This document shows, piece by piece, positions 1 to 60,650 of a DNA stretch of 60,650 nucleotides. Location of the stretch: NCBI GenBank assembly GCA_025350045.1, contig JANXYM010000001.1, forward strand, positions 1 through 60,650, written 5' to 3'. This DNA comes from Methanomicrobiales archaeon (GTDB lineage Archaea > Halobacteriota > Methanomicrobia > Methanomicrobiales > Methanospirillaceae). Position numbers and translations under genes: made by a program. Under the pieces are notes generated by a model. That model saw nothing but the letters and a program-made list of their open reading frames with translations, did not search any database and had not been told where the DNA came from. The stretch's first letter is position 1. The number at the start of each line of letters is the position of its first letter.

Positions 1-1
1 C

Positions 2-592
2 ATGACCACGGCTAAATACCATGTGGAGAACCTGCTCGACGCCGGGCTGCTCTCGGTTGCAGAGACAAAATACAGTGTCAAAGGACGCGAGGTGAAACTC
101 TATTCGCTCACCAACCAGCTTCTCATCGTAGCACCCCGGCACGCCAATGTCCGTTCCCTCCTGCTGAAATATGCCTCATTATTCGGGATCATTGCCTTTG
201 GCTCTCTTGTTATCGCAGCCATGTCCCCGCTCTTTGGACCGGAGAGCATGATGTGCAGCAGCCTCAATGCTGTTCCCCGCATGGTGGCCGTCCAGGAGTC
301 CGGGGGTTCCTATGCCGCCAAAGCGGTTGCTGACGGGTATGCAACAAATGTCACCATGGCTCCGGATATGATAATGGCCGGTGCGAAAGGGGCTGTTGGC
401 ACTGCGGCAAATTTCACCCCCGCACCCGCTCCGGTGCCGGAGGTGATTCTCCAGTACTCGCAAATCCCTCCGGATGCTGCAACATCCGTCTTTCCCCTGT
501 TGCCGGATACTGCTCTCGCATTCTTCCTTGGCGGAGCGATGGTAATCTTCGTCTTGCTCTGTTACGAGGCGTATCTCTGGAAACGAAGTTAG
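2..592 (+). CDS. membrane-anchored winged-helix transcriptional regulator (5' truncated)
   Basis: The gene runs in from beyond the window edge, so the apparent ATG is probably internal. Residues 1-45 look like the recognition helix and wing of an ArsR-like winged-helix domain (TAKYHVENLLDAGLLSV, then YSVKGREVKLYSL). Two hydrophobic segments follow, at about residues 56-80 and 168-190, separated by an Ala/Pro-rich loop of roughly 85 residues and ending in a short charged tail. DNA-binding domains tied to the membrane in this way are common in Methanomicrobiales, where targets are mostly unknown. T-rich sequence follows the stop. The role as regulator is inferred from the fold; the signal sensed is unknown. 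Confidence 0.6.
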   Translation: MTTAKYHVENLLDAGLLSVAETKYSVKGREVKLYSLTNQLLIVAPRHANVRSLLLKYASLFGIIAFGSLVIAAMSPLFGPESMMCSSLNAVPRMVAVQESGGSYAAKAVADGYATNVTMAPDMIMAGAKGAVGTAANFTPAPAPVPEVILQYSQIPPDAATSVFPLLPDTALAFFLGGAMVIFVLLCYEAYLWKRS

Positions 593-605
593 ATGCAGGG
601 CGGGA

Positions 606-625
606 ATTTTTTTTATAGTTTTTAA
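606..625 (+). terminator. U-tract terminator after the winged-helix gene
   Basis: A run of seven T followed by TATAGTTTTT lies 14 nt past the stop codon. There is no GC hairpin, which fits the archaeal U-rich termination mode. Confidence 0.4.
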
Positions 626-733
626 AAAGATTATTCATCAAAAAGGGTAGCGCCCGGATCTTTTTTTAAGGATACAAAATCGTGATTCATTGCTGTTTTT
701 TTTGGATAATGAATGCACTGTGCGGATTTCCAG

Positions 734-811
734 GATGGGGGCTGATCCCCCCCCTACCCTCCGACAGGATGATCGCCGCCGTCTCCCCGCTGTGCACCCC
801 CGCGGCGGTTT
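734..811 (-). repeat. dispersed two-hairpin repeat, copy A
   Basis: The reverse complement reads AACCGCCGCGGGGG..., then a GGCGG-rich centre, then GGATCAGCCCCCATCC. It aligns with the copies near 9284, 14863 and 28019. The end hairpin (GATGGGGGCTGATCCCCC) is imperfect here. The copy is in the opposite orientation to B and C. Confidence 0.6.
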
Positions 812-986
812 GCATGACCAGAAATGGGCTTTGTCCAAATCCTGAAATGAAAAAAGTTGTCGTGAATGCTCTAGCACTCGTTCTTCCACCCCCGCTGCCC
901 GGGCATATTCCCTGTTGCGATACCTTTGACTATGTTGATGAAAAACCCAAAAAACAGGAGGTCAGGGGGATGCACCCCATCGTCAG

Positions 987-1074
987 CCTCCCCCTCAGGG
1001 GTGAGAGGAGGTCACTCTCCTGACATCCGCAAGAGTATAGGCAAACCACAAAAAAAGTTGGTTTCAACAGAACC
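987..1074 (+). repeat. GC-rich intergenic repeat, copy 1 (GGTCACTCTCC...CAACAGA)
   Basis: The segment CCCCTCAGGGGTGAGAG, GGTCACTCTCC, a purine-rich spacer and TTTCAACAGAACC resembles 42850-42943, which has the same order of blocks (CCCCTCTTTAGGTAGAGAG, GGTCACTCTCC, CTCAACAGAGCC). The match is visible but imperfect. Function is unknown. Confidence 0.4.
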
Positions 1075-1207
1075 TGAAACCTGCTCACCTGTTTTTGCCC
1101 CGGAGAGGTACTGATGTGAGGAATTCCCGTAACCCGGCGATTTTCATAGGTACGGCAAAACCCGATGAGTTCAGCCCTGTTAACCTGATAAAAAAAGTAT
1201 TTGCCTT

Positions 1208-2041
1208 TTAGGTGCGACGCATCACGAATACCGCAATGAGTCCGGCACCCGCAATACCCAGGAGCGCGGTTATAGGGGACAGGGGAGATTGCGTGGCAGT
1301 TGGCCAGGGTGTTGGTGCCGTGGTCGGGGCTTTTGTGGTGGTTTTTATCGTGGGGGTGATGGTCACAGGCTCGGCAGTAATTACCGGGGTTGCCGGTGCC
1401 GGCATGTGGAACGTTACCGTGCCGATATACCCTTTCGCGTCCGTGAACATGACTTCGTAATCGCCGGGTCCCAATACGGTTACCTGTTTGGTAAAGACAC
1501 CGGCACCGGACTGGATATTCTCTTTCGAACCAATCCAGTTGTCGAATACTACCCCGTCGGGTCCTCTGACCTCAATTTTAACCCCGTTGTTACCCAGTTT
1601 GTAGATGGACCCTTCGATACGGAGCGGCTCTTCGGGACTCTGGGTCAATGGTGAGGTGATGGTGATCTCACTGGAACGGTCGATAATCTTTATCATCTGC
1701 AGGGTTACGGAATCGGAGCGAAGCCGGGGTTCGTCTGCACCCATGTACTGGACTTCCACTTTATAATTGCCTCCCGGGAGCCCTTTGGTATCCACGATCT
1801 TGTACTGGGTGGCCTGGTTGTCCTGGATGGTGACAGGCTGGCGGCTTACTTCCGTTGAGGTGTATTGCGTCTGGTAAAAGACAATATTAAACGATGTCCC
1901 GGCCGGGAAATCACTGTCAATGGAACATTTCAGCGGGAGACCGGACTGGACGCTCTCAGGACACTTGAGGTACAGCCCGTACGCAGATGCCGTTCCTGCG
2001 ATACACATCAGGCACAATGCGAGGAGTATAATCCGTTTCAT
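1208..2041 (-). CDS. secreted, C-terminally anchored surface protein
   Basis: A 277-residue protein not recognised as a named family. It begins with a signal peptide (MKRIILLALCLMCIAGTASA), continues with about 200 residues of beta-rich extracellular sequence (for example PGGNYKVEVQYMG and GPGDYEVMFTDAKG, suggesting Ig-like folds), then a Thr/Pro linker. It ends in SPLSPITALLG followed by a hydrophobic stretch and RR. The start is the only ATG directly before the signal peptide; the frame stays open about 470 nt upstream, but that part overlaps hisH on the same strand and is not protein-like. The C-terminal tail resembles that of the TPR protein at 35466, suggesting a common way of anchoring. 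Confidence 0.8.
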   Translation of the reverse strand: MKRIILLALCLMCIAGTASAYGLYLKCPESVQSGLPLKCSIDSDFPAGTSFNIVFYQTQYTSTEVSRQPVTIQDNQATQYKIVDTKGLPGGNYKVEVQYMGADEPRLRSDSVTLQMIKIIDRSSEITITSPLTQSPEEPLRIEGSIYKLGNNGVKIEVRGPDGVVFDNWIGSKENIQSGAGVFTKQVTVLGPGDYEVMFTDAKGYIGTVTFHMPAPATPVITAEPVTITPTIKTTTKAPTTAPTPWPTATQSPLSPITALLGIAGAGLIAVFVMRRT

Positions 2042-2133
2042 GTTTACAGCATCGAATGGCAGAAAATAAAATGGTATTGTTTGGATTTTCGTAACCGGCA
2101 TGAAAGGCCGGTCTCTAAAAAAAACAGGAGCCT

Positions 2134-2739
2134 TTAGCACATACCGATAAAATTGTTCAGCAGGCGCAGCCCGATAGCTCCGCTCTTCTCCGGGTGGAAC
2201 TGGACCCCGAATGTATTTCCTCTGCCAACCGATGAGGCAAACGGGCAGATATAGTGCGTCGACGTGAGCGTATTTTCCGGTGCGGTATCCGCATAATACG
2301 AATGAACGAAATACACGTACTCGTCCTGGCCGAATCCGGCGAACAAGGGATGATCGGATTTGGTGATCGTGAGTGAGTTCCACCCCATGTGGGGTACTTT
2401 CATACCGTGAACCCGGGGGAACTTCCGCACACTGCCCGGGATAAGGCCGAGCCCCTGATGAATCCCGTGCTCCTCGCTCGTCTCCATGAGCATCTGCATG
2501 CCAAGGCATATCCCGAGCAGGGGAACGTTGCGGGTTGAATCCAGGACCGTCTCTTTGAGGCTTCCGAGTTGTTCCATACCTTCATGGAATGCCCCGACAC
2601 CCGGCAGCACAAGGCCGTCGGCCGATGCGATCTCGTTGGCATCGCAGGTGATCACAGCCTGTGCCCCGGCTTTCTCCAGGCCGCGAATCACGCTGCGGAG
2701 GTTTCCGAGTCCGTAATCAATAATGGCTATCTTCGTCAT
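2134..2739 (-). CDS. hisH: imidazole glycerol phosphate synthase, glutamine amidotransferase subunit HisH
   Basis: HisH hydrolyses glutamine and passes ammonia to HisF, which forms imidazole glycerol phosphate and AICAR in histidine synthesis. The 201-residue length is normal. Visible family signatures are IDYGLGNLRSV at the N-terminus, the oxyanion-loop GVGAFHEGM, the nucleophile elbow LGICLGMQ (Cys78) and the His-Glu pair in FGVQFHPEKSG. The ATG lies inside the 3' end of the upstream PAPS-reductase-like gene (23-nt overlap), so translation is probably coupled. No other his gene is in the window. Confidence 0.96.
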   Translation of the reverse strand: MTKIAIIDYGLGNLRSVIRGLEKAGAQAVITCDANEIASADGLVLPGVGAFHEGMEQLGSLKETVLDSTRNVPLLGICLGMQMLMETSEEHGIHQGLGLIPGSVRKFPRVHGMKVPHMGWNSLTITKSDHPLFAGFGQDEYVYFVHSYYADTAPENTLTSTHYICPFASSVGRGNTFGVQFHPEKSGAIGLRLLNNFIGMC

Positions 2740-4141
2740 CTGCAGAGCCCTCAACCAGTCTCCATCTTCCTTCCGTTATCCATTCCGCGGGCAATCCATG
2801 AGCAGCCCGGTACTCTTCGAGCTTTTTTAACCAGCCTTTCCAGAGCTCGGGAAAGTCTTCTTCGATCATGTGGATTAAAGCCATATCGCTCGAAGGGCAC
2901 ATGAAACATCCGATCCTGTCCAGGTGCCGCTCATACAGCACATTATGCGGTGCTTTCTCCTGCATCAGGTACAGCCAGACATGGAGTGCAGTCCAGTTGT
3001 GGATGGGGGCAGCAGAGAGTTGTTCCCGGACATTCTTGTTACGCCAGACCCGTTCGCTCTGCGCCCGGGCAGCCGATTCATACCTGCGCTGGCCGATGAA
3101 CGAGAGGCATTGCCCCCAGTTGGTTCGGATCAGGTTGCCAACCGGAGTTAATTTACAGACCTTGCAGCACCACCGGGCATTCACTGCGGGAGGACCCTGC
3201 CGTTCAAAGGTCTCCCAGAATGTGGAGTTTCCGTCAGAACGGATGAGATCCAACCCGTACCGTTTGGCGGCTTCATCGATATTGGCATAGGTTTCGGGAA
3301 ACTCAAGGCCGGTATCGGCAAAGAGCATCGGGACTTTGCCAATCGCTTTGGTCACGACCAGCAGGGTGGCAAGACTGTCTTTTCCCCCGGAGTACGAGAC
3401 GTTTGCCACGAGATCCCGGTTGCGTCCTGCCACTTCCTGGACAAAGAGCATGGCGGATGCCTCGGTCTTTTTCAGGACGTCAGTATTTGCCTGCACGGCT
3501 TGAGCCCAGCTGGCCTTGCCCGGCACGATAGTGGAGGCAACATTCCTGCGGGTTCTTACGATCTGGCCCCGGGTTAATTCCCGGGCGGCAGCTGCGTCCA
3601 CTTTTGCGCGCCCGACCGCGATACAGGTGTCATCCTTTGTCAGGATGAACACCTCATCGCCGGCCCGGACATCCTCGTGAATGGATACCAGTCCCGGTGC
3701 GAGCACGCTCATGCCCTGGTCGCGGATGAACGGGACTGCCCCGTCATCCACAACGATAAAACGCTTTTTTGGGGTGAACAGGAGGCAGGCTTCCGGGCGG
3801 GGGACCGGTTCCCAGCGCCGCTGCTCGGGAAAATACCGGATGATGCCGGCTATACCTCCTCCGACAATGATCTCTTCCATCCGGTCCAGGTCAGGCACTT
3901 TGTTGAGCAGGGCGAGATGCCCCTCAGGGATCAGGGGGGCACCGAAATGGTCGGTATAGATCCGGTTGATGAGGGCGACATCAGCCGGAAATGCGGGGCG
4001 GGCATCTCCCGGCGGGGTTACCGGAACACTTCGTGTCTCCGCCCCGCAGGCACATTTTTCAGAAAGGACCGGTGCATGACAGTGATCGCACCAGCGCAGC
4101 AGGATCTTCCCAAGATAGGACGGGGGCATCTGTGTATACAT
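2717..4141 (-). CDS. PAPS-reductase-family protein with N-terminal zinc ribbon and PUA-like domain
   Basis: About 474 residues. In order: a zinc ribbon near residues 18-31 (WCDHCHAPVLSEKCACG), a PUA-like segment around 130-200, and an adenine nucleotide alpha-hydrolase domain with the PP-loop YSGGKDSLATLL. Cysteine clusters RWCCKVCKL and GCFMCPSSD follow and could hold an iron-sulfur cluster. Archaeal proteins of this make-up are annotated as phosphoadenosine phosphosulfate reductases, but the zinc ribbon plus PUA suggest an RNA or sulfur-transfer substrate; the true reaction is not settled. The start is ATG at 4141 or the ATG 12 nt further in; neither has a clear Shine-Dalgarno, so the message may be leaderless. 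Confidence 0.85.
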   Translation of the reverse strand: MYTQMPPSYLGKILLRWCDHCHAPVLSEKCACGAETRSVPVTPPGDARPAFPADVALINRIYTDHFGAPLIPEGHLALLNKVPDLDRMEEIIVGGGIAGIIRYFPEQRRWEPVPRPEACLLFTPKKRFIVVDDGAVPFIRDQGMSVLAPGLVSIHEDVRAGDEVFILTKDDTCIAVGRAKVDAAAARELTRGQIVRTRRNVASTIVPGKASWAQAVQANTDVLKKTEASAMLFVQEVAGRNRDLVANVSYSGGKDSLATLLVVTKAIGKVPMLFADTGLEFPETYANIDEAAKRYGLDLIRSDGNSTFWETFERQGPPAVNARWCCKVCKLTPVGNLIRTNWGQCLSFIGQRRYESAARAQSERVWRNKNVREQLSAAPIHNWTALHVWLYLMQEKAPHNVLYERHLDRIGCFMCPSSDMALIHMIEEDFPELWKGWLKKLEEYRAAHGLPAEWITEGRWRLVEGSADDEDSHY

Positions 4142-4217
4142 TCGCGCTGGAGAAATAAAAATGGAAGGGAGACGGCAGTATTGATAAATACCCCGCTTTC
4201 CAAAAGTACACGTAGAA

Positions 4218-4478
4218 ATGATAGATACCTGGCTTTTTGCTGCACTCTGTTTCGGTTTTTTGGCACTCTGTGCTCTCCTGCGGGTGATTCCCGGGCCAGA
4301 GAAAAACGACCGGATTGTCTCGTTCACTGCGGCACTCACCCTGACCGCAGCAGCAGCACTCGTCCTCAGTATCGCATCCGGAGATCTCTTCATCCTTGAC
4401 GCTGCGATCGTTGTCGTGCTGATCCTTTTTGCCGGAATCATTGCCTGGGGGAAATTCTGCGGTGGTGAAGGGCAATGA
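4218..4478 (+). CDS. MrpF/MnhF-like cation:proton antiporter subunit
   Basis: An 86-residue protein with three hydrophobic helices (about 4-23, 33-53, 58-78) and the short charged loop GPEKNDRIV typical of the MrpF/PhaF family. MrpF is a small membrane subunit of the multi-subunit Na+/H+ antiporter and also occurs in membrane-bound hydrogenase modules. The stop overlaps the ATG of the next gene (ATGA), so the two are translated together. No MrpA-E homologue is nearby, which is unusual. Confidence 0.75.
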   Translation: MIDTWLFAALCFGFLALCALLRVIPGPEKNDRIVSFTAALTLTAAAALVLSIASGDLFILDAAIVVVLILFAGIIAWGKFCGGEGQ

Positions 4479-4840
4479 GTTCCCTGGTTATCGATCTCAT
4501 CATCTGGTTCCTTCTCCTCATCGGGGTCGGGTTTGGCCTGATCAGCCTGATCGGGCTTCTGCTCTTCCCCGATACCCGAAGCAGGATGTATACTGCGGTA
4601 CGGGCAGGCCTGATCAGCTTCGGTGCGACCGGGCTGGCTGCGATCCTCTTCGGGGTAAACGCACTGCAAACATCCGGTGGCGACCAATACCCAACCCTGC
4701 TCCTGCACACGCTTCTCCTGGTTGCCGTCATAGCAGTCGGGAACCCTGTTGTGTACCGTGTAATCCTCGAACAGACCCGGACGATCAGTGACCTGCCGGC
4801 ACCAAAAGAAAAATCCCGCAAAGCCGGGGATAAAAAATAA
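4475..4840 (+). CDS. MrpG/MnhG-like cation:proton antiporter subunit
   Basis: A 121-residue protein with three hydrophobic helices, the family-typical GLLLFPDTRSRMYTAVRAG loop after the first, and a Lys-rich cytoplasmic tail. MrpG is the partner of MrpF in antiporter and hydrogenase membrane arms. It starts inside the end of the MrpF gene (4-nt overlap). The protein is encoded convergently to the small membrane protein that follows, and a T-tract lies between the two. Confidence 0.78.
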   Translation: MSSLVIDLIIWFLLLIGVGFGLISLIGLLLFPDTRSRMYTAVRAGLISFGATGLAAILFGVNALQTSGGDQYPTLLLHTLLLVAVIAVGNPVVYRVILEQTRTISDLPAPKEKSRKAGDKK

Positions 4841-4900
4841 TTACAGAGTTTTTTAGTAAAAAAGATAATATCGTATTTCCTTTTTCTTACCTGCTTTTTT

Positions 4901-5254
4901 TTAAGATCCTGCAGCTTCATTCTCGTCAAGGTGCGCTTCTTGAGGCTCTTTGAAACAGAGCACCGCGGCAATTCCCAGCAGCAGGATTGTCGGCATATAC
5001 AAATACAGGAGATTGAATGTGCCCGCTACGGGAACCGAGAGGGTAATCCACACCGCTGATGAGAGCAGCATCCAGCCGGCAAACCGGGTCTCTTTCCTTG
5101 AAATTGCCGCACCTCCCAACCCGAGACTTGAGAACAATGCAGCCTGGACTCCCGAGAGTAACATGTCACTGGATGTTGCAGAAAAGATCACAAAGAATGC
5201 AGTGACCAATCCAAAAAGTGCCCCTGCAAGTCCAATAACAAACGGCTTCTTCAT
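4901..5254 (-). CDS. four-helix small membrane protein
   Basis: A 117-residue hydrophobic protein with about four membrane segments (MKKPFVIGLAGALFGLVTAF at the N-terminus, then two Gly/Ser/Ala-rich helices, then LYMPTILLLGIAAVLCF) and an acidic C-terminal tail. It resembles DUF4064-like membrane proteins, but I would not assign it firmly. The start was chosen at the Met directly before the first helix. An in-frame ATG at about 5296 would add a polar N-terminal extension. Confidence 0.6.
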   Translation of the reverse strand: MKKPFVIGLAGALFGLVTAFFVIFSATSSDMLLSGVQAALFSSLGLGGAAISRKETRFAGWMLLSSAVWITLSVPVAGTFNLLYLYMPTILLLGIAAVLCFKEPQEAHLDENEAAGS

Positions 5255-5615
5255 ACTCTTACCGTGTATCTGATCGAGAATAAATGTTGTCGTCATCTGC
5301 CGGAAAAAAATGCTGTGGTTCGTATGGCGCATGTGTGTACCGTTAATATACCGTTCATAGTAAGGACGAAAAAATGATTTTATAATTCGTTCAGATATTC
5401 CAATTAGAGGAAATCCGGAGGTTTTTAGCAGGATTGCGCATTTCAAAAAATATCCTACCTTTAATTCGTTTTTGGTCGGATCGTGCCATAATTACCGGAC
5501 CAAAGTGATTGTTTACCCCTATTCTATGCGGGAAAATGGTGTTGCGACCAAAATATTTATCTATTCATAAATTAACACAAGATATAACCCTTTCCGGTAG
5601 GAGGTGAAAAACCAC
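5255..5615. other. 361-nt intergenic region with promoter of the microprotein gene
   Basis: AT-rich, with no gene seen. The right half carries a TATA box (CCAAAATATTTATC at about 5549-5562) and the leader of the microprotein gene; the left half probably carries the promoter of the leftward membrane-protein gene. Confidence 0.5.
5549..5607 (+). promoter_or_regulatory. promoter and strong ribosome-binding site of the microprotein gene
   Basis: An A-rich BRE-like stretch and AAATATTTAT sit about 25-30 nt before a likely start near 5580. GGAGGTGA at 5600-5607 is an almost perfect complement to the archaeal 16S 3' end, 8 nt before the ATG. It is among the best ribosome-binding sites in the window, implying high expression. 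Confidence 0.65.
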
Positions 5616-5696
5616 ATGGCAGCAGCAAAGAAGGCAGCGGCAAAGAAGCCGGAACCGAAGAAATCAGCAAAGAAGGCAGCACCCAAGAAGAAGTGA
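5616..5696 (+). CDS. 26-residue Lys/Ala-rich basic microprotein
   Basis: The peptide is 26 residues with about 12 Lys, 9 Ala and 3 Pro, in AAAKK/AAPKK-like steps (begins MAAAKKAAAKKPEPKK). It looks like a free-standing histone H1-type tail and would bind nucleic acid by charge; that role is inference. Support for a real gene: a strong GGAGGTGA ribosome-binding site, a TATA box at a proper distance, and a regular repeat composition. The last 11 nt of the gene and the next 25 nt recur perfectly about 3.1 kb downstream, where the rest of the gene is missing. A similar Lys/Ala tail ends DapA in this window. Confidence 0.7.
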   Translation: MAAAKKAAAKKPEPKKSAKKAAPKKK

Positions 5697-5721
5697 TGTC
5701 TGAATCCCAACACTATTTTTG
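5686..5721 (+). repeat. 36-bp perfect direct repeat, left copy
   Basis: Begins AGAAGAAGTGATGTCTGAAT and ends in CACTATTTTTG. It overlaps the last codons and stop of the microprotein gene. Identical over 36 nt to 8774-8809, with no match beyond either end. The pair encloses the radical SAM, glycosyltransferase and cupin genes, as att-site duplications do. Confidence 0.9.
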
Positions 5722-5913
5722 ATTGAAAGATTCTTTTACTTGAGTTCTCAAGACCGAATGCTTATTGCTTTTTTAAAATTTTGCATGTGAGAATCCGTTT
5801 TTCAACTTTCACAACGAAAAAGCAGCATTTTTCCTTAACCATTAAAACTTATGAGACTAAGTAGTGGTATAGAATCTATTTTGAAATGTCAAGCATCTTT
5901 TGAGAGGGTTCGT

Positions 5914-7113
5914 ATGTCGAGATCTGTTACCATAACTCACGATGATATCCCCTATGACTGGCCCGATATACCTGAGAAAAAATATCAGAACTGGGTCAGA
6001 ATGCAGGGAGCAAAACCCGATACCGACCGTTTTACTGCACCCGGTTTTCCGTTCATGCTCCAGGTTGAACCCACCAATTACTGCAATTTAGCCTGTACAG
6101 TATGCCCCTCCGGCAGGAATGAACTGAACCGGGAGCGGCGGCACCTCACGCTTGAGGAGTTCAAAGCTCTGGTTGATGATATGGGGGATTACCTGTTGTT
6201 CCTGATTATGTGGGACTGGGGAGAACCCCTGCTGAATCCGCAGCTGCCGGCTATGATACGGTATGCCCGTGATCGGGATCTCAAGACCGTTACCAGTACA
6301 AATGGCCATTTCCTGAATAATGAATCGTACCTTGAGGAGCTGCTGAATTCTGGTCTCACAACGATTATTGTTGCAATCGATTCGCTGTCGGCAGAACATT
6401 ATGAAGCGTACCGGAAAAATGGCAATCTCAACAAGGCCCTGGATGGATTGAAGCGGCTGATCGCGGTAAAAAAGCGCATTGGATCCAAAACCCAGATTGT
6501 GCTGCGCATGGTCATTATGAAGCAGAACGAACATGAGCTCATCCCCATGCGCCGTACCGCTGAGCTTCTGGGGGTTGACCGGTTTATCGTAAAAACAGCA
6601 AACCCTACCTGCGGAACCGTATGCATGGATCAGGAAATTGTCCCAAAAAACCCGCGATTCCGCCGCTACGAGTACAAAAAGGGAACCTTCGATCGAATCC
6701 GGGTGGATATTCCCTGCAATTATATCTGGCACATGAGCAACATCCAGTCCAACGGCAATATTGTTCCCTGCACGTGCGATTATAATGGTGAGATGATCAT
6801 CGGTAACCTGCGGGAGGAGAAGTTCAGTGAACTCTGGAACGGACCGGCGTACTGTGCAACGAGAAAGAAGGTGCATGAAAAAAATAAGGCAATGGCAAAA
6901 TGCCAGTACTGTGATTCCAATTTTGCCCTTTCCTCCAGCGGATGGTTTGTTGAATCCATTGATTTCCATAACCGCAGGCCGGTCCGGGAAAAACTGCTGG
7001 GATATTACCGGTATTCCCGCTATCTCACCCTGCGCCTCGGTAAAAAATGCCTGGTCTCTGGTCCGGGCCTGGCTTTCCGGCAATGGATCAAAACGATCAG
7101 GTCGGACGGCTGA
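5914..7113 (+). CDS. radical SAM/SPASM domain protein
   Basis: A 399-residue protein. The radical SAM cluster motif is CNLACTVC (Cys57, Cys61, Cys64), followed by TSTNGHFL and AIDSL elements of the TIM barrel. A C-terminal SPASM-like region has CNYIW, NIVPCTCDYNG and KCQYCDS cysteines plus the usual GNLREEKFSELWNG stretch. Such enzymes modify peptides, sugars or cofactors; the substrate is not shown by the sequence. I chose the ATG before SRSVTITHD because it follows a GAGGG box; an ATG 63 nt upstream lacks one. The glycosyltransferase gene starts 26 nt after the stop, so both are probably co-transcribed. Confidence 0.88.
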   Translation: MSRSVTITHDDIPYDWPDIPEKKYQNWVRMQGAKPDTDRFTAPGFPFMLQVEPTNYCNLACTVCPSGRNELNRERRHLTLEEFKALVDDMGDYLLFLIMWDWGEPLLNPQLPAMIRYARDRDLKTVTSTNGHFLNNESYLEELLNSGLTTIIVAIDSLSAEHYEAYRKNGNLNKALDGLKRLIAVKKRIGSKTQIVLRMVIMKQNEHELIPMRRTAELLGVDRFIVKTANPTCGTVCMDQEIVPKNPRFRRYEYKKGTFDRIRVDIPCNYIWHMSNIQSNGNIVPCTCDYNGEMIIGNLREEKFSELWNGPAYCATRKKVHEKNKAMAKCQYCDSNFALSSSGWFVESIDFHNRRPVREKLLGYYRYSRYLTLRLGKKCLVSGPGLAFRQWIKTIRSDG

Positions 7114-7139
7114 TCTCATCTTCAGTGGGACCTCCTCAT

Positions 7140-7835
7140 ATGACACCCCCCGTCTTTTCAGTGATCATGCCGGTCTGGAACCGGGCCACGATTGTTACCC
7201 GTGCAATCAGGTCCGTCATGGAACAGGATTTTTCCCGGTTCGAACTGATCATCGTGGATGACGGGTCTACGGACAAACTGGAAGAAGCGGTCTTTCCGTT
7301 TCTCGGGGACATCGTCCACCTCTTCCATACCCCGCACCGGGGTGTTGGTGCGGCACGGAATTACGGGCTCCGGATGGCGAAGGGTGAATTCATAGCTTAC
7401 CTTGATTCGGATAATTCCTGGCATCCTTCGTTTTTGTCCGGCATGTATTCAGCCCTGACACACCGTGGCCGGAAGCAGAGTGCGGCATACTGCCGGTATA
7501 ACCATTACATCAAAATGCCCATCTTTCAGATTCCCTGGAACCGGCAAATCCGGGGAAAACCCTTCTGTTTTGAGGATCTTCTTGTGGAAAACTACATCGA
7601 TATCAATACTTTTGTTCATGCCCGGGACTGTATTGCGATGGTGGGGTACTGGGATGAACATCTCAAACGTCTTGTGGACTGGGATTATATCATGCGCATT
7701 ACCGCACAGTACGAACCGGTATTTATCCCGGATGTTCTGGTAAATTACTACTACCGGGCATTCGATAACAGTATCAGCAACCGGGAAGAACTGGATCCCG
7801 CTTTGGCCGCTGTCCGGAAAAAAATCTTCTCATGA
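7140..7835 (+). CDS. family 2 glycosyltransferase
   Basis: A 231-residue GT-A fold enzyme. It starts VFSVIMPVWNRATIVTRAI, followed by the nucleotide-binding LIIVDDGSTD, the GAARNYGLRMAKGEFIAYLD acceptor-side segment with its D-x-D-like LDSDN, and a C-terminal WDYIMRIT motif typical of GT2 enzymes. It likely transfers a sugar from a nucleotide-activated donor to a cell-surface glycan or lipid carrier; donor and acceptor are unknown. There is no membrane helix, so it acts in the cytoplasm. It follows the radical SAM gene closely. Confidence 0.9.
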   Translation: MTPPVFSVIMPVWNRATIVTRAIRSVMEQDFSRFELIIVDDGSTDKLEEAVFPFLGDIVHLFHTPHRGVGAARNYGLRMAKGEFIAYLDSDNSWHPSFLSGMYSALTHRGRKQSAAYCRYNHYIKMPIFQIPWNRQIRGKPFCFEDLLVENYIDINTFVHARDCIAMVGYWDEHLKRLVDWDYIMRITAQYEPVFIPDVLVNYYYRAFDNSISNREELDPALAAVRKKIFS

Positions 7836-7875
7836 TACGGGACAAAGTCCTTTTTTTGTAACCAGGACCGGAACG

Positions 7876-8664
7876 TCACCAGTGAATCTCGATTACGAGA
7901 TACCGGGCCGGCAGTTCACCCGGATTAAATATCCCGTGAGGTTCGCCCGATGCATAGAAGATCACTCCATGCGGCAGTACCTGTTTCCCCAGGGTTTCCA
8001 CCTCGCCTTCCAGCACAACCATGACGACATCATAGGGATCCGCGTGGGGTTCGTAACCTGCACCCGGGCCCAGCAGGGAAAGGTGGCACTGGATCTTTTC
8101 AAGGGAGTGGGTGGCCCCCTCAAAAAGGACCCGGGGATGAAAATTTCGGATCTCCGCGGGATCCAGTCCATATCCTGCCAGGTCGTAGTGGCCAAAAGCG
8201 AGCGGTGATTCACTGGTTTTCCTTATGGCAGACCATTTGACCATCAGGTAATTCGCCGGGACACTGCCAACAGACTGGATCGTATGGGGAAAATGTGCCG
8301 GGTAGAAAAGGAGGTGGCCCGGTTCCAGGTGCCTGCGGCCGGAACCGGAAGTCTCTCCTTCGGGAGTGGTGATCAGGTCCAGCTCCCCGCACAGGAGCAG
8401 GAGGATCTCCTCCTCCTGGTGGGTATGGAGTGAATGGGGAATCTTTCCGGGACTCAGCACGGATACATGGGTGGATAGAAAATTGTCACTTCCGGTCAGG
8501 CCCGAGAAGACCGGATAGGGCCGGAAGCCGCTCTTCTCATCCGGGAGAAGCGGAATGTCCAGGGGGCAGATCTTTGCGTGCGAAAGGGAGCCGGGTTTAC
8601 CCGGGTTCTTGAAAAAGAGCGAACGGAGCCGAACGAGTACAGTTCCGGCAATGCGGGATATCAT
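7876..8664 (-). CDS. bicupin protein
   Basis: A 262-residue protein with two cupin domains. The first carries a metal-site motif (HSLHTHQEEEILLLLCGELD); the second has the matching GYEPHADPYDVVMVVLEGEVE and ends PHGIFNPGELPARYLVIEIHW. Bicupins include sugar isomerases, dioxygenases and sugar sensors; the reaction cannot be told from sequence. It is transcribed toward the glycosyltransferase gene. The ATG was preferred over an upstream TTG seven codons earlier. A short basic N-terminal stretch (RIAGTVLVRLRSLFF) precedes the first cupin. Confidence 0.8.
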   Translation of the reverse strand: MISRIAGTVLVRLRSLFFKNPGKPGSLSHAKICPLDIPLLPDEKSGFRPYPVFSGLTGSDNFLSTHVSVLSPGKIPHSLHTHQEEEILLLLCGELDLITTPEGETSGSGRRHLEPGHLLFYPAHFPHTIQSVGSVPANYLMVKWSAIRKTSESPLAFGHYDLAGYGLDPAEIRNFHPRVLFEGATHSLEKIQCHLSLLGPGAGYEPHADPYDVVMVVLEGEVETLGKQVLPHGVIFYASGEPHGIFNPGELPARYLVIEIHW

Positions 8665-8773
8665 CTGGTACCTATTGACAAACAATGGACATAAATCCCT
8701 GTCTTATGGTGATACTTAAAGACGGGGATGAGGAGAAATGACATGAAGTACTGAACCGGGGGGGAAAAACAAC

Positions 8774-8809
8774 AGAAGAAGTGATGTCTGAATCCCAACA
8801 CTATTTTTG
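8774..8809 (+). repeat. 36-bp perfect direct repeat, right copy
   Basis: Identical to 5686-5721. Read in the microprotein frame, it is preceded by a short basic remnant (EKQQKK then TGA) without a start codon, so this copy is a broken gene end. Confidence 0.9.
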
Positions 8810-9649
8810 TATATTGTTTTAACGTTTTCCTTTCCGGGATTGTTATTTTCTCTGTTCAACCGGTTATCGGTTTTCATTTTTTATTTCGTGATTAGTTTAC
8901 GGTCGGGTAATAATTGCGATCTGTTTTTGGTTTCATAAGTTTTCCGGACGGTTTGGATCCCGGGGCCGGGTGACTCAATGAGCAGGGTCGGGGGGTCGGA
9001 TGGGTCAGTCCTGCCCGGCTCGTGAGGGGAATACAGGGAAAGTCGCTGTCGTAATTTTCATTTTTGCCAGCATCACCGAGACCGCGTTTGTTTAAAAAAA
9101 GTGGTCCGACCCCCCCAGCCTCCCTTTGGTTTTTAGGAAGTAATTTGTTATTTTCAATCCGTGGTTTCGAGCGAAGCGTGAGCGGAGGGGTGGGAGGGGG
9201 TCAGGCAGGGTACTTTGAATGCTGCGGGGAGTAGTTGTCCGGAACGATTTTGAAAACGGTTCCTGTTTCTCTCTCTTATGATTGCGATGAACCCCGCCGC
9301 CCCCGAAGGGGCTTCCTGTGCGGCGGTTTTTGGGACTAAGGGGTGAAGCAGCATTGCCCCGCCGTGCCTCGAAGAGGCCCTGAAGCGGGGGAGAATCGTT
9401 ACGGACGATTTTATTTTTATTTTTTCCAGTGTGACCCCCGATAAATTCATGCCTGTTTACCGGTTGTCACTTTAAAAAAACCCTGAGGAATTTTTGCGTT
9501 TTGCACTTGCCGTTTTTCATGAAGCGAACCGGACTCTGTCAGAGATCTGGCTTGTCAAACATTGTACCGGCGGTCTATGAATCAGTCCAGTCATAAAACT
9601 GCAGTATTTAAAAAATGTCAGTTCCCCGAAACAACAAAAGCAAAAGAAG
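8810..9649. other. 840-nt intergenic region
   Basis: No gene is supported. The left part is AT-rich. The middle holds GTCGGGGGGTCGG and GTCCGACCCCCCCAG, short elements also seen near 23680. A truncated dispersed repeat lies at 9284-9330. The best frame (leftward, about 9154-9450) runs through the repeat and has no ribosome-binding site. Confidence 0.55.
9284..9330 (-). repeat. dispersed two-hairpin repeat, copy D (truncated)
   Basis: The reverse complement AACCGCCGCACAGGAAGCCC, CTTCGGGGGCGGCGGGGTTCAT is almost identical to the first hairpin of the copy at 14863. The second hairpin (ATGGGGG...CCCCCAT) is missing here. Confidence 0.75.
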
Positions 9650-9721
9650 TGCGCCGACCGGGACTCGAACCCGGGTTTAGGCGTTGGCAACGCCTAGTGA
9701 TAACCACTACACTATCGGCGC
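9650..9721 (-). tRNA. tRNA-Gly (GCC)
   Basis: Folds as a 72-nt tRNA: acceptor GCGCCGA/TCGGCGC with discriminator A, a D-arm closed by GTG/CAC, anticodon stem AGGCG/CGCCT with loop TTGCCAA (anticodon GCC), a four-base variable loop, and T-arm CCGGG-TTCGAGT-CCCGG. CCA is not encoded. No intron is seen. An AT-rich TATA-like element (ATATACTTAAAT on the gene strand) lies about 30 nt upstream. Confidence 0.97.
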
Positions 9722-10083
9722 AGTGTGCTCTACAATGTGGGAATTCAAACGATTTAAGTATATCGAAGAGGGGAACCCCGGATTCCGTTTTCTCCGGTGA
9801 GAGCAGAATATTCCGGGGAACCCGGTGCACCGGTGACCGCACAAAATCCCCCCGGTATCCGGATACCGGATGCAGGGTCAGGAACTCTCCAGCGGATCAA
9901 AACCAGGTACAGGTATGCCGGATTCTCCTTAATTGTGTTCTTCATGAACTCCTGAATCCGTGTCCGGTAAACAGGACTTGCCCTCCTGCCGACGGTCCAC
10001 GGCCCTCATGCACTTCCCCGTCCAAAGAATTCCTGAACAAAAACGACAGGGTTTTTTAAATATCCTGCTCTATCTAATAGCAG
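9722..10083. other. 362-nt intergenic region
   Basis: Contains the tRNA promoter on the left and TTTTTTAAATATCC, probably the promoter of the tetrapyrrole genes, at about 10050-10063. A leftward 63-codon frame (9754-9945) has an ATG but no ribosome-binding site and no recognisable protein features; I do not call it. Confidence 0.5.
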
Positions 10084-10710
10084 ATGATCCCTCTCTTTGT
10101 GGATTGCACCCGGCGGCGCATTGTCATATTCGGAGGGGGGGATGTGGCCGCACGAAAGGCTGCCTATTTTGCAGAAACTGCGGAAGTTACCGTTGTCAGC
10201 CGGTCGTTTGTCCCGGCATTTGATGACCTGAAGATCACCAGAAAGGAACTCGATCTCGATACGGCTGACGGCCGGGAATTCGCAGGACTTCTGACGGGAG
10301 CATTCCTTGTCATTGCCGCAGTCTCCCGTCCTGAAATCAACAACCGTATCGGCAAACTCTGCAGGGCAACCGGCATCCTGTTCAACAATGCCAATGGTGA
10401 GGCCGGTGACGTGATCCTCCCTGCAGTTTCCCGAAAGGACAACTACACGATCGCTGTCAGTACCGGCGGGAACAGCCCGGCCGTCTCGCGGTTCATACGA
10501 GAGCAGATCGAACACGATTTCCCGGCTCTCGACCAGATGATCGCACTCGAAAACCGGTTGCGGGAGGTACTGAAATCCCGTGAACCCGATCAGAAAAAGC
10601 GCACCGCGATCCTGACAGCAGTCCTGCACGATAAGGCGGTATGGGCGGCCCTTGAATCCGGCGGATCTGATGCATGGGAAGATGTCTGCACGAGGTATCT
10701 CCATGACTGA
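10084..10710 (+). CDS. precorrin-2 dehydrogenase / siroheme synthase N-terminal-type protein
   Basis: A 208-residue protein with an N-terminal Rossmann motif (IVIFGGGDVAARKAAYFA), the NNANGEAGDVILPA segment and the STGGNSPAVSRFIREQIE motif of the CysG-N/SirC/Met8 family. It oxidises precorrin-2 to sirohydrochlorin with NAD+, the branch toward siroheme, F430 and cobalamin. It comes directly before hemA, whose ATG lies 8 nt inside its end, so the two form an operon. Confidence 0.92.
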   Translation: MIPLFVDCTRRRIVIFGGGDVAARKAAYFAETAEVTVVSRSFVPAFDDLKITRKELDLDTADGREFAGLLTGAFLVIAAVSRPEINNRIGKLCRATGILFNNANGEAGDVILPAVSRKDNYTIAVSTGGNSPAVSRFIREQIEHDFPALDQMIALENRLREVLKSREPDQKKRTAILTAVLHDKAVWAALESGGSDAWEDVCTRYLHD

Positions 10711-11980
10711 ACCGGAACATATCCCCCTCGCCAGCGCCGGTGTCAGTCATCATACCGCGAATGTGACCGCACTCGAAGCTTTCCGGTTTGCCGGTGAAGC
10801 AGAGTTCCTTGAGGCTGCAGCTGCACGATTCAAAGGCGTTCTTCTCCTCCAGACCTGCAACCGGGTTGAGGTTATGGTGGAAGGCGATGGGGATGAACTC
10901 CGGTCTTTCTTAACCGGGTTGGGACGAACAGAGTTCTTTGTCCACGAAGGCAGGGATGCATTGCGCCATCTTTTTTTGTTAGCATCGGGCATAGACTCGA
11001 TGATTGTCGGAGAAGACCAGATCATCGGTCAGCTCAAAAAGGCGCTTTCGGATGCGCAGGAAGCGCAGACCTCGAGCAGTTTTTTGGAGATCTGCATCAA
11101 CAAGGCGGTGCATGTAGGTGTCGAAGTCCGGCAGCGCACCCTGATCAACCGGGGTTCGGTCTCCGTGGGTTCGGCCGCTGTGCTTCTTGCTGAAGGAGAG
11201 ATCGGCAGCCTTGCCGGCAAACACATCCTGGTTGTCGGCAGCGGGGAGATGGGGCTGCTCGTTGCCCAGGCGCTTGCGGCAAAGCACCTGACCGCAATGT
11301 ACGTGGCGAACCGGACTTACGGGCGGGCGGTCATCCTTGCGGGCAAGATCGGCGGCAAAGCGGTCAAACTCTCCGAGCTCTACCATTACATCACCCTCTC
11401 CGATGTGGTGATCTCCTGCACCTCCGCGCCACATCCGATCATTCACCGGAAAGACCTCGCCCATGCCATGAAGGACCGGTGCTGGCCGGTGGAGGGGCAT
11501 CCCCGCCCGCTGATCCTCATCGACATAGCCCAGCCCCGGGATGTCGAGGAAGGCGCAGAGACGATCGACGGGGTTCATCTCTTTACGATCGACAATCTCC
11601 GCAGCATCAACGAACAGACGATGAGCACGAGAAAGGCCGAAGCGGACCGGGCTCACGAGTTTGTGGACGCGGAACTCGGGCTCTTCCTCCGGCACCAGAA
11701 CCGGCGCTCCGCTGACGATGCCCTTGCTTCCCTTCACACGTGGGCCGAATCTGTGCGGATACGGGAGCGGGATCGGGCCCTGTCCCGGCTGGCTGCCCCG
11801 GATAAGAAGACGGCAGAGATCGTCGATGACTTAAGCCGGGTGCTGGCAAAGAAACTGCTCACTGACCTGACCTTCTCCATCCGGGCCAGTGCGGAAGAAG
11901 GGGATCTTGAGGCTGTTGATGCGCTGATGAAAGCGATCACGCAGGGTGAAAGAATCGGAAACGAAAAAAAGTTCCGGTAA
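10703..11980 (+). CDS. hemA: glutamyl-tRNA reductase
   Basis: A 425-residue enzyme that reduces glutamyl-tRNA(Glu) to glutamate-1-semialdehyde, the first step of the C5 tetrapyrrole pathway. It has the substrate-site LLQTCNRVEVMVEG (active Cys), GIDSMIVGEDQIIGQLK, the NADPH-binding LVVGSGEMGLLVAQAL, VANRTYGRA and the IDIAQPRDVE motif. The start before TEPEHIPLASAGVSHH has a GAGGT box 8 nt upstream and overlaps the previous gene. The next tetrapyrrole gene, hemB, is 4.3 kb away, separated by unrelated genes. Confidence 0.97.
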   Translation: MTEPEHIPLASAGVSHHTANVTALEAFRFAGEAEFLEAAAARFKGVLLLQTCNRVEVMVEGDGDELRSFLTGLGRTEFFVHEGRDALRHLFLLASGIDSMIVGEDQIIGQLKKALSDAQEAQTSSSFLEICINKAVHVGVEVRQRTLINRGSVSVGSAAVLLAEGEIGSLAGKHILVVGSGEMGLLVAQALAAKHLTAMYVANRTYGRAVILAGKIGGKAVKLSELYHYITLSDVVISCTSAPHPIIHRKDLAHAMKDRCWPVEGHPRPLILIDIAQPRDVEEGAETIDGVHLFTIDNLRSINEQTMSTRKAEADRAHEFVDAELGLFLRHQNRRSADDALASLHTWAESVRIRERDRALSRLAAPDKKTAEIVDDLSRVLAKKLLTDLTFSIRASAEEGDLEAVDALMKAITQGERIGNEKKFR

Positions 11981-12039
11981 AAATGCTGGGGAGAAATCCC
12001 ATTCTCGAAAATTGCGTTCATGCTTTCTGAAAATTTCGA

Positions 12040-12110
12040 GTGTGACTCCCTGTCTCACCCAAGGGGAGCACCCCCTTGACCCCCTTTTCGTGAAAGGTTC
12101 CCCGAATCCC
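12040..12110 (+). repeat. GC-rich intergenic repeat, copy 1 (CCCCTTGA-CCCCTTTT)
   Basis: TCTCACCCAAGGGGAG followed by CCCCCTTGACCCCCTTTT resembles TCTCACTCCCCTAAGGGGAG...TCCCCTTGATCCCCTTTT at 15030-15090. Function is unknown. Confidence 0.35.
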
Positions 12111-12215
12111 TTGCATCATTTCACTTTCGGGAGGGGTGCCATAACGGTGGGGGCATGGGGACATATCCCGGAAGAGCGTCCAAGAAAAACGAGAATTTCT
12201 CCCGGGCAAAAAAAA

Positions 12216-12815
12216 TTAAAAGAAGACATCTTCCCGGGGGAGCCGCCATTTGGCCGGGGGCTTGTCTGCCGCATACCCGACCGCGCAGAGCACCACGGGG
12301 ACGTATTCATCCGGGAGGAAGAGCACTTCTGCATACCCTGCCGGGTCAAATCCTCCCATGGGGCATGAATCGATACCCAGTGCCTTTGCACCATTCACCG
12401 CATTGCCAAGAGCGATGTGGATCTGTTCCCGGGCAAAGGCCATGCGCTGTTCAGGGGTCATCGAGCGGATATACTCTTTCATCATCCTGCTGTACTGTAA
12501 GATTCCTTCGGCCGGCATACCGGAGGCTTTGAGCCCCTCCTCTGCCCGCTCCACCAGCTGTTCCAGTTCGGTGTTTGCGCAGAAGACGAGCAGGTGGGAG
12601 CAGGTGGTGATCTGCGGCTGGTCATTTGAGAAGGAACGCAGGTTGTTCTTGATCCTGCTTGCAGAGACAATCTTGATCTTCCATGGCTGGAGATTGAATG
12701 CCGACGGTGCATAGCGGATCATATCCAGCAGTGCATAGAGCAGGGAATCATCGATCATCCTCCCGTCAAACTGCTTGACTGCATATCTCTGCATGACAAT
12801 ATCTTTGAACTCCAT
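12216..12815 (-). CDS. nitroreductase family protein
   Basis: A 199-residue FMN-binding fold. Characteristic elements are the N-terminal MQRYAVKQFDGRMID, the FMN-contact RYAPSAFNLQPWKI, the AREQIHIALGNAVNGAKALG helix and the GIDSCPMGGFDP loop. It probably reduces nitro- or quinone-like compounds with NAD(P)H; the natural substrate is unknown. The start was set at MEFKDIV, after a GGAGACAGG box. It reads opposite to the flanking heme genes. Confidence 0.9.
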   Translation of the reverse strand: MEFKDIVMQRYAVKQFDGRMIDDSLLYALLDMIRYAPSAFNLQPWKIKIVSASRIKNNLRSFSNDQPQITTCSHLLVFCANTELEQLVERAEEGLKASGMPAEGILQYSRMMKEYIRSMTPEQRMAFAREQIHIALGNAVNGAKALGIDSCPMGGFDPAGYAEVLFLPDEYVPVVLCAVGYAADKPPAKWRLPREDVFF

Positions 12816-12905
12816 TCCTGTCTCCGGCACCTGTTTTAGTGTGCTGTTGATTTCCTTGTTGGCTGTTCCGCTAGAAAAAATGATGGTGAAAAAAGGAATT
12901 TTTTT

Positions 12906-13565
12906 TCAGGGTATCTTTGCATAGGCCTTCTGTGCCAGAGCAATGAGCAGCGCAGTATCGGTCGATGGTCCCGTCATCCTGAATACTTCAAAGGTATCTC
13001 CTTTGGAAAAGAAAATCTCTGCAACCTCGTTCTTCGAGACTGCCCGGGCCTGATTGGTATTCAGGCCGTCAATTACCGGGTTGGCAACCGCGGTGTTGAT
13101 CAGGATCTGTGAGCCCGCCTTTCCAAAAAACGCCCGGGCATTATCCCCGAGCCCGGTTACCGGTAAATCGGTGTAGGTAAGATCGCCATCAGAGCGTCCC
13201 TGCTTGTCTGCAAGGGCGATCACTTCGGGGATAGTGCGTGCCGGGTAGACTGCGATGCTCTGCACGATCTCGATCTCCCCTCCGTCCGGTGACGGGTGGG
13301 TCAACCGGACCCCGTACCCGTTCTGCCAGCCAAGTTCCAGGGCCATCTTACTGACATCGGCATTGATCTTTGCCCTGCTCTCCACGATCGTAAAACCCTG
13401 CGGCATCTCGGACTGGGTGAGGGCCAGCCGGGCAGGTGGAGGCACCGGGACTGGTGCCGTACCCGGGGTTACCGGTACCGGTGATGCCTGATTTTGCGTA
13501 CATCCGGTACACACAACCATGGCACAGATAGTGAGTGAAACAAACAGTATGCGGGACAGGTGCAT
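12906..13565 (-). CDS. lipoprotein of unknown function
   Basis: A 219-residue protein with a lipoprotein signal (SLTICAMVVCTGC, lipobox Cys at about residue 22), a Pro-rich linker, then a domain of about 170 residues with no motif I recognise (ALTQSEMPQGFTIVESRAKI and NARAFFGKAG). It is likely membrane-tethered and facing outside. It lies in the accessory block between hemA and hemB. Confidence 0.75.
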   Translation of the reverse strand: MHLSRILFVSLTICAMVVCTGCTQNQASPVPVTPGTAPVPVPPPARLALTQSEMPQGFTIVESRAKINADVSKMALELGWQNGYGVRLTHPSPDGGEIEIVQSIAVYPARTIPEVIALADKQGRSDGDLTYTDLPVTGLGDNARAFFGKAGSQILINTAVANPVIDGLNTNQARAVSKNEVAEIFFSKGDTFEVFRMTGPSTDTALLIALAQKAYAKIP

Positions 13566-13645
13566 AATTAAGATTCACCGTAACGGCAATAAAAAGTACA
13601 GGCTGGCAATCCTAAAAAACGCCGGCCGGGTTGTTTCTTTCGGTA

Positions 13646-13888
13646 TTATTTCTGTTCTGTTTCAGCACCTTTTATGCAGTAATAGGCTCTCTTCAACCCG
13701 AGAATGGTCGTAACCGGGCAGCCCGGGCAGATGCAGCCTTTCTTCTCAAAGATACAGTTAGCGCTCTTTCCGGTAACACAGAACAGCAGTCCCCTGCCTG
13801 CCCGCATACATTCGGTGTAGGAAGGGCAGGATTCGCAGATACATTTCTTTATATTCCCGTCTATGATTTTTTTCAGCTCTTCGGTCAT
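13646..13888 (-). CDS. small Cys-rich protein (DUF2769-like)
   Basis: An 80-residue protein. Cysteines come in two clusters, CICESCPSYTEC and CICPGCPVTTILGLKRAYYC, with single Cys at FCVTGKSANC between them. This pattern suits metal or Fe-S binding and matches the DUF2769 family of methanogens. The ATG before TEELKKIID was chosen; in-frame ATGs 9 and 18 nt upstream are possible. Function is unknown. Confidence 0.75.
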   Translation of the reverse strand: MTEELKKIIDGNIKKCICESCPSYTECMRAGRGLLFCVTGKSANCIFEKKGCICPGCPVTTILGLKRAYYCIKGAETEQK

Positions 13889-13988
13889 CGCACACATCCT
13901 TTTCATCCGATACCGGTCCCTGTTGTTCCGGATACTGCTGGTGAACAAAACCAACAGATAGATAATCAGGACTAAAGATTATTAATTC

Positions 13989-14723
13989 ATGCCTGCGCCA
14001 CTGGTTGGAAGGAAGTTTGGCCTCAACATCATCCCTGTCCCGGATAAGAACAGCTGCCGTCAGATCAGGGTGCTGGGACTTTCGGGTTCGAGCCGTCAGC
14101 AGCCGAAGATGAGCAAATCGGAACGTCTGCTGCTGCGGGCCCTTGACCTGTACAAAGGGTACGGGTGCGAAACACAATTCCTGCGGCTCAAGGATCTCGT
14201 CATCCATGACTGCGAAGGGAACTATTCCGAGAACCCGGACTACTGCACCTATCCCTGCCAGTCCTCGATGAAGTATGACGATGACCAGATGCAGGCAGTT
14301 TATGATGCAGTGCTTGCCTGCGATATCCTGATCCTGGCCACCCCGATCCGGTGGAACAATCATTCAGCCCTGGTCCAGAAATTTGTGGAGCGGATGAACA
14401 GCATCGAGAACCAGTTCTCATGGTTTGGCAACCGCATGATCATGAACAAGGTTGCAGCCCTCATCATCATCGGGCACGTGGACGGGATCCAGCACGTAGC
14501 GGGCAATCTCTTAAACTTTGTTTCCTGGCTGGGTTTTCATATCCCTGAAGTTGCCATAGCATCCTGGGTGGGCGAGAATGACGAGGACACAACCAAGGAC
14601 TGGGCACTGATCGAGATGAACAAATACACGCAGGAAGACCTGCATAACATGGTCAACAGTGCGCTCCGGCTTGCCTGCGCTCTCAAGAGCCATACCGCAG
14701 AAGAGACGGGCAATGCAACCTGA
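13989..14723 (+). CDS. NADPH-dependent FMN reductase / flavodoxin-like protein
   Basis: A 244-residue protein. After a short N-terminal extension it has the flavodoxin-fold start IRVLGLSGSSR, the acidic/Cys-bearing DCEGNYSENPDYCTYPC segment, and ILILATPIRWNNHSALVQKF, the flavin-binding strand of iron-sulfur flavoprotein and FMN reductase families. The order of cysteines differs from the compact CxxCxxC motif of archaeal Isf, so a cluster is doubtful. The leader is short and AT-rich, with a TATA-like stretch ahead. Confidence 0.82.
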   Translation: MPAPLVGRKFGLNIIPVPDKNSCRQIRVLGLSGSSRQQPKMSKSERLLLRALDLYKGYGCETQFLRLKDLVIHDCEGNYSENPDYCTYPCQSSMKYDDDQMQAVYDAVLACDILILATPIRWNNHSALVQKFVERMNSIENQFSWFGNRMIMNKVAALIIIGHVDGIQHVAGNLLNFVSWLGFHIPEVAIASWVGENDEDTTKDWALIEMNKYTQEDLHNMVNSALRLACALKSHTAEETGNAT

Positions 14724-14862
14724 GTTTTTGTTCTTTATAAGCGCACATAAACGGGGGTTCACACCCGAAGCATAAAAATAGTATTTACTGTTCCCCCCAG
14801 GCATCAGGGCCTATCAGAGGCACGGCGGGGCGAAGTGGTTTCCTGTATTTTTTAGTTATTAA

Positions 14863-14940
14863 TCCACCGCACAGGAAGCCCCTTCGGGGGCGGCGGGGTT
14901 TATCATATCCGGGAGTATGGGGGTATCAACCCCCATCATC
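14863..14940 (+). repeat. dispersed two-hairpin repeat, copy C
   Basis: First hairpin CCGCACAGGAAGCCCCTTCG with GGGGGCGGCGGGG; second hairpin ATGGGGGTATCAACCCCCAT, a perfect 7-bp stem. Same orientation as copy B at 28019. Confidence 0.8.
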
Positions 14941-15017
14941 ATATCAGAAAAGCACGATTAAAAAATCCTCTTTCATCCGGTGATTCGGTGAGATTCGTCA
15001 GTGATATTCTTAGGTGA

Positions 15018-15095
15018 TTGTGGGAGTGATCCCCTCTCACTCCCCTAAGGGGAGGCAACGCAAGGGAGTATCCCCTTGATCCCCTTTTTTATGCA
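15018..15095 (+). repeat. GC-rich intergenic repeat, copy 2 (CCCCTTGA-CCCCTTTT)
   Basis: CTCCCCTAAGGGGAG is a short hairpin; AAGGGAGTATCCCCTTGATC and CCCTTTTTT follow. It shares block order with 12040-12110. Confidence 0.35.
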
Positions 15096-15320
15096 GAATT
15101 TTCACTAACCTTCTGCACCTCCGTCCCTGTGGGGGGGATGTCTGAAGCAGCGGGGATCAAAAGCACGAAATGCCGGGATTCCCGTGAGCGACTGCATGTT
15201 TCTCATAAGGGTTTCAACCGAGACGGTTTTTCAACCATAACCGTTTTTTTGTTCTCTGACGGGAGATGCAAACAGGCACGGTTAAATTGTTTTTATGCCT
15301 ATCTCTGACTGATTCCTCTC

Positions 15321-16031
15321 ATGCATGGCAAACGTCTGTTCACTGGTATTGTTCTCGTCCTGTTTGCATTTCTGATCATTGCAGGTTGTACGTTCCTGCC
15401 AAATTCAGGGCCGGCAAAAAATGGTGCCGGTATCGTTTCAGCCACACCTGCGGCTCCTGAGGGAACTTCGATAGCAGTTCCTGCAACCACCGGGACCTGC
15501 ATTGACGGGCTTGCCCTCTGCAGCGGCTACTGTCGCGATCTCCGTACGGATGCGAACAACTGCGGCATCTGCGGAAGTGCCTGCCCGTCCGGACAGGGCT
15601 GTAGTGGCGGAGTCTGTAAACCCGCGTCGGATTGTATAGGCAGTATCTGCCCGGTCCCGATAGCCGCCCCGGTCATGACAGGAACGGTCCTGTCAACCCC
15701 CCTGCCGGGTGTGCCCCTTATCACAACTACAGCTCCGGTCATCTCCACGACTTCAAAAACTCCAACACCCACAACAACAGCTGCCGTAACAACAACCCTG
15801 GCAACACCAGCCCCGACCGCAACGATCGCTGTCGCGGTGACCGGTATCAAAATTCCGTTGGACCGGTTCGGCATGTGCCCGAAGTATTATTCGGTCTGCG
15901 GCAGCGATTGTGTGAACCTGGCGAATGATTCCCTTAACTGCGGGGAGTGTGGGAATGTCTGCCCCATCGGGACTAGTTGTATAGGTGCTTGTTTACCAGA
16001 TACCTCGAAAACACCCGCGATGTGGCCCTGA
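15321..16031 (+). CDS. Cys-rich lipoprotein with two NCGxCG modules
   Basis: A 236-residue protein. The signal peptide ends in the lipobox IIAGC. A first Cys-rich module (CSGYCRDLRTDANNCGICG, then CPSGQGCSGGVC) and a second one (CGSDCVNLANDSLNCGECG, then CPIGTSCIGAC) are separated by a Thr/Pro-rich stalk of about 70 residues. The spacing resembles Stig1-like modules seen in archaeal and bacterial surface proteins. The lipid anchor, stalk and disulfide knots suggest an extracellular binding protein; the ligand is unknown. Confidence 0.78.
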   Translation: MHGKRLFTGIVLVLFAFLIIAGCTFLPNSGPAKNGAGIVSATPAAPEGTSIAVPATTGTCIDGLALCSGYCRDLRTDANNCGICGSACPSGQGCSGGVCKPASDCIGSICPVPIAAPVMTGTVLSTPLPGVPLITTTAPVISTTSKTPTPTTTAAVTTTLATPAPTATIAVAVTGIKIPLDRFGMCPKYYSVCGSDCVNLANDSLNCGECGNVCPIGTSCIGACLPDTSKTPAMWP

Positions 16032-16297
16032 TAACATTTACGGAAAACGAGGTTAAAATCAGCAGTGTTCCCCCATTTTTCCAAATGTTACCGATCGTGT
16101 TCATAGGTTCGTATCTATTAGCATCCCGTTTCCCGGGAAACACCTGTTCATCACAGAGCAGAGCTGACCGCTGGAAGCCCGGAAAATTTCTGTGTCCAAA
16201 ACTAACTACCCCGGCGTTTTCCGGAGTACCCGTACTGCATCCATAAATACGATGGATATAAGAAAATGTTATCAAACGGTCAGCAGGTGGTGGTACC

Positions 16298-17281
16298 ATG
16301 AGCATTTTTCCCCAGCGACGGATGAGAAGAACCCGGACACGACATATCCAGCCGCTCCTGCGCGAGTGCTGCTTAACAAAAAACGATCTTATCGCTCCGC
16401 TTTTTGTGAATGAGACGATCTGTTCACCCCGGGCGATTGATGCGATGCCCGGCCAGTTCAACTACCCCATTGAAGGGATTGCCGCAGTTGCCGCAGACCT
16501 CTGGAAACGCGGGATACGCGCTGTGCTGCTTTTTGGCATCCCGAAAGTAAAAGATCCCGAAGCATGCTCTTCTTACGATGCCATAGGTGTAGTCCAGCAG
16601 GCAGTCCGGCGAATCAAGGCAGAGGTGCCGGGGATGGTTGTCATCACCGATGTCTGCGCCTGCGAATATACCGATCACGGCCACTGCGGGATTGTCGGGG
16701 AAGGCAGGAACGGCCCCGATCTCTTAAACGATCCCTCGCTTGAACTGATGAACCGGATCGCAGTCAGCCACGCGGAGAGCGGGGCCGATATCATCGCTCC
16801 TTCCTGTATGCTGGACGGAATGGTCGGCTCCCTGCGTGCAGCGCTCGACGATGCAGGGTATGAAGAGGTGCTGATCATGTCCTATTCGACCAAGTTTGCC
16901 TCTGCTCTCTATGGCCCGTTCCGGGAAGCAGCCGGCTCCGGGTTCTCGTTTGGCGATCGCTCCACCTACCAGATCCATTGCGGCAACAGCCGGGAAGCGA
17001 TCCTCGAATCCCAGATGGATGCGGATGAGGGCGCCGATATCCTCATGGTGAAACCCGCGGGATTCTATCTCGACATCCTTGCACAGGTTGCCGAGATCGG
17101 CCTGCCGGTCGCCGCCTACCAGGTCAGCGGGGAATACTCGATGATCAAAAGCGCAGCCGGGCGCGGATGGATAAAGGAGAAAGAGACGGTGCTCGAGAGC
17201 CTGACCTGCATCAAGCGTGCGGGAGCAGACCTCATCATCACCTATTTTGCAGCAGATGTTGCCGGGTGGCTCGATGAATAA
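16298..17281 (+). CDS. hemB: porphobilinogen synthase (delta-aminolevulinate dehydratase)
   Basis: A 327-residue enzyme joining two 5-aminolevulinate molecules into porphobilinogen. Visible are the zinc-site region [14 protein letters not shown], the first active Lys in [17 protein letters not shown] and the Schiff-base Lys in [12 protein letters not shown], plus the C-terminal [10 protein letters not shown]. The start follows AGGTGGT. Its stop overlaps the hemL ATG by 8 nt, opening a tight run of four overlapping genes. Confidence 0.97.
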
Positions 17282-18518
17282 TACCAGCAGTGACCTGTTC
17301 GAGCTTGCAAAGACCCTGATGCCCGGTGGCGTCAGCAGCCCGGTACGGGCGATCAGGCCGTACCCGTTCTACACTGCCAGCGCGAGCGGTTCCTACCTGA
17401 CCACCGTTGACGGGGATACCCTGCTCGACTGCTGCATGGCCTACGGCCCGCTCCTTCTCGGGCATGCAGCCCCCCAGGTACGACAGGCAGTGGAAGCCCA
17501 GCTGGATTATGGGTGGCTGTATGGTACCCCTTCACCGCTCGAACCTCAGTTTGCAAAGATGATCACCGGGGATCACCCCGGCATGGACATGGTGCGGTTC
17601 GTATCGAGCGGTTCGGAAGCCACCATGGCCGCCATCCGGCTTGCCCGCGGGTTTACCGGGAAAAAGGATATCGTAAAGATCGAAGGGGGGTTCCATGGAG
17701 CCCATGATGCCGTACTCGTCAAGGCGGGATCCGGGGCAACTACGATGGGGGTTCCGGACTCCGCAGGTGTGCTGGCCGATCTCGTAAAGCACACCCGGCA
17801 GGTCGCCTATAATGACCCGGAAGCTCTTGAGTCCCTGCTCACCGCTCATACCGATGTCGCAGCCCTCATCATCGAACCGGTGCTCGGCAACATAGGGCCG
17901 GTATTACCGGATCCTCATTATCTCAAAGACGTCCGGGAGATCACCAGGGCACACGATGTGCTGCTGATCTTCGATGAAGTGATCACCGGCTACCGTCTCG
18001 GCATTGGCGGGGCGCAGGTATTGTACGGCGTTAAACCGGATCTCACCACCCTGGGCAAGATCATTGGCGGGGGGCTTCCCATCGGTGCGTTTGGCGGGCG
18101 CAGGGATATCATGCAGCTCGTTGCACCGCAGGGCCCGGTGTACCAGGCAGGCACCTTCTCGGGAAACCCGCTCTCCCTTTCAGCCGGCATCGCCACGCTC
18201 ACGTACCTTCACGACAACCAGATGCTCTACCCGGAGCTCGATGCCAAGACGCGGGAGCTCGAAGAGTCGCTGAATCTGGACGGGGGCTCGTTTGTCCGGC
18301 TCGGCTCTATGTTCAAGTATTTCTTCCGCAGCACTCCCCCGAAAAATTACCGCGAGGTCAGGGAGTGCAACACCGATGCCTTTGGCAGCTTCTGGAAACG
18401 GATGCTTAAAGCCGGTATCTTCCTCCCCCCCTCCCAGTTTGAGACCAACTTCATCTCGACAGCGCACAGCGATCAGGATCTCGTCACCCTAGCACAGGCG
18501 TACTCACAATGTCGATAA
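17274..18518 (+). CDS. hemL: glutamate-1-semialdehyde 2,1-aminomutase
   Basis: A 414-residue PLP enzyme that turns glutamate-1-semialdehyde into 5-aminolevulinate. Motifs: [12 protein letters not shown] at the N-terminus, the cofactor-site [32 protein letters not shown], and the PLP-binding Lys in [17 protein letters not shown]. The start sits inside the end of hemB, with GGTGG just upstream. It works directly after HemA in the pathway. Confidence 0.97.
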
Positions 18519-19399
18519 CGATTGGAACCCGGGGCAGCAAGCTCGCACTCGCCCAGACCGAGACGGTCATGAAAAAACTCTCGGCTCTCGGTATAGCGTC
18601 AGAGAAGACCATCATCAATACACTGGGCGATACCACCACCCAGGTTCCGCTGCATGCGATTGGCGGGCAGGGGGTCTTTGTCCGGGCACTCGACGATGCG
18701 ATCCTTGCCGGACAGATCGACTGTGCGGTGCACAGCATGAAAGATATTCCCGCGTACCGTCCCCACGGACTGTTCACTGCCGCAGTGCTCAAACGCGATT
18801 CGCCGGCCGATTATATTGCCCATAACGGCCCGCTTGACAGGGTCAGGGTGATCGGCACATCGAGCACCCGCAGGAGAGCCCAGCTGCTCCGGCATGACCC
18901 TGACCTTACGATACACGATCTCCGGGGGAATGTCGATACCCGCATCCGGAAACTGAATGAAGGGGACTACGATGCGATCATCCTGGCAGAGGCGGGTCTC
19001 ACCCGGCTGGATATAAGGATTCCCGGCGAGCGCTTCCCGCCGGAAAAATTCGTCCCGTCCCCGAACCAGGGGACCATTGCGGTCGTGAGCCGGGCCGATC
19101 CCTCGCTCATGGAAGTGCTTTCGGCGCTCGATCACCCGCCTACGCGAAACGATGTACTGATTGAACGGGCGGTGATGGAACAACTGGGCGGGGGATGCTA
19201 TACGCCGCTGGGGATCTACTGCCTGTCCGGGCACCTGATCGCAGAAGTGCTCTCGCTGGATGGCACCCGTACTGAGCGGATCGAGACGGATGTCAGGACG
19301 ATCGATGAGGCACGGGAACAGGGCCGGCTGCTCAAAGCCAGGGCACAGGACCTGATTGAGGATGCCTGCAGACAACTGGGGATTAACAATGAAGGGTAA
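18509..19399 (+). CDS. hemC: porphobilinogen deaminase (hydroxymethylbilane synthase)
   Basis: A 296-residue enzyme that links four porphobilinogens into hydroxymethylbilane. It has the N-terminal [13 protein letters not shown], the catalytic HSMKDIP, the [10 protein letters not shown] stretch, and the dipyrromethane-cofactor Cys in [10 protein letters not shown]. The ATG overlaps the hemL end by 10 nt. The product needs HemD to become uroporphyrinogen III; no hemD is in the window. Confidence 0.97.
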
Positions 19400-20144
19400 A
19401 GTGTATCTGGTGGGCTCCGGCCCCGGTGGCGAAGGGCTGCTCACGCAGCGGGCCCGGACCGTGATCGATAACGCGGATGTGGTGCTGTTCGACCAGCTCC
19501 CGGGGGAAGAAATTATTGCTTCCCTGCCCGCCCGGGCCGAGAAGATCGACTGCGGGAAGTATGGCGGAAAACATATGCTGGAACAGGACGAGATCGAGGC
19601 TCTCGTGGTGGACCGGGCCCGGAAGGGAAAGACGGTTGTCCGGTTAAAAGGCGGCGATCCCTTCCTGTTCGGGCGTGGCGGCGAGGAACTCGAGACCGTC
19701 CGCACTGCCGGTATTGAAGTCGAGATGGTGCCGGGGATCTCGAGTGCCCTTGCGGTTCCCGCCTCCGTGGGAATCCCGCTCACCCACCGGAAGTACGCCT
19801 CGCAGGTCACGATCCTCACAGGTAACGAGGACCCGACCCGGGCCGAACCTGCGCTGGACTGGAAACTCCTTGCGCAGAGCCGGGGTACGATTGTGATCCT
19901 GATGGGCGTGGCAAACCTTGGCAGGATTGCCGGGGTGCTCATACAGAACGGCAAGTCCCCGGACACCCCGGTTGCGATCATCGAACGCGGCCTGCGGAAA
20001 GACCGGCGGGTCACCACCGGCCCACTGGCAACCATTGCTGATGCTGCAAAAAGCGCCGGTGTCATGCCCCCGGCCGTCATCGTGATCGGGGATGTAGTGA
20101 AGCTTTATAATCCGGAGAACCCGGATCTGATACCTGTGGAGTAA
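19389..20144 (+). CDS. cobA: uroporphyrinogen-III C-methyltransferase
   Basis: A 251-residue SAM-dependent enzyme that adds two methyl groups to uroporphyrinogen III, giving precorrin-2. It carries the SUMT signatures VYLVGSGPGGEGLLT, VVRLKGGDPFLFGRGGEE, VVPGISS-like (MVPGISSALAVPASVGIPLT) and the C-terminal VIVIGDVV. It starts 11 nt inside hemC and completes the overlapping run hemB-hemL-hemC-cobA. Its product is the substrate of the dehydrogenase encoded before hemA. Confidence 0.95.
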   Translation: MKGKVYLVGSGPGGEGLLTQRARTVIDNADVVLFDQLPGEEIIASLPARAEKIDCGKYGGKHMLEQDEIEALVVDRARKGKTVVRLKGGDPFLFGRGGEELETVRTAGIEVEMVPGISSALAVPASVGIPLTHRKYASQVTILTGNEDPTRAEPALDWKLLAQSRGTIVILMGVANLGRIAGVLIQNGKSPDTPVAIIERGLRKDRRVTTGPLATIADAAKSAGVMPPAVIVIGDVVKLYNPENPDLIPVE

Positions 20145-20150
20145 TAACCC

Positions 20151-20594
20151 ATGATTGAGATTATCAATAAATTTGAAAAATTTATTTATGCCGTGCTCAT
20201 GATCATGCTGATGGTGGTGCTGATAACGTCTCTTTTTGAGCTTGTTTCGATCATGTATGACGCCCTCTGGGTTAACACCCCGGGTCTCCTCAAATCCCAT
20301 GAACTTATCGCCGTGCTGGGGGCGTTCCTGCTGGTGCTCATCGGCGTCGAGCTGCTGGATACCATCAAGGCCTACTTCATTGAAAACACCATCCACGTTG
20401 AGATCGTGATCCTGCTGGCCATTATTGCCATGGCAAGGAAAGTGATCCTCCTGGATCCCACGGCCGCAGACCCCTATGCGTTTGGGTTTGAGCTGATGGG
20501 AATCGGTGTGATTGTTGTTGGTCTCGGGGCAGGGTACTACCTGATCAAGAAAGCGGGATTATTGCATTATCCGGCCAGACAGAAGACGGAATAA
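20151..20594 (+). CDS. PsiE-like membrane protein
   Basis: A 147-residue protein with four hydrophobic helices (about 10-36, 47-68, 78-95, 105-126) and the pattern ELLDTIKAYF between helices two and three, which recalls the phosphate-starvation-inducible PsiE family. Its function is unknown in archaea. It begins 6 nt after cobA, so it may be read from the heme operon, though the link is probably only positional. Confidence 0.7.
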   Translation: MIEIINKFEKFIYAVLMIMLMVVLITSLFELVSIMYDALWVNTPGLLKSHELIAVLGAFLLVLIGVELLDTIKAYFIENTIHVEIVILLAIIAMARKVILLDPTAADPYAFGFELMGIGVIVVGLGAGYYLIKKAGLLHYPARQKTE

Positions 20595-20759
20595 TATATT
20601 TTTTTACCTCCATTCCCGGATACTATCCGCCTGATTCCTTCTCCGCAGGAGTCATGGGATCCCTGTCCGCGATCCGGATCCTGGACTGTATTTCCCGGAA
20701 CCGGGGAAAGAGCTTTTACCCTCATCTCTCCTAATTCTGCTCTGGAAAAAGGGTTGTTG

Positions 20760-20957
20760 ATGAGAACTCTCACTATCGAAGGGTACATAATCGGACTCTT
20801 TGTTTTTTTGAACGGGATGTATGTTATCGCATTCCCCCCCGCGGGTGACGAACCGCAGGGCTATGCGATCATTGCCATCGGGATCTTCATTATCCTTGCA
20901 ACCCGGCACCTTGTTGCAACCATGGAAAAGGATGAGGAATGCCCCCCGCTGTCGTGA
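20760..20957 (+). CDS. small two-helix membrane protein
   Basis: A 65-residue protein with two membrane helices (about 8-27 and 36-54) and an acidic C-terminus. Not recognised. The ATG before RTLTIEGY was chosen. No clear partner nearby. Confidence 0.5.
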   Translation: MRTLTIEGYIIGLFVFLNGMYVIAFPPAGDEPQGYAIIAIGIFIILATRHLVATMEKDEECPPLS

Positions 20958-21066
20958 GGTGACTGCGCGGTTGGCTGAGCCGGCCGGGACAGCAGCGTCA
21001 TCCCGCGATCGCGGGTGGTGTCTTTGCTACTGCTTTTTCAGGCCGGGGATCTGCAACGATGGGGAG

Positions 21067-21288
21067 TTATAACAACTCCAGAAATTTTTCGACAGTCAGA
21101 TCCGCATCCTTAATGATGACACGCAATGTGCCCCGGGCAATTTCCGGATGACTGGGTACCGTCAGCGGACGCCTGAGCTGATGCCTGAGATGAATATGAC
21201 TTCCCTTCGGGTCATTAATCGTGTAGCCCTGTTTTCCGAGCGCTTTTACCACTTCCTTACCGGAAAGGATGGGAAGTTTGTCCGTCAT
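21067..21288 (-). CDS. hicA: HicA-type toxin (mRNA interferase)
   Basis: A 73-residue dsRBD-like HicA protein. Family features are SGKEVVKALGKQGYTI, the catalytic-His segment PKGSHIHLRH, and VPSHPEIARGTLRVIIKDA. Active HicA cleaves mRNA and is held back by HicB. The ATG overlaps the hicB stop by 4 nt (ATGA), giving the antitoxin-first order. Confidence 0.92.
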   Translation of the reverse strand: MTDKLPILSGKEVVKALGKQGYTINDPKGSHIHLRHQLRRPLTVPSHPEIARGTLRVIIKDADLTVEKFLELL

Positions 21289-21503
21289 ATGTCAACGGCG
21301 ACAAAGGTTTCTTTCACGCCCGGGCGATGATAAAGGGGAATACCATCGCGTGCGAGTGCGCTGAGGTGCAGCTCAATGGCTTCTGCAATGTTCTTCTTTG
21401 CCTCCTCCTCAGTCTTTCCCTGGGAGATGCAGCCCGGTAGTGCCGGTACGGTGACAATGTACCAGCCATCCTCATCCTGTTCAATGGCAATCTTGAAATC
21501 CAT
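21285..21503 (-). CDS. hicB: HicB-type antitoxin
   Basis: A 72-residue protein with the HicB core IAIEQDEDGWYIVTVPALPG, CISQGKTEEEAKKNIAEAI. It is short: the C-terminal DNA-binding domain (RHH or HTH) found in longer HicB proteins is absent, so it can neutralise HicA but probably cannot repress its own promoter by itself. It leads the hicBA pair. Confidence 0.9.
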   Translation of the reverse strand: MDFKIAIEQDEDGWYIVTVPALPGCISQGKTEEEAKKNIAEAIELHLSALARDGIPLYHRPGVKETFVAVDI

Positions 21504-21544
21504 ATCTGCTCCCCAAATCGTATACAGATATTTGGTTCCGGTAT

Positions 21545-21814
21545 TTAAGAGGCTTTATTTCCCTCAACAATCGCAATCTCCTCCGCTGTCAGCCCGTACA
21601 ACTCATACACCAACTTATCGATCGCCCCATCCGCCGCCTCAACCTGCCGTGGTAGCAGCGTCTTCTCGTGATCGAGGGTGGCGTCCTGCAACTTTTTGTT
21701 TAACTCCAGCATCTGCGTGACGAGCGCAACCCTGCGATCGTGCCGGGCTTTGTCTGCGGGGTCGGTAGGGTCGATGGTTCGCTGAACTGGAATGAAAAAG
21801 AGCTGATTACTGTA
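21545..21814 (-). pseudogene. C-terminal remnant of a type IIG (Eco57I-like) restriction-modification enzyme
   Basis: An open frame of 89 codons without a plausible start reads QLFFIPVQRTIDPTDPADKA, then LVTQMLELNKKLQDATLDHE, and ends YELYGLTAEEIAIVEG plus a few residues. This is the usual C-terminal end of fused methyltransferase-endonucleases with a TaqI-like specificity domain. An in-frame stop closes it upstream. The matching N-terminal end is at 23012-23302 on the same strand, with an unrelated gene between them. The middle of the enzyme (methyltransferase and most of the specificity region) is gone. Confidence 0.8.
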
Positions 21815-21944
21815 TTAGCCTTGTCTTGTTGGCTGTGACGTATGTCCCATTCATGTCCCCTTTATGTCAGCATTGCGGGAACGTGCAGAAGAGAGAGTGA
21901 TTGAGAAGGCCAGAACTTCTGGTTATTGAACGTAAATCACCCTG

Positions 21945-23015
21945 TTACATGTCAGTAGGATTATCCGGCTCATCGTCCCGGTATATTTTTTCCGGCAGTT
22001 TTGTCTCTTTTAGCATTCGGTCAAAATCGCTTTCAAAAAGCCGGTCCTGAACTATACGATATTTTTCAAATTCCGTCTCTGCAAACTCTTTTGCCATCTC
22101 TGCCGTTACTTTCCCGCTATCTTCAAGCAGTTTCCGATCATCAAATTCAAGGAACCGGTCAAGACGTTTTGCCCAGTCTTCCATGGTCATGGGTATCTGT
22201 CGTCTGGCACGATCTTCAGCAAGATCAAGCCAGGCATTGACAATCCTGCCAAGGGATTCGAGCTCGTGCGAAGTCAGGTAATTTTTTGCAACCACTACAT
22301 CAGTCTTCAGAATTTTTCCTTCAGGACTGTTCTCCCACGAGGTCAGTCCCATGTGGTCGTTTCTACTGTCAGCGCGCTTTATTATCAGTTCGGCTGCGGT
22401 ATGGCCGTGAATTGCGAAATGCAATTTGTTCTGGACTTTTGCAAAAAAATCGCGGGTTGTCGGGGCATCCCTGTTGTAATCAATGCTTATGGCATAGATG
22501 TCGGTGATCTTCTGGTAGAACCGTCTCTCGCTGAGGCGGATCTCCCGTATCTCCGCAAGTAAGCGCTCAAAGTAATCTTCTCCAAGGAACGTACCGTTTT
22601 CCATCCTTTTTTTGTCCAGTACGTATCCCTTGACGGCGAATTCCCGCAACACCCGGGTTGCCCACTGGCGGAACTGGGTGGCTCTCTTTGAATTGACGCG
22701 GTATCCGACCGAGATTATTGCATCAAGACTGTAGTATTCAAGATTCCGTGATACGTCTCGGTTTCCTTCACTTTGAACTGTTCGGAATTTCCGAATAGTT
22801 GCATCGCGGGTCAGTTCCCCGCTTTCAAAAATATTCTTCAGGTGTTCGTTTATATTTGGAAGACCCACATCGAAGAGGGCGGCCATCATCTTCTGGCTCA
22901 GCCAGATCGTCTTATCCTCATACCTGACTTCAATCGATTCTTCACCGGCGGTTGAGGTAAATATCAGAAATTCGGCGGTGCTGTTTCGTATCAGTTTCTT
23001 TTCATGTCCGGTCAT
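21945..23015 (-). CDS. RhuM family protein
   Basis: A 356-residue protein of the virulence RhuM (PF13310-like) family. Signatures: VRYEDKTIWLSQKMMAALFD, NINEHLKNIFESGEL, YYSLDAIISVGYRVNSKRAT and QFRQWATRVLREFAVKGYVL. The N-terminal half resembles a Bro/KilA-type DNA-binding module. RhuM genes are often nested in restriction-modification loci; the biochemical role is unknown. The ATG was chosen because GAGGGGTG sits just upstream; a GTG nine bases earlier is possible. The ATG overlaps the stop of the upstream R-M fragment (ATGA). Confidence 0.88.
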   Translation of the reverse strand: MTGHEKKLIRNSTAEFLIFTSTAGEESIEVRYEDKTIWLSQKMMAALFDVGLPNINEHLKNIFESGELTRDATIRKFRTVQSEGNRDVSRNLEYYSLDAIISVGYRVNSKRATQFRQWATRVLREFAVKGYVLDKKRMENGTFLGEDYFERLLAEIREIRLSERRFYQKITDIYAISIDYNRDAPTTRDFFAKVQNKLHFAIHGHTAAELIIKRADSRNDHMGLTSWENSPEGKILKTDVVVAKNYLTSHELESLGRIVNAWLDLAEDRARRQIPMTMEDWAKRLDRFLEFDDRKLLEDSGKVTAEMAKEFAETEFEKYRIVQDRLFESDFDRMLKETKLPEKIYRDDEPDNPTDM

Positions 23016-23302
23016 TTCCCGCACCCCTCGACAATGAACTTCCTGACGCCCCCGATGCGAAAGGTATAATCAAAAAACTGGGTGGTCCCGCGAATCCGGA
23101 CCGGCTCTTCGTGCAGCACCTCACGATAGGCTTCCGAGTGTCCCTTGTTGTTGTTTACGTCCCAGCCCAGCGCGTGGAAGAACGGATCGGTGAAATCCTG
23201 CCGGAGCTGGGTTTCATTGTACTTCTCCTGCCCGCGAATGTAGGCATCGCGGTGAAACGTGTACTTGTCAACAAGGGGCTGGATCGTTTCGGGTACTGCC
23301 AT
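23012..23302 (-). pseudogene. N-terminal fragment of a type IIG restriction-modification enzyme
   Basis: A 96-residue open frame that matches the start of Eco57I-like enzymes: IQPLVDKYTFHRDAYIRGQE, YNETQLRQDFTDPFFHALGW, then FDYTFRIGGVRKFIVE. In intact proteins this continues into the nuclease core (an E-x-K motif); here it ends GCGK and stop right after KFIVE. The last bases of the fragment supply the ribosome-binding site for RhuM, and its TGA overlaps the RhuM ATG. The remnant may still be translated but cannot be an active enzyme. Confidence 0.82.
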
Positions 23303-24534
23303 TGTTCTGATATTAATAATCACAAGAGATTAAACGTGCTGAATCTGTTCTCTCAATTTCAGCCAAACCTCGTTCAACCTCCCAAACGCTCCGGTACTTT
23401 CACGTTCCGGTGCCTTTCGAGTACCGGGCTATTGCCAAACGCCATGCGATCACCGGCTCCCGCTGCCCCCTTCGCGAGACCCGGCCAGCCCCCGGGCCTC
23501 AGCAAGGACGGGTGGGGCCTGACAGGAAATTTCCTGGCCGGATTTTTCCCGGAAAATTTTCAACCGGATTTTCTTGAAACATTGTAAGCAGAGCTTGCTG
23601 AAAAAAATTTCAAGCGGATCCAGAAATAAATTTTTTACCCGTTCCTCCGTACCAAAAAAATCCCTTCGCACCCCGTCCGACCCCCCCCTCTAAACACCCC
23701 CTTTTTCTGACTTCACTACCTCTCCAATCCGGGCTCGCAACGGCCCCCGTTCCTACAAAATTCCCAAACCAAGCCCAAATTGAGCCCTGTTTCCGATCAG
23801 ATCACCCCCTGTTCGATCGAAAACTCCTGGATATTTCGCATGCAGAGGGGGTCCGGTAAGATGCGAGAAATTAACGACGGTGTCCGACGATGGGATCTCC
23901 CGGTATGAGCCCCAAAACAGGCCTTCTTTTCCCTTTGACCGTGTTACCCCCCCAGCCCCTCTGAGTTTTGCCCTCCAAAAGCATCCATTAGGGTTTCTTT
24001 AGCGCCACGCAAAATGCTCCGTTTGCCTTGAATCCTGCGCAAAATCGGTATTGAGCAAACGTTTGTAAAACTGTACCCGTTTTTGCGATAATTCCGGAAA
24101 TGATCTTCCCGGATAGGCAAACCGGGCTCTTACAGGGCCCGGATAAGGATGTCTCAATACAGATATTCCGGGAGGGGGGGACTCCGATGGAGAACCGGGT
24201 AGGTGGTTTATGATGGTCTTTTGTGGGTCGGTGGCCCGGATCGCATCTCGCAATTATGGAGATCCTGCTCCCAGCAGATGTTCCTGCACCTGGAAGTCCC
24301 GGACTATTCCGGGTTCATCCCGCCCTGCTTTTGTCAATCCGGGGATCCCGGTTTTCGGTCCAGTAGAAATGGTGCCAACGCCCGACAAAATTCCCCTTAT
24401 AATGGAGTATTTTTTGAAAATAAGCCTGTAAAAAAGAAATAAACCGGCCAATTTAGCAGCGTTTAAATCGCCCCTTTTTCCCCGTCGCCGGTAATTCCCT
24501 GTAACCAGAAAGAATCCCTGTTTTTGGGGTGGTA
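23303..24534. other. 1.23-kb region without a recognisable gene
   Basis: Reading frames here are short and overlapping, with no ribosome-binding sites and no protein likeness. The left half is C-rich on the plus strand; it has a perfect palindrome CAGGAAATTTCCTG near 23530, GTCCGACCCCCCC near 23680 (also near 9100) and CCCCCCAGCCCCTC near 23950. It may be decayed sequence from the neighbouring R-M locus. Confidence 0.5.
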
Positions 24535-25788
24535 TCACTCACCCGCCATCCGGCTCTTCTCTTCAGCCCGCTTCCGGATTCCTTCCGCAGCGAGGAAACC
24601 GGTAGAGAAGGCAGCCTGTAAATTATAGCCGCCGGTATCGCCATCGATGTCCAGCACCTCGCCGGCAAAATACAGGCGGGGAATGGTTTTTGATTCCATG
24701 GTCTTCAGGTTCACGCCATCGAGCGCCACACCGCCCCGCGTCACCATGGCAACCGCATACCCGCCCGGTGCCGTAACGATCAGGGGAAATTCCGTGCAGT
24801 TCGTGACCAGCCGGGTCCGCTGCTCTGCGGAGAAATGATTGCACTTGAGCTCGTCGGGGATATCGGAAAGTTTGAGGAGTTTCCGGTTAAGCCGCTCGGG
24901 GATCGGGTATCCCGCAAGTATCGTGCTGACATTCCATGTCCGGTTCTCCTGCACTCGGCGGGAAAGATCTGCGGTAAATTCCTCGCGCTTGATCGTTCCC
25001 ACAAACGAGAGCTTGAGAAGATCATCCGGCTGGATGTGCCGTGAGGCATCGAGAATGCCCGGGCCGGATACGCCAAGGTGAGTGAAGAGCACATCTCCTC
25101 TGTACTCCCCGACTTTTTTTCCTCCCCGCCAGACCGTAAACGGCATCTCCTCAAACGAGATCCCGGCAAGAGCCGCGAATGGGAAATTCTTGATCAGGAG
25201 CGGTGTTAAAGCGGGTGCAGTCTCTGTGACTGGTTGTCCCAGCAACTGGGCGAACCGGACCCCGTCCCCGGTCGAACCGGTCTTTGGGTAGGAAGAGCCC
25301 CCGGTCGTGATCACGAGTACGGTTGAGCGGTATACTGCGCGGGGAGTCACGAGTTCGAATCCCGCAGTCTGTCGGGTAACCGCAGTGACCGGCTCCCCGC
25401 AATGAATGTTCACCCCCTTCGTTTTACATTCCGCCAGAAGGACTGCCAGCACATCGGCCGACTGCCGGCTTCTGGGGAAAACCTTGCCATTCTCCTCAGC
25501 CTGCATTGGGAGAGCGCGTTCCTCAAAAAAAGCGAGAAGCGCTTTGTTGGTGAATGAAAAGAGTGCCGGTTTCACCAGTTTCCCGTGATCGCCATACCGG
25601 GCAAGGAAATCCCGCATCTCGCCGATATGGGTGATATTGCACTGGCCGGTGCCCGAAAGCAGGAGTTTTTTTCCCGGCCCGTCCATTTTTTCGAGAACGA
25701 TTATCCTGCTGCCGGGTGCCGCTGCATGAATTGCACAAAAAAGCCCGGCCGGTCCTGCGCCAATCACGGCAATATCGTACTGCACCAT
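24535..25788 (-). CDS. HI0933/BaiN-like flavoprotein (NAD(P)/FAD-dependent oxidoreductase)
   Basis: A 417-residue flavoprotein. The N-terminal FAD-binding motif is YDIAVIGAGPAGLFCAIHAA, then GPGKKLLLSGTGQCNITH, the TTGGSSYPKTGSTGDG loop, VLFTHLGVSGPGILD, and the C-terminal FAGEVLDIDGDTGGYNLQAA. Proteins of this family (HI0933, YhiN, BaiN) are flavin oxidoreductases, mostly of unknown substrate. The start MVQYDI follows GGGGAG. It stands alone, divergent from the MFS gene to its right. Confidence 0.93.
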   Translation of the reverse strand: MVQYDIAVIGAGPAGLFCAIHAAAPGSRIIVLEKMDGPGKKLLLSGTGQCNITHIGEMRDFLARYGDHGKLVKPALFSFTNKALLAFFEERALPMQAEENGKVFPRSRQSADVLAVLLAECKTKGVNIHCGEPVTAVTRQTAGFELVTPRAVYRSTVLVITTGGSSYPKTGSTGDGVRFAQLLGQPVTETAPALTPLLIKNFPFAALAGISFEEMPFTVWRGGKKVGEYRGDVLFTHLGVSGPGILDASRHIQPDDLLKLSFVGTIKREEFTADLSRRVQENRTWNVSTILAGYPIPERLNRKLLKLSDIPDELKCNHFSAEQRTRLVTNCTEFPLIVTAPGGYAVAMVTRGGVALDGVNLKTMESKTIPRLYFAGEVLDIDGDTGGYNLQAAFSTGFLAAEGIRKRAEEKSRMAGE

Positions 25789-25939
25789 CTCCCCACGTAT
25801 CCTCCATACTACTGCCACCCGTAAACCTCTTGAAGTATTGCACAGGCACTTTTAAGGTAATGGGAATCTGCTTCCGGTTCCCTCTCCGGGCAAAGTTACC
25901 CTATCCTTAATCCCTTTTAAGGACAAAAATCTGGTACTC

Positions 25940-27316
25940 ATGGTTGATCAACGGGAAAAGAAGCTCATCCTTCTTGTCGCATCGCTTGCCTCATTTCTCG
26001 TTCCCTATACCGGATCTTCCATCACCGTTGCACTCCCGGTCATGGCCTCCCAGTTCAATGCCGATGCCGTCACGCTCGGGTGGATCACCTCGGCCTATAT
26101 CGTGTCAGCAGCCCTCTTCATCGTCCCGTTCGGCCGGCTCGCTGATATCTGCGGGCGCAAAAAGATTTTTTTGCTGGGTGTCCTGATCTTTTCAGTCGCA
26201 TCTCTTGCCTCCGCTCTGGCTCCCTCGGCCGGCATCCTGATCGCTGCCCGGTTCATCCAGGGAATCGGCGGAGCCATGATCTTTGCCACGTCAGTTGCCA
26301 TCGTTACGCAGGTCTACGGTCCGGGCGAGCGGGGACGGGCGCTGGGCATTACTATTGCCGCGGTCTATGCCGGTCTCTCCATAGGCCCGTTCCTGGGCGG
26401 CATACTTACCGATCGTTTTGGCTGGCCGGCAATTTTTTTAATCAACGTGCCGATCGGGCTTCTCACCATTGCCTTAACCCTGAAGGGAATAAAGCATGAA
26501 TGGGCTGACGCTGCGGGCGAACAGTTTGATCTTGCCGGTGCCCTGGTGTACGGGATCATGCTCTTTTCCGGGATCTTCGGCATGCTCCTGTTGCCGGATC
26601 CGTATGCCCTGGTATGGCTGTTTGTTGCCATCTGCACAGCCGGCATCTTTGTCTGGTGGGAGAAGCGGTGCGCCAGTCCCCTGTTCAATCTGAAGATATT
26701 CTCGGGCAACCGGACGTTTGTCTTCTCCAATATTGCAGCGATGATCAACTACGGAGCAACCTTTGCCGTCGCGGTCCTCCTCTCCTTATACCTCCAGTAC
26801 ATCCAGGGATTCTCTGCAGAAACTGCCGGGTTCATCCTGGTTGCCCAGCCGGTGGTCCAGACCCTCTTCTCACCCGTTGCCGGAAAACTATCGGATCGTA
26901 TCGAGCCCCGCATCGTTGCTACGGCAGGCATGGCACTTACCACGATCGGGCTCTCGTTTTTCATATTCTTAACGCCGGCAACCCCGCTGTATGCAATCGT
27001 GATTGCCTTAATGGTGCTTGGTTTTGGGTACGCTCTCTTCTCTTCGCCCAATACGAATGCGATCATGAGTTCGGTTGACCCGCGGTATCTGGGGATTGCA
27101 TCCGGGATGAATGCCACCATGCGATCGCTCGGGCAGGTGCTCTCGATGGCAATTGCCATGTTCTGTTTCTCCCTGTTTATCGGGAATGTCACCATCACGC
27201 CGGCTGTCTTCCCTGCCCTGATGACCAGCGTGACGATCTCCTTTCTGGCCTTCACCTGCCTGTGCATTGCAGGAGTCGGGACCTCGTACGTGCGGGGAAC
27301 GATCCACGACTCGTAA
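25940..27316 (+). CDS. MFS transporter, DHA2 (EmrB/QacA-like) family
   Basis: A 458-residue membrane protein with about 14 hydrophobic helices. It has the MFS motif A-like PFGRLADICGRKKIFLLGVL after helix two, the antiporter motif C-like GLSIGPFLGGILTDRFGWPA in helix five and the drug/H+ antiporter start SSITVALPVMASQFN. It probably exports drugs or small organics using the proton or sodium gradient. Substrate unknown. Expressed singly from its own AT-rich leader. Confidence 0.92.
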   Translation: MVDQREKKLILLVASLASFLVPYTGSSITVALPVMASQFNADAVTLGWITSAYIVSAALFIVPFGRLADICGRKKIFLLGVLIFSVASLASALAPSAGILIAARFIQGIGGAMIFATSVAIVTQVYGPGERGRALGITIAAVYAGLSIGPFLGGILTDRFGWPAIFLINVPIGLLTIALTLKGIKHEWADAAGEQFDLAGALVYGIMLFSGIFGMLLLPDPYALVWLFVAICTAGIFVWWEKRCASPLFNLKIFSGNRTFVFSNIAAMINYGATFAVAVLLSLYLQYIQGFSAETAGFILVAQPVVQTLFSPVAGKLSDRIEPRIVATAGMALTTIGLSFFIFLTPATPLYAIVIALMVLGFGYALFSSPNTNAIMSSVDPRYLGIASGMNATMRSLGQVLSMAIAMFCFSLFIGNVTITPAVFPALMTSVTISFLAFTCLCIAGVGTSYVRGTIHDS

Positions 27317-27427
27317 TGTTTTTACTGTTTTCCTGTCATCCGGACGAATGAGTGGGTAGCCGTAGTTTGAAAAATGGGAGATGCATCCCTACCTTTCAAC
27401 AGGTTCCGATAAAAAAAGAACTATGGT

Positions 27428-27712
27428 TCAGTGCACGTGATGGTTCGTGACCCGCTTGCGCAGCGCTTCGGTGTAATGGTGACGGAGCTCGTCAGTTTCT
27501 TCGGGTGAGAAATCTTTCTTCTTATTGGCGTGCAGGTGCTTTTGCATCTGTTTTACGATATGCTCGGCTTCGTGGAAATCGTGAACCTCAAGATAGGGGG
27601 GTGCCTTTACTACTTCCTGTGCATGCCCGCACTGCGGGCAGAGTTTCCATTTCTGGAAATGATCCACGTACGTAAAGGTACTGCAGGACGGGCACCGGAT
27701 AATGAGGTACAT
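27428..27712 (-). CDS. small zinc-ribbon protein (DUF1922-like)
   Basis: A 94-residue protein. The N-terminal ribbon CPSCSTFTYVDHFQKWKLCP with CGH completes a four-Cys zinc site. A charged helical tail follows (EAEHIVKQMQKHLHANKKKD) and the end is His-rich (NHHVH). This resembles the archaeal DUF1922 family, of unknown role, possibly nucleic-acid binding. Confidence 0.75.
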   Translation of the reverse strand: MYLIIRCPSCSTFTYVDHFQKWKLCPQCGHAQEVVKAPPYLEVHDFHEAEHIVKQMQKHLHANKKKDFSPEETDELRHHYTEALRKRVTNHHVH

Positions 27713-28224
27713 GGTAATCAGGTGATGTGCGTTATCCTCTTAAAAATATATCGGTGGTTTTTTGGTAGAGATCGGGTGATAATTCACTTTTGAAAATCTC
27801 CCCCTGGCAGTGAAGCGGATTATTTTTGCACAAAATACCCGGGAGCGAACGGATTTTCCCTGATTGCATTGCACCTGCGATGTTTCCCACCCCTTATGGG
27901 GTCGCTCGGCCGCCTCGTCGGGGCCTCGCTGGGCAGGGCGGTTAATCCTACTCCATAGATCGTGAAGGTTGGAGAAGGCCAGGATTCAACAAAAAACCTC
28001 AACACCCTTAACCGTTTGAACCGCCGCGGGGGCGCCCCGTCGGGGGCGGCGGGGCTCATCATATTTGGGGGGTATGGGGGCATCAGCCCCCATCAGTGAA
28101 ATGATACAAATATCCGGGTTATCCTTTTTTTTATTGAATCTCGCCCAACCAGGTTCTTTCAAAAACTTCCCGGGACACGAAACGAAACTCCTATATCATC
28201 AGATCATCTGATAGAGATGTTACT
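27713..28224. other. 512-nt intergenic region with dispersed repeat
   Basis: No gene is seen. Contains dispersed repeat copy B (28019-28095) and a GC-rich stretch at about 27895-27945 with CGGCCGCCTCGTCGGGGCC and GGGCGGTTAAT that could be a decayed relative. AT-rich promoter sequence precedes cofE. Confidence 0.55.
28019..28095 (+). repeat. dispersed two-hairpin repeat, copy B
   Basis: First part AACCGCCGCGGGGGCGCCCC, GTCGGGGGCGGCGGGGCTCA; second hairpin ATGGGGGCATCAGCCCCCAT, a perfect 8-bp stem with a 4-nt loop. Confidence 0.8.
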
Positions 28225-28977
28225 ATGGAAAATATTCAGGTCATGGGTGTGCAGGATCTCCCGCTCATCCATGCGGGCGACGATATTGCTGCGATGATCT
28301 GCAAAAATGTGCCTTTGCAGGAGGGAGATATCCTCTGCATTGCGTCCACCATCTATTCAAAGGCAAAAGGCTACACGAAAAAACTTTCAGCCATCACTCC
28401 TTCCGAGCGGGCCGTCCGCCTCGGGAAGATGAATGGCGAAGACCCGCGATTTGTCCAGGCGGTCCTCGATGCCTCGACCGATATCATCATGGAGCACCCC
28501 TTCATCTTATCCGAGATGGCATGCGGTCATATCGGGGTCCGGGCGGGTGTTGACCAGAGTAATATCGAAGATGGCATGGTGATCTTCCTGCCGCCCGATC
28601 CCATGAAGTCTGCCTCCGGGCTGCGGGATGAGATAAAAAAGTGCAGCGGTCACGATGTCGGCATCATCATCACCGACACCTGTGGTCGTTCCTTCCGTCG
28701 CGGCCAGACCGGTCATGCGATCGGGTGGAGTGGTTTTACTGCCATCCGGGATTTCCGTGGGGATACCGACCTGTTCGGCCACGTGCTCAAGATCACCGAG
28801 GAGGCAGTTGCCGATGAGATAGCCGGTTTTGCCAACTTCGTGATGGGCGAGAGCAACAATGGTGTCCCGGCCGTGGTCTTCCGCAACTGCCCGAAATGGA
28901 CAGGTCATGACAACCTGTACTTCAGGAATGATGAGGATATCTTCAAAAAAGTGTTGAAAAAGGAATGTTATCAGTAA
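28225..28977 (+). CDS. cofE: coenzyme F420-0:L-glutamate ligase
   Basis: A 250-residue enzyme that adds gamma-linked glutamates to F420-0 using GTP, finishing the hydride carrier of methanogenesis. CofE signatures: EGDILCIASTIYSKAKGYTK, AGVDQSNIEDG, IIITDTCGRSFRRGQTGHAI, GWSGFTAIRDFRGD and a GESNNGVPAVVFR tail. Its last codons overlap the 3' end of the convergent Sec61-beta gene by 7 nt. Confidence 0.96.
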   Translation: MENIQVMGVQDLPLIHAGDDIAAMICKNVPLQEGDILCIASTIYSKAKGYTKKLSAITPSERAVRLGKMNGEDPRFVQAVLDASTDIIMEHPFILSEMACGHIGVRAGVDQSNIEDGMVIFLPPDPMKSASGLRDEIKKCSGHDVGIIITDTCGRSFRRGQTGHAIGWSGFTAIRDFRGDTDLFGHVLKITEEAVADEIAGFANFVMGESNNGVPAVVFRNCPKWTGHDNLYFRNDEDIFKKVLKKECYQ

Positions 28978-29129
28978 ATATAGTTCAATACCATGATGAT
29001 GATACCAATCCCTGCTGCAACTCCCATCACAACGAGAGGATCGATATGAATTGCCCGCCGGTCTTCGCTCTCATAATAATTGACGAGACCTGCTGATGAT
29101 AATAATCTTCCACCTTGCTTCTTTGCCAT
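28971..29129 (-). CDS. secG: preprotein translocase subunit Sec61-beta (SecG)
   Basis: A 52-residue tail-anchored protein. It reads MAKKQGGRLLSSAGLVNYYE, then RRAIHIDPLVVMGVAAGIGI and a hydrophobic end. The basic start, the SSAGLVNYYE segment and the IDP before a single C-terminal helix are diagnostic of archaeal Sec61-beta. It joins SecY and SecE in the protein-conducting channel. A TATA box (CTTTATATATCC on the gene strand) ends only about 21 nt before the ATG, so the mRNA is probably leaderless. Overlaps cofE tail to tail. Confidence 0.93.
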   Translation of the reverse strand: MAKKQGGRLLSSAGLVNYYESEDRRAIHIDPLVVMGVAAGIGIIIMVLNYIY

Positions 29130-29130
29130 G

Positions 29131-29162
29131 CAAATATATTTGATTTTTGGATATATAAAGAA
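29131..29162. promoter_or_regulatory. overlapping divergent promoters (secG / amidohydrolase)
   Basis: CAAATATATTTG at 29131-29142 fits a TATA box for the rightward amidohydrolase, and ATATATAAAG at 29151-29160 reads as CTTTATATAT on the other strand for secG. The start codons are only 45 nt apart, so both messages have little or no leader. Confidence 0.6.
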
Positions 29163-29174
29163 GAGTCACGCCGT

Positions 29175-30215
29175 ATGAAAAAGACCCTGCACCAGTGCTC
29201 CGGACAAGCCCTCCTTGGCGACGAGCTCACGCTCACACCCGTCGATATCATCATAGAAAACGGTCGCATTACGGCAATTGAGGAGAATCCCCGGGCGCCA
29301 CCGTGCTGGATCTGCCCGGCCCTGTTCAATGCCCATACGCACCTTGGCGATACGATTGCCATGGATTGCGGCGTAACCGGTGATCTCGCCGCTCTTGTCA
29401 CCCCTCCGCACGGGCTGAAGCACCGGCTGCTTGCCGCAGCCTCCCGGGAAGACCTTGTCGCGGGTATGCGGGGAAGTATAGAGGGAATGATCGCCGGGGG
29501 CGTTGCCGGGTGTGCTGACTTCCGGGAGGGTGGGCCGGAAGGGGTTACTGCTTTAAAGGAAGCCGCAGACGGACTCTCCTTCACGCCGGTCATCTTTGGC
29601 CGCGAGGGCGGGGAGTACATAACAGACGGGCTCGGCATCAGCAGTGCCCGGGATGTAAAGGACACCGAACGCCTTGTTGCAGAGGCAAGACGCAGGGGAA
29701 AGAAGATTGCCTTTCATGCGGGTGAGCGGGATGCAAAAGATGTGGATGCAGCCCTTGCCTACGAACCCGACCTCATCATCCATGCCACCCATGCGACAAA
29801 AAAACAGCTCCGGTATTGTGCCGACATGGCGATCCCCATTGCTGTCTGCCCCCGGTCCAACTGGATTCTGGGAGTGACAGCATCCGCTCAGAACCCCCCC
29901 CTGCGGCTCATGCACGAACTCGGGTGCACACTTCTCCTCGGAACAGATAATGTCATGTTTGTGCCGCCGGATATGTTCTCTGAGATGGCCTTTGTCTCAA
30001 CGGTCTATGGTCTGGAGCCCGGAACCCTGCTGCGTGCAGCAATACGGGGATCAGAACTCTCCGGGGAATCCTTCTTTATCCGCAAAGGTGCGCAGGCCAA
30101 CTTTTTCACGATCGATCCTTCCTTGTCTGCACTCCGGTTCAGCCGCGATCCGGTCGCCAGCATCACAAAAAGAGTATCCAGCGGCACTATTGTCCATAAT
30201 ATTTTTAATTCGTAG
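29175..30215 (+). CDS. amidohydrolase (metal-dependent, TRZ/ATZ-like)
   Basis: A 346-residue amidohydrolase-superfamily enzyme. Metal-site elements are FNAHTHLGD early on, KIAFHAGER in the middle, IIHATHAT (second His) and LLLGTDNVMF (Asp). This set matches the cytosine/guanine deaminase and TRZ/ATZ-like group that hydrolyses C-N bonds in nucleobase-like compounds; the substrate is not evident. The ATG at MKKTLHQCSG was preferred; upstream in-frame codons overlap the promoter. Confidence 0.85.
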   Translation: MKKTLHQCSGQALLGDELTLTPVDIIIENGRITAIEENPRAPPCWICPALFNAHTHLGDTIAMDCGVTGDLAALVTPPHGLKHRLLAAASREDLVAGMRGSIEGMIAGGVAGCADFREGGPEGVTALKEAADGLSFTPVIFGREGGEYITDGLGISSARDVKDTERLVAEARRRGKKIAFHAGERDAKDVDAALAYEPDLIIHATHATKKQLRYCADMAIPIAVCPRSNWILGVTASAQNPPLRLMHELGCTLLLGTDNVMFVPPDMFSEMAFVSTVYGLEPGTLLRAAIRGSELSGESFFIRKGAQANFFTIDPSLSALRFSRDPVASITKRVSSGTIVHNIFNS

Positions 30216-30254
30216 ACCCAAATAAAAAGGGAATGTTTATTTTGGGTGATTCCG

Positions 30255-30683
30255 GTGTTTACTAACATACTCGTTGCAATTGATGGCTCTGGAGTGAGCG
30301 ATCGGGCATTGACCCGGGCTGTTGATGAGGCACGGATCTGGAATGCGAAGATCCATGCAGTCTATGTGGTGGAGACGGGGCTTTTTTCCTCCCTTCCTAC
30401 TGATAATACCGTAGAGATCATGTACCGGGTCCTGGAAAAAGAAGGACAGGATAAACTTGCACAGGCAAAGGCATTTGCCGCAACCCATGGTCTTGCTCTC
30501 ACAACCCACATGAAACAGGGTCATGCCGGCAGCGAGATTATTACCCTTGCAGAACGGGAAAAAGTTGACCTGATCATTGTCGGTTCGCACGGTAAGAGCA
30601 ATGCCGACAGGCTGCTTATCGGCAGTGTCAGTACCTTCGTTGTCGCCCACAGCAAAACCGCAACCCTGGTGGTGAGATCATAA
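30255..30683 (+). CDS. universal stress protein (UspA family)
   Basis: A 142-residue protein with NILVAIDGSGVSDRALTRAV at the start and the ATP-binding G-x2-G-x9-G(S/T) pattern in IIVGSHGKSNADRLLIGSVS. It probably binds ATP or acts as a stress-related regulator. The GTG at FTNILVA follows GGTGAT by four bases, better than an upstream in-frame GTG that overlaps this box. A CBS-domain gene follows at once, as often seen for USP/CBS pairs. Confidence 0.9.
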   Translation: MFTNILVAIDGSGVSDRALTRAVDEARIWNAKIHAVYVVETGLFSSLPTDNTVEIMYRVLEKEGQDKLAQAKAFAATHGLALTTHMKQGHAGSEIITLAEREKVDLIIVGSHGKSNADRLLIGSVSTFVVAHSKTATLVVRS

Positions 30684-30706
30684 CCGAAAAAATTGTCAAA
30701 GATTAC

Positions 30707-31537
30707 ATGACCTCAGAAGTCGTCCATGTTGAGATACCGGGCAACCGTGATGATGTATTAAAAATCTTAAAGCGCACGGGCATCTCCGGTGTACCGGTCG
30801 TCAAGAACAAGAAGATAGTCGGCATCATCACCAGAAAGGATCTCTTAAGGAAGCCAGAGGAGACCCAGCTCGGTCTTCTCATGACAGCAAAACCCATCAG
30901 CATCGCACCCGATGCCGATATCCGGGAGGCAGCCCGTCTCCTGGTCAACAACCATATACGAAGATTACCGGTAGTTGAGGATGGACACCTGCTCGGCCTT
31001 CTTTCGGTCTCCGATCTTATTCATGCCCTCGCCCAGATGAAGATAAAAGAGGAGATTAAGACAACCTATACCAGCAATACCTTTGCGCTCTGGGAAGAGA
31101 CACCGCTTCCGGTAGTGGGAAGGGTTATGGAGATCTCCGGCGTGGATGCAATACCCATCCTTGACGAAGAAAATGTACTCAAGGGCATCATATCCGAGCG
31201 CGATCTCATAAGGAATTCCACTATTGAGGATTCCGTGGGTGTGAGTGACTTTTCTAACGGCACGGATGATGATGAGTGGACCTGGGAGAGTATCCGGGAT
31301 AACCACACGATCAGTTTCGGCATATCAAAAGTCCAGCTGCCCAACCGTCCCGTCAAACTGGCGATGGTAAAAAATGTGGTTGCCGTTCCCTACAATGCCG
31401 AAGTCAGCGAATGTGCCTTAAAGATGCGCAGGGCACGGGTTGACCAGCTGCCGGTCATCAATGGTGACAAGCGCCTTGTTGCCATGCTCTACGACCGCGA
31501 ACTTATCCGGGCCATCTGCATGGAAGGGTCGGAATAA
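30707..31537 (+). CDS. protein with four CBS domains
   Basis: A 276-residue protein built from two CBS pairs: GVPVVKNKKIVGIITRKDLL, RRLPVVEDGHLLGLLSVSDL, DAIPILDEENVLKGIISERD and DQLPVINGDKRLVAMLYDRE. CBS pairs bind adenosyl ligands (AMP, ATP, SAM) and act as sensors. No output domain is visible, so it may regulate a partner. The first ATG is given as start, but the reading frame upstream (ITEKIVKDY) completes the normal first CBS motif; a non-standard start nearer 30680, just after the UspA gene, is possible. Confidence 0.85.
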   Translation: MTSEVVHVEIPGNRDDVLKILKRTGISGVPVVKNKKIVGIITRKDLLRKPEETQLGLLMTAKPISIAPDADIREAARLLVNNHIRRLPVVEDGHLLGLLSVSDLIHALAQMKIKEEIKTTYTSNTFALWEETPLPVVGRVMEISGVDAIPILDEENVLKGIISERDLIRNSTIEDSVGVSDFSNGTDDDEWTWESIRDNHTISFGISKVQLPNRPVKLAMVKNVVAVPYNAEVSECALKMRRARVDQLPVINGDKRLVAMLYDRELIRAICMEGSE

Positions 31538-31640
31538 CATCTTTCCTGCCGCATTCCTGCGGGAAAAATCAATTACCTTACCATCAATGAAATTTTTTAT
31601 CAATTCAGTACCGGAAAACCTCCGCGTCACTGTACCGTTA

Positions 31641-31655
31641 GAAACCTTTAAATTT
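31641..31655 (+). promoter_or_regulatory. TATA box of the psmB-fttA operon
   Basis: GAAACCTTTAAATTT resembles an archaeal BRE plus TATA box; a start near 31675 would give a leader of about 50 nt, with GGGGTG 8 nt before the psmB ATG. Confidence 0.5.
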
Positions 31656-31727
31656 CCAAATATCATCTAATACCTTACAGCGCTTTTAGTAAGAATTTTA
31701 GCGTTCATTTGTTTTTGGGGTGTTACT

Positions 31728-32369
31728 ATGCCTGAACAGTTACAGGAGTCCATGAAGGGAACAACGACCCTCGGCATCGTTTTTAAAGATGGCGTGATCC
31801 TTGCGACCGAGAAGCGTGCGACCATGGGCTACATGATCGCAAGCAAGAAAGCGAAAAAAGTGTACAAGGTGGCAGACCGGATCGGCCTGACCACTGCAGG
31901 TGGCGTAGGGGATGCCCAGCAGCTTGCGCGAATCCTTACGGTGGAGTGCAATCTCTACCAGATTCGCAGGTCCCGTTCCATCACGGTCGGTGCTTCAGCT
32001 ACCCTGCTCTCGAATCATCTGAACCAGAACCGGTCCTTCCCGTATTACGTCCAGCTGCTTGTTGGAGGTATTGACGAGACCGGGCCCAGTGTCTACTCGG
32101 TGGATGCAATGGGTGGCGCAACCAAGGAAGAGGAGATAGTTGCCACCGGCTCCGGTTCACCTATGGCATACGGTGTGCTGGAAGACCGGTACCACAAGGA
32201 TATGAATGAGGCTGAAGCGATTGATCTCGCTGTGCGTGCCCTGAAATCTGCCATGAAACGCGATGCCGGATCCGGAGAAGGTATCCATGTCGTAGTCATC
32301 ACAAAAGACAGGTACGAGGAAATGGGAGAAGACGCACTTTCAAAATATCTTGTAAAATCTCCTGCATAA
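31728..32369 (+). CDS. psmB: proteasome beta subunit
   Basis: A 213-residue precursor. An 11-residue propeptide ending in Gly precedes the catalytic Thr12 (KGTTTLGIVFKDGVILATEK). Lys in TEKRATMGYM, the TTAGGVGDAQQLARIL segment, and the ATGSGSPMAYGVLEDRY active-site loop are all present. Forms the central proteolytic rings of the archaeal 20S proteasome. It lies directly before fttA (25-nt gap), a pairing kept in many euryarchaea. Confidence 0.97.
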   Translation: MPEQLQESMKGTTTLGIVFKDGVILATEKRATMGYMIASKKAKKVYKVADRIGLTTAGGVGDAQQLARILTVECNLYQIRRSRSITVGASATLLSNHLNQNRSFPYYVQLLVGGIDETGPSVYSVDAMGGATKEEEIVATGSGSPMAYGVLEDRYHKDMNEAEAIDLAVRALKSAMKRDAGSGEGIHVVVITKDRYEEMGEDALSKYLVKSPA

Positions 32370-32394
32370 AACTTTTTTTAAGGACGTTCATTGT

Positions 32395-34314
32395 ATGATA
32401 ATTGAAGAGCGGCTCAAAGAGCTTAAAGACAAGATCAATGAAAAGGTGCCCCATGGCATCACGGTGACGCAGGTTGAATTCGAAGGACCCGAGCTCGTCA
32501 TCTATACCGATGATCCGAAGCGGTTTGCGGATGAGGCAGACTTAATCAAGATCCTGGCCCGGGATTTACGCAAGCGGATTGTGGTACGACCGACCATATT
32601 AGAAGACCCTGAAAAAGCGTACAATGACATCAAAGCCGTTGTCCCGGAGTCTGCGGGTATCACCGATATCTTTTTTGATCCCGATACCGGGGAAGTATTG
32701 ATCGAGGCAGAGAAACCCGGCGTGGTCATTGGCAAGAACGGCACCACACTGCGGGATATCACCCGTCATATCGGCTGGACGCCCAAGGTCGTGCGGACCC
32801 CCCCCATCGAGAGTTCGACCGTAAAACAGATCCGGCAGTACCTCCGCTCCACCAACGAAGAGAGAAAAGCCTTCCTGCGGACGATCGGGCGCAGGATCCA
32901 TCGCGATCTTCCCGGTAAAGACGATACCAGCAAGGATGCCGCCAAACGGGATCACTGGGCACGCGTGACCATGCTCGGCTGCTGCCGGGAAGTCGGGAGG
33001 GCCGCATTCCTCCTCACCACCCCGCACAGCCGGATCCTGATCGACTGCGGCGAGAAGCCGGACAACCAGGGCGGTACACCGTACCTCTATGTGCCGGAGA
33101 TCCACCCGTTAGCCCAGCTCGATGCGGTTGTCCTCACCCACGCCCATCTCGATCACTGTGCCCTTGTACCCCTCCTCTACAAGTACGGGTACGAAGGCCC
33201 TGTCTATTCAACACCCCCCACACGCGATCTCTCGGCCATGCTCCAGCTGGACTATCTCGATGTAATCCACAAGGAAGACCGGAAGATCCCCTACTCCTCA
33301 AATGAGGTCAAGACCTATATCCGGCACTCGATCACCCTCAATTATGGCAGCGTCACCGACATAGCCCCGGATGTCAAACTCACCTTCCATAATGCCGGCC
33401 ATATCCTTGGCTCTGCGATCGCCCACTTCCATATTGGCGATGGCATGTACAACATCGCCTTTACCGGCGATTTCAATTATGCCAAGAGCCGTCTCTTCAA
33501 TCCGGCCATCAACCAGTTCCCCCGCCTCGAAGCGCTCTTCATGGAGAGCACGTACGGCGGCAGCAACGACTTCCAGCAGCCCCGGACCGATGCCGAAGAA
33601 AAACTGTACGAAACGATCAACACGGTCGTAGAGCGGGGCGGCAAGGTCATCATCCCGGCTTTCTCCGTTGGTCGTTCCCAGGAAGTCATGCTGGCGCTTG
33701 AGGAGGGTATGCGACTTGAGAAGATCCCCAAAGTGAAGATCTATCTCGATGGCATGATCCGTGAGGCAACGGCGATTCACACCTGTTACCCGGAGTATCT
33801 CAACACGGAGCTCCGGAACCAGATCTTCCGCGAAGGCATGAACCCGTTCCTGGCCGAATGCTTCCAGCAGGTGGACTCGCAGGATCTCCGCGAGAAGGTC
33901 ATCAACGGCGATCCCTGCGTGATCATCACCACGAGCGGTATGCTCAACGGTGGCCCGGTCATGGAGTATCTCTTAAACCTTGCACAGGACGAGAAGAATG
34001 CCCTCATCTTCGTCGGGTACCAGGCAGACGGAACCTACGGCCGCCGCATCCAGAAAGGGTGGCGTGAAGTCCCGATGGGACGCAAAGGCACCATCACCAT
34101 CAACCTGGAGATTGTCACGGTTGACGGGTTCTCGGGTCACTCGGACCGGCGACAGCTGATGAATTACATAGGCCAGATTCAGCCCCGACCCGAAAAGATC
34201 TTCTGCATCCATGGCGATGAGAACAACACGATCGACTTAGCGAGTTCCATCTACAAGCGGTACCATATCGAGACGCACTCACCCATGAACCTCGAGACAT
34301 ACCGCCTGGTCTGA
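32395..34314 (+). CDS. fttA: aCPSF1/FttA: KH-domain beta-CASP ribonuclease and transcription termination factor
   Basis: A 639-residue protein. Residues 1-140 hold two KH-like RNA-binding domains (VVIGKNGTTLRDITRHIGW). The metallo-beta-lactamase part has LTHAHLDHCALVPLLYKYG (HxHxDH) and AGHILGSAIAHFHIG, TGDFNYAKSRLF. The beta-CASP part ends with the conserved GFSGHSDRRQL His and the C-terminal CIHGDENN. In archaea this enzyme cleaves nascent RNA at U-rich 3' ends and releases RNA polymerase. Normal length, follows psmB. Many genes in this window end in U-tracts, which are its known signal. Confidence 0.97.
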   Translation: MIIEERLKELKDKINEKVPHGITVTQVEFEGPELVIYTDDPKRFADEADLIKILARDLRKRIVVRPTILEDPEKAYNDIKAVVPESAGITDIFFDPDTGEVLIEAEKPGVVIGKNGTTLRDITRHIGWTPKVVRTPPIESSTVKQIRQYLRSTNEERKAFLRTIGRRIHRDLPGKDDTSKDAAKRDHWARVTMLGCCREVGRAAFLLTTPHSRILIDCGEKPDNQGGTPYLYVPEIHPLAQLDAVVLTHAHLDHCALVPLLYKYGYEGPVYSTPPTRDLSAMLQLDYLDVIHKEDRKIPYSSNEVKTYIRHSITLNYGSVTDIAPDVKLTFHNAGHILGSAIAHFHIGDGMYNIAFTGDFNYAKSRLFNPAINQFPRLEALFMESTYGGSNDFQQPRTDAEEKLYETINTVVERGGKVIIPAFSVGRSQEVMLALEEGMRLEKIPKVKIYLDGMIREATAIHTCYPEYLNTELRNQIFREGMNPFLAECFQQVDSQDLREKVINGDPCVIITTSGMLNGGPVMEYLLNLAQDEKNALIFVGYQADGTYGRRIQKGWREVPMGRKGTITINLEIVTVDGFSGHSDRRQLMNYIGQIQPRPEKIFCIHGDENNTIDLASSIYKRYHIETHSPMNLETYRLV

Positions 34315-34327
34315 ATCACCGGTGACC

Positions 34328-35407
34328 ATGAGGACCCGGCTCACTCTTTTTTTCGGCGTCTTTGTGGTGATGGCGTTATCCAATGCCATTGTTCCTGTGC
34401 TCCCGTCATTTGCCGAGAGTTCATCCCTGCAGGGGGCCATCTATGCAGCCTATTTTCTCGGTGCTGTTGTCAGTACCCTTCCTGCAGGAATGCTCTCGGA
34501 TCGGTTCGGGCGCATTCCCCTCATCCGCCTGGGTCTCGTCATTACGGTAATCAGTGGCATGCTCCTCTCTTTAACCACCTCTCCCTTTCCCGTGCTGGGC
34601 ATCCGTTTTTTTGAAGGTGTCGGGGCGGGATGTTTCGTTGCTGCAGCCATGTCGCTGGTGAATTCCGCGCCTGCGCATGAGCGGTTGAGCGGGTACTTCA
34701 TGGCGCTCTTGAATGCCGGCCTTGTTGCCGGTCTCATCGCAGCCGGATGGCTGGCGGCATATTCCCGGCAGCCTGCGATGGGCATTGTTGTCTTTTCCTT
34801 CTGTGCAGTAATTCCCGCGTTGACTTCCTTTTTCCTCTGCGAGTCTCTGCAGGTTGCACGGAATCGTGGGAATCGCGCTCTCATGCCCATGATAACGGAA
34901 TATCGTTATCTCTGGTATTCCTCCGTGATTCTTGTCGGCATTACCGGGGTGGTGATATCCCTGTACCCGGAATTTTCCGGCGTGTCATCCGATACTGTCG
35001 GCATCTGGATTGCCCTGATGAGCGTTTCAACCATCATCGCTGTTCTTGTGGCATCCCGCACATCGCTGCTGCCGGTCCCGGCGATACGCTGGTGTGCCGT
35101 CCTGATGGTCCCTGGCGTACTTATCGCTTTTTATACGCCCATAGGTTTCATCGTGATAGGTGCCCTTGCGGGTGTCGTGATGATCGCCCAGATGGCATTT
35201 CTTGCAGAGATTAAGGAACACCAGGGTATCGCCATGGGGCTGTTCTCGACAACCAGTTACTTGGGGATGGCGGTGCTTCCGTTCATCGCCGGCCTGATCG
35301 CAGACTCTTCCGGTTTTTTCTTTGCGTTCTGTGCAACTGCTTTTTGTGCAGTCACCGTGGCTCTTTCCATTGGCCAATGTGCCTGCAGGAAGGAGACCGT
35401 TTCATGA
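34328..35407 (+). CDS. MFS transporter
   Basis: A 359-residue membrane protein with about 12 hydrophobic helices. The first loop has the MFS motif LPAGMLSDRFGRIPLIRLGL. The family branch is not certain; the size fits small-molecule exporters of the DHA1 type. GGTGA lies just upstream of the ATG, close to the fttA stop (13-nt gap). Substrate is unknown. Confidence 0.88.
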   Translation: MRTRLTLFFGVFVVMALSNAIVPVLPSFAESSSLQGAIYAAYFLGAVVSTLPAGMLSDRFGRIPLIRLGLVITVISGMLLSLTTSPFPVLGIRFFEGVGAGCFVAAAMSLVNSAPAHERLSGYFMALLNAGLVAGLIAAGWLAAYSRQPAMGIVVFSFCAVIPALTSFFLCESLQVARNRGNRALMPMITEYRYLWYSSVILVGITGVVISLYPEFSGVSSDTVGIWIALMSVSTIIAVLVASRTSLLPVPAIRWCAVLMVPGVLIAFYTPIGFIVIGALAGVVMIAQMAFLAEIKEHQGIAMGLFSTTSYLGMAVLPFIAGLIADSSGFFFAFCATAFCAVTVALSIGQCACRKETVS

Positions 35408-35465
35408 GAACTCCGCTAAAATGAATAGATTCATCTGTAATTAAGGAAAACTTCGTCATGGAATT

Positions 35466-36458
35466 ATGAGATCAAAAACAATTATTCTGCTCGTTCTCCT
35501 CTCTGTCCTTGCCATACCGTGTGTGCATGCTGAGGATGCTCTTGAATGGTATACAAAAGCTCAGAATGCAGCAATAGCGGGAAACTATCCGGATGCCCTG
35601 ACCTACTATGATAATGCGATTGCACTCGACCGGAATTATGCAGTTGCCATGGCCGGAAAGGCTGCGGTCCTCAACGAACTGGGGCGATATACTGATGCCA
35701 TCACCGTTTCGGAGCAGGCCCTTGCCATAAAATCAGAGGATCCGAATGCGCTGAATGCCAGGGCAAAGGCTCTTTTCAAGCTCGGGAGATATGAAGAATC
35801 CATACAGGCCTATGACAAACTCTTTACCGTCCAGACCAACCGGATGGATGCATACTGCAACCAGGGATATGCCTATCTCATACTCAACCAGTCCGCATCA
35901 GCGGTCAAATCCTATGAACCCTGTACTGCGATTGATCCTACGAATCTTGAATCCTGGAACCGCAAAGGTATCGCCCTCATGAACCTGGGAAGATATAATG
36001 AGGCTCTGACAGCCTTCAACAAGGCGACCTCGATCACCGTCAATAACGCAACGGTCTGGAACAACAAGGGACTGGCGTATATCCAGCTGCAAAAACCCCA
36101 GGATGCTTCGGAGTGTTTCAAGAAAGCCCTTGGCATAGATCCCAATTTTGAGGAGGCAAAGAAGAACCGGGACAGTGTTGCCGGCCAGATCCAGGTGGTA
36201 CAAATCAAAGGTACAGTCACGCCGGTTCCCACCATCAGCCGGATTGGGACGTTTTTCACCACCGCAACCCCGGTGGAGCAGCCAAGGGAAATTATTCCTG
36301 CTGCACCGGAAGTGACGCTGGAAGTCACGGTGATTGCAACTGCCGTGACGACACCGGTGAAGAAAACCACCTATTCCCCGATATCCCCGGTTACTGCGTT
36401 TGGTGCACTGGCTGTTGCCTGTGGCCTTGTTCTTATTGGGAAACGAAGAGCAGATTAA
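35466..36458 (+). CDS. TPR repeat surface protein with C-terminal anchor
   Basis: A 330-residue protein. A signal peptide (LVLLSVLAIPCVHA) is followed by about six tetratricopeptide repeats (for example AIAGNYPDALTYYDNAIALD and LGRYNEALTAFNKATSI) up to residue 235, then a Thr/Pro/Val-rich linker, and an end of YSPISPVTAFGALAVACGLV plus KRRAD. It probably displays a protein-binding scaffold outside the cell. The tail closely resembles that of the protein at 1208-2041. Confidence 0.88.
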   Translation: MRSKTIILLVLLSVLAIPCVHAEDALEWYTKAQNAAIAGNYPDALTYYDNAIALDRNYAVAMAGKAAVLNELGRYTDAITVSEQALAIKSEDPNALNARAKALFKLGRYEESIQAYDKLFTVQTNRMDAYCNQGYAYLILNQSASAVKSYEPCTAIDPTNLESWNRKGIALMNLGRYNEALTAFNKATSITVNNATVWNNKGLAYIQLQKPQDASECFKKALGIDPNFEEAKKNRDSVAGQIQVVQIKGTVTPVPTISRIGTFFTTATPVEQPREIIPAAPEVTLEVTVIATAVTTPVKKTTYSPISPVTAFGALAVACGLVLIGKRRAD

Positions 36459-36808
36459 ATTTTATTGGTCCGTTCATTTTTTTTTAAATAACGGCAATTT
36501 TCTTTTTTTTCTCGATAAAGGTACCTTAACGGAGTTTGCACCCCGACGGGGCGCTCCCGATGCGGGCAAAAAAGTTGAGACCGCTTTGCTCCACGGTACC
36601 AAAAGGGACACGAATGCCGGGAACCCTCGCACGTTTGGGAATTTTTATGCTTCTGGTTTGAACACCATTTCATGTGCTTTTTTTATCAAGCCGTAATTTC
36701 AACAAAAAAGGGTAATTCACCTTTGTTCAGTGAATTGTGCAATGTTTTCCTTATCGACAATATCGAAAATGCTAATGATCGAAATCCCACTCTTTGCCGA
36801 TCATCACA
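36459..36808. other. 350-nt intergenic region
   Basis: T-rich run right after the TPR gene (36478-36510, probably its terminator). A GC-rich piece at 36540-36575 (CACCCCGACGGGGCGCTCCC) is a possible decayed piece of the dispersed repeat. Otherwise nothing is seen. Confidence 0.5.
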
Positions 36809-37978
36809 TCAGGCATATTTCTGCATCACCGCACGGTATACCTCAGCCGCCTTTTCCAGCGACTCGATCCGGACACGTTCATCAATGGCATGCAGCAGGG
36901 GGAGTTCCCCGGGACCGTACTCGATCACATTGAACCCGTATTTCCGGAGATGCCGGGCATCGCTCGCCGCCCACTGCACAATGGGAAATACGCTGCCTCC
37001 ATACACCGTTGCGATCGCCTTGCAGGTCCGCTTCACCAGGAGAGTTTCCGGCAGCGTGACTGAGGGCTCGTGGGATTCCTGGGCCAGGATCCTGCCATTT
37101 ACGGCCCGGGCAGTGAGATCGGCGATGAGGGCAGGGATATGGCAGCCCCACGGCACCCGCAATTCCAGTTCCAGGTTGCAGCGCTGGGCAACGACATTGG
37201 ATTTTTCCCCTCCTGCGATCGTGCCCGGGTTGAAGGTCAGCCGCCGGAGGATGTTCTGTACCCCGTCAAGACCGAACTCCTGAGAAAGGACACCGGACGA
37301 CTGGCCGATGATCTCTTTGAGGTGTTCATCCACCGGGTATTCCCGCAGGTGCAGCTCCTTTACCGAGGTTAAGAACTGCATAGCTTCCATGATGGCGCTC
37401 ACACCGACTGCCGGGTAGAGAGATCCGTGTGCGGGTCGGCCGGTGAACTCGAGATCGAGCCGCAGGAGTCCTTTCTGTCCAATGGACGGGTGCCGGGCCG
37501 GGGTGGGTTCAGCGATGATGCAGTCGCAGGGGGTAATTGCCTTGTCTGCCAGGAGCCGGCGAATCCCGTTCTCCCCGCCCGTCTCCTCATCGCAGACAAA
37601 GGCAAGGGTAGCCGGTACATCGCATCCCTGGTCCACCAGCGTTTCGCAGGCAGAAAGGATGGATGCGCAGCCCCCCTTCATGTCGGTAGCACCCCGCCCG
37701 TACACGCAGGTATCATCAATGATTCCCGAGAAGGGGGGTTTTGTCCAGCCGCTGTCAAGCGCAGGGACGACATCCACATGCCCGCAGAGGAGGAGTTTTT
37801 TCCCCGGCCCGCACGTGACAAGGTTGCACATACCCTCAGCATTACCGGAAACTTTGGACTCAATGCCAATTGATGTGAGAAACGACCGGATATATTCGAT
37901 GACCTCATCCGTGCGCCCGGGAGGGTTTTCACTCCGTATGGCGACTAATTCGGAACAGATGCGGCTGACTCGTCTCAT
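36809..37978 (-). CDS. M20 family metallopeptidase (ArgE/DapE-like)
   Basis: A 389-residue zinc enzyme. Metal and catalytic motifs: LLLCGHVDVVP, VYGRGATDMKGGCASIL, VCDEETGGENGIRRLL, the GRPAHGS of the dimerisation domain, and a C-terminal GPGELPLLHAIDE His. This suits de-acylating amidases such as acetylornithine deacetylase or succinyl-diaminopimelate desuccinylase; which one cannot be told. No arginine or lysine gene is adjacent. Confidence 0.9.
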   Translation of the reverse strand: MRRVSRICSELVAIRSENPPGRTDEVIEYIRSFLTSIGIESKVSGNAEGMCNLVTCGPGKKLLLCGHVDVVPALDSGWTKPPFSGIIDDTCVYGRGATDMKGGCASILSACETLVDQGCDVPATLAFVCDEETGGENGIRRLLADKAITPCDCIIAEPTPARHPSIGQKGLLRLDLEFTGRPAHGSLYPAVGVSAIMEAMQFLTSVKELHLREYPVDEHLKEIIGQSSGVLSQEFGLDGVQNILRRLTFNPGTIAGGEKSNVVAQRCNLELELRVPWGCHIPALIADLTARAVNGRILAQESHEPSVTLPETLLVKRTCKAIATVYGGSVFPIVQWAASDARHLRKYGFNVIEYGPGELPLLHAIDERVRIESLEKAAEVYRAVMQKYA

Positions 37979-37995
37979 GAGGGTACCTGAATCGT

Positions 37996-38499
37996 TTAAT
38001 TACTGGTGGTATAGGTGATGAATAATTTCGAGAGCGATGCATCCTCGTACAGGCTCTTTAGGAACTCCTGGTCAAAGAATTCGTCGATGACTATATAAAA
38101 GAAGGCCGGGAGCAGGGGGGTTTTACTGTCGGGATCCGGCACGATCCGGAAACTCCGGTAGCTGGCCGTGTTTTCTGTATCATAGATCATCTGCCAGAGG
38201 GAGGGCAGGCGGTCGAACCGGTCCGGGTGGTTCTCCTTTAACCAGTTGACGAATCCTTTGAATTTCGTGCGATCGCCTTTCTTCTCCTCATCAATGCGCC
38301 AGCGGAGGTATTCCCCGCCCATGATATTTTTCGGGGATTCGTAATGGTAGGCATAGATGCTGGCCGTATAGTCGATATGGGCCAAGGCATCGATGAAGAA
38401 AAAATAGAGTGTCTTATTGAAGCTGCCGGTATCGTGGAGCATGAGCGATTTCTCATACAGGTGGCTGAGGACTGCCAGGTATTCATTGTCATCCTGCAT
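37996..38499 (-). CDS. conserved-looking protein of unknown function
   Basis: A 167-residue soluble protein rich in Tyr, Phe and Asp, with MQDDNEYLAVLSHLYEKSLM at the start and FFYIVIDEFFDQEFLKSLYE near the end. I recognise no family. A start ATG and good coding composition support it, as does the close position before the M20 gene (17 nt), with which it may be co-transcribed. Confidence 0.65.
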   Translation of the reverse strand: MQDDNEYLAVLSHLYEKSLMLHDTGSFNKTLYFFFIDALAHIDYTASIYAYHYESPKNIMGGEYLRWRIDEEKKGDRTKFKGFVNWLKENHPDRFDRLPSLWQMIYDTENTASYRSFRIVPDPDSKTPLLPAFFYIVIDEFFDQEFLKSLYEDASLSKLFITYTTSN

Positions 38500-38624
38500 A
38501 GCAACAGGTTCGTTATGGGATTGTAAATATATTGCCGTGGATCATGGTTCTGTCCATCATTCAGGCTGTAACGGATATTGGGGAAATTTTAATATCTGGA
38601 GATGCGATGTAATTCTGGTGACAA

Positions 38625-38861
38625 ATGTCAAAAGTGGAAATTAAACCGGTAGATCTCCAGGGACGGATCATCCTGCCCAAAGCGTGGCGGAACCGGCTCA
38701 GGACCAATTCCGTCATCATCATTGACGAAGATGATCGGCTGGAGATCCGGCCTGCGGATGTAGACCTCTCCCGGTTTGTGGATGCCGTTGAAACCGAAGA
38801 GAGAAATTTTGACGATTACCACAAACTCCGCAGGGGCCTGAGAAAAGATGCGGTTCATTGA
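38625..38861 (+). CDS. vapB: AbrB/MazE-type antitoxin (VapB-like)
   Basis: A 78-residue protein. The N-terminal swapped-hairpin DNA-binding domain is clear (VDLQGRIILPKAWRNRLRTN, then VIIIDEDDRLEIRPA). An acidic C-terminal half should bind the toxin. The toxin gene starts 14 nt inside its end, the usual arrangement for coupled antitoxin and toxin translation. Confidence 0.88.
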   Translation: MSKVEIKPVDLQGRIILPKAWRNRLRTNSVIIIDEDDRLEIRPADVDLSRFVDAVETEERNFDDYHKLRRGLRKDAVH

Positions 38862-39264
38862 CGCAAATGTTTTCATCTACGCGGTCCTGAAACCAAAAGC
38901 AACCCTGCCGGATGCAATCTTAAAGAAGAAGAATGCGGCAAAAGAGATCTTCCTGCGGATGAATGACGGTGAGCCGGTCACGACAACGACTGTGCATTTA
39001 AGTGAAGTGGCTAACGTGCTTGAGGATGCTGCGGGAATGGCTTTTGCCTGCGACCTCCTTTCTGCACTGCTCATGAAATCTTCTCTTCAGGTTGAACCGG
39101 TTACCGCTGATGATTACCGGGAAAGTATCCGGCTTGCCCAGAAAAGCGCCATCAGCATCAACGATGCTCTTGGGCTCATCATCATGGAACGGCAGGGAAT
39201 CAATGAGATCTATACGTTTGACCGGCATTTCCGGCAGGCAAAGGTTCGGATTGTGCAGGAATAA
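38848..39264 (+). CDS. vapC: PIN-domain toxin (VapC-like)
   Basis: A 138-residue PIN ribonuclease. Acidic active-site residues are visible: Asp in MRFIDANVFIYAVL, Glu in TTTTVHLSEVANVLED, Asp in AISINDALGLIIMERQGI and Asp in TFDRHFRQA. Likely cleaves RNA (often tRNA) unless held by the upstream antitoxin. Confidence 0.9.
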   Translation: MRFIDANVFIYAVLKPKATLPDAILKKKNAAKEIFLRMNDGEPVTTTTVHLSEVANVLEDAAGMAFACDLLSALLMKSSLQVEPVTADDYRESIRLAQKSAISINDALGLIIMERQGINEIYTFDRHFRQAKVRIVQE

Positions 39265-39429
39265 AAAACCAGACCTGCTCTTACCGGGTGTTATTCTTCC
39301 CGGATGGGAGATGTGAGCGGGCATCGATCCCGGCCGGCTTTTTTTTCCACTCTGTTTTCTTCTTTATACCCAATTTGGGTTAGAAAGACACTTATGAGGG
39401 TTTCTGCACTATCAGAAAAAGGTAATGTT

Positions 39430-41587
39430 TTAATCATACTCCCGGAACAGTGCCGGGTTCTGTCTCCGGATCCACCAGCGCCGGACATACCAGCCGGAGC
39501 CAATGAGGACGATACAGCCAGCCCCAATCAGGGCAGCCGTCATGAACGGGAAGCCGGATGAGCCGGCCGGTACCTGCACCGGGGCTGCGGTGGTCTCGGT
39601 GACCGCCGGCAACCGGTTTGCTGCTGTCTGCACGGGTGCCTGCTCCTGCACAGCACTGGTAAGGATACCCTGCGTTGCCGCAACGGTTACCGTTGCTGCT
39701 GCCGGCTTTCCGGCAATGGCAAAGAGCGAGAAGCCCGGGCTCTGTGCCGAGAAGTATACCATCCCGTCCTTTGTGTACAGTACCGTGGTTGGCAGCGCTT
39801 CCCAGCCGTTTGCGGTCTTATGGTACAGCACGATGCTGCCCGGGACGATGTGATGCTCATCCAGCCATGCCTGCGGGACGGTGAAGTGGATCACGGCGTT
39901 CGTGATCGAGTCGTACCCTGCGGGGGTGAGAGTGAGGTACTGGTAGACCGTTCCCGGCGGGACTCCGATGCTGTCTGCCAGCGGCCCGGTCGGAAGGAGG
40001 CCCGTGACTACCAGATCTCCGAGTTTTGTGCCGGTCACGATCACCTGCCAGGCTTTCGAGTTCCCGCCGATGTTGACCGTGACGGTCATGAGCGGAAGCG
40101 GGGTATCCGGACCGTCGTCACCGCCGTTTCCGCCGCTGTACCCTCCAGAACCCGGAGAGGGCCCGGGGATCGGTGTGGGGATGACCGTTGGGGTCGGCGT
40201 GGGCACGACGGGCGCCGTCACGGTAATGGGATCGGATATCCCGGTGATAAATGATGATACGCTATCGGTTGCCGTTATTGTCCGGGAGCCGGTGGTTCGC
40301 ATCGTAATGGAAAAGATTCCTCTTCCGGATGTGAGCCCGGAATCGATGGGCAGGGTAGCGGCACTGTCCGTTGCGGTAAAGTGCACCGTGCCGGCGTAGC
40401 CGGTATCCCAGTTGCCGTACAGGTCAAGGGCCGTGACCCCGACTCTGATGGGAGTTCCCGCTGTCGCGGATGCCGGTGCGATGATAGTGAAGTGTGTTGC
40501 CGGCGCCGGGTTGACCGTGATGGTGCCGGATGACCCGGAAATTGCCGTAATGACGACATCGGTGGCGGTGATGGTCTGGGTTCCTGCCGTTACCAGCGTT
40601 GCGGTGAATGAGCCCGTACCGCTGGTGAGGGTTGCATCTCCCGGGAGGGTTACTCCCGAATCACTGCTGGTGAAATGCACGGTGCCGTCATAGCTGGTGT
40701 TGAGATTCCCGGCGATATCATAGGCCGTGACCGTGTACCCGAAGGATGTGCCGGCGGTCACAGTAGCCGGTGCGGAAACCTCGAAGCGGTCTGCCAGCCC
40801 CGGGCTCACTACGATGTTACCGGACGCCCCGTTGATGGACGAAGTGACGGTATCGGTGGCAGTGATGGTCCGGGTCCCGGCGGTGTTGAGCGTTGTGCCA
40901 AATGAGCCCGTACCGCTGGTGAGGGTTGCATCTCCCGGGAGGGTTGCTGCCGGATCAGTGCTGGTGAAATGCACGGTGCCAGCATAATCGGATGCCGTGT
41001 TGTCGTACTGGTCGAGAGCAGTCACCGTGATGCTGAACGATGTGCCGGCGGTTGCCGTTGGTGCCGGCGCCGGACATACCGCCCTTACCGCCTTTTCCTG
41101 CCGAACAGCCGGTGATGGTGGATGACGTAATGGTCACCGGGCCGGCTGACAGGATGGCGCCGCCATTTTCACCGGCACTGCCGGCTGTTCCAGGGAGACC
41201 GGTTGCACCATTGGCACCGTTCGCCCCGTTCGGCGCCCGCCCGTTCTGCAGGGTCAGGTTCTCGATGGTGAGCGAGGAACCGTCCGTGACCGTGAAGATC
41301 CGCGGCGACGCACTCGTACCATCGATGATGGTGTCCGCCCGGTTGCCGCTTGCCGACCGGATGGTGAGGCTCTTGCCGGTGATGGTGATGCCGTTCTCCG
41401 AGTACGTGCCTGCCGATAAGACGATCGTGTCGCCGTCCGAAGCCGCATCGACCGCAGTCTGGATCGCAGTCGTAGGACCGGCTCCGGGCCAGGTAACGAC
41501 GTGCTCGTCCGCCGCAACCGGCCCCACCAGCGCCAGCGCCGCAACCATCAGCAATGCAAAAACCAGACCGTATCCTTTCGTAACCAT
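39430..41587 (-). pseudogene. large repeat-rich surface protein gene, frame disrupted
   Basis: One gene seems split into two frames. The 5' part (from ATG 41587) has a signal peptide (FALLMVAALALVGPVAA), a right-handed beta-helix segment (TAVDAASDGDTIVLSAGTYS) and a Gly-rich stretch (SAGKGGKGGMSGAG). Near 41060 the coding likeness jumps frame to an invasin/Ig-like part (TAGTSFSITVTALDQYDNTA) with three repeats of about 98 residues, a Pro/Gly linker, and a C-terminal helix followed by RRWWIRRQNPALF. The sudden change from Gly-rich to Ig-like sequence suggests deletion or collapse of repeats plus a frameshift. A real mutation or an assembly error are both possible. Intact, it would be an anchored adhesin-like protein. 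Confidence 0.75.
40607..40945 (-). repeat. tandem Ig-like coding repeats with identical 45-bp blocks
   Basis: A 45-nt block (starts AATGAGCCCGTACCGCTGGT on the plus strand) occurs unchanged at 40607-40651 and 40901-40945, a period of 294 nt or 98 codons. A third, more diverged unit lies near 40310-40400. Such identity favours recombination or misassembly. Confidence 0.85.
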
Positions 41588-42419
41588 CAGCGCCATCCCC
41601 TCGTACTCACGACAAAACCCGGGGTGACGCATGAATCCAGCGGACTGTGGTGTGCTCCGGTGTAAGAAAAACCTGCACACCCCGATTAGTAGATCTCTGG
41701 AGGAATGGATAATAATAATTGTTATATTGATTGGGTTTTTTTAACCACGTTCACCGGGGAAAGTTTCCTGATAATGATGAGCGAGCCCCGGTACGAATGG
41801 CATTGCCCCATAACTTCAGCGGATCGCTACCGGGAGAAGTTCGGGTTAGCCGAACTGCCGGTAATGGATCCACCATCAGAGCATCCCTCCAAGAGTACCG
41901 GCATTGCCTTACGGGAAATTTCCCTGCAATGAAATCCGATCGGGATCCGTATTTTTCGGCCAGAAATTTCCGGCATTGTCATTCCCGGAATTATTGTGTG
42001 CCCTGTTTTTTAAGAAATACCGGAATATTTTTAAAATGATTTCAGCATTTTTGCAGAGCGTCTTTAAAAAAAAACCGGAGCCGCTAAAAAAGTTGAGGGA
42101 GAAATTCCTGTACAGATTATAAGAAAAAATCTTCACGGACCAAACCCCCCATCCATCCCCTCTTCCTCCCGTATATCTCTGCAACCCACTGTTATTCACC
42201 ATTTATCTCCGCGTATAACGCCCCAATCGCAAAAACAGGCAAAAATTGAGGCGCATATAATGCCCTCCGGAACCCATTATTGCGCTTTGGAGGCACGTCA
42301 TTTCCGATCCGCCCCTTTTCATCATTCTTATTTTTCGCAGGGAAAATCCACCCAGATCCTGTAATCGCCTGTATGGGCGCATTTTTAAATTTCCTCCACT
42401 ATGCATACCCGGATTGAAT

Positions 42420-42484
42420 CCGGGCATTTTGCGGGGTTTTTCAGAAATGCCCCGTTTGCCAAACCGGGCATTTTGCGGGGTTTT
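42420..42484. repeat. pair of 21-bp direct repeats
   Basis: Two perfect copies of a 21-nt block, 44 nt apart start to start, with an inverted AAATGCCCCG between them that can pair with either copy. Function unknown. Confidence 0.7.
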
Positions 42485-42849
42485 CGAGGGTCCGGGGGAT
42501 CCCTTTTCATGACCCCTTCGTAAGCCTGTGGATCGGGAATCTGATGATTATGAGTGGGTGAACCTGCAGGAACCGTGACAGGAGCCGCAGGAATCATGAG
42601 ACCGGATGCTGGCCCGGGATTTTATTTTCCCGGGAATTTTTGGTCACGGGTTTTTTTTCTTGGGAATTTATTTTCCCGGGGATTCCGGAATGTACCAAAA
42701 ATACCGGGAGGAGCGATCACGGCCCGGGCGGATTCCGGGTGAAGTGGTCGGGCGAACCGGCCCGTAAGACAAAATCACCAACAAAAAAAATTCCCCCCTG
42801 CTGGTAAAAATCCGGATTAAAAAAGCCGGTTCTGTTGCCCTCCCTGGGT

Positions 42850-42943
42850 TGTCTCCCCCTCTTTAGGTAGAGAGGGGGTCACTCTCCAAACAGCCAATTA
42901 AAGGAAGCGAATCACAGAAAAGATAGGGTCTCAACAGAGCCAA
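42850..42943 (+). repeat. GC-rich intergenic repeat, copy 2 (GGTCACTCTCC...CAACAGA)
   Basis: Shares blocks with 987-1074. A CTCCCCCTCT...AGAGAGGGGG hairpin precedes GTCACTCTCC; CTCAACAGAGCC follows about 55 nt later. Confidence 0.4.
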
Positions 42944-42958
42944 AAAGTCTTAAAAAAA

Positions 42959-43837
42959 TTACTTGTAAAACGGTTCGCGCAACGAGACCGCTTTTTCAAA
43001 AAGGTCTTCAAGCTCCTTGCCGCTTTTGCCCCGGATGTCAATATGGTTATCCATGCGCAGCAGGCAGGGCTTGAGCTTCCCGTCCGAAGTCACCCGGAGA
43101 CGGGTGCAGAACGCACAGAACTCCGTGTTGTGCAATGGCCGCACAACTTCGACTTCCGCCCCGTCAAGGCAGTACTTCTTCCGGTGATGCATCCGCCGGG
43201 TGATGATCTGCTTTGAGCGGGCGGCAAGGGAATCTTCCAGGGTATTGAGATTCCGGTGATCGGTGCATTCATTGAAATCCATGAGCTCGATGAGCTGGAG
43301 CACGAGGTTACGGTTCCCCCGCACGAACGCGAGGAAGTCATCGATCTCGTGATCGTTGATGCCGGCCAGCACTACCACGTTCAGCTTGACCGGCGTGAGA
43401 CCGGTCTCGACTGCTGCGGTAATGCCTTCGAGCACCGCATCGAGCTTGTCCGTGCCGGTGATCTTCTGGTAGGTCTCATGGTTCAGGCTGTCGATACTCA
43501 CATTCACCCTGCGCAGGCCGGCCTGTTTGAGATCCGCAGCAAGCCCGGCGAGGCAGGTGCCATTGGTGGTGATCGAGGACTCCATGCCGGCAGGCACCGA
43601 CCGGATGATCTCCAGAAGATCCGGCCGGAGCATGGGCTCACCGCCGGTGAACTTTACGCTGCGGATGCCAAAGTGTGCAGCGACCCGTAAGATCTCGGCA
43701 ATTTCGGCAGCGGAGAGCGGTTCTTTGGGTGCCTTCTCCCCTTCACGGTGGCAATAGATGCAGGCCAGGTTACACTTGGGGGTAAGACTGATCCGCAGGT
43801 TGCTCACCGGGCGATTGAAGGGGTCTTTTAAGGTCAT
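42959..43837 (-). CDS. moaA: MoaA-like radical SAM enzyme (GTP 3',8-cyclase)
   Basis: A 292-residue protein. The radical SAM motif is CNLACIYCHREG; SVKFTGGEPMLRPDL and ITTNGT are typical of MoaA; the C-terminal second cluster has FCAFCTRLRVTSDGKLKPCL. MoaA makes the first intermediate of molybdopterin, needed for formylmethanofuran dehydrogenase in methanogens. The extreme C-terminal GG of bacterial MoaA is not seen, as in several archaeal forms. It starts in a 4-nt ATGA overlap with the rlmE-like gene. Confidence 0.88.
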   Translation of the reverse strand: MTLKDPFNRPVSNLRISLTPKCNLACIYCHREGEKAPKEPLSAAEIAEILRVAAHFGIRSVKFTGGEPMLRPDLLEIIRSVPAGMESSITTNGTCLAGLAADLKQAGLRRVNVSIDSLNHETYQKITGTDKLDAVLEGITAAVETGLTPVKLNVVVLAGINDHEIDDFLAFVRGNRNLVLQLIELMDFNECTDHRNLNTLEDSLAARSKQIITRRMHHRKKYCLDGAEVEVVRPLHNTEFCAFCTRLRVTSDGKLKPCLLRMDNHIDIRGKSGKELEDLFEKAVSLREPFYK

Positions 43838-44427
43838 GGAACTACAGGGCCGATAAAATTTTTTGCCACTATGTAGAGCTCGGTGCTCCCTTTCCGGGTC
43901 GATTTGGTCATGCAGGTCTTTACCGCATAGAAGTTCTTCTTGCACTCTGCATAGAATTCAGGAAAGTCTGTTCCCTGGAAGGATTTCACCACGAAATTTC
44001 CCCCCGGCTTTAAGACCTTGCAGGCAAACCTGAGTTCCTGCTGGTTCAGGTCCATGATCCGTGCCTGGTCATAACACCGGTGCCCGGAGAGTTTTGGTGC
44101 CGCATCGCAGAGCACGATACTGACAACATCCAGCTGTGATTTGACCAGTGCTACAACCTCGGGGTCATTGATATTCCCTTCGATCGTCTCGATGCCTTCG
44201 AGTTCGGCTATCGGGTTGAGATCGATACCGATGATGCGGGCATCCGTAAGCGTCCGCTCAATCTGGAGCCAGCTTCCCGGGGCTGCTCCCAGGTCAACGA
44301 TATTGTCGTCCCTGCGTATGATCCCGAATTTTGTCTGGATTTCCATGAGCTTATAGGCTGCCCGCGAACGGTAGCCCTCGTGTTTCGCCCGAAAATATGT
44401 CTTATCCTGTCCCCACTGTGAACCCAT
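43834..44427 (-). CDS. rlmE: RlmE/FtsJ-like 2'-O-ribose RNA methyltransferase
   Basis: A 197-residue SAM enzyme. The K-D-K-E catalytic set can be traced in YRSRAAYKLMEI, VLCDAAPKLSGH, GGNFVVKSFQG and STELYIVAKNF; the SAM-binding motif is IVDLGAAPGSWLQ. It probably methylates U2552-equivalent 23S rRNA. Start at MGSQWGQDK. It shares an upstream divergent region with pcn. Confidence 0.93.
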   Translation of the reverse strand: MGSQWGQDKTYFRAKHEGYRSRAAYKLMEIQTKFGIIRRDDNIVDLGAAPGSWLQIERTLTDARIIGIDLNPIAELEGIETIEGNINDPEVVALVKSQLDVVSIVLCDAAPKLSGHRCYDQARIMDLNQQELRFACKVLKPGGNFVVKSFQGTDFPEFYAECKKNFYAVKTCMTKSTRKGSTELYIVAKNFIGPVVP

Positions 44428-44476
44428 TGTGTAAATCGTTCCCCTAAACAAGTCCCGGGTTAAACCCAAAACGCTA

Positions 44477-44526
44477 TTATTAAAGTATGCTGATATACTG
44501 TATAATACAATTTGTTAAGGGGTAAG
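44477..44526 (+). promoter_or_regulatory. pcn: pcn promoter and ribosome-binding site
   Basis: TTATTAAAGTATG at 44476-44488 and TATAATAC at 44501-44508 are TATA-like; AAGGGGT at 44517-44523 precedes the pcn ATG. The 101-nt gap to the opposite rlmE-like gene also must hold that gene's promoter. Confidence 0.5.
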
Positions 44527-44528
44527 CG

Positions 44529-45272
44529 ATGTTAAAAGCTACGATTGATGCAGATATTTTCAGGGAATTCATCGATGCTATCTCGGCTCTCATCCCGGAG
44601 TGCCGGCTGCATACGGACGAGAATGGTATATCCACACGGGCTGTTGATACTGCCAATGTTGCCATGATTGGCCTTACGCTCAAGAAAGAGGCGTTCGACT
44701 CATTCAAGGCAACCGAGAGCCAGATAGGTATCGACATCTCCAAGATGAAAAACATCTTTGGCATGGCCGGAAAAGGCGACCTGATCAGCATCGAACTCGC
44801 CGACAATGCCCAGAAGATGTCGGTCTCGGTGCATGGGTACCATTACTCCATCACCCTCCTCGACACGAATACCATACGAAAAGATCCCAGTCCGCCGACT
44901 ATCAGTCTCCCGGGAAAGATTGTTATTGCCGGTGAAGACTTCAACAACGCCATGAAGGCGGCAGCAGTGATCTCCGATAAGATTGCGCTGGGAATCAACC
45001 CAAAAGACCAGACCTTTTACCTGGTTGCCGAAGGGGATACCGATCATATCCGGCGCGAGTTCTCAAAAGACGAGCTCAAATCGCTCACGCCGGTCGAGGC
45101 CCGCTCGCTCTTCTCACTCGATTACCTGAAAGACATGGGAAAAGTCATGGGAAAAGCAGCAGAAGTTGAGATCTTCCTCGGCATCGATCACCCGGTCAGG
45201 TTCTCGTTTGACATTGCCGGAGGAAACGGCCATGTCGAATACCTCCTCGCACCCCGGATCGAGGCCGATTGA
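44529..45272 (+). CDS. pcn: DNA polymerase sliding clamp (PCNA)
   Basis: A 247-residue clamp. Family landmarks: FREFIDAISALIPECRLHTD, the LTLKKEAFDSFKA strand, an interdomain connector around residues 115-130, and a C-terminal end HVEYLLAPRIEAD typical of archaeal PCNA. Three subunits encircle DNA and hold polymerase, FEN1 and ligase. Its stop overlaps the priL ATG (TGATG). Confidence 0.97.
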   Translation: MLKATIDADIFREFIDAISALIPECRLHTDENGISTRAVDTANVAMIGLTLKKEAFDSFKATESQIGIDISKMKNIFGMAGKGDLISIELADNAQKMSVSVHGYHYSITLLDTNTIRKDPSPPTISLPGKIVIAGEDFNNAMKAAAVISDKIALGINPKDQTFYLVAEGDTDHIRREFSKDELKSLTPVEARSLFSLDYLKDMGKVMGKAAEVEIFLGIDHPVRFSFDIAGGNGHVEYLLAPRIEAD

Positions 45273-46327
45273 TGGATTTTAATCCATCTGCAAAGGAACT
45301 TTCCCATTTTCCCTTTTTAAAAAAAGCCCAGGATCATATCAAGGGCCGCTTCTCTTCCCTCGACTCCCTGTTCAACGATAGAAAGGGCGAACTGTTGATC
45401 GATCGTGCACTCGGGCGCATCCAGGACGCGATCACGGTAAAAAAAACATCGGCACCGGAGATCACCGGCACCGCAGATGATGAAATCGCTGCATACGCAC
45501 TGGCCCGGATTATTGTATCCTGCGTTCACGACAAAACCCTCATCGATCGCCTTACCCGGTACGAATCCGAACGGGCATATTATTTTCTGGTCAATGAAGA
45601 GGAGTGGAACCAGAATTACCGCCAGGATGATGGCGATTACTCGAACCTGTGCATTGCCCTTGCGCAGGAGCTGGGAATACAGATCACCCGGGATCGAATC
45701 CCCTTAGCGGATTATGTTGAACTGGTGGCCCCCCTGCACCAGGACCGGTTCAACCTGGTGAACCGCCGGCTCGATCACGGTCTTGTGGATATCAAAAAAG
45801 ATGAACGTTATGAGCTGCTGAGGGAACGCATCCGCGTACTCCTGCGCAGGGATCTTCCCCATAAGGTTCCTTCATCGGTCTGCGAAAAACTCGGGCCCCG
45901 GGTGAGCGAGATAAAAAAAGTGTACCAGGAGCAGATGCTCGAGCAGTTCGGAACCATTGAAGAGAGCTCGTTTCCTCCCTGCATGCAGGCCCTGATCACT
46001 GCGCTTACGGCTGGCGTAAACCTCACCCATGCCGGGCGGTTTGCCCTGACCACGTTTCTCCATACGATCGGCATGGATGCCCAGGCGATCGGCCAGCTCT
46101 ATGCCCGGTCGCCGGACTTTGACCTGGAAAAGACCATGTACCAGGTTGAGCATATCACGGGCAGGGGAGGATCCGGAACAGAGTACACTGCTCCCGCGTG
46201 TGCCGCCATGCGCACCACCGGGCTGTGCGTCAACCCGGATCCTTTGTGCGAAAAGGTCAGCCATCCGCTCAGTTATTACCGGGCAAAGAAGAGAGGCCCG
46301 GCAAAAGATCCGGTAAAGAAACCATAA
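45272..46327 (+). CDS. priL: DNA primase large subunit PriL
   Basis: A 351-residue regulatory subunit of archaeal primase. The C-terminal Fe-S domain keeps its Cys ligands (one in SSFPPCMQAL, others in YTAPACAAMRTTGLC and PLCEKVSHPLSYY), and the N-terminal LARIIVSC, ERAYYFL and the NLCIALAQELGI helices match PriL. Works with PriS (not here) to lay primers; it is translationally coupled to pcn. Confidence 0.94.
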   Translation: MDFNPSAKELSHFPFLKKAQDHIKGRFSSLDSLFNDRKGELLIDRALGRIQDAITVKKTSAPEITGTADDEIAAYALARIIVSCVHDKTLIDRLTRYESERAYYFLVNEEEWNQNYRQDDGDYSNLCIALAQELGIQITRDRIPLADYVELVAPLHQDRFNLVNRRLDHGLVDIKKDERYELLRERIRVLLRRDLPHKVPSSVCEKLGPRVSEIKKVYQEQMLEQFGTIEESSFPPCMQALITALTAGVNLTHAGRFALTTFLHTIGMDAQAIGQLYARSPDFDLEKTMYQVEHITGRGGSGTEYTAPACAAMRTTGLCVNPDPLCEKVSHPLSYYRAKKRGPAKDPVKKP

Positions 46328-46401
46328 CCTGCAGTTCATCTGTCCCCGGGCAGGCAATGTATTTTTCGGCAGGTATATCCTCAATAAGATGAAGAAGTGA
46401 G

Positions 46402-47097
46402 ATGATGAAGTACTGGCAGATAACGGGATTTTTTGTAATCCTGATCCTGACATTTTTACTGATGAGCGGATGCACAGGAACGGAATCTTCAGCACCTGCC
46501 TTCGGATCAGCAGGCACGCCAACCCCCCGGATTGTGTATGTTACGGTCATCGTCACGCCTTCAGCGATTCCCCCTGGTGTGAGTCCTGTACAGACAGAGG
46601 ACACAGCAGCGGTTCAGACACAATTAAACGCCAGATGGAGGCAAATCCAGGTTGTATATGATACCTTTAACGAAAATAAGAATAAACTGCAACTCAGTTC
46701 GGATGAGGACATCAACCTTTAACGGGAAAAAAATATTCCCGATGCCATCGCTGAATACCAGGGAATAAAAGATGGTTTATCGGCTATGAGCATTTCTGGT
46801 TATGAGCTGAAAAACGAGAGAACGATCCTGGCATCCATCTGTGATTACAAGATCAAATATCTTCAGGGGTTGAGTTCAGCATATCATGCCTCCCAGACGG
46901 AAAAATACCCTGCACAGACGAGTCTGAACGAATATAAAAATGCAAAGTACCGGTTCCAGGATGCCCGGGATATCATCAGTGTGATACCGTATTCAGCCAA
47001 ATACTGGGAATATATCAATGCTGATGATCTGTCAGCAAAGCAAAATATTTTTCTGGCGGATCAAAATATTTTAAGAATGAGTGCTCCGGTAAAATAA
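46402..47097 (+). pseudogene. lipoprotein gene interrupted by an in-frame stop
   Basis: The first 106 codons give a lipoprotein signal (ILTFLLMSGC), a Thr/Pro linker and the start of a helical domain (WRQIQVVYDTFNENKNKLQL). A TAA at 46720-46722 interrupts it, but the same frame continues smoothly (IPDAIAEYQGIKDGLSAMSI) for another 124 codons to 47097. One base change (such as CAA to TAA) would restore a 231-residue protein of unknown function. Either a recent nonsense mutation or a sequence error. Confidence 0.75.
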
Positions 47098-47186
47098 GCT
47101 GCAGGGATGCCTTCCTCCCCTTTTTTGGTCTCTTTTACGATGGTCTCATTTTAAAACTCCGGTCCATCCATTTTTGATCTAAGATC

Positions 47187-47348
47187 ATGAAGGGTAAAAA
47201 AAATCAGTGGGAATGGCAGGAAAGCTCCCGGGGGGTGCAGAGCCGCTCCGGCAGAAACCGCATCCTTCCGGTGTACCGTTCGCAGGATCTTAAAAAATCC
47301 CCCACACCGGTGTACAGGACGGTTGATCCATGGCGGTTTTTTTTTTAA
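47187..47348 (+). CDS. possible small basic protein (53 residues)
   Basis: A 53-codon frame (MKGKKNQWEWQESSRGVQSR..., ends DPWRFFF) that is basic and has third-position GC like its neighbours. No ribosome-binding site is seen, and it ends in a ten-T run that may be a terminator. No family recognised. This is a weak call. Confidence 0.28.
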   Translation: MKGKKNQWEWQESSRGVQSRSGRNRILPVYRSQDLKKSPTPVYRTVDPWRFFF

Positions 47349-47450
47349 AAACGTGAATGCACTCTCAACTTTTTTTTATGCTGGTCCGATACAGAACAGA
47401 TGAGAGATCTCTTATTAAAAACGCGCAAAAAAAGAGAAGAAACCTGCCAT

Positions 47451-47627
47451 TCAGGCAATTTTTTCGTTGACCAGGTAACCCGCGCCGGAAAGGACAAGGA
47501 TGAATACGATGATTGCTGCAAGATAGGCAAACGCTGCTGTCATCACCAGGGGCAGCAGGGCGAGCAGTACAATCAGGATTAAGAAGGCAATCACGCCGAT
47601 GATCACATCAAGAAGTCGGGCATCCAT
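47451..47627 (-). CDS. 58-residue two-helix membrane protein
   Basis: Starts MDARLLDVIIGVIAFLILIV and continues through a second helix (YLAAIIVFILVLSGAGYLV) to NEKIA. Two hydrophobic helices with a short turn. Not recognised. A TATA-like AAACCTATATCC about 25 nt before the ATG on the gene strand supports expression with almost no leader. Confidence 0.65.
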   Translation of the reverse strand: MDARLLDVIIGVIAFLILIVLLALLPLVMTAAFAYLAAIIVFILVLSGAGYLVNEKIA

Positions 47628-47735
47628 TGGTCTAAATTTCGTTGCGGAAGGATATAGGTTTATCCGCCGCGCTATTTCCGGCGTATGGCCCGGTCATAAG
47701 ACAGCATTATGCAACCCCGCGTCCAATAGGTTCTC

Positions 47736-48278
47736 ATGAAGGATCCGGTACAGGAACGAAACGAAGTACTCTACCGGCTGGACCTCGCCGTCACGCACCT
47801 GGAAGCATCGGTGAGTCCCCTCTTCGTTCAGGATCGGGGATGCTCTCTTGTGTACGCGGTGAAGGGAGCCCGGGACAGTGACGGGGTTGCAGCAGTGCCG
47901 GGCGGGATCGTGCTCCGTGATGGCAGGGTAACTGCCGGCAGGCCGTGTGCGTTTGGAGCGGATGCATCGTGCGCGCGGATCGTGCTCACTGCGATGAAGT
48001 TCGATCCGCTCATCCGGTGTGCCGCAACGATCCCTTTTGCCGAAAACGTGCTTGCCGGGTTTCGGGCAATGTACCTGGAATGCCTGCCCCTTGATAAAAC
48101 CCAAAAAGCCATGGGGATCAGCACCATGGACTTTGGGGTCGCAGCCTGCTGCAACGACGGTGTACCGGATGTTATCTATGATAGCGGGGCGGAAAAAACC
48201 TTAAGAATCATGTATATTTTTGGCGAGGAACCACTCGTCGTTGCAAACAATATTATTATCTGTTCAAACCGCATTTAA
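47736..48278 (+). CDS. ThiN-like thiamine-phosphate synthase domain protein
   Basis: A 180-residue protein. It matches the archaeal ThiN domain in order: AAVPGGIVLRDGRVTAGRPC, FGADASCARIVLTAMKFDP, RCAATIPFAENVL, and VPDVIYDSGAEKTLRIMYIF. ThiN joins the thiazole and pyrimidine phosphates to thiamine phosphate and is usually fused to ThiD or an HTH domain. Here it stands alone, so it might be the enzyme or a ligand-sensing relic. Located before the S17e-dap run. Confidence 0.75.
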   Translation: MKDPVQERNEVLYRLDLAVTHLEASVSPLFVQDRGCSLVYAVKGARDSDGVAAVPGGIVLRDGRVTAGRPCAFGADASCARIVLTAMKFDPLIRCAATIPFAENVLAGFRAMYLECLPLDKTQKAMGISTMDFGVAACCNDGVPDVIYDSGAEKTLRIMYIFGEEPLVVANNIIICSNRI

Positions 48279-48303
48279 CATATAGAAATTTGAGGAATCA
48301 TTC

Positions 48304-48495
48304 ATGGGAATCAAGCCGTCATACATCAAAAATCTCGGTAATGCACTACTGGCCAAGCAGCGAGAGTATTTCAGCACCAGCTTCGATGAGAACAAGGTGC
48401 AGCTCGGCGCATCAGCAATCATCTCAAGCAAGCGTGTCCGGAACCGCGTCGCCGGCTACATAACAAGAAAAGTAAATACCAAAAGACGCTCATAA
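48304..48495 (+). CDS. rps17e: 30S ribosomal protein S17e
   Basis: A 63-residue protein: GIKPSYIKNLGNALLAKQRE, YFSTSFDENKVQL, then ISSKRVRNRVAGYITRKVN. This is the full archaeal S17e, an archaeal/eukaryotic-only small-subunit protein. It leads the dapA-dapB genes by 8 nt, probably in one transcript. Confidence 0.95.
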   Translation: MGIKPSYIKNLGNALLAKQREYFSTSFDENKVQLGASAIISSKRVRNRVAGYITRKVNTKRRS

Positions 48496-48503
48496 TCTAA
48501 TTT

Positions 48504-49472
48504 ATGTTTGAAGGTGTCCTTCCAGCAATCATAACCCCTTTTAAACGGAACTCTGCGATGGGCCTTGATATCCAGGGTCTGGAACGCAACATCGAGTTTC
48601 TCATGTCCTGTGGTATCCATGGGATTGTTCCGTGTGGATCGACCGGAGAATCTGCAACCCTCACGTTCGAAGAACATGAGAAGGTTATCCAGGTTACGGT
48701 CGATAAGGTCAAGGGCCGGATCCCCGTTATTGCCGGCACCGGATCGAACAACACAGCAGAAGCGGTACGGTTGACAAAGGCAGCTAAGGACATCGGTGCG
48801 GACGGCGTGCTCGTCATCAGTCCGTACTACAACAAGCCGAACCGTGCCGGGCTCATCAAGCACTTCACAAAACTGGCGGATCTCGATATCCCGGTGATTA
48901 TGTACAATGTCCCGGGCAGAACCGGCCAGAACCTTGAACCCGATCTGGTGGCCGAGCTGGCCCGGCATCCCAACATCGTTGCCATCAAGGAAGCCAGCGG
49001 CAATATCAGCCAGATGTCGCGGATTATCGAAGAGACACAGGATGATGAATTTTGTGTGATCTCCGGTGATGACAACATTACGCTTCCCATCATGGCACTG
49101 GGTGGCACGGGAGTAATTTCCGTTGCGGCAAATGTGGATCCCCTGCGCATGGTTGCCATGTACGAGGCTATGAAAGAGGGCGATTACCAGAAGGCCCTGG
49201 TACTGCATTACGCCCTCTCCCCCCTGTTCCGCTCTATGTTCATCGACACGAACCCCATCCCGGTAAAAAAGGCCGTGGAATTGCTGGGGATGGCAGGCGG
49301 ACCGGTCCGGCTCCCGCTCGATGAACTGGATGCAAAAAAAACCGAAGAGCTCAGAAAGGTGCTGGCCACCATTCCTTCAAAGTCACCGGCAAAACGTGCG
49401 GAAGCGGCAAAAAAAGGAACCGCAACAATAACCGGAAAGAAAAAAACAGCGGCAGCGAAACGGATGAGGTGA
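48504..49472 (+). CDS. dapA: 4-hydroxy-tetrahydrodipicolinate synthase with extra basic tail
   Basis: A 322-residue enzyme condensing pyruvate and aspartate semialdehyde in lysine synthesis. It has GVLPAIITPF, the substrate loop CGSTGESATLTFEEH, the catalytic Tyr in VIMYNVPGRTG and the Schiff-base Lys in IVAIKEASGNI. Bacterial and archaeal DapA usually stop near residue 290; this one adds about 32 residues, rich in Lys and Ala (PSKSPAKRAEAAKKG, KKKTAAAKRMR). The tail resembles histone H1 tails and the microprotein at 5616. Function of the tail is unknown. Confidence 0.95.
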   Translation: MFEGVLPAIITPFKRNSAMGLDIQGLERNIEFLMSCGIHGIVPCGSTGESATLTFEEHEKVIQVTVDKVKGRIPVIAGTGSNNTAEAVRLTKAAKDIGADGVLVISPYYNKPNRAGLIKHFTKLADLDIPVIMYNVPGRTGQNLEPDLVAELARHPNIVAIKEASGNISQMSRIIEETQDDEFCVISGDDNITLPIMALGGTGVISVAANVDPLRMVAMYEAMKEGDYQKALVLHYALSPLFRSMFIDTNPIPVKKAVELLGMAGGPVRLPLDELDAKKTEELRKVLATIPSKSPAKRAEAAKKGTATITGKKKTAAAKRMR

Positions 49473-49481
49473 CCTTCGACC

Positions 49482-50246
49482 ATGATCAAAGTTGTAGTAT
49501 GCGGGGCCTCTGGCCGGATGGGACAGACGATCGGCAGGATGGTCAATGAGTCTGCCGACCTGGAACTGGCTGGCGGTATCAACCTCAAACCCAGTTCATT
49601 CTTTGGCGCTGAAATTGTTGAATCAAAAAATGCAGAAAATCTGATCAAAACCACAAAGGCTGACGTGTTGATCGATTTTACCATTGCATCAGCCGCAGTC
49701 GAGAATGTCAGGATGGCTGCCCGGAACAATGTAGCGCTGGTTGTCGGCACCACGGGGTTTACCCCCGAGCAGCGTGCGGTGATGGAAAAGGCAATCCATA
49801 ACAATGTCCCTGCGGTGATATCGAGCAACTTCTCGATTGGGGTCAATATCTTCTGGCAGCTGGTCCGGGAATCCGGCAAGCTGCTGAAAGATTACGATAT
49901 CGAAGTATTCGAGGCTCACCACCGGAACAAGAAGGATGCACCGAGCGGTACGGCAAAGACTATCCTGGAAATTCTTGAAAAAGAAGTAGGTCCGCGGCAG
50001 AAGCAGTACGGGCGCGAGGGGATGACGGAACGGACCAATGAGATCGGTGTACATGTTGTCCGCGGTGGCGATATCGTAGGTGACCACAAGGTCATGTTCT
50101 CCAAAAATTTCGAGACGATCGAACTCTCCCACCATGCGTCGGATCGTTCGGTCTTTGCCAGCGGCGCCCTGCATGCAGCCCGGTGGGTTGTGGGTAAGAA
50201 ACCCGGCATCTACGGCATGAGCGATGTGCTCAGTCTCAAAAAATAA
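49482..50246 (+). CDS. dapB: 4-hydroxy-tetrahydrodipicolinate reductase
   Basis: A 254-residue NAD(P)H enzyme, next step after DapA. Motifs: IKVVVCGASGRMGQTIGRMV, VVGTTGFTPEQ, SSNFSIGVNIFWQL and the EAHHRNKKDAPSGTA catalytic loop. Normal length. The gap to dapA is 9 nt, so the two are co-translated. Confidence 0.97.
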   Translation: MIKVVVCGASGRMGQTIGRMVNESADLELAGGINLKPSSFFGAEIVESKNAENLIKTTKADVLIDFTIASAAVENVRMAARNNVALVVGTTGFTPEQRAVMEKAIHNNVPAVISSNFSIGVNIFWQLVRESGKLLKDYDIEVFEAHHRNKKDAPSGTAKTILEILEKEVGPRQKQYGREGMTERTNEIGVHVVRGGDIVGDHKVMFSKNFETIELSHHASDRSVFASGALHAARWVVGKKPGIYGMSDVLSLKK

Positions 50247-50331
50247 TCCCCATTTATACCGGATTGAACCTGGTGTAATAGCGAAACCTATTTTTTGTCT
50301 TTTGTAAAACATATACGATGGAGTGACCGAG

Positions 50332-50505
50332 TTGGTAGCTGTCGTTGATCTCAAGAAGTGTACCGGATGCGAAACCTGTGTGAGTGAATGCCCTGCATCG
50401 GCAATTGCCATGGAGAATGAGAAGGCCAAGGTTGACAAGGACATGTGTGTTGACTGCCAGACCTGTGTTGACGTCTGCCCGGCAGAAGCCATCTACATGG
50501 AATAA
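50332..50505 (+). CDS. 2[4Fe-4S] ferredoxin
   Basis: A 57-residue ferredoxin with CTGCETCVSECP and CVDCQTCVDVCP, eight ligands for two [4Fe-4S] clusters. The TTG before VAVVDLKK was chosen because GGAGTGA lies five bases before it; an in-frame GTG nine bases earlier lies within that box. It sits between dapB and asd; why a ferredoxin is kept in the lysine gene run is not clear. A U-rich tract follows. Confidence 0.93.
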   Translation: MVAVVDLKKCTGCETCVSECPASAIAMENEKAKVDKDMCVDCQTCVDVCPAEAIYME

Positions 50506-50525
50506 TTTTTTTGTTCCTTTTTTTT
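50506..50525 (+). terminator. U-tract terminator after the ferredoxin gene
   Basis: Seven T, then GTTCC, then eight T directly after the stop. No GC hairpin; typical of FttA-dependent archaeal ends. Confidence 0.6.
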
Positions 50526-50801
50526 CGTCTTCTTCCGGGCCCCCTGTTCTCCTCTGTAGTTTTGGAAGGGTGAAAAAACCTGGATGCAACAGAATGGTTT
50601 TTATTTGATCGGTATTCCGCACACCACAAAAATCCCTTAGGCAGATATAACAATCCGTCTGCAGAATTCACGAGGAATTTTTGTATTGCTCCTGTCTGAT
50701 ATTAAAAAACAATGTTTTTATTATCACAGGTGAAATGGGATTTTACAACCCGCCACTATCTCAAACGGGAAAAACATACATAAACAGGACCTGATACTAA
50801 A

Positions 50802-51821
50802 ATGATCAATGTTGGAGTGCTCGGAGCAACGGGTGCGGTAGGTCAGCGATTTGTTGAACAGCTTGCGGATCATCCCTGGTTCAATCTGTCGACGCTCGCC
50901 GCATCGGATCGCAGTGCGGGAAAGCCCTATGGAAAGATCGTGAACTGGCGTCTGGATACCCCGTTTCCCGAAAAGATTGGAAAACTCAAGGTAGTTCCCA
51001 CCTCGCCCAAAGCGATGAAGGATGTGGACCTGGTATTCTCTGCCCTTCCGGCAGAGATTGCCATGGATGTTGAGAAAGAATTTGCCGATGCCGGCATCGC
51101 CGTCTGCAGTAACGCGAGTTCCTACCGGATGGAAAAGGATGTCCCCCTGGTCGTTCCGGAAGTGAACCCGGACCATCTCGGTCTCATCGATGTCCAGAAG
51201 GATGCAGGCAGGGACGGGTTTATTGTCACCAACCCGAACTGTTCCACCATTGTGATGGTGACGGCACTTGCCCCCCTTCGCCAGTTCAAATTTACCGATA
51301 TCCGTGTAGCAACCATGCAGGCGATCTCCGGGGCCGGGTTTGCCGGTGTTGCGGCCATGTCGATCTATGATAATATCATCCCGTACATAGGCAAGGAAGA
51401 AGAGAAGATGGAGACCGAAACGCTCAAGATCATGGGTACGTTAAAGGGCAGCAAAGTCACCAATGCCCCGTTTAAGGTCAGCGCCAGCTGTCACCGGGTG
51501 CCGGTCATTGACGGTCACACGATGGCAGTCTGGGCAGATATCAAAGAGCCGGTTGACAAACTCAAAAAAGCGTACCGCGACTATAAACCTCCTATCAAAG
51601 GGCTGCCGACACAACCCGCGGAATCCATCCATTTCTTTGAAGAAGAACCTGACCGCCCCCAGCCCCGTCTGGACCGGATGCGGGGGAAGGGCATGACCGT
51701 TTCTGTCGGGCGCCTCAGAGAGGGTGTGCGTTTCATTGCCATGGGACACAACACGATCCGGGGAGCCGCCGGTGCAAGTGTACTGAATGCGGAACTGATT
51801 GTCAAGAAAAAATATCTTTAA
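50802..51821 (+). CDS. asd: aspartate-semialdehyde dehydrogenase
   Basis: A 339-residue enzyme of the archaeal/fungal type. NADP-binding NVGVLGATGAVGQRFVEQLA, the catalytic Cys in VTNPNCSTIVMVTAL, the His in SASCHRVPVIDGH, and LREGVRFIAMGHN. It makes aspartate semialdehyde for lysine, threonine and methionine. It has its own AT-rich leader with TTTTTATTATCAC near 50713 and precedes alba by 16 nt. Confidence 0.96.
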   Translation: MINVGVLGATGAVGQRFVEQLADHPWFNLSTLAASDRSAGKPYGKIVNWRLDTPFPEKIGKLKVVPTSPKAMKDVDLVFSALPAEIAMDVEKEFADAGIAVCSNASSYRMEKDVPLVVPEVNPDHLGLIDVQKDAGRDGFIVTNPNCSTIVMVTALAPLRQFKFTDIRVATMQAISGAGFAGVAAMSIYDNIIPYIGKEEEKMETETLKIMGTLKGSKVTNAPFKVSASCHRVPVIDGHTMAVWADIKEPVDKLKKAYRDYKPPIKGLPTQPAESIHFFEEEPDRPQPRLDRMRGKGMTVSVGRLREGVRFIAMGHNTIRGAAGASVLNAELIVKKKYL

Positions 51822-51837
51822 CCTCAGGTGAAGTGAC

Positions 51838-52119
51838 ATGCAGCCGTTGAGAGAGAACACCGTATTTGTGGGAAATAAACCGGTAATGAACTACGTGCTT
51901 GCCGTAGTTACACAATTTAACAATGGCGCAGAAGAGGTGGCAATCAAAGCCCGGGGCAAGGCAATTTCCCGGGCAGTTGATACTGCAGAGATCTCGTTAA
52001 ACCGGTTTTTAGTCGGGGTAACCAAGAAAGATATTGTGATCTCAACAGAGATTATAGATACCGATTCCGGCAAGACCAATGTCTCAAGTATCGAGATCAT
52101 CCTGATCCATAATAAATAA
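51838..52119 (+). CDS. albA: DNA/RNA-binding protein Alba
   Basis: A 93-residue chromatin protein. [20 protein letters not shown] at the start with the modifiable Lys (NKPVMNYV), [20 protein letters not shown] in the DNA-contact helix, and the [12 protein letters not shown] end are typical. Binds DNA and RNA as dimers. No histone gene is in the window, but Alba and the Lys-rich microprotein are both candidate chromatin components. Confidence 0.96.
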
Positions 52120-52172
52120 TCGCAATTTTATTTTGCTCCGGCGTTATTTAACGCACGAATTCAAAAAAAACG

Positions 52173-52739
52173 ATGAATGCACAGGATCACCCAAAACAAT
52201 TTAAGCGGCATTCACGAATTTGTATTGCTATGCGAGCCTGTGCTATCGCGCTGCTGATCATCTTTTCCCTGTGCCTTGTCACACCGGCGTTAGCCGCAAA
52301 TGAGGAACGATACGGCTACCTCAAGATTCAGGATGTTACTGTACAGCTTGATAACGGGACTGCTGCAATCCATGTGAATTACGCAGTGGATGAGGGAACA
52401 CGTTTCATCTTTTTTTTACTGGGGAAACAGGATCTCAAGAAAAAGCTCTTGAAGATCCTCAATTACGAAGATGCACAAATCACCCGCATTGATCTTTCCA
52501 GTGCCGATTTTATTGTGCAGGATGCAGCGTTTTCGTACGGCAACGGGATCTACTGGTATCCCTCCCACGAATTTAATGTGGTAATCCCGAACCTGACCAT
52601 CCACAGCCCTCAGGCGACACGAAACTTTACCCTGGTAAAAGAGTTCCCTGCGGGCATGGGCTTTTTTGCAACGGATGGTGCGGAGGCTCCATCCCTCTCT
52701 GTTCCTGAATCCGGTAATTCAGAGATAGTGTCTCATTAA
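52173..52739 (+). CDS. secreted or membrane-attached protein of unknown function
   Basis: A 188-residue protein. An N-terminal polar extension leads into a signal sequence (ACAIALLIIFSLCLVTPALA), then a beta-rich exported domain (YGYLKIQDVTVQLDNGTAAI and NGIYWYPSHEFNVVIPNLTI). No family recognised. An ATG 57 nt further in (MRACAIALL) is a possible start and would give a normal signal peptide. Confidence 0.7.
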   Translation: MNAQDHPKQFKRHSRICIAMRACAIALLIIFSLCLVTPALAANEERYGYLKIQDVTVQLDNGTAAIHVNYAVDEGTRFIFFLLGKQDLKKKLLKILNYEDAQITRIDLSSADFIVQDAAFSYGNGIYWYPSHEFNVVIPNLTIHSPQATRNFTLVKEFPAGMGFFATDGAEAPSLSVPESGNSEIVSH

Positions 52740-53294
52740 CGGGTCTGTCCGGTTTTTTATTCTGTTGAAGTTTTTTTTGTTTTTTAAACCATCTCTTACC
52801 AAAAGCGAGTTTGATCTTTCATAAGCTTCAGATATCGTACTATCAGGAGATGCAGCTGAAACCGGGGTGGAAGCATGCTGCGTAACAGAGCTCCTGCGTG
52901 CCCGACACCCGAATTCACCTCAGGGTTTCAACAGAGCCATTTTTTTTATGGATATAGTCTCATTTCAGCAATCAATTTTTTTTAAATTTTCATCAAAGGG
53001 AGCCGGCCCCCCTCAAACGTTCCCGGGAACTTGCGTTTTACCCATGCCTGCCGCCAGGGCGTCTTTAAGGATAGGATATACCGGGCCTGGAAAAACTATG
53101 CTGAATGTATGGTGCCCAAACCCGTGTTCCCCGTATAAAAAATATTCAGGTGGATCGAATGGTTCGGTTTTTTTGTGTCCAATAGCAGGAAGTGCGGGTG
53201 GAAAGCAATGTCACTATCCCCGGAAATCTTTTTATGACCATTGCCGGCACGCAGATGAAACAAAAAAAGGTAAGCCGGGAAATTCTAAGCATCC
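52740..53294. other. 555-nt intergenic region
   Basis: No gene is supported. A U-rich terminator opens it. CAGGGTTTCAACAGAGCC near 52920 resembles the end of the GC-rich repeats at 1060 and 42930. A weak rightward 202-codon frame (from 52867) runs through terminator-like T-runs and antisense into the next gene; I do not accept it. Confidence 0.5.
52753..52785 (+). terminator. U-rich terminator
   Basis: Six T, then a short spacer, then eight T and six T more, 14 nt after the stop of the secreted-protein gene. Confidence 0.55.
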
Positions 53295-54428
53295 TTATAT
53301 GACTTCTATGATCTCCTGCTTGCGGAGCTCGGTCATCTTCTTGTTTACGAAGTACTGGATAACAACGCCAAGAACCGCAGACAGGATGCCAAGTATGGTT
53401 GAGTACACGATGTTGCTTTGTGCAGCTGCGGCATTCAAGGGGAAATCAGGGACGCTGCTTACCGTGATGATATAGACACTGGCCCCGTAGAGAATGAGGC
53501 CGAGGGCGGTGACGAAGAACGGAAATACGATCACCTTTCCGAGTGCTTCCCGCTCATTGACGTATACATCGATGATAACGCCAATGGATGTCACCAGCCC
53601 GGCAACAATCAGCCACTCGATCGAGCCATAGATAAATGTCATCAGGTACAGCAGGATGCCCAGGCTTGAGTCCGATGAGTAATACTTCAGGATATTAATA
53701 AAGCCGGTAGCAAACCCGATGATGATGAGAAGTATCGTTACTGAGTAGGTGATAAACGAGAACCTCCCCCGCGAGAGGGACAACCGGAGTGCTTCCAGCA
53801 CGCCATGGACAATCTCGTCGAATCCGAAGCCTTTGAAGAGCATGTAACTCCCAATCACCCCAACTACGATGATGGTGGCTGTATCGGGATACCCGATCAT
53901 GTACGCGGTGGCATACAGCAGCATCGCAAGCCCGAGGGGAATGAAGATCATCCGTGAGATCTTGGGATCGTCAAATAATTTCTTTAAAATATAGTAGGTT
54001 CCTTCGAGATTGGGCATCTGGTTAACAATGACCCGGGTGATACTGGTTACGGGAATTTTTGACTGGATGATAGGAACTACGTATTCATCTTCGGCGCCAT
54101 CAGAAACAAGGATGCAGTTTGTTGCCTGCGTTTCCTGTACTACCTGCTCCAGGGCGGTAGCAATCCTGCGATCCCCTTCGATCATATGCAGGTGATTGCC
54201 TGCGATCACTGCTATGGCCGTGTCCTCCCCTTTTGCAGTGAGCTCATCGTAGATTTTAACGGCCATGAAGATTGCATTGACATCCGAATCTTCAGGGTCA
54301 GCAAGGGCTAACGTGTTGGCTGCTTTTACTGTCGCCGCTCGGCCAATGACCGGGCTGTCTATTTTACCTTTCCAGCCGATATCATCGTCCCGATCGACAC
54401 TGAGCACCAGTGTCCGCCCTTGTGTCAT
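53295..54428 (-). CDS. DUF373 family membrane protein
   Basis: A 377-residue protein. A soluble N-terminal part (LVLSVDRDDDIGWKGKIDSP, then AVIAGNHLHMIEGDRRIATA and CILVSDGAEDEYVVPIIQSK) is followed by about seven membrane helices from residue 160 on. This is the archaeal DUF373 family, whose N-terminal acidic motifs suggest metal or nucleotide binding; no function is established. It lies downstream of the coiled-coil gene on the same strand. Confidence 0.88.
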   Translation of the reverse strand: MTQGRTLVLSVDRDDDIGWKGKIDSPVIGRAATVKAANTLALADPEDSDVNAIFMAVKIYDELTAKGEDTAIAVIAGNHLHMIEGDRRIATALEQVVQETQATNCILVSDGAEDEYVVPIIQSKIPVTSITRVIVNQMPNLEGTYYILKKLFDDPKISRMIFIPLGLAMLLYATAYMIGYPDTATIIVVGVIGSYMLFKGFGFDEIVHGVLEALRLSLSRGRFSFITYSVTILLIIIGFATGFINILKYYSSDSSLGILLYLMTFIYGSIEWLIVAGLVTSIGVIIDVYVNEREALGKVIVFPFFVTALGLILYGASVYIITVSSVPDFPLNAAAAQSNIVYSTILGILSAVLGVVIQYFVNKKMTELRKQEIIEVI

Positions 54429-54474
54429 TACTAGTATAAAAGAGCAGTAAATCTATTAAACTATTACTGACGGT

Positions 54475-54493
54475 GAAAAAAAGAGATAAAAAA
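54475..54493 (-). terminator. U-tract terminator after the coiled-coil gene
   Basis: On the gene strand: eight T, ATCTC, seven T, right after the stop codon. Confidence 0.6.
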
Positions 54494-54495
54494 AA

Positions 54496-55356
54496 TCAGA
54501 TGAGTTTTGAGCGCTGGAGGAGTAAAATATCGTCGGTGGTAAGTTTTTCTCCGGCCCTGAAATTCTTGAACAGGCTTTCAGCCTCTTTCCTGACCGCTTT
54601 TTGCTCTTTGGTGACTTTGACTTTCTTGGTCTTCTTGCGCAGACCGGATATGACCTTGTCGTAGTCGCGGAGTTCTTTCTGGCAGGCAATAAAGAACTTG
54701 TGCTCTGAATCTGCAGACTCCTGTGCCTCGACAAAACTCTTGTGTGCTGCATCGGCAGCTTCGCGTGACTTGTCTGCCTTGCGGTAGGAATCGACCATCA
54801 GGTCATGGTGCTTCTGGGCAAGTTCCGCTACTTCGGTAACCTTTGCATGCAGATCGGATGCCTCTTTGCGAAATTCGCGGGCTTCCGTGATCTTGGTGCG
54901 CATCTCCTTGTTCTGTTCGAACTCGGCTTCCTGTTCCCGCACCTGGCTGGTCATCTGCTTGATCTTTTCGATCAGCTCGCGTTCCTTGTCGGTGGTGAAG
55001 ACCTCGGTCTGCTGGCGGTACTCCATCATCTCGATCTGTTTCTGGATCTCCTTGGTGCCGCGGCTCTTTGCAGTGCCATGCTCCTTTTTAAACGATTCTA
55101 TCTCCTCAAAAAGAACATTTGCCTTATCATTGAAATCGTTGCGCTGGGCCTTGACATCGAGGACTGACTGGTTATATTTGTCCCTGAGATCCTTGTTCTT
55201 CTGCGCCTCTTCAACAAACTCCCGGGTCTGGTTGTTGAGGGTATTTCTTTCGCGGGCGGACTTGCTTGCAGTTGCATTCAGTTCGTTGCGGCGGTTTTTG
55301 TGTTCTTCAGACTCGGCAAGAGTCTTCTTTCTCTTTTCCATCAGGTCATTCAGCAT
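54496..55356 (-). CDS. coiled-coil protein of unknown function
   Basis: A 286-residue protein that is almost wholly helical and charged (EKRKKTLAESEEHKNRRNEL, then long heptad-like stretches, LRDKYNQSVLDVKAQRNDFN). The C-terminal end is compact (LFKNFRAGEKLTTDDILLLQ). Archaeal proteins of this type are conserved in euryarchaea without a settled role. The start was chosen by GAGGAGTGG seven bases ahead. The message seems to have a leader of about 270 nt with hairpins. Confidence 0.85.
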   Translation of the reverse strand: MLNDLMEKRKKTLAESEEHKNRRNELNATASKSARERNTLNNQTREFVEEAQKNKDLRDKYNQSVLDVKAQRNDFNDKANVLFEEIESFKKEHGTAKSRGTKEIQKQIEMMEYRQQTEVFTTDKERELIEKIKQMTSQVREQEAEFEQNKEMRTKITEAREFRKEASDLHAKVTEVAELAQKHHDLMVDSYRKADKSREAADAAHKSFVEAQESADSEHKFFIACQKELRDYDKVISGLRKKTKKVKVTKEQKAVRKEAESLFKNFRAGEKLTTDDILLLQRSKLI

Positions 55357-55845
55357 GCGGTACCACTCCTCATCAGATTCTCCTGTCCGGGAAGTGCATG
55401 AAGGGTCGGGAGTACAGGTATAAAAAAGAGCAGACACCCTGGCTCTTTTACGCTACTCAAATACCGACTCTGCATGCAGGATGCAGGGTGAAAAACATCA
55501 GAAAATGCAATCGTAGAATTCTTATAAGACCTCAAAGCGAAGTCTTTGTTCAGCACACTGTTCATGATGTTCAACTCCCGATACCCGGTTGTCACCCTGC
55601 TTTCAGGGTGCAACTCCCATCCTCCCAGTGAAGGACAGATCGAATGTACTATATTTTAAAGGAGAGAGGAATTATTAAGCGTTTCGCCATTTTATCTGAA
55701 GTGACCCCAACCCGATATCAGGAAGAGAAAATTCCCTTTCAGGAATTGTTACAAAAAGGATGTTGGTAGTTGGATTAGGCCAACATTTCCCATACATTAC
55801 TGGAGATGTGTGTAGTTTTTAGTTTAGCTGGTATGTACGGTGTGC
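55357..55845. other. 489-nt intergenic region
   Basis: Holds the candidate leader RNA (55421-55628), its TATA box, and AT-rich sequence past the ftsZ stop. A leftward 87-codon frame through the leader has no protein likeness. Confidence 0.5.
55421..55628 (-). ncRNA. candidate structured leader RNA or small RNA
   Basis: On the minus strand a TATA box (TTTAAAATAT, 55651-55660) would start a transcript near 55628. It begins with a strong hairpin: GTTG plus CACCCTG pairs with CAGGGTG plus CAAC (55588-55614, one bulged base). It ends in AAAAGAGC...GCTCTTTT followed by U residues (55422-55449), a terminator-like fold. This lies 65 nt before the coiled-coil start codon. It could be a free small RNA, a premature-termination leader, or just a long leader. 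Confidence 0.4.
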
Positions 55846-57015
55846 TTAACCGACCCATTCAAGAACGCCGCCGCCACTGGCCTGGTCCCTGTTGCCGCTT
55901 CTCTTGCTCTGGGGCATCTCAACTGCCTTTGGATTTGACCGCTTGTTGTCCATATCATTGATCATGGTCTTGTAGGACTGTCGGGTACCGAGGATCTGCG
56001 CGCTCTTGACGCCGGTCATAATGGCGAGTACACGGATCTTACCTTCCATATCACTGCGCACGCGGGCGCCCCAGATCACATCTGCGTGGGGATCGAGTTC
56101 GTACGTGAGTGAGGTTGCTACTTCTTCTGCATCCTGTAAGGTCAAGTCAGTGCCACCGGTGATGTGGATCAGGCTGCCGGTTGCGCCGCGGTAGTCGATG
56201 TCGAGCATCGGGTTGCTTAAGCATTCGCGGACTACGCTCTCTGCCTTGTTCTGCTGCTTGCTCTCACCCACGAGCATGACTGCAACGCCGCCCTTTGACA
56301 TGATGGCACGGACATCTGCGTAGTCGATGTTGATGAGTGACGGCTCGGTGATGGTTTCGGAAATGCCCTTGACGGTCTCACCAATGAGCTGGTCCATGAC
56401 CGAGAATGCCTGGCCGAGTGGCAGGTTGGGGACGAAGTTCTTCAACCGGTTGTTGTCGAGAACAATGACAGAGTCTGCTGCTGCTGCAAGTGCCTCAAGA
56501 CCTTCTTCTGCACGGATCAAACGGGCCTTTTCAACCTGGAACGGGTAGCTGACCATCCCGACGACAATTGCGCCCTGCTCTTTTGCGATTGATGCGACAA
56601 CGGGGGCTGAACCGGTACCGGTACCTCCACCCATACCTGCGGTGATAAAGACTAGGTCTGCGGATTCCAGGATTGCCTCAAGTGTCGGGCGTGCCATCTC
56701 AGCTGCACGTTTACCGACATCGGGGTATCCACCAGCGCCAAGCCCTTTGGTTAAGGATTTACCAATCAGGATACGCTTGTCGGCCTGAATCATGTCCAGG
56801 TGCTGCTTGTCGGTGTTGATTGCAATCGTCTCTGCACCGGAAACACCCATGTGGTGGATACGGTTCACGGTGTTGTTGCCAGCGCCACCGCATCCGATAA
56901 TGACGATACGTGGCTGACCGCAGAAGTCTTCATCCAGTTCATTTGATTTGCCGGCCTTGTTTATCTCTTTCTCAAGATCGGCGTTTTTTAAAGCGTCGTT
57001 AATAATGCTCTGCAT
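55846..57015 (-). CDS. ftsZ: cell division protein FtsZ
   Basis: A 389-residue tubulin-like GTPase. The nucleotide-binding regions are intact: [20 protein letters not shown], the tubulin signature [15 protein letters not shown], the T7-loop area [13 protein letters not shown] and [10 protein letters not shown] basic linker leads to the C-terminal GGGVLEWVG, the FtsZ1-like tail that binds membrane partners. It polymerises into the division ring. An RHH regulator gene ends 10 nt upstream, so the two are one operon. Confidence 0.97.
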
Positions 57016-57025
57016 GTTTACCCTC

Positions 57026-57205
57026 TCAAACCTTGAATGAAACCTGGTCGCTCTCCTTTAAGACACGGTTTGCACGTTTTTCAACAAGTTCGCGGACCGC
57101 CGCCCGGACAGCTTCAGAGATGTTGGGATATTCTCCCGTGTCTACGATCTGCTGGAGCAGATTGATTTGCTGTTCAGGCAACCGGAGCGTGATTCTTTGC
57201 ATCAT
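57026..57205 (-). CDS. cdrS: RHH transcriptional regulator, CdrS-like
   Basis: A 59-residue ribbon-helix-helix protein: [20 protein letters not shown] forms the strand and first helix, then [20 protein letters not shown] the second helix, and a short tail. GAGGT precedes the ATG. It sits directly before ftsZ. In haloarchaea, a short RHH protein (CdrS) is encoded with an ftsZ gene and controls division genes; size and context match. Orthology is inferred, so the symbol is tentative. Inverted repeats upstream are likely its own operator. Confidence 0.85.
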
Positions 57206-57219
57206 TTTACCTCACGTTT

Positions 57220-57279
57220 CTGACATGTGTCTGCTTTTTGTCATTCACATGTCAGACAATGCGTGTCTTTCTGTCTGAC
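57220..57279. promoter_or_regulatory. palindromic operator candidate upstream of cdrS-ftsZ
   Basis: CTGACATGTG (57220-57229) and CACATGTCAG (57246-57255) form a perfect 10-bp inverted repeat. GTCAGACA (57251-57258) and TGTCTGAC (57272-57279) form another, and TGTCTG recurs at 57228. This array lies between the likely TATA box (GGTATTTATACC on the gene strand, near 57315) and the start codon, as expected for RHH self-repression. Confidence 0.7.
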
Positions 57280-57307
57280 TTAACCAGATGAATCAAAATT
57301 AAACATT

Positions 57308-57322
57308 AAGGTATAAATACCT
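57308..57322 (-). promoter_or_regulatory. TATA box of the cdrS-ftsZ operon
   Basis: On the minus strand GGTATTTATACCTT fits an archaeal TATA box. Transcription would begin near 57285, just upstream of the palindrome array. Confidence 0.5.
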
Positions 57323-57401
57323 TCTTCTTTGACCGCGGGATAATCTCAAAACGCATTTAAGACACCCGGACAAAGTATTCTGGGAAAAGGAGGGATTTTT
57401 A

Positions 57402-58400
57402 TTGGCTGTTGACTTTCCAAAACGTGTGGTTCATGGGGGCACCGGAAAGCGACACCTCGAAAAAACCCGGAAAAAAGTGCTGGATTTCAGCGCGAGTGTC
57501 AATCCGTTCCCCCCGCAGTTTGCATGGCACTGCAATCCGTCACTCCTCGCTTCGTATCCTGATGATTCTTATTATGAGCTCAAGGAACGCATAGGCGCAA
57601 CGTTTCACCGTAAGCCCGAAGAGATCTGCGTAGGGAACGGCTCGATAGAGCTGATCAGGGTTTTTTGTCAGGTTGTGCTCCGCGGGGACAAACATTTTTT
57701 TTGCGAATCGCCGACTTTTGGTGAATATGCCTTGTCCGCCCGTCTTGCCGGTGCTGTACCGGTTGACAATCCTGTACAGGCTGATGTCTCATTCATCTGC
57801 AATCCCAATAATCCGACCGGCATATTATTGGACAGAAAGGAGCTTTTGCAGAAACTCTCTGCAATGAAGTTGCACGAAGGGATGCTCTTTTGCGATGAAG
57901 CGTTTATCGGCCTGTCCGATCCCCGAGAGAGCCTTGCTGATATATCAGATCCCCATCTTTTTGTCCTGCACTCGCTCACCAAAAGTTTCTCGGTACCGGG
58001 AATACGGTTCGGTTTTGGCTTTGGCCCGCCCGGTCTGATTGAGCAGATAGAAATTTCCCGTCCCCCGTGGAGCGTGAATGCCTTTGCCGAGGCTTTTGCC
58101 ATGGAGGCGCTCGTTCATATGCAGGATCTCGAGGCTTCGCGTGAGAAGATCCAAAAGGAACGTGACTGGCTCTCTCAGGAGATCACCGCACGGGGATTGC
58201 GCTGTCATCCGTCTCTGGTGAATTATATTCTCGTGGAATGCAACAGGGATGTCACCCGGCTCTGCGAGTGCCTGGCAGAACGGTCAATTCTGGTGAGGGA
58301 CTGTACATCCTTCGGTCTGCCCACCTGTATCCGGGTTGCGGTCAGAACCCACGATGAAAATATCCGGCTCATGGAGACGTTAGCTGCATGCTTGCCCTGA
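57402..58400 (+). CDS. cobD: CobD-like PLP enzyme (threonine-phosphate decarboxylase / histidinol-phosphate aminotransferase family)
   Basis: A 332-residue class I/II PLP enzyme. LDFSASVNPFPPQF and VGNGSIELIRVFCQV are CobD-like; FICNPNNPTGILL and the PLP-binding Lys in LHSLTKSFSVPGIRFGFG are family-wide. CobD makes aminopropanol phosphate for the cobamide nucleotide loop. The next gene, cobY, works in the same branch, favouring CobD over HisC. Start is TTG, supported by GGAGGGATT seven bases ahead. Confidence 0.88.
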   Translation: MAVDFPKRVVHGGTGKRHLEKTRKKVLDFSASVNPFPPQFAWHCNPSLLASYPDDSYYELKERIGATFHRKPEEICVGNGSIELIRVFCQVVLRGDKHFFCESPTFGEYALSARLAGAVPVDNPVQADVSFICNPNNPTGILLDRKELLQKLSAMKLHEGMLFCDEAFIGLSDPRESLADISDPHLFVLHSLTKSFSVPGIRFGFGFGPPGLIEQIEISRPPWSVNAFAEAFAMEALVHMQDLEASREKIQKERDWLSQEITARGLRCHPSLVNYILVECNRDVTRLCECLAERSILVRDCTSFGLPTCIRVAVRTHDENIRLMETLAACLP

Positions 58401-58987
58401 TCATGGCAGGGGGAGCCGGGAGCAGGCTCAACCTCGGGGAAAAACCGCTTATTATGATCGGCAGGCAACCCCTGATCTCCTATGTGATCGATGCATTCAA
58501 AGGAGCGGGGTGCACTCCCGTGGTGGCAACTTCACACCGGACTCCCATGACGCAGAACTGGTGCCGGGTTCAGGGAGTAGAATTCTGCAAAACGGAAGGA
58601 GCGGGGTATATCGACGATATGATACGTGCAGTACGGATGCTTGATGAAGAAAAACCGCTGTTTGTCAGCGCCTCAGATATTCCCGGCATTACACCGGCAA
58701 TAATCCATACGATCTCCGGTGCTTATCGCACCAGCGGAAAAGATGCCTGTTCGGTCTGGGTGCCCGCTCCTCGGGGAATATCAGATACTGAAGGAATGCC
58801 CTACCGCGAGGAGATAAGGGGAATCATGGCATGCCCGGCGGGTGTTAATATCCTGCGGGGGTCTCTTATTGAACAACCCCAGGACGAACTGCAGCTGCTT
58901 CTGGAAGAACCCCGGCTGGCTATCAATGTCAACACCCGGGCGAACCTGGCTGAGGCTGAACTCTTCTTAAAAAACGATCTCTCATAA
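58388..58987 (+). CDS. cobY: adenosylcobinamide-phosphate guanylyltransferase
   Basis: A 199-residue nucleotidyltransferase. It starts LALIMAGGAGSRLNLGEKPL, the NTP-binding signature, and has FVSASDIPGITPAIIHTIS and the C-terminal INVNTRANLAEAE typical of archaeal CobY. It activates adenosylcobinamide phosphate with GTP. The ATG overlaps the end of the CobD-like gene by 13 nt. Confidence 0.94.
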   Translation: MLALIMAGGAGSRLNLGEKPLIMIGRQPLISYVIDAFKGAGCTPVVATSHRTPMTQNWCRVQGVEFCKTEGAGYIDDMIRAVRMLDEEKPLFVSASDIPGITPAIIHTISGAYRTSGKDACSVWVPAPRGISDTEGMPYREEIRGIMACPAGVNILRGSLIEQPQDELQLLLEEPRLAINVNTRANLAEAELFLKNDLS

Positions 58988-59114
58988 CCGTGTGCCACGG
59001 TACATTTTTCCTAAGGAAACACAATCAATTTGTGCCATTCCATCAAAAACAGGCCATATTCTGCCATATCAGTCAGGAATGCATATTAAGGTGCATCACC
59101 TAGATCTTGGTATT

Positions 59115-60143
59115 ATGGGTGAGTCGCAGGAGATAGAGCTGCGGGGTCATATTATTGACTCCGGCATTATGACACAGCTCTTCGACCGGGTTATGGATAT
59201 GGGCGGCAATTTTGAGATTCTTGTCTTTGACATTGGCAAGAAGAAGACCGACCCGAGTTATGCCCGGCTGCGGATTAATGCCCCGAGTACAGAAAAACTC
59301 CGATCCATCCTGTCCGAAGTCCACCGGCTCGGCGCCCGTCCGGTCGAAGTCAAGGATGTGTTTTTAGTTGCAGCTGAAGCGGACCGCGTTGTTCCCAAGG
59401 GATTCTATACCACTTCCAATCATCCAACCGAAGTAAAGTACAAGGGTGAATGGATTCAGGTTGAATCCATTGAGATGGATTTCCTCATTGTTGTCCATCC
59501 TGAGAAGAAACAGGCAACCGCAGTAGCCCTGGGAAAAATCCGGAAAGGGGATCTGGTTATTGTCGGAGAACAGGGCGTGAGTGTGAAGTATCCCGAACGC
59601 CCCCGCGAGGAGAGTACGTTTGAGTTCATGCATGGCACCGTATCTTCCGAACGACCCAGCGAGACCCTTATTGCAAGGATAGCCCGGGAGATTCTTGAAG
59701 TGCGGAAGACCGGGGGAAAAATTGCCGTTGTCGGGGGTCCGGCAATCATCCATACCGGGGCAGACAAGGCGCTTGCGGAATTGATCCATAAGGGGTACAT
59801 CGATGTCCTCTTTGCCGGGAACGCCCTGCCAACGCACGATATTGAGTACAATCTCTATGGCACCTCCCTTGGCATGGATATTTCGACCGGTAAACCCGTC
59901 ATGGGGGGGCACAAGCATCACCTCTACGCGATAAGCGAGATCCTGCGGGCCGGATCCATCAAGAAAGCCGTGGATACCGGGGTTGTAACGAGCGGCATAA
60001 TGTATGAATGCGTAAAGAAGAATATCCCCTTTGTCCTTGCAGGATCTATCCGGGATGACGGCCCCCTGCCGGATGTAATACAGGATGTGATGGAGGCACA
60101 GGATGCGATGCGCAGGCAGATAGAAGGATGCAGTATGGTCTTG
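59115..60143 (+). CDS. TIGR00300/LOR-SDH family protein (ornithine cyclodeaminase-like), 3' end replaced
   Basis: The first 343 codons read as a typical archaeal TIGR00300 protein: EIELRGHIIDSGIMTQLFDR, FDIGKKKTDPSYARLRINAP, then a Rossmann-like half with KIAVVGGPAIIHTGADKALA, YNLYGTSLGMDISTG and KHHLYAISEILRAGSIKKAV. Some members of this family are ornithine cyclodeaminases. After GCSMVLM the protein should go on for about 70 residues, but the sequence turns into a bacterial signal peptide. The ATG at 59115 is used; in-frame ATG 59079 and GTG 59091 are alternatives, none with a clear ribosome-binding site. Confidence 0.82.
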
Positions 60144-60650
60144 ATGAGGACATCCGTCGTATTGGCGAGCTTGCTTGCCACCACAGTATTTACAGCTCCG
60201 GCGGTTGCCGCCGATCCGATCAAGATCGGCGTCGTCACACCGCTCTCCGGCACCTACACGCCCATCGGCCAGCAGGTTCGTTGGGGCCTCGAGCTTGCGA
60301 CCAAGGAAGTTAATGCTGCCGGCGGCATCATGGGCCGCCAGATTGAGCTTGTTTTCGAGGATGAGGAAGCTAACCCTTCGGTCGCCGTGCAAAAGGCCGA
60401 AAAGCTTTTTGAGGTGCAGAAAGTGGACTTCCTCACCGGCACGGTCAACTCCGGTTCGACGCTTGCCGTCGGTCAAACGGCCGAGCGTGCCGGCAAATTG
60501 ATTGCGACCACCGTGTCCTTTGCGGATTCGATCACTGGTGACAAATGTTCGCCGAACGTCTTTCGCGTCAATGCACGCGCGGGCCAGCAATCCACCGCGC
60601 TTGCTGCTTGGGTAGTGAAGCAGAAGCCGAAAGCCAAAGTCTACTTTCTC
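60144..60650 (+). CDS. LivK-like ABC transporter substrate-binding protein (bacterial, 3' truncated, chimeric join)
   Basis: The sequence reads into a signal peptide (RTSVVLASLLATTVFTAPAV, AA) and the mature start of a branched-chain amino acid binding protein: DPIKIGVVTPLSGTYTPIGQ, AAGGIMGRQIELVFEDEEAN, FLTGTVNSGSTLAVGQTAER. It runs off the window end. Arg codons are CGT/CGC with no CGG after the first codon, unlike every archaeal gene here. It resembles alphaproteobacterial LivK proteins. It joins the preceding archaeal gene in frame, with no promoter or ribosome-binding site of its own. Confidence 0.8.
   Translation, partial: MRTSVVLASLLATTVFTAPAVAADPIKIGVVTPLSGTYTPIGQQVRWGLELATKEVNAAGGIMGRQIELVFEDEEANPSVAVQKAEKLFEVQKVDFLTGTVNSGSTLAVGQTAERAGKLIATTVSFADSITGDKCSPNVFRVNARAGQQSTALAAWVVKQKPKAKVYFL

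Follow-up and report, generated by a model that had tools for sequence, protein, structure and literature searches.

The leader of the cdrS-ftsZ gene pair in this methanogen holds a row of short palindromic boxes, GTCWGAC, which are very probably the DNA target of CdrS, the small ribbon-helix-helix (RHH) protein encoded by the first gene of the pair. These boxes are kept with the gene through the order to which the window (the whole stretch of 60,650 nucleotides analysed here) belongs, and haloarchaeal CdrS ChIP positions coincide with boxes of this same kind, again 11 bp apart; on these grounds the claim made in a preliminary description of this DNA, that the boxes are the regulator's target, is supported. 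Taken as a whole, the explanation that we consider likely is that the leader is an array operator for CdrS itself, on which a row of dimers would bring about negative autoregulation.

On the minus strand of the window the order is TATA box, a leader of ~85 nt, the 59-aa RHH gene, a 10-nt gap, and ftsZ:

57312-57319 (-), TATA box TATTTATA of the cdrS-ftsZ promoter, from the sequence
~57290 (-), predicted transcription start, placed by the usual TATA spacing
57026-57205 (-), cdrS homolog encoding a 59-aa RHH regulator (ATG start; Pfam RHH_1)
57016-57025 (-), gap between cdrS and ftsZ with GAGGGT, a likely ftsZ ribosome-binding site, from the sequence
55846-57015 (-), ftsZ (ftsZ2 type), probable co-transcribed partner of cdrS (TIGR00065, 1.6e-123)

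The 59-residue RHH gene 10 nt before ftsZ had been noticed previously, and the open reading frames and domain matches bear it out: the protein matches Pfam RHH_1 (E 5.3e-7, exceeding the gathering cut-off) as a single-domain RHH protein of CdrS size (~55-63 aa), and the ftsZ product matches the Pfam Tubulin/FtsZ and FtsZ_C domains. Its earlier label, CdrS-like, also holds. Against the CdrS model NF058555 (TransRegCdrSHalo) it scores 70 bits (E 1.3e-19), short of the 100 bits required by this haloarchaeal equivalog, a cut-off reached in 0 of 159 genomes of the window's order; judged by its sequence, the protein is a CdrS homolog of a non-haloarchaeal type, outside the NF058555 equivalog. The neighboring FtsZ is 63-66% identical to haloarchaeal cdrS-linked FtsZ2, vs. 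44-47% to FtsZ1, and cdrS thus lies directly upstream of an FtsZ2-type gene on the same strand, the arrangement of the cdrS-ftsZ2 module. The DNA-facing strand, assigned by analogy with other RHH proteins, reads R4-T6-R8 and fits the R-x-T-x-R pattern of CdrS. A PDB search by sequence returned just weak ParD/NikR-like RHH relatives.

Divergent from cdrS (57402-58987, plus strand) are a gene resembling cobD, for threonine-phosphate decarboxylase, with a TTG start codon, and one for a cobY/MobA-like nucleotidyltransferase. Since CdrS is reported to affect cobalamin biosynthesis in H. volcanii (PMC8406309), a control region common to cdrS and these genes is conceivable. Downstream of ftsZ (53295-55437, minus strand) are genes for DUF7121 and DUF373 proteins.

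The leader itself contains the following, with slots numbered from the first box:

57273-57279 (-), slot 0, putative operator box GTCAGAC, 7 of 7 matches
57262-57268 (-), slot 11, degenerate AGACACG; no box in the window, box-like in a few other lineages
57251-57257 (-), slot 22, putative operator box GTCTGAC, 7 of 7
57240-57246 (-), slot 33, putative operator box GAATGAC, 5 of 7
57229-57235 (-), slot 44, putative operator box AGCAGAC, 5 of 7
57218-57224 (-), slot 55, putative operator box GTCAGAA, 6 of 7
57220-57255, inverted repeat CTGACATGTG-N16-CACATGTCAG, made of boxes 22 and 55 plus spacers
57252-57279, inverted repeat GTCAGACA/TGTCTGAC

The array repeats GTC-W-GAC, an odd palindrome of 7 bp, with an AT-rich spacer of 4 bp after it, giving a period of 11 bp, or one helical turn; the slots used in the window are 0, 22, 33, 44, and 55. 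The entire window contains two exact copies of GTCWGAC (5.4 expected), both in the cdrS leader and 22 bp apart. The inverted repeats previously described between TATA box and start codon are present, and the longer one does not recur in shuffled sequence (CTGACATGTG-N16-CACATGTCAG has 1 match in the window vs. 0 in 100 dinucleotide-preserving shuffles, even with 3 mismatches allowed), but their interpretation as two nested inverted repeats does not stand: the nesting arises because self-palindromic boxes and self-complementary spacers (ATAT, AATT) recur every 11 bp, and the underlying unit is the 11-bp-phased array. A promoter flanked by short palindromes that repeat at a fixed distance, in phase with the helix, is the arrangement of tandem operators of the Arc/MetJ/RelB type. 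A further conserved stretch, TCATCTGGTTA / TATCTG (57280-57292, minus strand), separates the TATA box from slot 0 close to the predicted start, and most of the order's genera have it at the same place; it may belong to the operator or serve as an initiator element.

Conservation of the boxes in relatives had been named beforehand as a test of their assignment to the regulator, and throughout the order the boxes are indeed kept with it. Of the 159 order genomes with completeness of at least 85%, 157 contain a cdrS homolog (in a few, the sole match is weak). Among 115 leaders compared, from 35 genera in six families, all in the window's order, nearly all have the 11-bp box row, with a few incomplete arrays (L106, L115). 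When each genus is represented by a single leader, 140 boxes match at 6 or more of the 7 positions (in shuffles, a mean of 6.6 and at most 14), and the distance within a box pair is 11, 22, 33, 44, or 55 bp in 189 of 227 cases (in shuffles, a mean of 0.025 and at most 1). Slots 0, 22, and 55 are the strictest, and slot 11 is mostly empty. One leader from the window's family (L087) reads GTCAGAC-N15-GACTGAC-aaat-GTCAGAC-aatt-GTCAGAC-aatt-GTCATAT.

Related, partly degenerate box rows also precede ftsZ-linked cdrS genes in other families of the phylum: leaders L400 and L401 have eight slots at 11 bp, and L410, L411, L402-L404, L407, and L408 have shorter or less regular rows. The strand residues are R-T-R in 150 of 153 CdrS homologs and K-S-R in the other three, all from one other family (L404, L407, L408). 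Two of these three are preceded by GTCGGAC/GTCCGAC-type boxes, in which the middle base is G or C; this hints weakly that box and protein have co-evolved, with a possible change in specificity.

Two independent lines point to CdrS as the reader of the array. The first is the location of the double box: in 108 genomes of the family, 16 exact copies of GTCWGAC-N4-GTCWGAC fall, judging by position, at the cdrS leader and 5 lie elsewhere, while the reversed control pattern has 4 copies.

The second is provided by the haloarchaea. Of 80 haloarchaeal ftsZ1 promoters, obtained from a scan of named genomes, 77 contain two GTCNGAC boxes; 70 of the pairs have a spacing of 11, vs. 5 for all other spacings between 8 and 30. 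The center of the pair is a median 23.5 bp upstream of the TATA center, and the general TATA-to-start distance in archaea is ~26 bp, so these boxes lie at about -50, which is the published CdrS position. H. volcanii CdrS ChIP-seq yielded 18 sites, including ftsZ1 at -50 and psmB at -72 (PMC8406309 Table 1), with positions given from the start site and counted at the motif's 10th nt (PMC8406309). At psmB, four Haloferax species have a single perfect box accompanied by a half-site, 84 nt upstream of the ATG, or at about -71 (start estimated from TATA, as throughout), against the published -72. An exact GTCWGAC double box was also found in one haloarchaeon between citrate synthase and the threonine ammonia-lyase gene, the latter a published H. 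volcanii CdrS target (PMC8406309). GTCWGAC is matched to the ChIP sites by where they lie and by which genes they belong to, not by the letters of the motif.

A further haloarchaeal scan gave other sites: in three genomes, exact CdrS-type double boxes lie beside genes for DUF7139 membrane proteins (L321 and L326) or for a similar-looking one (L320). One exact pair near a presumed dacZ was dropped, the gene being methenyl-H4MPT cyclohydrolase. A one-mismatch scan of H. denitrificans (43 sites vs. 1 for the control) was inflated by GC-rich coding sequence, and just its sites near published targets were used.

Within the order, a second 11-bp array in Methanoregula-like genomes (a label inferred from relatives and gene content) is a candidate CdrS target by its boxes. 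It precedes a conserved ORF of ~105 aa (MSGEIYQAQVIRNFFECITGTDRNLTRIYMCVMSLAKLRME; MSGEIYQAQVIRNFF) without a confident family, and in the window's own genome (G000, contig C23:10669-10686; L367:1490-1520) reads GTATGAC-ggtt-GTCATAC-aatt-GTCTGAC. It is present in 7 of 9 searched genomes of the genus; further loci are L356, L357, L358, L361, L362, and L368. Two wider regulons were considered but rejected. As a single site, TGTCWGACA occurs 10 times in the genome of the window, vs. 5 for a reversed control pattern, and the loci inspected include no division gene other than ftsZ; for a broad two-box regulon across the 108 family genomes, exact pairs outside the leader number 5, vs. 4 for the control.

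How CdrS might act on its own leader can be pictured from other members of its fold. RHH dimers grip short palindromes by a beta-ribbon, often cooperatively in tandem. We infer that the 59-aa protein would bind these boxes, would do so cooperatively, would repress rather than activate, and would in this way affect the level of FtsZ. At every GTC-W-GAC the major groove would take up the two-stranded beta-ribbon of one CdrS dimer, with R4, T6, and R8 from each chain; since the boxes repeat every 11 bp, neighboring dimers would lie on one face of the DNA and could bind cooperatively. The array, beginning ~36 bp after the TATA center, would span the transcript from about +10 to +70, and dimers lined up there would block promoter escape or elongation. 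The result would be negative autoregulation of cdrS and the co-transcribed ftsZ, with FtsZ held near a set point.

It is the position of the array downstream of the TATA box that suggests autorepression: in the genera examined it starts a median 36 bp downstream of the TATA center (101 leaders), and in archaea a factor that binds at the promoter or beyond it is usually a repressor (PMC8406309). The same position argues against the best-surviving alternative, that CdrS, once on the array, activates transcription or changes sign with its level or with a ligand, rather than simply repressing. Haloarchaeal CdrS is mainly an activator: it activates ftsZ1 from sites upstream of the TATA box, and deletion or depletion of cdrS lowers ftsZ2 expression (PMC8406309, PMC7439475). 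The second Methanoregula-like array, too, is upstream of a TATA-like stretch. With the cdrS array on the usually repressive side, we think activation or such a switch unlikely, and retain autorepression.

Autoregulation is in any case no known property of CdrS, its own promoter being missing from the H. volcanii ChIP data: cdrS is not among the 18 sites (PMC8406309). The preliminary description had proposed that this methanogen uses the same module as haloarchaea; this is correct for the pairing of a cdrS homolog with ftsZ, but not for the wiring, given the absence of cdrS from the H. volcanii list. In H. salinarum the cdrS promoter is instead bound by a paralogous RHH protein, CdrL (PMC7439475), and 21 of 27 haloarchaeal cdrS leaders (L177-L202) have another box downstream of the TATA box, GTAAGAC-N4-GTCTTAC, also an 11-bp pair, to which additional GTAAGAC/GTCTTAC half-pairs are often added close to the start codon. 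Most of these leaders have a cdrL-type gene upstream, with a product starting MSKITFRADDD. GTAAGAC-N4-GTCTTAC is a candidate for the CdrL operator.

These haloarchaeal leaders raise the question of whether the methanogen array might likewise be the operator of a different transcription factor regulating cdrS-ftsZ, with CdrS not its binder. Such a factor is improbable: CdrL is reported only in Halobacteria and absent from other clades (PMC7439475), the methanogen boxes match the haloarchaeal ftsZ1 and psmB sites and not the GTAAGAC box, the recurrent partner of the array is cdrS itself, and the window's genome has just one significant CdrS-like protein. It would appear that control of the haloarchaeal cdrS leader went from CdrS to CdrL, its paralog, and that the 11-bp spacing survived this while the box did not. 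A more ambitious version, to which we would give slightly less than an even chance, is that the array is the ancestral autoregulatory operator of the phylum, a cooperative one-face row of CdrS setting the level of FtsZ; in the haloarchaea CdrL would have taken the leader over, again with spacing kept and box changed, freeing CdrS to become a global activator.

As a last possibility, the leader might act as RNA, a 5′ UTR hairpin controlling mRNA stability or the translation of ftsZ or cdrS, with the repeats as stem arms. The window leader does fold better than shuffles (z -2.8). In Methanoregula-like genera (g1+g8), spacers 1 and 3 pair perfectly in every one of the 41 distinct sequences, among which are three compensatory pairs and two cases of G-U, and one leader (L140, G112) is a near-perfect 20-bp dyad, GTCTGACAAGAAGCTGCTCATGAGCAGCTTCTTGTCAGA, with symmetry beyond what the boxes alone need. 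Against this, in 27 leaders folded, the favored pairing partner varies by genus (22-55, 0-22, 22-33, 44-55): the boxes and the 11-bp grid are conserved whereas no single fold is kept across relatives, strict spacer pairing being limited to the g1+g8 clade. A pairing permutation test found no covariation of the central bases of boxes 22 and 55 outside the Methanoregula-like genera, and an Rfam search of the leader gave no family near significance. Identical boxes with identical spacing also lie upstream of the TATA box, and so untranscribed, at haloarchaeal ftsZ1. Because the RNA partners shift and the ftsZ1 boxes are not transcribed, we take DNA binding as the primary function; RNA control in its place is very unlikely, and an RNA role is a minor rival, possibly an additional one in the Methanoregula-like clade.

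The array bears on how archaea set the amount of their division protein: it predicts direct autoregulation of ftsZ in a large order of methanogens. A CdrS binding code of GTCWGAC every 11 bp would link published haloarchaeal ChIP sites to the methanogens, and the transfer of an operator site from a regulator to its paralog would be a concrete case of network rewiring. The cdrS-ftsZ2 pair and its spread were already published in 2020-2021 (PMC7439475, PMC8406309). The literature searched, from which subscription journals and preprints were excluded, has no description of the box code, the 11-bp grid, its breadth, the methanogen array, or its match to haloarchaeal sites, nor of the autoregulatory wiring, the second Methanoregula-like target, or the GTAAGAC-N4-GTCTTAC replacement box.

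Among known systems, the closest is the haloarchaeal cdrS-ftsZ2 pair of H. salinarum and H. volcanii, which has the same short single-domain RHH gene directly before an ftsZ2-type ftsZ (PMC7439475, PMC8406309), an R-T-R strand, and GTCWGAC boxes 11 bp apart at the CdrS-regulated ftsZ1 and psmB. It differs in having these boxes upstream of the TATA box at other genes, where the methanogen has them downstream, in the leader of cdrS itself; in its own cdrS leader, with GTAAGAC-N4-GTCTTAC and an upstream cdrL, while the methanogen locus has no cdrL-type neighbor; and in the protein, the window's scoring 70 bits against the 100-bit equivalog cut-off. CdrL is likewise of the RHH fold and acts at a cdrS leader, one in which a pair of palindromic half-boxes has the 11-bp spacing (21 of 27 leaders examined), but is a longer RHH and zinc-ribbon protein, reported in Halobacteria only, with a K-T-R strand and, if our assignment is right, a GTAAGAC box. 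The bacterial RHH autorepressors Arc, MetJ, CopG, and RelB share short boxes in helical phase and, as would be expected here, adjacent dimers on one face and autoregulation; for RelB, same-face binding to four 6-bp repeats, with strict half-site spacing, has been demonstrated (PMC2812701). Unlike these, the cdrS row is longer (five slots used, and up to eight), with a fixed 11-bp grid and an odd 7-bp palindrome, and is placed on an archaeal TATA/TFB promoter and tied to a tubulin-family division gene, with no toxin or ligand known.
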